Positions 1-32,210 are shown, numbered from the stretch's first letter. The stretch is 32,210 bases of DNA from Chloroflexota bacterium (GCA_010092855.1 JAADYV010000408.1:1-32210); one strand, 5' to 3'. Notes: generated from the sequence alone by a model not told the origin. Numbers and translations are program-made.

Positions 1-2266
1 TGACGCCGTTGCTGACCGTCGTCGAAACCTGGAAGGCATCGAAGTCGATCATGCCACTGCTGACAAACAACTGGACCGTGTGATCTCCCGAACTGAGGTT
101 GGTGATGATGTGCTCCGATTGTGGCGCATCAACACCGGTGTATGTGATGGTGGAGTGCAGCTCGCCATCGACATAGACCGTGCCCGTGCCATAAGCCGGC
201 GACTGGGTGTAGAGCAGCGTGACTTCCTGGCCTTCAATGCTGAAACAGGCTTCGCTGCCCGGCAGTTGGGCCGTCAGGCTGCTGCCGCCAGAATAACTGA
301 TGTCGGAGGTTTCTGTCCACCCACCAGGGGTTCCATCGGCGAAGTAGGTGGCCACAACGTTGGCATTGTTACTCTCGTAGGACCCAGCACCGACGGAATC
401 GGCGAACGTGATGTTCAGAATCTCTTCTTCTTCCGGACGGAAGGCTTCTTGCTCCCACCGGTTCATAAGCACGATCTCGACCGAGTTGATTTCACCCGGG
501 TTGCCTGGCAACATCAGGTTATAGCCCGTGTTATCACTATCGAAGGCAATTCCGCTTGAGGGCGAACCGGCGATCCAATCTCCTTCGTTGATGCGGCCCC
601 ACACATACCCTAACCAGTTGATATTGGTGCGTTGGTAGTAGGGTGAGACTCCAGGCTCGTCAAAGCCGGGGTCGATGTAGGTATCCGTGTTTTCGTCCCA
701 GATGTGGGGTGACCAGCCGCCTGAACCATCGCCCCATAAGCCGAAGTCAAAGGGGACGGCGGCTTCGTTGAGAACTTCTACCCCGGCGATATGCAAGATG
801 GGACAGATGGGATCGGTGCCGGGGACCGTGAACATGTCTTGGATCGTGTCGAGCACGTCGTAGACGCCGTCACCGTCGCTCTCTCTCCAGCCCACCTGGG
901 CGCGCGCTGAGTCCGACAACCGGAATTCACGGTAGCCAGCCAGCATGTTATCGCCGGCCCGCATAGCGGAGGTTTCGGGGACGGGATTGTTGCGCTCACA
1001 ATTGGAGTGTTCGACCAGGAAGTAGCCGAGGATTTCATCGTTCTGGCAGCCCGCGTCGTTGGTAATATCGTAGTATTCATCCCCAGCGCCAAAGACATGG
1101 CCGACCATCTTGGCGATCAGCGCTTCGAGGTTACTCACGCCCAGGTCGCCGCCATCGTAGGTGACGGTGGCCCAAGGGCCGTTGAGCAACGCGCCCCCGG
1201 CTTTGCCGTCGCCATTAAATGCGCCGTCGGCGTCATTGCTGCTGTCCACCACGAACAACACCATACCCCAGTCCGTTTCCTGGCCGGGCGTGTTGCGGGC
1301 CTCGTTGGCCCAGTTGCGGATGGACGCCGCGCCACCGGGCGCAAACTCCTGGGCAACCTCGATCATCCACCCGTTTTGACCCTGGGCGATGCTGCCCTGG
1401 ATCGGCTCGGTCGTGACGGTAACCTTGTCGCGGTCGGCCTGGCTGCCTTCCAGCGGCGAGAAGTAGTTCACGTTCCAGGTCAGGAAAGCTGGAGGCCGGG
1501 ATTCACCGCCGGGGTTGGCGGGCGTGGTGGCCGCTGTCGACCACCAATCGAGCGCGCTGACCACTTCGGCTTTCACTTTGTCGATTTCACTCTGGGACCA
1601 GTTCTCGGTGCTGCCCTGGCTTTCGACGAAAACAACCTGGACCGTCACCGAGCCAACCATGTAGACGCTGGTGGCGTTGGGGCCTGGGGCGTCGTCCACC
1701 CGTGCTGGGCTGGACGAATCAGCGCTCGGAGTCGAGAGGTAGGTGCTGGTTCTGGCCTGGAAGTCGTCGGGCAGGGCGTCCAGGTCCAGCGTGGAGTCCG
1801 TGTTGGCGAGCTGGTTCCAAACCTGGGCGGCATCACGGTCAACGGGGTCGAGAAGCGCCAGGTCATCCTCCGACACCACATCCTCGTAGACGGCGCTAGC
1901 CCCAGCCAGGGTTAGATCACCTGGCGTCAGTTCATGCATACCCACCAGCAGGGTGTTGCCCTGCCGCACATAGACATAGCCGCCACCGCGCGTGATCGCG
2001 CGCTGCAGACTGTCCATGCGGTCCGGCTCGCTGATGACCAGGGCATTCATGGGAGCCAGGGCCGGACTGGATACGACGGATGGCGTGGAAGCGGCAGACA
2101 TGTCTGCTTCCTCGTAGGTGGTGGCAGCCTCAGCTTGTCCAGTGTAACCGGGGGCCGCCGGAATGCGCGACACCCAGTTCGGCGCAAAGGTCGTGACGAG
2201 TAGTGTCGCCAAGACCAGGCCGGTCACCAGGCTGTGGGCTACCTTGCGTAAACGGTGATTGCCCAT
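1..2266 (-). CDS. Large secreted protein, C-terminus outside window; degenerate metallopeptidase-like (zincin) domain
   Basis: Hand translation from ATG at 2266 (minus) has no stop to the left edge; absent from the ORF track, presumably because it lacks a stop. GGAGGT Shine-Dalgarno at 2275-2280. N-terminus MGNHRLRKVAHSLVTGLVLATLLVTTFAPNW is signal-peptide-like. Contains WGMVLFVVDSSNDADGAFNGDGKAGGALLNGPWATVTYDGG...LEALIAKMVGHVFGAGDEYYD...GWRESDGDGVYDVLDTI. Confidence 0.85.
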   Translation of the reverse strand, partial: MGNHRLRKVAHSLVTGLVLATLLVTTFAPNWVSRIPAAPGYTGQAEAATTYEEADMSAASTPSVVSSPALAPMNALVISEPDRMDSLQRAITRGGGYVYVRQGNTLLVGMHELTPGDLTLAGASAVYEDVVSEDDLALLDPVDRDAAQVWNQLANTDSTLDLDALPDDFQARTSTYLSTPSADSSSPARVDDAPGPNATSVYMVGSVTVQVVFVESQGSTENWSQSEIDKVKAEVVSALDWWSTAATTPANPGGESRPPAFLTWNVNYFSPLEGSQADRDKVTVTTEPIQGSIAQGQNGWMIEVAQEFAPGGAASIRNWANEARNTPGQETDWGMVLFVVDSSNDADGAFNGDGKAGGALLNGPWATVTYDGGDLGVSNLEALIAKMVGHVFGAGDEYYDITNDAGCQNDEILGYFLVEHSNCERNNPVPETSAMRAGDNMLAGYREFRLSDSARAQVGWRESDGDGVYDVLDTIQDMFTVPGTDPICPILHIAGVEVLNEAAVPFDFGLWGDGSGGWSPHIWDENTDTYIDPGFDEPGVSPYYQRTNINWLGYVWGRINEGDWIAGSPSSGIAFDSDNTGYNLMLPGNPGEINSVEIVLMNRWEQEAFRPEEEEILNITFADSVGAGSYESNNANVVATYFADGTPGGWTETSDISYSGGSSLTAQLPGSEACFSIEGQEVTLLYTQSPAYGTGTVYVDGELHSTITYTGVDAPQSEHIITNLSSGDHTVQLFVSSGMIDFDAFQVSTTVSNGV

Positions 2267-2445
2267 CGAAAGTAACCTCCAACACTCAACAGTAATTGTG
2301 CTCATGACAGACAGGCAGCGCGGTTGCCCTGCCTCGTTAGACTACTGCCTCTATGATAAACGGAATTCACTCGCAAAACCGTTGCAGATGGTAAGACGTC
2401 GCGCGGAAGATGGTTCTAATTTACAAATCTTAACATCTGCACCAC

Positions 2446-2493
2446 AAAAAACGCGCACTTGCTCTACCCTGGCTGGCGGTAGCAGGCGCGCGT
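2446..2493 (-). terminator. Rho-independent terminator downstream of the 2521..3627 gene
   Basis: On minus strand: ACGCGC...CTACC/GGTAG...GCGCGT imperfect stem (6 bp outer, 5 bp inner) followed by TTTTTT (2446-2451). Confidence 0.7.
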
Positions 2494-2520
2494 ACTATTA
2501 ACGCTGTCGGAGCCTCAGCC

Positions 2521-3627
2521 TTACCCCTCAGTCGTTTGTCCCGTGCTGGTGGGCTGGGCGGCTCCTTCTGATGGCGGCACTTCCCATGTCTGGCCCTCAA
2601 TCGCCAAGCCCGCTGCTTCCAACGCCTCGGTGACCTGTTCGGCGTCGGGGTCGATGTCGTTGAGGATGCTGTACGACAGCTCGTAGGCGTCGATCAACGC
2701 GGCGATGTTGTTCAGCGTCAGGCGAATATCTGTCGCGCGGAGTTTGTCCAGCGGAACCTTCGCTTCTTCTAGCGCTTCGCGCAGCGCGGTGGGAGCCTGG
2801 TTGTGCAGCGCCGAGATCAGCAGCATGCATGGTCCAACGATCTCGGCATGGCTGAGGTCACCGTTCACCTGGCTGGCCAGGATGCGCGCCAGGTAGTGTT
2901 CTCCACCGGCCCGCGCGCGGGTATGACCCAGTTGGTTGGAGAGTTGGACCGACATCATCATCAAGTGCAACAGCGTTTCCAGCGCGTCATGATTCCCCTG
3001 ACCGATAGCGCCCGCGCTTTTGATCGCTTGCGACGCCAGCCCTGCCGCGACGCTGGCCGCCCAGGGTGTGAAGCGCTGCTCGATGGGGTTTTTGCCTTTT
3101 TGTGCCGCGTGCCGCCAGTCCAGCAGGCCAGTTACAATCGCCAGCACATCCACGATACCCGCTCCCCGGCGGTTTTCGGGCGCGCCTTCCAGAATGCCCC
3201 AGTCGATCAAGATCTCACGAGCGGGGCCGGTTTCGTGCTCGACTAGCCGGGTGAGATTCTCTTCGTCTTCGCGTTCTTCAGTTTCCATCACCAGCGCCGT
3301 CGGAGTCAACATGGCGTCGCTGTCCAGCGTCGTGGGCACAATGATCAACGGCACATTGTTGCGCGCGGCAACGATTTTCCCGGCGTCAACGGGGGCGCCG
3401 CTGCCTACAGCATACACGGCCTGGACCTGGCTGGGGAGATTGTCGGCCAGGGAGTCGAACAAGTCCACGTCGTGCCGCGCGGGTTCGGCCTGGATGATGA
3501 TGGGGAGGTTTAGTTGGCTTCCATACACCGTCCACACGTTGTCGGTGGTCAGCAGCGCCACCGGACGGTTTTCTTCGATGGAACTCAGTTCTCGAAATGT
3601 AATATGGGGCAAAGGCCACACCGACAT
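2521..3627 (-). CDS. Glycerol-1-phosphate dehydrogenase / dehydroquinate synthase-like (AraM/EgsA-type) protein
   Basis: 368 aa; VPTTLDSDAMLT, GIVDVLAIVTGLLDWR (metal-ligand Asp context), GGEHYLARIL and LSHAEIVG (His-ligand contexts) resemble the G1PDH family. The GGGK NAD motif is altered (VGSGAPVDAGK). Confidence 0.75.
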   Translation of the reverse strand: MSVWPLPHITFRELSSIEENRPVALLTTDNVWTVYGSQLNLPIIIQAEPARHDVDLFDSLADNLPSQVQAVYAVGSGAPVDAGKIVAARNNVPLIIVPTTLDSDAMLTPTALVMETEEREDEENLTRLVEHETGPAREILIDWGILEGAPENRRGAGIVDVLAIVTGLLDWRHAAQKGKNPIEQRFTPWAASVAAGLASQAIKSAGAIGQGNHDALETLLHLMMMSVQLSNQLGHTRARAGGEHYLARILASQVNGDLSHAEIVGPCMLLISALHNQAPTALREALEEAKVPLDKLRATDIRLTLNNIAALIDAYELSYSILNDIDPDAEQVTEALEAAGLAIEGQTWEVPPSEGAAQPTSTGQTTEG

Positions 3628-3749
3628 GCCATTTTCTCCATTGTGATAGAGGTGCAGTATTCAACTCATACACGTTATCGTTGCGTTTGATTTTTGAACT
3701 AATGGTGTTAAGTGTAGTGCGAATTTGCTTTTACGTCCAGCGCAGGAAT

Positions 3750-3779
3750 TTTACGCTTTTAGCTCCCTTTCGTTATAAT
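3750..3779 (+). promoter_or_regulatory. Candidate sigma70-type promoter for the nucleoside ABC operon
   Basis: TTTACG (3750-3755), 18 nt spacer, TATAAT (3774-3779), about 150 nt upstream of the first permease start. Confidence 0.5.
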
Positions 3780-3928
3780 GGCGCGAATTCTCGTGCGCGC
3801 ATCCTTATTCTGTATGTTTTTTGGCCGCAATCATTTCTTAGTTCAGGCTGTGTTTGGCATTCGTGCTCAGACGTTCGCGATTCTGGAACAAAAATGTCAA
3901 CGCGATCTGGCGATATAAAGGATTTTTT

Positions 3929-5170
3929 ATGGCAACAACCTCACCTGCGGAGTCGGTGCCCGCTCCACCACGAGTCTCACTCTTCGATAGGCAATGGTGG
4001 TCTACGTTTCAAGGCGTTTTGATTCCCTTGTTGTCGGTATTGACGGCCATCATCGTCGGATCGATTCTGATTCTGCTGAACGGGCGCGATCCAATCACGG
4101 CCTTTGAAGAACTCATAAGAGGGGCCATGTTAGAGCCGCGCGGGGTGCGGCTGACGTTGGTCAAGATGACGCCGCTGGTCTTCTCTGGGCTGGCGGTGGC
4201 GTTTGCGCTCAAATGTGGGCTGTTCAACATCGGGGTCCAGGGTCAGTTGATTCTGGGATCGGTAGCCGCGGCCTGGATTGGATTTGCAGTAGAAGGGCTG
4301 CCACCCGTGCTGCATGTGTCGCTGGCGGTTATTGTTGCCGGGCTGGCGGGGGCGTTATGGGGGGCTATCCCCGGCGTGCTGAAAGCCTATGCCGACGCGC
4401 ACGAAGTGATCACCACCATCATGCTGAACGCGATTGCGATTCAGTTGGCAAGCTGGATGATTTCCCTGGGCAGCGAGGATGGCACGCTCAAACCCGGGCC
4501 ACTGGCGGCCAAAGACGTGCAGGACGCCATTCCCAGAACCCCAGAAATCCTGGACAGCGCCCGGTTACCCATGATCTACAAAATTCCGTTCGGGGTGCAG
4601 ATGCACGCTGGTGTGTTTTTGGCGATTATTGCCACTGTGGTGGTGATGTTTTTGCTCACCCGGACGACGTTTGGCTTCCAACTGCGCATGGTGGGCCACA
4701 ACCCAGCGGCGGCCAGGTATGCGGGCGTGAATGTCAAGCGTATGATGGTGCTCAGCATGGTGATTGCCGGATCGATGGGCGGCCTGGCGGGTGGCATGCA
4801 GACGTTGGGCGTCAACTTTGGCTATGAAGGCAACCAGAGCCTGGGCCTGGGGTTCGACGGCATTACCGTTTCGTTTTTGGCCGCGAACAATCCCCTTGGC
4901 ATCAATTTCTCGGCATTCCTGTTTGGGGCTATGGACGCTGGGGCGGGCAGTATGCAGAAAGAAGCCAAGGTGTCGCCAGAATTGCTGCAGGTGATCCAGG
5001 CCCTGGTTTTGATGTTTGTCGCCGCCGACCAGATCATTCGCCGCCTGTACCGGTTACGCACGGCAGACGAGCGACGCCGGCAACGCCTGGCGCGCCAACA
5101 CCGGGCAATTCGCCAACAGCAGGCCGGCCAGAGTAGTGAGTCCAGAGCGCGTGAAGAGGATGAACGATGA
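3929..5170 (+). CDS. ABC transporter permease, nucleoside/BMP-type (NupP/YufP-like)
   Basis: TPLVFSGLAVAFALKCGLFNIGVQGQLILG and AYADAHEVITTIMLNAIA are typical. ATG at 3929, preceded by AAAGGA, is preferred to the 3854 start in the ORF track. Confidence 0.88.
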   Translation: MATTSPAESVPAPPRVSLFDRQWWSTFQGVLIPLLSVLTAIIVGSILILLNGRDPITAFEELIRGAMLEPRGVRLTLVKMTPLVFSGLAVAFALKCGLFNIGVQGQLILGSVAAAWIGFAVEGLPPVLHVSLAVIVAGLAGALWGAIPGVLKAYADAHEVITTIMLNAIAIQLASWMISLGSEDGTLKPGPLAAKDVQDAIPRTPEILDSARLPMIYKIPFGVQMHAGVFLAIIATVVVMFLLTRTTFGFQLRMVGHNPAAARYAGVNVKRMMVLSMVIAGSMGGLAGGMQTLGVNFGYEGNQSLGLGFDGITVSFLAANNPLGINFSAFLFGAMDAGAGSMQKEAKVSPELLQVIQALVLMFVAADQIIRRLYRLRTADERRRQRLARQHRAIRQQQAGQSSESRAREEDER

Positions 5171-6180
5171 CAGAAGTTGATATTGGTGTCGCCCTGATTG
5201 CGACGATTGGTATCGGTATCCGTTTTTCGGTGCCGATTGCGTTAGGTGCGCTCAGCGGTATCTTTAGCGAGCGGTCTGGGGTGGTCAACATCGGCATCGA
5301 AGGCATGATGCTGATGGCCGCTTTCGTAGGTTTCATGGCCAATGTGACCCTGGCCCAACCGGATAATGCTGCCGTATTGCAGCATTCGTCGGTGCGCTTT
5401 GCACTGGCTATCGGGGCCGCGCTGTTGGCCGGTGGCTGTATGGGCCTGCTGCATGGCGTGCTGTCGATTCAATATAAGATCGACCAGATCATCAGTGGGA
5501 CCGTGATCAACATCCTGGCGCTGGGCTTGACCGGGTATTTTTACGACCCCGAGGCCACACTGCCGCAGGACGTCCAACCGCTGTTGCAGAAGTTCAAGAA
5601 CCCGTTTCCAGAGAGTTCGTCTGCCACACGGGAGCTGTTCCCCAACTTCACACTTAGTTTTCCAAATGATATTGGGCAAATCATTTTCGAAAAAGACCTT
5701 ATTACCTACCTGACCCTGGGCTTGATCGTTTTTGTGGGATGGGCGTTGTATAACACGACCTGGGGCTTGCGGACGCGCGCCATCGGCGAGAATCCGCGTG
5801 CTGCCGATACACTGGGGATCAACGTCTATCGCCTGCAATACACCAACCTGTTTATTGGGGGCATGATTGCAGGACTGGCCGGGGCCTTCCTGACGCTGGC
5901 GGCGGTCAGCCAATTTGAGCGCGGCATGACGACCGGGCGCGGCTTTATTGCGCTGGCCGTGATGATCTTTGGTAACTGGCGGCCTTCGGGGGCGGTGATG
6001 GGGGCGCTGCTGTTCGGGATGGCGCTGGCGCTACAAAACACGCTGCAGGGCTTTGGCGTCAATGTTCCACACCAGTTTGTGGGTATGTTGCCCTACGTGC
6101 TGACTATCGTAGTGCTGGCCGGGTTTGTGGGGCGCGTCCAACCGCCTGCGCACGCTGGCCGGGCCTATGAGCAGGAGTAG
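5167..6180 (+). CDS. ABC transporter permease, nucleoside/BMP-type (NupQ/YufQ-like)
   Basis: GALSGIFSERSGVVNIGIEGMMLMAAF, SIQYKIDQIISGTVINILALGLTGYF. Start overlaps the upstream stop (ATGA). Confidence 0.88.
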   Translation: MTEVDIGVALIATIGIGIRFSVPIALGALSGIFSERSGVVNIGIEGMMLMAAFVGFMANVTLAQPDNAAVLQHSSVRFALAIGAALLAGGCMGLLHGVLSIQYKIDQIISGTVINILALGLTGYFYDPEATLPQDVQPLLQKFKNPFPESSSATRELFPNFTLSFPNDIGQIIFEKDLITYLTLGLIVFVGWALYNTTWGLRTRAIGENPRAADTLGINVYRLQYTNLFIGGMIAGLAGAFLTLAAVSQFERGMTTGRGFIALAVMIFGNWRPSGAVMGALLFGMALALQNTLQGFGVNVPHQFVGMLPYVLTIVVLAGFVGRVQPPAHAGRAYEQE

Positions 6181-6185
6181 GCGCG

Positions 6186-9100
6186 ATGGCTGATCAATAC
6201 ACCAACCATTCCGGCCAAAACGCAGACCAGGCACCGGAGCGCGAGGTCGTGCTGGAAGTCGAAGGCCTGACCAAACGCTTCCCCGGCGTGCTGGCCAACA
6301 ACAATGTGAGCATGAAGCTGCACAAGGGTGAAATTCTGGCTCTGCTGGGCGAAAACGGAGCGGGCAAAAGCACGCTCATGAACATGATCTATGGACTGTA
6401 TCGCCCGGACGAAGGCGACATTTACCTCAAGGGGCAGCACGTCAACTTCACCAGCCCGCGCGAGGCCATCCACAGCGGGATCGGCATGGTACACCAGCAC
6501 TTCCAACTGGTCAACGTGATGACCGTGACGGACAACGTAGTGCTGGGCGAAGAAGCCGGAGTCGCCTACCAGGGCGGACAGCAGCGCCTTTTCCAATGGG
6601 TGTTACGCAATCTCCCCAGCCTGGCGATCCTCGCGGGGATTCTGTTGATTGGGGTCGTGCTGACGCTGTGGAACGAGGCGCTATATGTGCTGGGTGATGC
6701 TGCCGTAGACCTGTATGGATACCGGGGTAGCAAATCGACCGCCAGCGACTGGGAAATCGTGTGGGAACACTGGCAGGTCTTCCTGGCGTGCATGGTGGTG
6801 GGACCGCTAACAGCGTTTGCGGTACGGTTTCCCCCCTTGGCGCGTATGCTGTGGGGGCTTACGTGGCGGATTGGCTTGATCGCGGCGGCAGTGGTGATCG
6901 CCGGGCAGGTCGAGACGGTCACTGAGGTGGGCCTGATGAATCTCGGTTTGCGGCACAAGGTCGAGATCGTGAGCGACCCCAGTCCCAAAACCACGGATGA
7001 GGGATACGCGGTCAAGGCCGGGTATACGGGCCGGGGCCGGATCAACTTCAACTGGGACAGCGTGGAGCGCAAGACGGCAGAAGAGGAAGGCAGCCGGATT
7101 GAGCGCCTGGTCCGCACGGCGAAAGAGGAAATGGAACCCTACCGCGACGACGGTATTCCCGGATGGCTGCTGGATGCAATTGACGACTGGCCGCCGGTTG
7201 CCTACGCGCTGACGGTGGCGCTACTGCTGTTGGCGTTTGGCTGGCACGGGATGACGCGCTGGCGGGGAACGGCAGCGTTTCCTCGACAATTCGAGCAGCG
7301 CGATGTGGTACTGCTGGGTGGTTTGCTGGCGATCTATTCGCTGCTGGCGTGGAACAATCTGGACTCGGTTGGTACGCCAGCGCGCGTGGGGCTGCTGGCA
7401 GTCGTGACTGGCGGGATTGGTCTGGCCGGGTGGTTGACCTACCAACAGCGCAGAGCCACTCCCGATTATATCGGCCAACCGTCGCCGCTGGACACTACAA
7501 TTGACTTGATGCTCGATCTGGTGCGCACGGGGCTGCAGGTGGGCAATCTGCGGCTGGCGCGCAAACGGGTACGCGAACTCTCCCAGCGGTATGGTCTGGA
7601 AGTTGATCCGGATGCGGTAATCGAGAAACTGCCGGTGGGCACCCAGCAGCGCGTCGAAATCATTAAAGCGCTCTACCGCCAGGCCGACATTTTGATCCTG
7701 GACGAGCCGACTGCGGTCCTCACGCCGCAAGAAGGGCGCGAGTTGTTCAAGATCATGCGTGAACTGGCGTCGCAGGGCGTCTCGATCATCTTCATCACCC
7801 ACAAGCTAAAAGAGGTGTTCGAAGTCGCGACCGATATTGTCGTGATGCGGCACGGGCGCGTGGTGGGGCAAACCACACCCGACCAGGCTACCGAAACCTC
7901 GCTGGCGGCCATGATGGTGGGCCGCGAAGTGATCCTCCAGGTCGAAAAAGAACCAGCCCAGCCAACCCACCCCGTGTTGGAAGTGGGCGGCCTGGACGCC
8001 TTTAATGACCGGGGCGCACAGGCATTGCACGCGGTGAGTTTTGATGTGCGCGCGGGGGAAGTGCTGGGCGTGGCCGGGGTGCAGGGCAATGGCCAGACGG
8101 AACTGGTCGAGGTGCTAACCGGGCTGCGCGAGGCCACCGGTGGCTCGGTGCGCCTGTTGGGCAAGGAACTACAGCCCGACGTACAGCCGGATGGCGGTTG
8201 GCGGGCGCGGATCGGCGCTTTCCTGATCGACCTGGTCGTGTTAGCGTTTATGGCGTACCTTGTCACTGGCCTGGCCGAATACTTTGACAGCGATGTGTTT
8301 GGTGGTTCGCGCGTGCAATCCACTGCCACTGCTGTTGGGCTGATACTCTTGACTGCCGGGGCCTACTTCTTCTCTGGCTGGAGCATCAGCGGCAGCACGT
8401 TGGGCATGTCGTTCTTCGAACTCGAAGTCGTTGACCAGCACGATAAAAAGCCGCGCTTGCTGCGTATCAACCCGCGTTATGTGTGGGGTACGATCATCGG
8501 TGTGCCCGTGCTGCTGCTTTTCCTGGCGATAGTGGTTTCGCAGTCCGCCGCCGAAATGGTATGGCAGGGCATCGTGATACTGCTGCTCGCCAGCCTGGTA
8601 ATCGCAGCCGCAGGGATGGTTATCGTGCAGGCCCAATTGATGCTGCGCCGCAGCCTGGGTTGGTTTAAAACGGTTTTTGGGCTGCGCGTGATCCGGCACG
8701 AACGCATCACGCCGCGCAGCATCAAAAACCTGGGGGCCGGGCACGTCCCCGAAGACCGGCGGCGGCACGGCATGGTGTCGGTCTATTCAGTGGCCGACAA
8801 CCTGGTGCTCAACGACTTCTACGAGCGGCCCTATGCCTCGGCTCCCAACGGAACAGAAGCGCCTGGCGCGCTGCTGCGCTATCTGGTGTTGATGGGCACC
8901 ATTGTGGCCGGGTTGACGGCGCTGGCGGTAGGGGCATGGGATGCCTTCCTCTGGGAAACCGTATTGGATGCTTACTATATCCCGGAGATTTTCCGGGGCG
9001 TACCCTACGATTCCATCAAACTCGACGAGTACGCTGGCTACGGGGATGCCATGCAGTGGCCGTATGTGATCATGGTCGCCGGGCTGGTGGGGATGGAACT

Positions 9101-9659
9101 GGTGTTTGGCATCGTCGCGCATCTGCTGACGGTGCGTGTGTTGGGCTTGTCGCCGGTGGAAGCTGCCGTCCAAACGGTTGGCCAGCGGCTGCGCCAACAG
9201 GTCTGGTCGCTGCTGGGCCGGGATGGCCAGGCACCAGAACCGCGCGGCGGGCTGCTGCGCAATGATGCCGCAATTGAACACAACGCTGCCCGGCTGATCA
9301 AAGAGTTCGATATCCGCACGCCGACCACCGGTACCAGCGGCGGCAGTCTTTCCGGTGGGAACCAGCAGAAGATGATCGTGGCGCGCGAGTTCAGCCGCAA
9401 GCCGCGCCTGTTGATCGCGGCCCAACCTACGCGCGGGATCGACGTGGGATCGATTGAGTTCATCCACCAGCAGATCATCGAGCAGCGCGATGCTGGCGCA
9501 GCGGTGCTGCTGGTCTCGGCAGAGTTGGACGAAATCATGGCGCTCGCCGACCGGATCGCGGTCATGTACAAGGGCGAGATCATCGACACACTGCCCGCTG
9601 CCGAAGCCACGCGCGAACGACTCGGTCTGTTGATGGCGGGGATCGAAAATAGCGCCTAA
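6186..9659 (+). CDS. Nucleoside-type ABC transporter ATPase (twin NBD, NupO/YufO-like) with three in-frame transmembrane inserts, one an RDD domain
   Basis: 1157 aa. NBD1: GENGAGKST, MVHQHF, LPVGTQQR, ILILDEPTAVLTP. NBD2: GVQGNGQTEL, GHVPEDRRRHGM, LSGGNQQK, LIAAQPTRGIDVG. Interrupted at about aa 124-453, 663-840 and 889-1020 by hydrophobic segments. Confidence 0.92.
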   Translation: MADQYTNHSGQNADQAPEREVVLEVEGLTKRFPGVLANNNVSMKLHKGEILALLGENGAGKSTLMNMIYGLYRPDEGDIYLKGQHVNFTSPREAIHSGIGMVHQHFQLVNVMTVTDNVVLGEEAGVAYQGGQQRLFQWVLRNLPSLAILAGILLIGVVLTLWNEALYVLGDAAVDLYGYRGSKSTASDWEIVWEHWQVFLACMVVGPLTAFAVRFPPLARMLWGLTWRIGLIAAAVVIAGQVETVTEVGLMNLGLRHKVEIVSDPSPKTTDEGYAVKAGYTGRGRINFNWDSVERKTAEEEGSRIERLVRTAKEEMEPYRDDGIPGWLLDAIDDWPPVAYALTVALLLLAFGWHGMTRWRGTAAFPRQFEQRDVVLLGGLLAIYSLLAWNNLDSVGTPARVGLLAVVTGGIGLAGWLTYQQRRATPDYIGQPSPLDTTIDLMLDLVRTGLQVGNLRLARKRVRELSQRYGLEVDPDAVIEKLPVGTQQRVEIIKALYRQADILILDEPTAVLTPQEGRELFKIMRELASQGVSIIFITHKLKEVFEVATDIVVMRHGRVVGQTTPDQATETSLAAMMVGREVILQVEKEPAQPTHPVLEVGGLDAFNDRGAQALHAVSFDVRAGEVLGVAGVQGNGQTELVEVLTGLREATGGSVRLLGKELQPDVQPDGGWRARIGAFLIDLVVLAFMAYLVTGLAEYFDSDVFGGSRVQSTATAVGLILLTAGAYFFSGWSISGSTLGMSFFELEVVDQHDKKPRLLRINPRYVWGTIIGVPVLLLFLAIVVSQSAAEMVWQGIVILLLASLVIAAAGMVIVQAQLMLRRSLGWFKTVFGLRVIRHERITPRSIKNLGAGHVPEDRRRHGMVSVYSVADNLVLNDFYERPYASAPNGTEAPGALLRYLVLMGTIVAGLTALAVGAWDAFLWETVLDAYYIPEIFRGVPYDSIKLDEYAGYGDAMQWPYVIMVAGLVGMELVFGIVAHLLTVRVLGLSPVEAAVQTVGQRLRQQVWSLLGRDGQAPEPRGGLLRNDAAIEHNAARLIKEFDIRTPTTGTSGGSLSGGNQQKMIVAREFSRKPRLLIAAQPTRGIDVGSIEFIHQQIIEQRDAGAAVLLVSAELDEIMALADRIAVMYKGEIIDTLPAAEATRERLGLLMAGIENSA
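6555..7544 (+). other. Insert 1 in NBD1 helical subdomain: about 6 TM helices plus a ~95-aa TM3-TM4 loop
   Basis: Lies between DNVVLGEE and NLRLARKRVRELSQRYGLEVDPDA, which are nearly contiguous in standard NupO-type ATPases. Hydrophobic runs include SLAILAGILLIGVVLTLW, VFLACMVVGPLTAFAV, GLIAAAVVIAG, ALTVALLLLAFGW, VVLLGGLLAIYSLLAW, VGLLAVVTGGIGLAGW. Confidence 0.85.
8172..8705 (+). other. Insert 2 in NBD2: RDD-family membrane domain (about 4 TM helices)
   Basis: Lies between GSVRLLGKEL and ITPRSIKNLGAGHVPEDR. GGWRARIGAFLIDLVVLAF, SGSTLGMSFFELEVVDQHDKKPRLLRI and RRSLGWFKTVFGLRVIRHE match RDD N-, mid- and C-terminal patterns. Confidence 0.85.
8850..9245 (+). other. Insert 3 in NBD2 helical subdomain: about 2 TM helices with a ~40-aa loop
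   Basis: Lies between DNLVLNDFYERPYASAPN and GGLLRNDAAIEHNAARLIKEFDIRTP. TM runs LLRYLVLMGTIVAGLTALAVGAW and YVIMVAGLVGMELVFGIVAHLLTV. Confidence 0.85.
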
Positions 9660-9688
9660 ACGCGAAGTGCAGTATGGTACGGAAATGG

Positions 9689-9725
9689 GGCGTGCTGGTA
9701 TAACCACTGGCACGCCTTTATTTTT
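9689..9725 (+). terminator. Rho-independent terminator after the ABC operon
   Basis: GGCGTGC (9689-9695) / GCACGCC (9710-9716) 7-bp stem followed by TTTATTTTT. Confidence 0.8.
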
Positions 9726-9749
9726 CCGATTGGGTTAAGGAGCGGAGAC

Positions 9750-11636
9750 ATGCGTAAGACCACTACTGTTGCCATCACCGTGCTGATCCTGTTCAGTTTG
9801 CTGCCCGTGCACGGCAGCGCGTGGGCCAGCCCACCGGGGCAAGACGGCTGTGACCCGAATGTAGATTACTATACGGTTGGGTTCGATGCCTTCGATGCTG
9901 AAGACTATGCCGCTGCCGTTGATGCTTTTTCGTGCGTCATTGTTTTTGACCCGGCGGATGCCTTCGCCTATTCGCTGCGCGGCGACGCATACCTGGCGTT
10001 GGACCAGCTTGATGCAGCGCTGCAAGACTTCGACACGGCGCTGGAACTCGACCCCACTGACGCCTACACCTACGTTTCGCGCGGACTGGTCTACCAGTTG
10101 CTCGAAGACGACGAAGCCGCCATCCGCGATTTTTCGACGGCGCTCGAACTCGATCCGTCTGACCCGTTTGCCTATACCTCGCGCGGCTTGTCGTACCAAT
10201 ACTTGGAAGATGACGCTGCCGCGGTGGCTGACTTCGAGACGGCGCTGGCGCTGGACCCCACCGATCCGTTCACGCTGTATGCGTTGGGAATCTCGTACCA
10301 ATACCTGGAACAGCATACCGCTGCGATTGCTGCATTCTCAGACGCCATTGCGCTGGATGCCACCGATCCCTACCCGGTTCTGGGGCGCGCCTTCTCGTAC
10401 CTGGCGTTGAACGATCTCCCCAGCGCTCAACCCGACCTGGAAACAGCAGATCGGTTATCTCAGCCTGACGATCCTTTCCTCCTGACCGATCTGGGGCTGG
10501 GCTGGCTGCTGGTGGGCGAGTATGACGCGGCGATTGAGGCGTTTACGCTAGCGCTTGACCTGCAGCCCGATGACCCGGATATACTGCTGCTCCGGGCGGA
10601 AGCTTTCGAGTACGCGGGGCTGTTTGACCTTGCCCTGGCCGATGTGGAGGCGGCGTTGGCCCTGCTGCCGGATGATGCCTACACCTACCTGATTCTCGGC
10701 TACATCTTCCAGGCGCTTGAAGAGGATGAAGCCGCGATTGACGCCTTCACGCAGGCTGTCGCGCTTGACCCGGATGACCCGGATGCCTACGCGGGACGTG
10801 GGCTGTCGTACCAATACCTGGCCGATGACGAAGCGGCGCTCGCGGACTTCGATGCGGCCATAACGCTGGCCCCGGATGACGCTTACCTGTATGCGTGGCG
10901 CGGGGAATCGTACCTGTACCTGGAGCAGGACGTCCTGGCGCTCGCCGACTTCGACCGTGCGCTGGCGCTTGATCCGGCGCTGAGCGACGCCTACTATCTG
11001 CGCGGGGTGACCTACCAGTTTCTGGGGCAGGATGGCGCGGCGGTGGCAGACTTTTCGCGCGCGCTCGAATTCGACCCGGAGAATGCCTATGCCTACGTGG
11101 ATCGCGGTATTTCGCGCTTTTTCCTGGAGGATGACGAAGGCGCGCTGTCCGACCTCACCCGCGCCATCGACCTGAATCCAGACGACGAATACCTGTTGGC
11201 GGACGCTTACTTCTTCCGGGGGACGGCGCGTATGTTCCTGGCCGATTACGAAGGGGCTGTGACCGACCTGACGAGCAGCCTCGAACTGCTGCCGGACGAT
11301 CCCATCACCTACGACTTCCGGGGCGTTGCATATGCCGCGCTGGGGCAGGATGACCTGGCCGAGGCGGACTTCCAGCAGGCCGAAAGCCTGTTGGCGGAAA
11401 CCGGGCAGAGCGCACTGCCGAAAACGATCCTGGCCCGGCCACCCCAGCAAGACGGTATCAGCCGCTCGCTGGCACGCACCCGGACGACGCAAACGTCACG
11501 CGGCGCAACCACGCGCGGGACCGCCCGGAGCAGCCGGACCACATCGGCGCGCAGTTCGTCGTGGGCTACCAGCACCACCGCGCGCGTTTCACGCCAGCCG
11601 CGCACCAGCATCTTGACCACACGCAGCGGAAGCTAA
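9750..11636 (+). CDS. Secreted TPR-repeat protein (about 15 TPRs)
   Basis: Signal-peptide-like N-terminus (VAITVLILFSLLPVHGSAWA); tandem ~34-aa units such as DAYTYVSRGLVYQLLEDDEAAIRDFSTALELDP; abrupt R/S/T-rich tail. Confidence 0.88.
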   Translation: MRKTTTVAITVLILFSLLPVHGSAWASPPGQDGCDPNVDYYTVGFDAFDAEDYAAAVDAFSCVIVFDPADAFAYSLRGDAYLALDQLDAALQDFDTALELDPTDAYTYVSRGLVYQLLEDDEAAIRDFSTALELDPSDPFAYTSRGLSYQYLEDDAAAVADFETALALDPTDPFTLYALGISYQYLEQHTAAIAAFSDAIALDATDPYPVLGRAFSYLALNDLPSAQPDLETADRLSQPDDPFLLTDLGLGWLLVGEYDAAIEAFTLALDLQPDDPDILLLRAEAFEYAGLFDLALADVEAALALLPDDAYTYLILGYIFQALEEDEAAIDAFTQAVALDPDDPDAYAGRGLSYQYLADDEAALADFDAAITLAPDDAYLYAWRGESYLYLEQDVLALADFDRALALDPALSDAYYLRGVTYQFLGQDGAAVADFSRALEFDPENAYAYVDRGISRFFLEDDEGALSDLTRAIDLNPDDEYLLADAYFFRGTARMFLADYEGAVTDLTSSLELLPDDPITYDFRGVAYAALGQDDLAEADFQQAESLLAETGQSALPKTILARPPQQDGISRSLARTRTTQTSRGATTRGTARSSRTTSARSSSWATSTTARVSRQPRTSILTTRSGS

Positions 11637-11658
11637 GTGCTTACCAGGAGGAAGAGTT

Positions 11659-12930
11659 ATGCAACCACGAGTGATAGTGTTGAGCGTGCTATTCGTGATC
11701 GGTATTGTGGCAGGGTGGGGTGGTTTGCGCGCCGTCTCCGCCACGCGCAGCCCGGAAGAGATGTCCGGCGTACCCCGCCAGGACCTGCACGACGTGCTTT
11801 CGACCGTCAATGGTGTGCCGATCACGGTGACCGGTTTCCAGGACCGGGTGCGGCTGCAACGCCTGCTTGTTTTCCGGCAGGCGCTGGCGCAGTACGCCGT
11901 AGCCAATGATACCGATTGGTTGGATTCTGTCCGCAACCAGTTAAGCTTTCCCGGTATTCTGGGCAATGAAGTGCTGAATCAGATGGAGCGCGAAATCCTG
12001 ATCGAGCAAGAGGCGGCACGGCGCGGCCTGGTTGTGGACGAGGCAGCGGTTAACCGGCTGGTGGACGAATACGTGGCCTTATCTTTGGGAATACCGTTGC
12101 CCCCTGCTCTCGGAACCAGTCCTACGCCATCGCCCACGCTGACGCCGACCCCGCTGGTTTCGCCCACGCCAAGACCATCGCCCACACTCCAGGCTGTTTC
12201 CAGCACGCCAACGTTTACGCCAACGCTCATACTCACACTAACCATGGCACTGTTGGCGGCCCAGGTAAGTGCTACGCTCGACGTGGCCGCCGATGACTTT
12301 TTCACGCAGACCTCCCAGGGGGCGCACGTTGGCCGGGGCGTGGTGTATGAGTGGCTCCATGCCCAGGCAGTGCAAGATGCACTGCTAGAGGATTTCCGGC
12401 GTGAGGTGCCCACCGAAGTCCTGATGGTGAATTCCCGTCATATCCTGCTCGCGTTTGATCCGGGTAGCCAGAACTGGGGTATGGAGCCAACAGACACCCA
12501 ACGCGCCGATGCACAGGCCAGGGCTGACGAAGTTATGATCGCGCTGCAGAATGGGGAGCCGTTCGCAGTTCTGACGCAAACCCTGTCCGATGATCCGGGT
12601 TCTGGGGCACAGGGCGGCGAACTGGGCTGGTTTGACCCCAATGGTTATGTGGTGCCCTATCGGGATGCGGTGCTGGCTGCGCCGGTGGGCGAGATCGTCG
12701 GCCCGGTCGAAACACAGTTTGGCTTCCACATCATCCAGGTGACGGGGCGGGAAGTGCGCCCCTTGACTGCTACCGAAATCGACCAGCGGGTGCAGCAGGC
12801 GTTTTATGAATGGCTCGAAGAGCAATACAATACGGCTGATATTGTGCGCGTCGATAACTGGCTGGACTTCGCGCCGGACGATCCTTCCGTCGACGAGTTG
12901 TTTAGGGAAGGGTACTGGATCGATGGGTAG
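11659..12930 (+). CDS. PpiC-type (SurA/PrsA-like) peptidyl-prolyl cis-trans isomerase, secreted or anchored
   Basis: RHILLAFD...LSDDPGSGAQGGELGWFDPNGYVVPYRDAVLAAPVGEIVGPVETQFGFHIIQV; N-terminal hydrophobic segment; TP/SP-rich insert. Confidence 0.88.
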   Translation: MQPRVIVLSVLFVIGIVAGWGGLRAVSATRSPEEMSGVPRQDLHDVLSTVNGVPITVTGFQDRVRLQRLLVFRQALAQYAVANDTDWLDSVRNQLSFPGILGNEVLNQMEREILIEQEAARRGLVVDEAAVNRLVDEYVALSLGIPLPPALGTSPTPSPTLTPTPLVSPTPRPSPTLQAVSSTPTFTPTLILTLTMALLAAQVSATLDVAADDFFTQTSQGAHVGRGVVYEWLHAQAVQDALLEDFRREVPTEVLMVNSRHILLAFDPGSQNWGMEPTDTQRADAQARADEVMIALQNGEPFAVLTQTLSDDPGSGAQGGELGWFDPNGYVVPYRDAVLAAPVGEIVGPVETQFGFHIIQVTGREVRPLTATEIDQRVQQAFYEWLEEQYNTADIVRVDNWLDFAPDDPSVDELFREGYWIDG

Positions 12931-13021
12931 GCAGACTTAATCGAATACCTGGATAGGGATCGTCCTCGCCCGGTGGCGATATCAGTGGCAAAGCAATCTC
13001 ACCCTGTTGTAGACTACGTTC

Positions 13022-13858
13022 ATGGTAGTGCGGTATAAGTGGGCTGGGACAGTGTTTGATCCTGAATTTAACGACGCCCGGTGGAACGACGAGTGGCTGG
13101 CGGTGCCCATTGCGCCGATTCCGTCCGGCGAGCATCCCGATGGTTTTCGCGTGGAGCGCCAGCCGTTGGAAGTGGCCGAAATCTTCGGACGCCACTACAG
13201 GATGGAGCCGCCATTCGACTGCCGCCTGCTGTACGATGGGGATGGCCTGCTGTGGATGTCCGATACACCACAGGAACGCATGATGATGTACAACAACGCC
13301 CAGCGCACGCGCGGGCACGTGCTCATCGGCGGTCTAGGCTTGGGTCTGTATCCCCAGTATGCGGCAGCGGCAGGTGCGACTGGCTTCACCGTGATCGAAG
13401 AGAGTCCGGCAGTGCAGGCCATCACCGGGCCGGTGTTGGAAAGCGTGCTGGACGTCCCGTTGATGGTCTATACCGGCGATGTCAGCGTTGAGCTGGCCGG
13501 GCCGGTCACGCAGCGTTACGATACGATCTTCCTCGACATCTGGGAAACGCTCGACCCGGTGCACCTGCCCTGGATCAATCGCCTGCGCAACCACGCGCTG
13601 CGCCATCTCGTGCCGGGGGGCGAAGTGCTGCTGTGGGGCTACTTCTGGATGGTGAGCCTGTTTGTCGACGCTTGCCACCAGTTGCTGGCCGTGAAACCGG
13701 GACAGCGCGCGGCGTGGCTGGCGGAAGGAGCCGCATCATCGCCCCATGCTGTCGCGCTGCTGACGCCTGTTGTCCAGCATTTCGACGACGTGGACGACAT
13801 GGAGGAAGCGCTGGAATGGTGCCGCCGTCACATTGTCAACCTCGCGTTGCCTGACTGA
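13022..13858 (+). CDS. Spermidine-synthase-like / class I SAM-dependent methyltransferase-fold protein
   Basis: HVLIGGLGLGLYPQYAAAAGATGFTVIEESPAV...YDTIFLDIWE...LVPGGEVLLWGYFW has the Rossmann SAM-fold pattern. Confidence 0.6.
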   Translation: MVVRYKWAGTVFDPEFNDARWNDEWLAVPIAPIPSGEHPDGFRVERQPLEVAEIFGRHYRMEPPFDCRLLYDGDGLLWMSDTPQERMMMYNNAQRTRGHVLIGGLGLGLYPQYAAAAGATGFTVIEESPAVQAITGPVLESVLDVPLMVYTGDVSVELAGPVTQRYDTIFLDIWETLDPVHLPWINRLRNHALRHLVPGGEVLLWGYFWMVSLFVDACHQLLAVKPGQRAAWLAEGAASSPHAVALLTPVVQHFDDVDDMEEALEWCRRHIVNLALPD

Positions 13859-13924
13859 CTCCTTGATCTGCTCCACTGCATGCGATCCTGCGCTTTGCCG
13901 GTTCAGTGCGTCTGGGGATTGTGG

Positions 13925-13930
13925 TATAAT
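13925..13930 (+). promoter_or_regulatory. Extended -10 promoter element upstream of prfA
   Basis: TGGTATAAT (TGn + TATAAT at 13925-13930); only a weak -35 (GTTCAG, spacing about 18). Confidence 0.5.
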
Positions 13931-13948
13931 CTCGCGTGATGGTGTGTT

Positions 13949-13972
13949 AAGCCCCAGGCAATGGGGCTTTTG
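13949..13972 (+). terminator. Hairpin plus short T-run between the TATAAT element and the prfA start
   Basis: AAGCCCC-AGGCAAT-GGGGCTT 7-bp stem followed by TTTGTGTG. Confidence 0.5.
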
Positions 13973-13987
13973 TGTGAGAGAAACCCT

Positions 13988-15064
13988 ATGGCAGACACGA
14001 CTTTGCTCGACAAGCTGGGTGGCATTGAAGCGCGCTATGAGGAACTGGAGCGCCTGATCGCGGACCCGGCCAACGTCAACGACTATGAAAAAGTGGCCGA
14101 ATATGCCCAGGAACGCGCCGAGTTACAGGAGATCGTGGACGCGACGCGCAGCTATCGCCAGGCGCTGGACGATCTGGCGCAGGCTGAAGCGCTGCTTGAT
14201 GATCCTGACATGGCGGAATTAGCGCAGGAAGAGGCCAGCCACCTGCGCGACACGATCCCGGCGATGGAAGACTTCTTGCGGCGGCTGCTGCTGCCCAAAG
14301 ACCCCCGCGACGAAAAGAACGTGATCGTCGAAATCCGCGCCGGGGCCGGTGGTGACGAGGCGGGTATCTTTGCGGCGGACCTGTTCCGCATGTATTCACG
14401 CTATGCCGAAAACCAGCGCTGGAAGGTCGAGGTCGTCAGCGGCAACGAAACCGGTGTCGGCGGCTATAAAGAAGTGGTATTCGAGGTGCGGGGCCGGGGG
14501 GCGTTTTCGCGCTTGAAGTATGAAAGCGGCGTGCACCGGGTACAGCGCGTGCCTGCCACCGAAAGCCAGGGCCGCGTCCACACGTCTACCGCGACGGTGG
14601 CGGTGTTGGCCGAGATGGATGATGTGGAAGTCGAACTCAACCCCAATGACCTCCAGATCGACACCTACCGTTCGGCAGGAGCCGGTGGCCAGAACGTGCA
14701 GAAGAACGAAACCGCGATTCGCATCACGCACCTGCCCACCGGACTCGTGGTTGCGTGCCAGGACGAGCGCAGCCAGTTGCAGAACAAAATGCGCGCGATG
14801 GGCATTTTGCGCGCCAAGCTATACGACATGGAGCAGCAGCGCTTGCGTGATGAGCAGGACGCCGCACGTCGTTCGCAGGTCGGTTCCGGGGACCGCAGCG
14901 AGAAGATTCGCACCTACAATTTCCCCCAGAACCGCGTGACCGATCACCGCATCAACTTGAGCAGCCACAACCTGTCCGCCATTCTGGATGGGGATTTGGA
15001 CGAGTTCATCGACGAGCTGGCCACGCGCGAAGAAGCTGAGCGTTTGCAGGCTGTTGGGGCGTGA
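13988..15064 (+). CDS. prfA: Peptide chain release factor 1
   Basis: RSAGAGGQNVQKNETAIRITHLPTGLVV (GGQ motif); HRVQRVPATESQGRVHTSTATVAVL is RF1-type. ATG at 13988. Confidence 0.95.
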   Translation: MADTTLLDKLGGIEARYEELERLIADPANVNDYEKVAEYAQERAELQEIVDATRSYRQALDDLAQAEALLDDPDMAELAQEEASHLRDTIPAMEDFLRRLLLPKDPRDEKNVIVEIRAGAGGDEAGIFAADLFRMYSRYAENQRWKVEVVSGNETGVGGYKEVVFEVRGRGAFSRLKYESGVHRVQRVPATESQGRVHTSTATVAVLAEMDDVEVELNPNDLQIDTYRSAGAGGQNVQKNETAIRITHLPTGLVVACQDERSQLQNKMRAMGILRAKLYDMEQQRLRDEQDAARRSQVGSGDRSEKIRTYNFPQNRVTDHRINLSSHNLSAILDGDLDEFIDELATREEAERLQAVGA

Positions 15065-15960
15065 TGCTGACGGATGTGGGCCAGGCGCTGGCCTGGGGAC
15101 GTGCAGCGCTAGCTGGTGCGTCGGGTACCGAACCGTTGGACGCACAGGTGCTGCTGGGCGCGGTGCTGGGCCTGGACCGGGCGTCGCTGCTTGCGCACCC
15201 CAAACACCCACTGCATCCGGACCAGTGCGCAGGATTTCAAGCGCACATTCAGCAGCGCAAGGCGGGCACCCCTGTCGCTTACTTGACCGGTACACACCCG
15301 TTTTATGATCGTGATTTTGCCGTTACGCCGTCGGTGCTGATTCCCCGTCCAGAAACGGAGCACCTGGTCGAAGCAGTGCTGCACTGGGCAGGGGAGAAAC
15401 AGGCAGCCGGGAAACACCACCTCAGTGTGGCCGATATTGGCACCGGCAGCGGTATCATCGCCGTGATCCTGGCCGCGCACCTGCCCCATGCAGGCGTATG
15501 GGCGGTGGATGTCTCAATGGATGCGCTGGGGGTTGCCCGCCACAATGTAGCCCGTTATGATCTGGCCGACCGCGTCCGGCTGTTGCATGGGCATCTGCTA
15601 CAACCGCTGCTGGCCAGCGGGCAGATGGTGGACGTGATCGCGGCCAATCTGCCTTATATTGCGCCGGAAGAGCTGGCGACGCTGGTGGTGGCTCAACACG
15701 AACCCCGGCTTGCCCTGGATGGGGGCGCGGATGGCCTGGCCCTGATCCGAGAACTGCTGCGCGATGTGCCGCGCGTGTTGCGTCCAGGGGGGCTGGTAGC
15801 GCTAGAAATTGGCGCTGGACAGGCCGCGGCGGTGACAGACCTGGCAGCCCATGCGTTGCTTGGCGCGCAAATTTCCATTAAGGCCGATTACGCCGGGCAC
15901 GAGCGGGTAGTGTGTATCGCAAGTAGGAGCAAGTTGAATGGCGCGCATCATCTCGATTGA
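15061..15960 (+). CDS. prmC: Release factor glutamine methyltransferase (HemK/PrmC)
   Basis: YDRDFAVTPSVLIPRPETEHLVE, ADIGTGSGIIAVILAAH, AANLPYIAPEEL; immediately downstream of prfA. GTG 15061 or ATG 15064 start. Confidence 0.9.
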   Translation: MMLTDVGQALAWGRAALAGASGTEPLDAQVLLGAVLGLDRASLLAHPKHPLHPDQCAGFQAHIQQRKAGTPVAYLTGTHPFYDRDFAVTPSVLIPRPETEHLVEAVLHWAGEKQAAGKHHLSVADIGTGSGIIAVILAAHLPHAGVWAVDVSMDALGVARHNVARYDLADRVRLLHGHLLQPLLASGQMVDVIAANLPYIAPEELATLVVAQHEPRLALDGGADGLALIRELLRDVPRVLRPGGLVALEIGAGQAAAVTDLAAHALLGAQISIKADYAGHERVVCIASRSKLNGAHHLD

Positions 15961-16564
15961 GTTTCCCGAAGCGCCAGCAATGGCCACAGTGGCGCTGGAA
16001 AAAGGGGGCTTGATCGTGCTCCCGACAGATACCGTGTATGGTGTGGGGGCACTAGTCGAGCAAGACGCGATCCAGCGTTTATTCGTGGCCAAAAAACGCC
16101 CCCCGGACCGCCCGGTACCAGTGCTGCTCTCGGACTCCGGGGCTGTAATGCGCGTGGCATGTGAGTTTCCCTATTGGGCACAGCGGCTGGCCGATGTGTT
16201 TTGGCCTGGCCCACTCACGCTGGTATTAGGCAAACACCCCGATCTGCCGCCTAACCTGACGACTCTGCCGACCGTTGGGGTGCGGGTACCAGACCATCAT
16301 CTGTCCCGCGAGATTATCGCGGCAGCGGGCGGGGCCCTGGCCGTGACCAGCGCTAATCGCAGCGATCAGCCCCCGGCCTGCACCATCCAATCTGCGATCC
16401 GTTACCTGGCCGATGCAGTGGTGCTCTACCTGGATGGTGGGACGTGTGCCGGCGGCGTTCCCTCGACGGTGGTGACCATGGAAGGGAACGAGTTGCGCGT
16501 GCTGCGCGAGGGACCAATCACGGAACAGGCTTTGCGCCGGGTGTTGGGTGGCGCAGGGACTTGA
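15938..16564 (+). CDS. L-threonylcarbamoyladenylate synthase (Sua5/YrdC/TsaC family)
   Basis: GGLIVLPTDTVYGVGALVEQDAIQRLFVAKKRPPDRPVPVLLSD, WPGPLTLVL, VGVRVPDH, GALAVTSANRSDQPP. Confidence 0.92.
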   Translation: MARIISIEFPEAPAMATVALEKGGLIVLPTDTVYGVGALVEQDAIQRLFVAKKRPPDRPVPVLLSDSGAVMRVACEFPYWAQRLADVFWPGPLTLVLGKHPDLPPNLTTLPTVGVRVPDHHLSREIIAAAGGALAVTSANRSDQPPACTIQSAIRYLADAVVLYLDGGTCAGGVPSTVVTMEGNELRVLREGPITEQALRRVLGGAGT

Positions 16565-16716
16565 AGCTGGTGATATCCGTGCAATGACAGACTGGAATTT
16601 GCCCGGTTGCATGTTACAATCGAAGAACAGGTCTGGACAGATTGAGGGCTGGAAACGTGCGACGCTCACCGATGTTGCGTAGGAATTTGATCCCAAGAAC
16701 TGGTACTGGTGACGAT

Positions 16717-18063
16717 ATGAACCCTGGAAACGGCATGATGCGGTATGAACGGCTGGCGGTGTGGGCCAAAGCCGAATGGGAACGCGCGCAAGGGGATCGC
16801 GTGTTTCAGTTGTTGTGGGCCTCAGAAAGCTGCGGCAACCAGTTGGCACAATACCGTGTCAAGCCCCGTCGCAAGCTGAAGTCCAAAGCGTACTACACCG
16901 GTGTAGAACAACTGCCCTGTGACGAAGTGATCAGCATCAGCGAATACGTGGTGCCGGGTCGCAAGGCCATGTTGGGTGAAACGGTGGGCGCGTTCCTTTT
17001 CTCGTTTGAACATCCCGACGGCGACTTTGATGTGCTGTACGTCAGTTCCTACTACCGTGACGACGATCCCAACATTGTAGCGATTGCGCTGGTGCCCCCA
17101 GAACACCTCGATGCCTGGGTCAACTTCGAGTCACTGTGCAACGAAGCCGTGCGCCGTCCCAGCCGCCGCCAGGACGTGTACATCATCGGCGGTACTAATG
17201 CCTACTTCAAGCCCACCGTCGATTGGGACGAGGTCATTCTGCCCGCCTACATCAAGGATGACCTGCATTCCGACATGGAAGCTTTCTTCAAGGACGGCGT
17301 GGCTATTTACCAGGAACTCAATCTCGCGCCGTTTCGAAAACTGCTGCTGGTCGGCCCGCCCGGTACCGGCAAGACCATGCTGTGTGCGGCGATGGCCAAG
17401 CTCGCGCTGCGGAAAAAACGCGTGGTGGTGTATGTTTCTGGCGCAGACGATGACGGTGCTTCCTTCCACAAGATTCACCACGCGCTCAACGTGGTAGCCA
17501 ACGCCGGTTACCCGGTGCTGCTCATCGTGGAAGAGATCGACGTGTATCTGCGCAAGGACGACAAGGCCCGCATCCTGAACGTACTCGACGGGCTGGAGTC
17601 GCCCAATAACCCGCGTGGGGCGCTGTTGCTGGCCACGACGAACTATCCCGAAGTGATCGACGAGCGCATCGCCAAGCGTCCAGGGCGCATGGATCGCATC
17701 CTGGTCATCCCGCCCATCCAGGACGAATACCTGGCCAAACAGATGCTCGAACACTACATGGGCCCGCAGTGGCAGGATGATCATGAGATCGCGGTGCCGC
17801 AGTTGGTGGGGCAGACGGGGGCATTTGTGCGTGAGATTGCGCTGCATGCGCGCATGTTGGCCGCGCACAACCGCCAGCGCACGGTGGACTTGCAGACGCT
17901 GATGCAGTCCATTGGCAGCCTCTCCAACCAGATGAACACCGGTGAGGACTTGATGCCGCGTCGCCGGATTGGGTTTGGCTCGTCCGGCGGCAACGGGTTT
18001 GGCGAAGTCGTCGAACTGGATGGCGAACCGCAGGTTGTCGAAGGGGACCTGGCCGACGAGTAA
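16717..18063 (+). CDS. AAA+ ATPase (BCS1-like AAA domain)
   Basis: LLLVGPPGTGKTMLCAAMAKLA (Walker A), VLLIVEEIDVYL (Walker B), ARILNVLDGLESPNNPRGALLLATTNYPEVIDERIAKRPGRMDRI. Internal ATG 16717 preferred to 16642. Confidence 0.8.
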   Translation: MNPGNGMMRYERLAVWAKAEWERAQGDRVFQLLWASESCGNQLAQYRVKPRRKLKSKAYYTGVEQLPCDEVISISEYVVPGRKAMLGETVGAFLFSFEHPDGDFDVLYVSSYYRDDDPNIVAIALVPPEHLDAWVNFESLCNEAVRRPSRRQDVYIIGGTNAYFKPTVDWDEVILPAYIKDDLHSDMEAFFKDGVAIYQELNLAPFRKLLLVGPPGTGKTMLCAAMAKLALRKKRVVVYVSGADDDGASFHKIHHALNVVANAGYPVLLIVEEIDVYLRKDDKARILNVLDGLESPNNPRGALLLATTNYPEVIDERIAKRPGRMDRILVIPPIQDEYLAKQMLEHYMGPQWQDDHEIAVPQLVGQTGAFVREIALHARMLAAHNRQRTVDLQTLMQSIGSLSNQMNTGEDLMPRRRIGFGSSGGNGFGEVVELDGEPQVVEGDLADE

Positions 18064-18130
18064 AGAACCCGCTACCAGCCCCCTGAACGGCTGGTGCCAG
18101 CACTAAAATCTCGTAGAATTGAACCGAAAC

Positions 18131-18162
18131 AAGGGCGCGCACCAGATGCGTCCTTTTGTTTT
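18131..18162 (+). terminator. Rho-independent terminator after the AAA ATPase
   Basis: AAGGGCGC/GCGTCCTT stem (one G-U) followed by TTGTTTT. Confidence 0.65.
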
Positions 18163-18177
18163 CTACCGGCTTACAGT

Positions 18178-18252
18178 GTGCTGATTGCCGATTTTCACAA
18201 TGATATTTAGCACTAGCAGCCAGCCAGGGGCGGAGATTATATTGGGTGCTAA
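18178..18252 (+). promoter_or_regulatory. Cluster of alternating half-sites/alternative stems upstream of the MgtC-family gene
   Basis: GTGCTGA (18178-18184), TTAGCAC (18207-18213), GTGCTAA (18246-18252). The middle element can pair with either neighbour. Confidence 0.35.
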
Positions 18253-18272
18253 TCGGGGAAAAGGGGATAACA

Positions 18273-18740
18273 ATGAGCGCGCAGACGCAGCTAGAGGCGC
18301 TGGTGCCGGTCCTGGTCGCAGCGCTGCTGGCAGGCGTGATCGGGCTTGACCGCGAATGGCGAGACAGCCCAGCCGGAATACGCACGCATATGCTGGTTGG
18401 CATGGGGGCGGCGCTGATAATGGCGATGGCGTCCGAACTGTATGATCCAGCAGCGGCGGCACGGCTGGCCGCCAACGTGATCACCGGCGTGGGGTTTATC
18501 GGCGCAGGAGTCATCATTCGCCGGGACTCGCAGGTGCACGAATTGACAACGGCAGCGTCGCTCTGGTTTGTGGCGATTGTCGGACTGGCCGCGGGTGCAC
18601 ACCTGTACGTGCTGGCGGGCGGAGGAGCCGGGTTAGGCTGGTGTGTGCTGGCGCTGCTGCGCTGGCTGACCAAACGCGCCTGGCCAGATGATGTGCTGGA
18701 TGACAAGTCCAGCGATGGGCCAGATGGTATGACTGAATGA
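18273..18740 (+). CDS. MgtC/SapB family membrane protein
   Basis: LLAGVIGLDREWRDSPAGIRTHMLVGMGAALIM, NVITGVGFIGAGVIIRRDSQVHELTTAASLWFVAIVGLAAG. ATG at 18273 with AAAAGGGG upstream. Confidence 0.9.
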   Translation: MSAQTQLEALVPVLVAALLAGVIGLDREWRDSPAGIRTHMLVGMGAALIMAMASELYDPAAAARLAANVITGVGFIGAGVIIRRDSQVHELTTAASLWFVAIVGLAAGAHLYVLAGGGAGLGWCVLALLRWLTKRAWPDDVLDDKSSDGPDGMTE

Positions 18741-18813
18741 GAGAGGTGTGTTAGGCCGTGTTGACATTTGTACACAGGAGTCCGCCATTTTCAGGCGACA
18801 ATGCCAACACTTT

Positions 18814-19515
18814 CTAGGGCTCATCATCGGCGGGCAGGTGACGCTCGATGTGATTCTTGACGGCAAACACGGCAGCTTCCGCGCGGTTGGACACCTGGAG
18901 TTTGCTCAGGATGTTGCCGACATAGTTGCGCACCGTGCCCTCGCCCAAGAAGAGTTGGGCCGCGATCTCGCGGTTAGTCAGCCCTTCGACCATCAACGCC
19001 AGGATGCGCATTTCTTGCGGGGTGAGTTCGGAGAACGCCGAGGCTTCTTTTACCTGAGCAGCTTCGCGGACTTCTTCCAACAGCGCTTTGGTCATGGTGG
19101 GATCAATCAGGGCATCGCCGCGCCCCACGGTGCGAATGGCGTCAACCAGGTCGGTGCTGCCCACGCGCTTGAGGACGTAGCCCACCGCGCCCGCGCGCAC
19201 CGCGTCCATCACCAGCTCATCTTCGGCGTAGGAGGTGAGCATGATGACCTTGCAGCCGGGCAGTTGATCCACAATCTGTTCGCAGGCTTCGATCCCTGAT
19301 AGACCGCCTGGCATTCGGATATCCATGACAATGATCTCCGGCTGGTGGGTGACAGCCTGACGAACGGCTTCGATGCCGCTCTCGGCTTCGGCGACCACCG
19401 TAAAATCGGGCTGCTGTTCCAATAATGCTTTCAATCCGGCACGGACGACGGCGTGATCGTCAACAATCAGAATACGCAATGGGGTCACCTGTTTCTCTGG
19501 CATGGAGCTAGTCAA
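18814..19515 (-). CDS. NarL/FixJ-family response regulator (REC + LuxR HTH)
   Basis: RILIVDDHAVVRAGLKALLE, IIVMDIRMPGGLSGIEAC, LTPQEMRILALMVEGLTNREIAAQLFLGEGTVRNYVGNILSKL. Confidence 0.93.
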   Translation of the reverse strand: MTSSMPEKQVTPLRILIVDDHAVVRAGLKALLEQQPDFTVVAEAESGIEAVRQAVTHQPEIIVMDIRMPGGLSGIEACEQIVDQLPGCKVIMLTSYAEDELVMDAVRAGAVGYVLKRVGSTDLVDAIRTVGRGDALIDPTMTKALLEEVREAAQVKEASAFSELTPQEMRILALMVEGLTNREIAAQLFLGEGTVRNYVGNILSKLQVSNRAEAAVFAVKNHIERHLPADDEP

Positions 19516-19704
19516 AAATATCTTGATGGATTGCTGATTAACTTAATAATGGCGATGCTGTTCCAGATTATACATGCTGGCGGGCTAAAAACCAGTGTAA
19601 CCTGATTGAGTGCTCACGCTCGAAATCGGTAGTTGTTTCGTATTTTATGATGAAAATGCGCAAAAATGCCAGTCCTGGTGAACAGGCTCCTTAAGGTGGT
19701 AGTT

Positions 19705-20868
19705 ATGAACTCGTCTGTCTCTTCCAACGAACACAACCACGATGACCGGTGCACGGCGATGTTAGACGCGCTGAGCCGCGCGGCAGCCGCTATCACCAGC
19801 GAACTGAACCTGCCCCGCACGCTCAAAGCCATCACTGATATCGCCCGCGAACTGGTCGGGGCCCGGTATGCCGCGCTGGGCGTGCCCGAGGATGACGGGA
19901 CGCTTAAGGCGTTTATCACATCGGGGATGGACGCAGAGTTTGAACAACATGTTGGCCCCGAACCGGTGGGCCACGGCTTGCTGGGCGCAGTGCTGGAGTC
20001 GGACGAACCGATCCGGCTGGACGACCTGACACAAGACCCGCGCTCAGTTGGCTTTTCGCCCGGTCACCCGGTGATGCAGCGTTTTTTAGGCGTGCCGATC
20101 ATCAGCCGGGGCGAGCGATTGGGCAACCTGTACCTGACCGATCCGCTGGACGGCGAACCCTTTAGCGCGGACGATGAACGCCTGATCGTGCTGCTGGCGG
20201 ACCAAGCAGCGGTGGCGATTGAAAACGCGCGCCTGTCCGAACAGCTCCAAACCATCGCGCTCAGCCGCGAGCGCGACCGGATCGGCATGGAATTGCACGA
20301 TGGCGTGATTCAGTCGGTGTATGCGGTGGGTATGAAGCTGGAGATCATGCGCGGCCAGTTCGCCATGACACCGGAGCAAGAGGCGCAGTATCACGGCATT
20401 ATCAATGATCTCAACCACATTATCGAAGACATCCGGTTGTATATCCGCAACCTGCGCAGCGCACGCGATGAACAGGCGACCTTCAAGCAGCGGCTGGAAA
20501 ACCTGGCGCGTCACTTCCGCGACTTCGCGCGCGTGGACGTGATCGTAGATGTACCCACGACGTTGCGCACGCTGACGGACAAACAGCGCCACTCGCTGAC
20601 GCAGATCGGGCGCGAGGGGCTGTCAAATGTGGCCCGCCACGCCCACGCTTCCCAGGTGCGCGTCACTGTGCGCGAGGCGGACAATAACCTGCTGCTGACG
20701 GTCGAGGATAACGGCGTGGGCTTCGACCCGGTGGCCATGCAGGACCCGGAGAGCTTCGGTTTGCAAAACATGGAACAGCGCGCGCGGCGGTTGGGCGGCA
20801 CCTTCTCGATTGAAAGCGGTACAGCTCAAGGGACGCTGCTGATCGTCAAAGTGCCGTTCCGCCCCTGA
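19705..20868 (+). CDS. GAF-domain sensor histidine kinase (HisKA_3/NarX type, soluble)
   Basis: GAF-like N-terminus; SRERDRIGMELHDGVIQSVYAVGMKLEI H-box; LLLTVEDNGVGFDPVAMQDPESFGLQNMEQRARRLGGTF ATPase. Start 19666 or 19705. Confidence 0.9.
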   Translation: MNSSVSSNEHNHDDRCTAMLDALSRAAAAITSELNLPRTLKAITDIARELVGARYAALGVPEDDGTLKAFITSGMDAEFEQHVGPEPVGHGLLGAVLESDEPIRLDDLTQDPRSVGFSPGHPVMQRFLGVPIISRGERLGNLYLTDPLDGEPFSADDERLIVLLADQAAVAIENARLSEQLQTIALSRERDRIGMELHDGVIQSVYAVGMKLEIMRGQFAMTPEQEAQYHGIINDLNHIIEDIRLYIRNLRSARDEQATFKQRLENLARHFRDFARVDVIVDVPTTLRTLTDKQRHSLTQIGREGLSNVARHAHASQVRVTVREADNNLLLTVEDNGVGFDPVAMQDPESFGLQNMEQRARRLGGTFSIESGTAQGTLLIVKVPFRP

Positions 20869-20983
20869 TCCGCTGTGGTCATCGCTGCGCCTGTCATACC
20901 GCAACAGTTGCTGGAGCGTAGGGGGGGCACCCTGTTGAGAGTGGTTTGTAGGCCAGCACACATTGCCCATTTAGTGTAGCATT

Positions 20984-21019
20984 AAGGCGTCCTATACTCA
21001 GGGGGCGCTTTTCTTTTTC
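20984..21019 (+). terminator. Probable terminator after the histidine kinase
   Basis: AAGGCGTCC/GGGGGCGCTT imperfect stem followed by TTCTTTTT. Confidence 0.5.
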
Positions 21020-21052
21020 AAACGGGGCTACGCAAAAGATGGGAGGACCATC

Positions 21053-23617
21053 GTGTTCACCAATGCTGTGTTCTGTAGTGTTGTGTTTCGTAAGTCACTG
21101 GTCCGCTGGGGGCTGCTGGTGCTGCTGCTGACCAGCGTGATCCCGCTGACGGCGCTGGCGCAAGACTCGCTGACGGAAAGTTATACCTCGCCCGATGGCC
21201 GGTTGTCGTTTAATTACCCCGCTGGCTGGCAGGTCGATGATTCCGAGCCGGAAATATACCTCATCACCAATATGCCCGGACCATCGCTGGTGCCCGGCAA
21301 GGTCGAAATGCTGCTCTTCACCACGCCCGCCGTTGATGAGATTATGCTCAACTGGGGCTTTGATTCGTCGATGGGGCCGGACCTGGTGGGCAACCTGGTG
21401 TCCAGCCTGTTAGGGGAGGGCATCTGGGGATCGGATACGGAAACGATCACGTTCAGCGATGGGCGTGAAGCGTTCCTGTATCCGCGCGTGGGGCAAGATG
21501 GCCAGCCGCTGTGGATGCTGGCGTTTGCGGATGCCGACAGCGGCGCGGTGCTGTTGATGTTCTTGAGCGCGCTGGAATCCGAGGTCGCCAATCACCAGCC
21601 GCTGTTGCGCGCCATTGCCGAGACGATACAGTATACGCCACCAGAAGACCTGCCCGACGGTGAGGTGATCTGGCAGGCCCAGTACGATCTCGAACCGGAC
21701 CCGACCCGGTTTACCGCGATTGGCGGCACAGGCTTAGGCCCGGACGGTACGCTCTATATCACGGATGGTCCGGTCGGGATGCATGTCTTCAACGCCGGCG
21801 GTGATTACCAGGGGGTGCTCAATCCGTTCAGGGGAGAGTCGTTTATGCCCGCGCTGGCGGACGTGGTCGTGGCGGGAGATGGCACCCTGTGGGCGGTGAG
21901 TGCGCTGTCGCGCACGGTGTACCACATCGACCCCCAGGGCAACCTGCTGGCCACGTATGAGAATCCGCGCCGCGCTGATGTTGACTCCCCCCGCGCCCAG
22001 ATCGATGTTTGCGGCGCAGACCTGTGTGTGTACTATTCCGAGCCGGACCGCCAGTACGTCCAGGTGGTGGACACGTCTGGCACGGTGCTGCGCGAGTTCC
22101 CGTCAGCGATCTCGTCCGACATGGGGCAGTTGTCGCTGGCAATGGACGTTGGTCCAGACGGCCACCTGTACTTCATGAACCTGTTGGGCCAGGCGTGGGT
22201 GTTGGATACCCAGGGCAACCTGGTACGCGACTATGGCATGGTGATGATGGCGGCCAACACCATCGCGCTGGCTGTGGCCCCGGATGGCACGATCTTCTTT
22301 GCCGCAGATTGGGGCGGCGTGTGGTACCTCGATGCGGACGGCAACGTGCTTGGCCGGTTGGGCCAACTGCCGTTGGATGGTTATGAGGGCGAGGTTGGCG
22401 TCTACTTCCGTCCCGGCGGGTTGGAGATTCTGCCGGATGGGGACGTGATCCTGGTGGATGCCATTGCGGATTATGGCGTGATCTCGCGGATGCGTTTCTA
22501 CGCTGCCGAGTTTGGGGTGGCTGCGGCACCTGACACAGCATCCGGCGAGCCGTCATCCGGTATCTCGAGCCTGCCGCAAGTCCCGGCCAGCGAACCAGCG
22601 GCCACACCCGCGCAAGGTATCCCTGCGCTCACCGAAACGTTCACCACGCCCGATGGCCGCCTGGCGTTCGATTACCCGGCAGGGTGGGCCGTGATCGAGG
22701 ATGAGAATGGCACGATTGCCTTGTCGAACAACGAGGCTGCGCTGCTCGCGCGCAACTATGGCCCCGATGATGTACTGATCATGTTCTCGTGGTTCTCGCT
22801 CAACGATCCGGGGACGGGCTTTGCGCCGACCACCTCGCTGGATGCCCAGGGGATCGCGGGCGAGCTGTCGATGACGTTCGAAGCGATGTCGGCGGATGCC
22901 GACTTCGGCGACCCGCAGCCGATGACCATCAGCGGGCGTCCGGCGGCCCAGTTTAATGGTACGGTCATGGGGATGCAGTTTGACGTGGTCGTGTTGGACC
23001 TCGGCGCGGACATGTTCGCGTTTTCCTCCATGTCCACTGTTGCGGAAAGCGCCGGCGCATTCGACGATGTGTTTATGGCCGTGCTCGAATCGGCGCGCAC
23101 CCCGCTGGCGGCTGAGGCAGGTGATGATCTCGGCGCGGCGGAAACGCCCATCGAGGTGGCTCCAGCCAGCGCCGACCTGACGGCGACGTTTGTCTCCGAA
23201 GACCGCCGGCTCTCGTTCAACTACCCGTCCGACTGGGGTCTGAGTTCCGTGACTTCGATGGCGTTCCTGAGCAACGATCCAGACGCCCTGCAATACTTCA
23301 ACTATGGGCCGGAGGACGTTGAAGTGACGGTGTTCTGGACCGAGTTCGAAGAAAGCCAGTATCTTTCGATGGGCGAGATGGCCGTGATCATGTCCGGCGC
23401 ACCGGAGGATGTCCAGCCAGAAGTCCTGACTTTGAACGGGCGCAGCGCCGCGCGGGTCGAGTATATTAACGATTATGGCGAACTGCAAGTGGCATACATG
23501 TTCGACATCGGCAGCGGCATGGCAGTAGACCTGGAGATCATTGGCCAGGCGGAAGCCGTGGTCCAGTACGAACCCATCGCCATTCAGATCGCAGAGTCGG
23601 TGACCTACACGCCGTAG
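21053..23617 (+). CDS. Secreted protein: NHL/beta-propeller-like region flanked by three copies of a (T/S)PDGRLSF(N/D)YPAGW domain
   Basis: Signal-peptide-like N-terminus; repeated LTESYTSPDGRLSFNYPAGW / LTETFTTPDGRLAFDYPAGW / LTATFVSEDRRLSFNYPSDW; propeller-like GPDGTLYITD, GDGTLWAVS, GPDGHLYFMN, APDGTIFFAADWGGVWYLDADGNVLG. Confidence 0.8.
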   Translation: MFTNAVFCSVVFRKSLVRWGLLVLLLTSVIPLTALAQDSLTESYTSPDGRLSFNYPAGWQVDDSEPEIYLITNMPGPSLVPGKVEMLLFTTPAVDEIMLNWGFDSSMGPDLVGNLVSSLLGEGIWGSDTETITFSDGREAFLYPRVGQDGQPLWMLAFADADSGAVLLMFLSALESEVANHQPLLRAIAETIQYTPPEDLPDGEVIWQAQYDLEPDPTRFTAIGGTGLGPDGTLYITDGPVGMHVFNAGGDYQGVLNPFRGESFMPALADVVVAGDGTLWAVSALSRTVYHIDPQGNLLATYENPRRADVDSPRAQIDVCGADLCVYYSEPDRQYVQVVDTSGTVLREFPSAISSDMGQLSLAMDVGPDGHLYFMNLLGQAWVLDTQGNLVRDYGMVMMAANTIALAVAPDGTIFFAADWGGVWYLDADGNVLGRLGQLPLDGYEGEVGVYFRPGGLEILPDGDVILVDAIADYGVISRMRFYAAEFGVAAAPDTASGEPSSGISSLPQVPASEPAATPAQGIPALTETFTTPDGRLAFDYPAGWAVIEDENGTIALSNNEAALLARNYGPDDVLIMFSWFSLNDPGTGFAPTTSLDAQGIAGELSMTFEAMSADADFGDPQPMTISGRPAAQFNGTVMGMQFDVVVLDLGADMFAFSSMSTVAESAGAFDDVFMAVLESARTPLAAEAGDDLGAAETPIEVAPASADLTATFVSEDRRLSFNYPSDWGLSSVTSMAFLSNDPDALQYFNYGPEDVEVTVFWTEFEESQYLSMGEMAVIMSGAPEDVQPEVLTLNGRSAARVEYINDYGELQVAYMFDIGSGMAVDLEIIGQAEAVVQYEPIAIQIAESVTYTP
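21170..23614 (+). repeat. Intragenic protein-domain repeat, three copies starting about 21170, 22628 and 23177
   Basis: Aligned motifs LTxxFxxxDxRLxFxYPxxW; copies 2 and 3 also share NYGP(D/E)DV. Confidence 0.75.
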
Positions 23618-23651
23618 TTCTTGCGGCTGTTTGTTGCCGTGACATAACAGG

Positions 23652-23700
23652 CAGGGGCACATTACCCACCTTTGGGTGGGCGTGATGCGCCCCTGTTTTT
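23652..23700 (+). terminator. Rho-independent terminator
   Basis: CAGGGGC...CAT/ATG...GCCCCTG outer stem, inner CCCACC-TTTG-GGTGGG hairpin, then TTTTT. Confidence 0.8.
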
Positions 23701-23703
23701 CTC

Positions 23704-24753
23704 CTACACGAAACGCTCTGGCGCAAGACGCTGGCCGCTTTCCGCCGAGCGCAGCATGGCCTCGATCACGGCCACATCTTGCAGCGCCTGCTGGGGCGAG
23801 TTACGATGCCGTGCGCCGGTCCGGATGGCGGCGGCAAACGCGGCGAGTTCGGCCTGCACGCTCTGGTGGGCGGGTAGTGTGATGTGTTGAGTGTGGCCGT
23901 TGCGCGTGATCTCCAGTCCCTGGCGTGGCAGGGCCAGCGCGCCCTGTTCGCCGACAATGCGCAGCGCGGGTGGCCAGGGGGCATCGGTGGCGTAGGTCAC
24001 GCAGTAGGTACCGGTTACGCCGCACTCGAATTCGAGGATCGCCACCAGGGTATCGGCGGGGGGCAGGTCTGGGCGGTGCTGGGTGGTCATGGCGCTCACT
24101 GCCGCGATTTCACCCAACACCAGCCGCAGCCCGGCCACGTGATGCACCCCCCCATCCAGCAAGAAGCCGCCGGGCCAGGTTCCGGAGCGCCGCCAGCCCG
24201 TGTGATAATACTTGTTGTCGGGCATCATCCCGGTGTGCATCGCCCAGTGACACAGCAGCGGTGCGCCGATGTCGCCGCGTTGGATGATCTCGGCAGCGTG
24301 CAGCAGCGCCGCTTCGTAACGCCAGTTTTCGGCCACCATCCACACCTGTGGGCTGTGCTCGGCATCGTTATGTTTAGTATATATGTCCAGCAGCCGCCGC
24401 CCGGTCGCCACGTCCGGCGCGATGGGTTTTTCGCTGATGACGTGTTTGCCCGCGCGCAGCGCTTGCTCGACCACGCCCGGCATCACGTCAATTGGCAGCA
24501 GTACGTTCACGGCCTCGATGTCGTCGCGCGCCAGCAACCCGGCCAGGTCATCGGTGATGTCGCTGGCAGCGACGGAGGGCGGCAGTTTTTCCAGCAGCGG
24601 GGCCGCAGAATCCAGCCGGTGATTGTACACAGCAGCGATCTCGAACGTGTCGCCCAGCGCCAGCACCGACGGCAGGTGGGCATCGCGCGCAAAAATACCC
24701 GCGCCGATGAAGGCCAGGCGAATCGAGTGATCGGTGGGGTGGTCAGATGGCAT
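23704..24753 (-). CDS. Gfo/Idh/MocA-family oxidoreductase
   Basis: IRLAFIGAGIFARDAHLPSVLAL; ALRAGKHVISEKPIAPDVATGRRLLD (EKP motif); GGFLLDGGVHHVAGLRLVLGE. Confidence 0.92.
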   Translation of the reverse strand: MPSDHPTDHSIRLAFIGAGIFARDAHLPSVLALGDTFEIAAVYNHRLDSAAPLLEKLPPSVAASDITDDLAGLLARDDIEAVNVLLPIDVMPGVVEQALRAGKHVISEKPIAPDVATGRRLLDIYTKHNDAEHSPQVWMVAENWRYEAALLHAAEIIQRGDIGAPLLCHWAMHTGMMPDNKYYHTGWRRSGTWPGGFLLDGGVHHVAGLRLVLGEIAAVSAMTTQHRPDLPPADTLVAILEFECGVTGTYCVTYATDAPWPPALRIVGEQGALALPRQGLEITRNGHTQHITLPAHQSVQAELAAFAAAIRTGARHRNSPQQALQDVAVIEAMLRSAESGQRLAPERFV

Positions 24754-24870
24754 GGCTTGATCCGTTACCGTTCTAGCCGGTTACCGAAACTTAGCATTAA
24801 GGTTTGATATGTAGTTTACGACGAATTGAGGTTTCTTCCAAGCAGGGAAGAAGGGGAGATTAGCGCAGCG

Positions 24871-26556
24871 TTACAGAATGCGCCGGATGCGCAGCGCGAG
24901 GTGAATAGCCAGCCGGGTTTCGGGGTTGTCCAGGTCCAGCCCGCTGATCTCGCGGATGCGGTCCATGCGATACAGCAGCGTGTTGCGGTGAATGTGGAGT
25001 CGTTTGGCGGTGCGCGTCAGGTTGCCGTTTTCCTCGAAGAACGCTTCCAGCGTGGTGATGAACTCGGCGTTGTGCGAGTTTTCTTCGGCCAGTTTGCCGA
25101 GTGTCTCAAGGTAGAATTTGCTAAGTTCGGGCGAGCCGACCAGCAGCGACAACAGCCGGTATACGCCCATGTCCCAGAAGGCAAGCGGCGTCGTCAAGCG
25201 CCACTGGTGCGCGGTCCGGAAGGCGCCCACGGCCTGCTGGAAGCCTTCGCGCCACTCCTTGAGATCGTGCGCTTGCTGGCCCAATCCGACGATGATTTCC
25301 GCGCTGTATCGCTCTGTCACGCGCCCCTGCACGGCCAGCGCCAGGTCGCGCGCATTGGCCGGATCGCCTTCGCAGAACACGATCACCTCGCTGCCATACG
25401 GCTGCACCAGCGCGCCCAACCCCAGCGCCCCGGACTGCTCGTTGCACAGCGCTTCGATCTGGCGCGCAGTCGGTATGTTTTCGCGCAGCCCGCCGATGTA
25501 CAGCGTGGTATAGTGCTGGTCGGGCTGGTAACCCAGGCGCGTTAGCCGCAGCAGCGCTTCGTTTTCGTTGATCATGCCGCCCAGGAACTGCTCCAACACG
25601 TTGCCCTGCACCCGCTTCTGTGCTTCGCGGATGGCCTTCTCTTTGGCCATCTCCAGCGCGCAGACCGCTGCCCCATTCCGGGCAAAGACCACATCCAGCG
25701 CATCGTAAGATTCGTGCGGACTGAAGACCAGCGACAGGAAGCCACGCCCCATCTTCCCGGCCACAATCGGCGCAACCAACCGCCGCAGTTCCAGGGGAGG
25801 CACCGGAATAGCAACCGGGTCCGGGCTGGCCTGGGCAACTTCCATCCGGTCGCGAAACAGGGCGGGCAGCGGATTGACGTCATACAGCGCATCTTCGATG
25901 GAGGGCCAATCGGGGCTGGCGGTCAGGCGGCCAGCCGTCGCCAGGGGGCGCAGCCGTTTGTCCTGGATCACGACGGTTTTGCCCGCCATCGTCGCCAGCG
26001 CCGCCGCCAGCGATCCCAGTCCCCGATTTTCGGTGGAAAGTTGGAGCAGTTGCGCGTGAATGTCGCGCCCGCGCTCTTCTACCGGCGCAGGATTGCCCAG
26101 CAGCGCCTGCGCAATATGGTGTTCGACGTCGCGCAGTGGCACAGTATCGGGCAATTGCAGCAGCGGGATGCGCAGGTCGTCGGCGATTTTACGCGCGGTC
26201 TGGTTGATCTCGCCCTGCACGCCAATGGCAACCACGTCGGTTTCTGACAGCTCGCGGATCAGGCTGACCAGCGTGAGCTTGTCGCTCAGCAGATACATGG
26301 CGTCCAGCGATAGCAGCGCGATCTCACCGCCCCGCAGGTCGGAAAACGCGGGGGGGCGGGTATTGAGCACACTGACCCACGCGATCGGACGGTGGGCACT
26401 TTGCCCGCCGGCGACCAGGCTGGTGCCGACTGGCAGTGCCAGCCGCAGCAGGTCATGCACGTTCAAATTGGGCGGTCCAGACAACGTAACCTCGCCTCTC
26501 GTTTGGTGGGCGACCGACTCCCTTTCGGCAGGGGTGGACAGGCCGGTGTGAGTCAT
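24871..26556 (-). CDS. PucR-family transcriptional regulator
   Basis: N-terminal VHDLLRLALPVGTSLVAGGQSAHRPIAWVSVLNTRPPAFSDLRGGEIALLS (PucR N domain); C-terminal LEAFFEENGNLTRTAKRLHIHRNTLLYRMDRIREISGLDLDNPETRLAIHLALRIRRIL (HTH_30). Confidence 0.92.
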   Translation of the reverse strand: MTHTGLSTPAERESVAHQTRGEVTLSGPPNLNVHDLLRLALPVGTSLVAGGQSAHRPIAWVSVLNTRPPAFSDLRGGEIALLSLDAMYLLSDKLTLVSLIRELSETDVVAIGVQGEINQTARKIADDLRIPLLQLPDTVPLRDVEHHIAQALLGNPAPVEERGRDIHAQLLQLSTENRGLGSLAAALATMAGKTVVIQDKRLRPLATAGRLTASPDWPSIEDALYDVNPLPALFRDRMEVAQASPDPVAIPVPPLELRRLVAPIVAGKMGRGFLSLVFSPHESYDALDVVFARNGAAVCALEMAKEKAIREAQKRVQGNVLEQFLGGMINENEALLRLTRLGYQPDQHYTTLYIGGLRENIPTARQIEALCNEQSGALGLGALVQPYGSEVIVFCEGDPANARDLALAVQGRVTERYSAEIIVGLGQQAHDLKEWREGFQQAVGAFRTAHQWRLTTPLAFWDMGVYRLLSLLVGSPELSKFYLETLGKLAEENSHNAEFITTLEAFFEENGNLTRTAKRLHIHRNTLLYRMDRIREISGLDLDNPETRLAIHLALRIRRIL

Positions 26557-26679
26557 GAACTCTGATTAGACAAACCAGCGCATGGTGTGGCGCAGTGCCC
26601 GTGCCGGCGTTCAGGTCGTGCGGGCATTTGCACTCCGCGGAATGTTCATGCCAGGTGGAAATGCCACCACTACCTGGGC

Positions 26680-28008
26680 CTAATAAATATTAATATAGCG
26701 GTCCAGCTCCCAGGGGCTGACAACCAGTAAATACTCTTGCCACTCTAAACGTTTGGCTTCTAAAAAACGTTCAAATAAGTGTAGACCGAGGGCTTCACGC
26801 GCGAGGGTGCTGGTTTCGAATTCATCCAGTGCCTCGTGGAGCGAGGTGGGGAGGGTGGTCAGATGGCGGCGGCGGTTCGAGACGGTGATCACGTCTTCTT
26901 CAGCAGCCGGTGGCAGCGTCAAGCCTTCCTCGATGCCGCGCAATCCGGCTGCCAACATCAAGGCAAACGCCAGGTATGGGTTACAACTGGGATCGGTGGC
27001 GCGCATTTCGATACGCGTGGTGTCCTGGTTTTGGGCGGGTTGGTTGGGCACGCGCAGCAGCGCCCCCCGGTTGAGTTGGGCCCAGGTGACGTAGATCGGA
27101 GCTTCTTGCCCGGCCATCAGCCGTTTGTAGCTGTTGACCAGCGGAGCCAGCACGGCGCAGATTTCGCGCACAAAAGTAAGCTGCCCGGCCATGAACGCCT
27201 GGGCATCGGCGGACAGACCATAATCATTGGACGGATCAGCAAAGCGGTTGTCGCCGGTTTCCGCGTCGCGCAGCCACTGGTGGACGTGCATCCCGCTGCC
27301 GGGATGCTCGGAGAGCGGTTTGGGCATAAATGTGGCGAAGCGGCCTTCCTGCCGTGCAATGGTCCGCACCGCCAACCGCGTGGTGACAATCGCGTCGGCC
27401 ATGTGCAGCGCGTCGAGCGGGGCCAGGTCAAGCTCGTGCTGGCCCTGGCCAACTTCGTGGTGGCTGGACTCAACCCGGATGCCAATCGTGTGCAGCGCCT
27501 CGCCGACCCGTTTGCGAATGGTGCGCGCGGTGCCGTCGGAAGCGTCGAAATAGCTGGCCTGGTCGTCGAGTTGCAGCGTCTTTTTTCGCGGCTGGTTGCG
27601 AAACAAGTAGTATTCCAGCTCTGGCGCGACTTCATAGCGCAGCCCAGCTTCTTCCGCCAGCGCCAGAATCCGGCGCAGCGCACCACGCGGGTCCCCGGCA
27701 AAGGGCTGGCCGTTGGGCGTATACACGTCACACAGTACGCGCGCGGTGCGGCCATAGTCGGTGGCTTCGGTATCCCAGGGCAGGGGCGTCAGCGTCGAAA
27801 GGTCCGGCACCAGGTACATATCCGATTCGGCCACGCGCGCAAACCCCTCCACTGCCGAGCCATCGAACCAGATGCCGTGTTCCAGAGCGTGGGGCAGTTG
27901 TGCTGCATCAATTGTCACCGTCTTGACCATGCCGGCCACGTCAGTGAATTGCAGATCGATCAGTTGAATATTTTTATCGTTGATCAGGCTAAACACATCG
28001 TCCGACAT
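26680..28008 (-). CDS. Glutamine synthetase (type I)
   Basis: FTDVAGMVKTVTI, GIWFDGSAVEGFARVAESDMYLVPD, PELEYYLF, HHEVGQGQHELDL, FMPKPLSEHPGSGMHVHQ, NRGALLRVP, EMRATDPSCNPYLAFALMLAAGLRGIE. Start 28008 (AGGAAACAGGGT upstream) preferred to 28128. Confidence 0.9.
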   Translation of the reverse strand: MSDDVFSLINDKNIQLIDLQFTDVAGMVKTVTIDAAQLPHALEHGIWFDGSAVEGFARVAESDMYLVPDLSTLTPLPWDTEATDYGRTARVLCDVYTPNGQPFAGDPRGALRRILALAEEAGLRYEVAPELEYYLFRNQPRKKTLQLDDQASYFDASDGTARTIRKRVGEALHTIGIRVESSHHEVGQGQHELDLAPLDALHMADAIVTTRLAVRTIARQEGRFATFMPKPLSEHPGSGMHVHQWLRDAETGDNRFADPSNDYGLSADAQAFMAGQLTFVREICAVLAPLVNSYKRLMAGQEAPIYVTWAQLNRGALLRVPNQPAQNQDTTRIEMRATDPSCNPYLAFALMLAAGLRGIEEGLTLPPAAEEDVITVSNRRRHLTTLPTSLHEALDEFETSTLAREALGLHLFERFLEAKRLEWQEYLLVVSPWELDRYINIY

Positions 28009-28416
28009 ACCCTGTTTCCTGCGCTTCATGTGGTTCGAGAGATCACTACACAGTGGTGATGGCGGGCCAAAGCTGGTTGGTTTGCCCCTGTGTTTGGACC
28101 CATAATTAAGGATCTGATTGAGGGTCATTATAACAAGTTGTACGCAATCCAGCCGCCTTGTTGTGCCGATTGACGATAGCGAGGCATCAGTAGACGGTTA
28201 GGGGAGAGTATCTGTAATATTGTAATTATTTTTGTAGTTGCTGACTTGTTTTGATACTGGCCTGGTATTCTCCGCCGTAAATGGCAATGGCTGGTTAGCT
28301 TGTGAAAAGTGTATATCATTACTCTATTCTAACTTGACTTTATCTTTATGCTGTGTCATAGTTTTACTAGATCACCGTATCATCCTGGGCCGGATAGACT
28401 TTTTGGTGAGAGGCTT

Positions 28417-29517
28417 ATGAATAATCTTCGCAGTCGCTGCATGTTCCTGATTGGGATCGTACTGTTGCTGGGACTGACGCCGGGTGTGCTGGCCGCTGCC
28501 CCTGTTGCGTCCCTGGACGCCCGTGCTCTTCAGGCCGACGACACCGCGCGCGTGCTTGTGCTCCACAGCTATCACCCGGAGTATCTCTGGGACCAGGAAT
28601 TAAACACTGGCATTCTCGATGGCCTGGCCGCTGGTGGGTACAGTGAAGCGAACGGCAATCTGGAAATCGAGCACTTCTGGATGGACACCAAGCAACTGGA
28701 CCGGTCGGAATGGGGATTGCAAGCCACAGACGCCCGGCAAGCCATTCGTGACTTTCAGCCGGACGTTGTCATCATTTCGGATAACAACGCTATTTCGTTC
28801 ATTGCTGCGTCTTGGGATATGCGGAATCCAGTGCCGTTTGTCTTTGCCGGGTTGAACAGCGACCCCGAAGACATCCCCGGTTTGGTAGAACGCCGTTCAT
28901 TCATTACTGGCGTGCTCGAACGAGTGCATGTTGACCAAACACTCAATTGGATCCAGCTTGTCATCCCCGATGCCAGTCGGGTGCTCGTGCTTGCCGACAA
29001 TTCGGAAACGACCCTGGCTTATATCGACGAAGTCGAAGCGGCGCTGCAAGCTGCGCCACGTTTTGCAGACGGGTATGAGATCGAAACATCGAATAATTTG
29101 TCACGCTGGGAAGACCTGGCCGCGCAAGCCAGCAACAATGGCGTTGACGTCATCATCATTGGCACCTACTCAACCGTCCGTGACGCGGATAACCAATTCG
29201 TTTCGTCACAGGACTTGATGACACGCCTGGTTGCGCTGTCGGAAGTGCCCATTGTACCCTTATGGGAGTTCGGTGTGCAGGATGGGGCCTTGGGGGGCAC
29301 GGTTATTTCGGGTGTGACCCAGGGCTACGAAGCGGCCCAACAGGCGGTTCGTATTATCGATGGCGAGGAACCCGGCGACATCGAAATCATTGCGCCGGAG
29401 CGTGGCCGGCTGGTGGTCAACACGGCGGCTGTCGCACGGTGGGACGTTGCCATCCCGCTGGATTTGCTGGAACTATCGGTCATCTACGGGCCGGGTGGCT
29501 CGCTAGTGAACAGGTAA
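28417..29517 (+). CDS. Extracytoplasmic ABC-type substrate-binding protein (PF04392-like)
   Basis: Signal-peptide-like N-terminus; RVLVLHSYHPEYLWDQELNTGILDGLAAGGYSEANGNLEIEHFWMDTK; VIISDNNAISFIA; VPIVPLWEFGVQDGALGG. ATG 28417 preceded by GAGAGG. Confidence 0.82.
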   Translation: MNNLRSRCMFLIGIVLLLGLTPGVLAAAPVASLDARALQADDTARVLVLHSYHPEYLWDQELNTGILDGLAAGGYSEANGNLEIEHFWMDTKQLDRSEWGLQATDARQAIRDFQPDVVIISDNNAISFIAASWDMRNPVPFVFAGLNSDPEDIPGLVERRSFITGVLERVHVDQTLNWIQLVIPDASRVLVLADNSETTLAYIDEVEAALQAAPRFADGYEIETSNNLSRWEDLAAQASNNGVDVIIIGTYSTVRDADNQFVSSQDLMTRLVALSEVPIVPLWEFGVQDGALGGTVISGVTQGYEAAQQAVRIIDGEEPGDIEIIAPERGRLVVNTAAVARWDVAIPLDLLELSVIYGPGGSLVNR

Positions 29518-29523
29518 ATAACT

Positions 29524-31080
29524 ATGTTACGCAGACTGAGCATTCAAGCACAGTTTATCATCTTCATTGTGGCGGCGCTGGTCCTGCTATTTGCGGCGCT
29601 CATGGTTGTCTTTAGTTTTCAGGGCCAGGCTGACCTGGTCGACGGCGAAAATGATCGCAGCCTGACGCTGGCCAACAGTCTGATTGGTCCGCTGCAGGTC
29701 GGCAGCCAGACCTACGGCGCACTGGGCAATGTTCCCGGTGTGGACGAGCGTCTGACCGACCTGGTGGTCAATAGTGTGGACGGCGAGATTGACTTTGTCA
29801 CCGTCACGTGGCCGGATGGCACCGTGCTTTACCACTCCGACCCATCATACAACGGCCAAATGATAGAGGCCCTGGCCAACCCTGAGGACTCTGATTCTCA
29901 CCGGGCTTCGGTGTCTGGTTTTGGCACCGTTTACCTCTCCAGCCTGGAATTAGACAACCCTGTCGCCGCGACCGCTAGCGAGCCAGACACCTTTTATATC
30001 ACCGTTGGTGCCGATGCCGGTGCGCTGGATCAGCGTCTCATCGACGGCCTGTTGGTTTCCATTGTAATTGCGGCCGGGGCTATTGTGGTGGTGGCGGCTC
30101 TGACCGTGTGGTTGGTGCGCGTCAGCCTGACCCGACCCATTCAGCGCATCGTGGATGGCGCGCGGTTGTTCAGCGTGGGCCAGCTCGACCACCAAATCGA
30201 ACCGGGCGGCAGCGATGTGCTGCGCCAGTTGGCAGAAACGCTTAACCAGATGGCGGACGACATCGTGGAATCTCGCATCGAGTTGGAAGCCATGAACCGC
30301 ACGCTCGAAGACCGTATTCAGGCGCGCACCGCTGACCTGGCGACCGTGGCCGAGGTAAGCGCGGAAACCGCGACCGTGCTCGACATTGACCAACTGCTGC
30401 TGTATGTCAGCAACCTCACGAAAGAACGGTTTGGGCTATACCACGCGCACGTTTTTGTATTAGATGAAGAGCAGAACCTGCTGGAACTGGCTGCCGGGGC
30501 CGGTGAAGCCGGGGAGCGTATGGCGGCTGCTGGTTTGCGCATTCGCTACGATAACCAGGGCAGCCTGGTCGCGCGTGCCGCACGGTCGCGCTTGCCGGTG
30601 GTGGAAAATGAAGTCCGCCGCGCATCCGACTTCTTGCCCAACCCACTGTTGCCCAACACCGCGTCGGAAGCCGCCTTCCCGCTGGTGGTGGGTGATCGGG
30701 TGGTGGGCGTGCTCGACGTGCAGTCCGATCAAGTAGATTTCTTTACCGACGACCAGCTTACCGTGTTGAACACGCTGGCGCGGCAAATCGCGGTGTCGGT
30801 TGCCAACGCTCGTTTGTTTACTGAAGTAGAGCGTACCAGCCGTCACGAGCAGGCGTTGAGCGCCATCACCGAGCAAATCCAACGCGCGACAACCATGGAC
30901 GAGGTGCTGCAAACTGCGGCCCGCGAACTTGGCAGGGCGCTGCGCGTGCCGCACACCACCGTACAGTTACAACTCCGGCAGACGCTGGATGCCCAGATGC
31001 TGGATGGTGATGAAACTCGGACAGCAGCACATTCACCAGCTATTGAAACCGCTACCGAGTTTGGGTCGGCAGCTAATTAA
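29524..31080 (+). CDS. Membrane HAMP-GAF signalling protein lacking an obvious output domain
   Basis: Two TM segments (FIIFIVAALVLLFAALMVVFSF; LLVSIVIAAGAIVVVAALTVWLV) around an extracytoplasmic region; HAMP-like RPIQRIVDGARLFSVGQLDHQI; coiled coil; GAF-like region VFVLDEEQNLLELAAGAGEAGERM...FPLVVGDRVVGVLDVQSDQVDFFTDDQLTVLNTLARQIAVSVANARLF. Confidence 0.85.
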   Translation: MLRRLSIQAQFIIFIVAALVLLFAALMVVFSFQGQADLVDGENDRSLTLANSLIGPLQVGSQTYGALGNVPGVDERLTDLVVNSVDGEIDFVTVTWPDGTVLYHSDPSYNGQMIEALANPEDSDSHRASVSGFGTVYLSSLELDNPVAATASEPDTFYITVGADAGALDQRLIDGLLVSIVIAAGAIVVVAALTVWLVRVSLTRPIQRIVDGARLFSVGQLDHQIEPGGSDVLRQLAETLNQMADDIVESRIELEAMNRTLEDRIQARTADLATVAEVSAETATVLDIDQLLLYVSNLTKERFGLYHAHVFVLDEEQNLLELAAGAGEAGERMAAAGLRIRYDNQGSLVARAARSRLPVVENEVRRASDFLPNPLLPNTASEAAFPLVVGDRVVGVLDVQSDQVDFFTDDQLTVLNTLARQIAVSVANARLFTEVERTSRHEQALSAITEQIQRATTMDEVLQTAARELGRALRVPHTTVQLQLRQTLDAQMLDGDETRTAAHSPAIETATEFGSAAN

Positions 31081-31097
31081 TACGAGGGGAAAGAATC

Positions 31098-32141
31098 ATG
31101 CTCAAGAACTTAACACGCACCCATTACATCATTATCGCCGCGATCCTGGCTGTAGTTGTGGCAGTTGTCATTGTGGCTGTGGTGGTTTTGGCAGATGACG
31201 ATGACGGCGAAGACCAGGAAGTGACCGCAGTAAAGCTGCAGTTGTCGTGGTTCTATGAATCGGAATTTGCGGGGTTCTTTGCCGCCGTTGACCAGGGCTA
31301 CTATGAAGATGAAGGGCTGGCAGTAGAGATTCTCGGCAGTGGCTTCGACGATGATGGGAATTACATTGATCCGGTTCCTTTGGTGGTTTCAGGTGAGGCT
31401 ACATTCGGCCTGATGAGTGCGGACAACCTGCTGCGTGCTCGTGCCGAGGGTCAGCCAGTGGTTGCCATTGCGACAACTTTCCAGCGCAGTCCGCGTGCCT
31501 ACATTTCACTGGAGGAAAAAGGCATCACGACACCTGCCGATTTTGTTGGCCAGCGCGTAGTGGTCCGGTCAGATCTCGAGATGACTTATGCAGCAATGCT
31601 GGCACAGGCTGGGGTTGATCGCGCTCAAGTGAACGAGATTACCGACTCGGACCTTTTTAGCATGGATGCCTTGAAAGATGATCTGGTCGATGTTACTCCG
31701 GGTTTCGTGACCAGCGAAGTGATAGACCTGGAACAACAAGGATTCGCTGTCAATACGGTTATGATCGGTACCTACGGCGTGGAAGACTATCAGAACCTGA
31801 TCTTCACCACGGAAGACGTTGTGCAGAACCAACCCGAACTGGTGACCAGCTTCTTGAAAGCAACCATTCAAGGGTTTGAATACGAAGTTGAAAACCCCAA
31901 CGCCGTGGCGGAATTGGCCCTGCAATACGATCCGAACCTGGACGTCGCCACCCAGCGCGCAATGGTAGCTGCATCCGTGCCGCTCATTGCTCCGGCAGGT
32001 AGTCAGATTGGTGACATGGACCCACAAATCTGGGAAAACATTGGCCAACTGATGGTTAGCTCTGGCGCAATCGAAGCCGAGGCACTAGACATTGAAGGCG
32101 TGTATACGCTCCAATTCATCAATGCAGCCTACGAAGAATAA
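31098..32141 (+). CDS. NMT1/THI5-like (ThiY/SsuA-type) substrate-binding protein with N-terminal TM anchor
   Basis: VKLQLSWFYESEFAGFFAAVDQGYYEDEGLAVEIL, ATFGLMSADNLLRARAEGQPVVAIATTFQRSPRAYISLEEKGITTPADFVGQRV; N-terminal YIIIAAILAVVVAVVIVAVVVLA. Confidence 0.88.
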   Translation: MLKNLTRTHYIIIAAILAVVVAVVIVAVVVLADDDDGEDQEVTAVKLQLSWFYESEFAGFFAAVDQGYYEDEGLAVEILGSGFDDDGNYIDPVPLVVSGEATFGLMSADNLLRARAEGQPVVAIATTFQRSPRAYISLEEKGITTPADFVGQRVVVRSDLEMTYAAMLAQAGVDRAQVNEITDSDLFSMDALKDDLVDVTPGFVTSEVIDLEQQGFAVNTVMIGTYGVEDYQNLIFTTEDVVQNQPELVTSFLKATIQGFEYEVENPNAVAELALQYDPNLDVATQRAMVAASVPLIAPAGSQIGDMDPQIWENIGQLMVSSGAIEAEALDIEGVYTLQFINAAYEE

Positions 32142-32177
32142 TTTTCGTTCAATGGTCGACATAAAAGGTGTAAAACC

Positions 32178-32210
32178 ATGAGCGTACAACAAGCTCGACC
32201 TGACCCACCA
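32178..32210 (+). CDS. 5' end of a further ORF, truncated by window edge
   Basis: AAAAGGTG (32163-32170) then ATG at 32178; MSVQQARPDPP with no stop. Probable next gene of the transport cassette. Confidence 0.5.
   Translation, partial: MSVQQARPDPP

Follow-up and report, generated by a model that had tools for sequence, protein, structure and literature searches.

Our analysis points, with good but not conclusive support, to an ABC importer of the Bmp type whose ATPase subunit became membrane-integral through successive in-frame insertions. The gene lies at 6186..9659 (+) in the window (the whole stretch of Chloroflexota DNA analyzed here, 32,210 nucleotides) and encodes a twin-NBD ABC ATPase of 1157 aa with three membrane inserts, an assignment supported by Pfam, alignments and relatives. 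The sequence shows that its catalytic scaffold is intact and its three-loop insertion architecture is inherited. Production and membrane insertion of the protein as predicted, the driving of the two adjacent permeases, and the anchoring or organizing of the complex are inferred.

A twin-NBD scaffold with one active ATP site

The gene is one uninterrupted open reading frame of 1157 codons. Pfam recognizes ABC_tran in four stretches of the product and an RDD domain at residues 671-782. Without the inserts, the scaffold comprises ~510 aa with two NBDs in one chain, and the sequence and its alignments place Walker A, Q-loop, signature and Walker B in the correct order. The N-terminal part of NBD1 (residues 20-123, 6243..6554, +; alignments A1/A2) contains the Walker A motif GENGAGKST (55-63) and the Q-loop region (102-107), and is modeled by AlphaFold2 with a pLDDT mostly >90. 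The remaining parts were assigned from alignments and the AlphaFold2 model. Within 7542..8171 (+) lie both the C-terminal part of NBD1, with a degenerate signature (PVGTQQR), the Walker B motif ILILDEPT and the H-loop TH539, and the N-terminal part of NBD2, with a degenerate Walker A (GNGQ, 634-637). The middle part of NBD2, which reads PR..HVPEDRRRHGMV...SVADNLVLNDFYERPYA, is located at 8709..8837 (+), and the C-terminal part, with the signature LSGGNQQK (1055-1062) and a degenerate Walker B (LLIAAQPTRG), at 9246..9656 (+).

The original prediction held that all expected motifs are present in order. The scaffold and the order stand, but the second ATP site is degenerate, so that the claim is true only in the asymmetric sense of the family: one site is active and one is degenerate (GNGQ and AAQPT in NBD2, PVGxQQ in NBD1). 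GNGQ and PTRG are invariant across the 57-row alignment A2, and the degenerate second site is common to the window ATPase and its insert-free relatives; identity to the insert-free homologues in this alignment is 45-64%. The closest curated model, NF047930 (putative B6 ABC ATPase), gives 438.8 bits against a cut-off of 670, which is thus not met, and no other equivalog cut-off is met either. A proposed assignment to the NupO/YufO type therefore holds for the twin-NBD Bmp/sugar scaffold, but narrow membership is not shown. The ATPases of this class are also defined by being soluble subunits, and with 12 predicted TM segments the window ATPase does not meet this criterion. Because of these segments we class it, on its predicted features, as a variant of the twin-NBD Bmp/sugar class and not as an ordinary member: the defining scaffold is met and solubility is not, and neither ATP hydrolysis nor import has been shown.

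Three in-frame inserts carry the predicted membrane segments

We mapped the inserts against an insert-free ATPase of the same order (L024 in genome G021; 516 aa, 72% identical). The alignment places extra sequence at three sites (residues ~124-452, ~663-841 and ~885-1020), corresponding to in-frame inserts of ~329, ~179 and ~136 aa, or ~644 aa together, close to the ~640 aa first estimated. A home-made hydrophobicity scan (Hessa-type scale, not DeepTMHMM) finds 6, 4 and 2 TM segments in inserts 1, 2 and 3 and none elsewhere in the chain. The expected layout of twin NBDs, three insertion sites and 6+4+2 TM segments is thus confirmed by the alignment and the scan. As controls, the scan counts 8 segments in one permease and 9 in the other, and none of the 56 insert-free homologues has a TM-like 19-mer. 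The helices of the AlphaFold2 model coincide with the TM segments of the scan, at low confidence.

Insert 1 (residues ~124-452, 6555..7541, +; alignment, hydrophobicity scan and AlphaFold2) contains six TM segments (145-163, 195-213, 222-240, 338-356, 374-392 and 401-419) and a predicted outside domain of ~95 aa between the third and the fourth. It enters the helical subdomain of NBD1 directly after the Q-loop and a helix that terminates in NVVLGEE, at a site that an alignment to ABCA4 identifies as a length-variable loop in other NBDs. Insert 3 (residues ~885-1020, 8838..9245, +; alignment, hydrophobicity scan and profile search) contains two TM segments (899-917 and 960-978) and occupies the counterpart of this site in NBD2. 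The helical subdomain and the Q-loop line the cleft where the coupling helix of the permease docks, and we therefore infer that inserts 1 and 3 exit the NBDs near the membrane. Neither insert matches a Pfam family, a transporter family, or anything consistent among known families. Insert 1 has invariant motifs at both ends (RxxWGxxWR at one, TWRG at the other), and insert 3 has invariant prolines and one near-invariant Trp. The possibility that the two inserts are copies of each other was rejected, as their profiles show no similarity.

Insert 2 (residues ~663-841, 8172..8708, +; Pfam and scan) is an RDD domain with hydrophobic segments at 679-697, 714-732, 766-784 and 796-814. It matches PF06271 at 1e-10 (42.5 bits, gathering cut-off 24.1), and follows the strand ending LLGKEL and precedes the conserved PR...HVPEDR stretch of NBD2. 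This identity had not been foreseen; the same holds for the binding proteins with tandem Bmp domains and for the ATPase gene lying apart from the permease genes in family f8, both described below. All 10 relatives tested have an RDD match (n = 10/10, E up to 0.1). In the window, R675 and D682 of the RDD signature are kept and the second Asp is replaced by Ala (724); in the RDD inserts of the relatives the Arg and the first Asp are invariant and the second Asp is present in most. The window insert is ~30 aa longer than those of the relatives. A sequence search for RDD relatives with a solved structure gave none.

Loop charges agree with the positive-inside rule, as had been proposed by eye. Pooled over relatives with even TM counts, the K/R density per residue of the near-membrane loops is 0.159 on the side predicted to be cytosolic versus 0.058 outside; insert 1 shows this bias strongly, insert 3 only weakly. 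An even number of TM segments, which would return every NBD fragment to the cytosol and had been claimed for each insert, is evident in most relatives for both insert 1 and insert 3; in insert 2, however, most relatives score 2 or 3 segments in the hydrophobicity scan, so that even parity is not shown for the RDD insert.

In the AlphaFold2 model, 461 residues have a pLDDT of at least 90 and both NBD cores are formed around the inserts, which speaks against the concern that NBD1 and NBD2 could not fold in their presence. The alignment used for the model contained 56 insert-free homologues and no insert-bearing relatives; as a consequence, the folds of the inserts are of low confidence and their packing is not firm. 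The best PDB matches to the model found by Foldseek are the twin-NBD subunits OppD/DppD, 8j5q and 8wdb.

Inserts were gained in an inferred order within one bacterial order

A profile search identified insert 3 in 40 of the 154 genomes of the order, in 22 of its 61 genera and always as one copy. The bearers fall into four families (f1, f4, f7 and f8), and in a class-wide sample of 396 genomes positives occur only within this order. Insert 1 was found by profile search only in f1, f7 and f8, and insert 2 in every tested member of f1 and in the f8 genera g32 and g44. Family f5 is free of inserts, f4 carries insert 3, f7 carries inserts 1 and 3, and f1 and f8 carry all three, with the exception of the f8 genus g19, which is without insert 2. 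Homologues with zero, one, two and three inserts therefore exist and, as anticipated, order the acquisitions.

Two trees built from NBD columns only, with the inserts left out, nest f5, f4, f7 and f1+f8 in an ordered series. The node uniting all bearers of insert 3 is moderately supported (88/67) and the inner nodes strongly (100/99 and 100/98). A single change on the tree suffices for insert 3, and likewise for insert 1; the RDD domain requires two, most simply a putative single gain followed by a single loss in g19, which lies inside f8. As reconstructed from the tree, insert 3 was gained first, insert 1 second and insert 2 (RDD) last, and insert 1 grew further. The TM counts for inserts 1/2/3 are 0/0/2 in f4, 2/0/2 in f7, mostly 6/2-4/2 in f1, 10/0/2 in g19 of f8 and 12-13/3/4 in g32 of f8, insert 1 having expanded to 6-13 segments in f1+f8.

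The insert-1 and insert-3 profiles match one copy per genome, only inside the ATPase (the copy in genome G006 is split across two contigs). No free-standing donor was identified for either insert, and the RDD profile gave only two weak extra matches. Four genomes of insert-bearing families have no insert-3 match (G007 and G011 of f1, G053 and G061 of f8), and whether this reflects loss or incomplete assemblies is unresolved; G053 has an insert-free f2-type paralogue. Among the matches listed, the closest insert-free relatives with a name are Chloroflexota/Anaerolineales MAGs.

Purifying selection on the inserts

All three inserts evolve under purifying selection. In comparisons of close relatives their dN/dS is ~0.08-0.29 in f1 and 0.05-0.23 in g19 of f8, and these low values indicate that the inserts are maintained as protein. 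The values are generally above those of the NBD cores (mostly 0-0.13), so that constraint on the inserts is looser.

This selection weighs against a reading in which the inserts are tolerated passengers that accumulated in length-variable near-membrane loops by a neutral ratchet, with no role of their own. The invariant motifs of insert 1 and the conserved Pro and Trp residues of insert 3 also weigh against it, as does the retention of insert 3 in four of four descendant families, with few genomes lacking a match. Passengers nevertheless remain possible, if doubtful: the inserts evolve faster than the NBD cores, their sizes vary widely from one family to the next, g19 has apparently lost the RDD insert, and we saw no shortening of the permeases in compensation.

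Proposed arrangement in the membrane

If the ATPase subunit did become an integral membrane protein by stepwise insertion, the reading we favor, NBD1 and NBD2 would dock beneath the permease pair as in other importers, and the single active ATP site would be formed by Walker A/B of NBD1 and the LSGGN motif of NBD2. The inserted helices would exit the NBDs beside the docking surface of the TMDs and pack in the bilayer, probably beside the permeases, an arrangement that is inferred and not modeled. The ATPase would thereby be permanently anchored and assembled with its permeases, which is an inference only, and the domains that inserts 1 and 3 expose on the outside may contact the binding protein.

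The inserts could instead form a second functional membrane module, for ion coupling or regulation by the RDD domain or for gating of the substrate, and not an anchor. We consider this unlikely, even though PMC7568657 discusses a Halobacillus RDD protein that is reported to be a Na+(Li+,K+)/H+ antiporter, since the RDD domain of the window is without the second signature Asp, g19 retains the gene without an RDD domain, and neither insert 1 nor insert 3 has a match among transporter families. Its other support is the occurrence of RDD in every f1 member tested as well as in g32 and g44 of f8, and the predicted position of the insert 1 outside domain on the binding-protein side. We hold it to be quite improbable that the inserted helices (6-13, the RDD domain and 2-4) together make up a second, ATPase-borne membrane module around the permeases that is active in transport, for example in ion coupling or gating. 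If true, such a module would constitute a new structural class of importer, with the NBD subunit and a membrane belt in one chain.

The window ATPase shares its scaffold, motifs and degenerate second site with the Bmp/sugar-type twin-NBD ATPases (NupO, RbsA, NF047930), but these are soluble proteins of ~500-550 aa with no TM-like segment, whereas 12 predicted TM helices lie inside the NBDs of the window ATPase. The OppD/DppD subunits (8j5q, 8wdb), which are the closest fold matches to the model, are likewise soluble and without membrane inserts. Rad50/SMC heads are ABC ATPases with internal coiled-coil insertions, which are soluble. In UvrA, an element is inserted in ABC signature domain II (PMC7835731). 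Like the window ATPase, UvrA and the Rad50/SMC heads accommodate big internal insertions without loss of the ABC fold, but their inserts are soluble zinc modules, DNA-binding domains and coiled coils, in contrast to the polytopic membrane segments found here. Insert 2 shares PF06271 with the RDD family (B. subtilis SppI, the Halobacillus RDD protein, Mas1B of mce operons); the RDD proteins discussed in the literature consulted (PMC7568657 among the sources) are free-standing or terminal membrane domains, whereas the RDD domain of the window lies inside an ABC NBD core.

We found no published description of an RDD domain with an ABC ATPase, or of membrane segments inside an NBD, in the open-access literature; as the search was limited to this literature, it is weak evidence for novelty. 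To our knowledge, ABC NBDs are treated in textbooks as compact, soluble, modular ATPases, with membrane domains placed before or after them and never inside. Here, up to ~20 predicted helices are located within the two NBDs of one chain. Together with living families at every step from zero to three inserts, this makes two general questions testable: the tolerance of the ATPase fold for, and its co-translational folding around, polytopic membrane insertions, and the route from soluble to integral membrane subunits. The findings suggest that, in this Chloroflexota-like group, a supposedly compact soluble enzyme can turn into an integral membrane protein.

Permeases, binding proteins and gene neighborhood

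The two conventional permeases noted upstream in the original prediction are supported by Pfam and are the likely partner TMDs of the ATPase. Permease 1 (BPD_transp_2, 3929..5170, +; PF02653, 3.9e-44) has its most probable start at the ATG of position 3929, with AAAGGA just before it. Permease 2 (BPD_transp_2, 5167..6180, +; PF02653, 8.7e-45) overlaps permease 1 by 4 bases, and the ATPase start is 5 bases downstream of it. Families f1, f4 and f5 and most f7 loci have permease orthologues ahead of the ATPase gene; permease 1 was not found at two f7 loci (L126 and L127). The possibility that the inserts compensate for lost permease helices was rejected, as the lengths of the permeases are undiminished.

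In f8 (L118-L122 and L163), the ATPase gene lies apart from both permease genes, by ~48 kb in genomes G024 and G035. That the gene no longer adjoins the permeases in the very family where the inserts are largest might indicate that the ATPase has departed from the importer and serves another membrane task. We judge this very unlikely: the gene is still part of the permease operon in f1, f4 and f7, and f8 retains the permease pair (56-61% identity), which in the genome looked at (G024) has no ATPase gene as a neighbor. A chimera of an ATPase and a membrane protein, created by assembly or gene calling, is practically ruled out even though the window comes from a fragmented assembly, in which it is one of 662 contigs, since the relatives refute it with the same in-frame architecture in many independent genomes, including an assembly of 5 contigs, and with in-frame homology across all three junctions; the original prediction had named such an artefact as one possible refutation. 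An intein or intron was set aside without a search, given the membrane and RDD nature of the inserts and the conserved frame.

The transporter of which we propose the ATPase became a membrane-integral subunit is most likely a Bmp-type importer, with its substrate unassigned, because insert-free f2/f3 relatives encode the ATPase, the permeases and Bmp proteins at one locus and because conserved tandem-Bmp proteins are encoded elsewhere in f1, f4 and f8 genomes. The operon of the insert bearers showed no gene for a Bmp binding protein. The window genome (87% complete) has only two Bmp genes, both beside other ATPase genes, and a binding protein of its own was not found for the window transporter.

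Binding proteins with two Bmp domains are located at L157:2503-5919 (G003), L160:1900-3900 and L223:1137-2045. One protein of 1139+ aa combines two Bmp domains with long Glu/Ala-rich linkers and the apparent start of an amino-acid-type binding protein. Downstream of the ATPase gene, the window encodes a 628-aa protein with 13 TPR repeats (9750-11636), followed by a parvulin-type PPIase; in the relatives examined, the TPR and PPIase genes are not beside the ATPase gene. At two insert-free f2-type loci (G018:C120 and G053:C20), the permease-1 match is contained in overlong open frames of 766 and 782 aa, which suggests a permease fusion.
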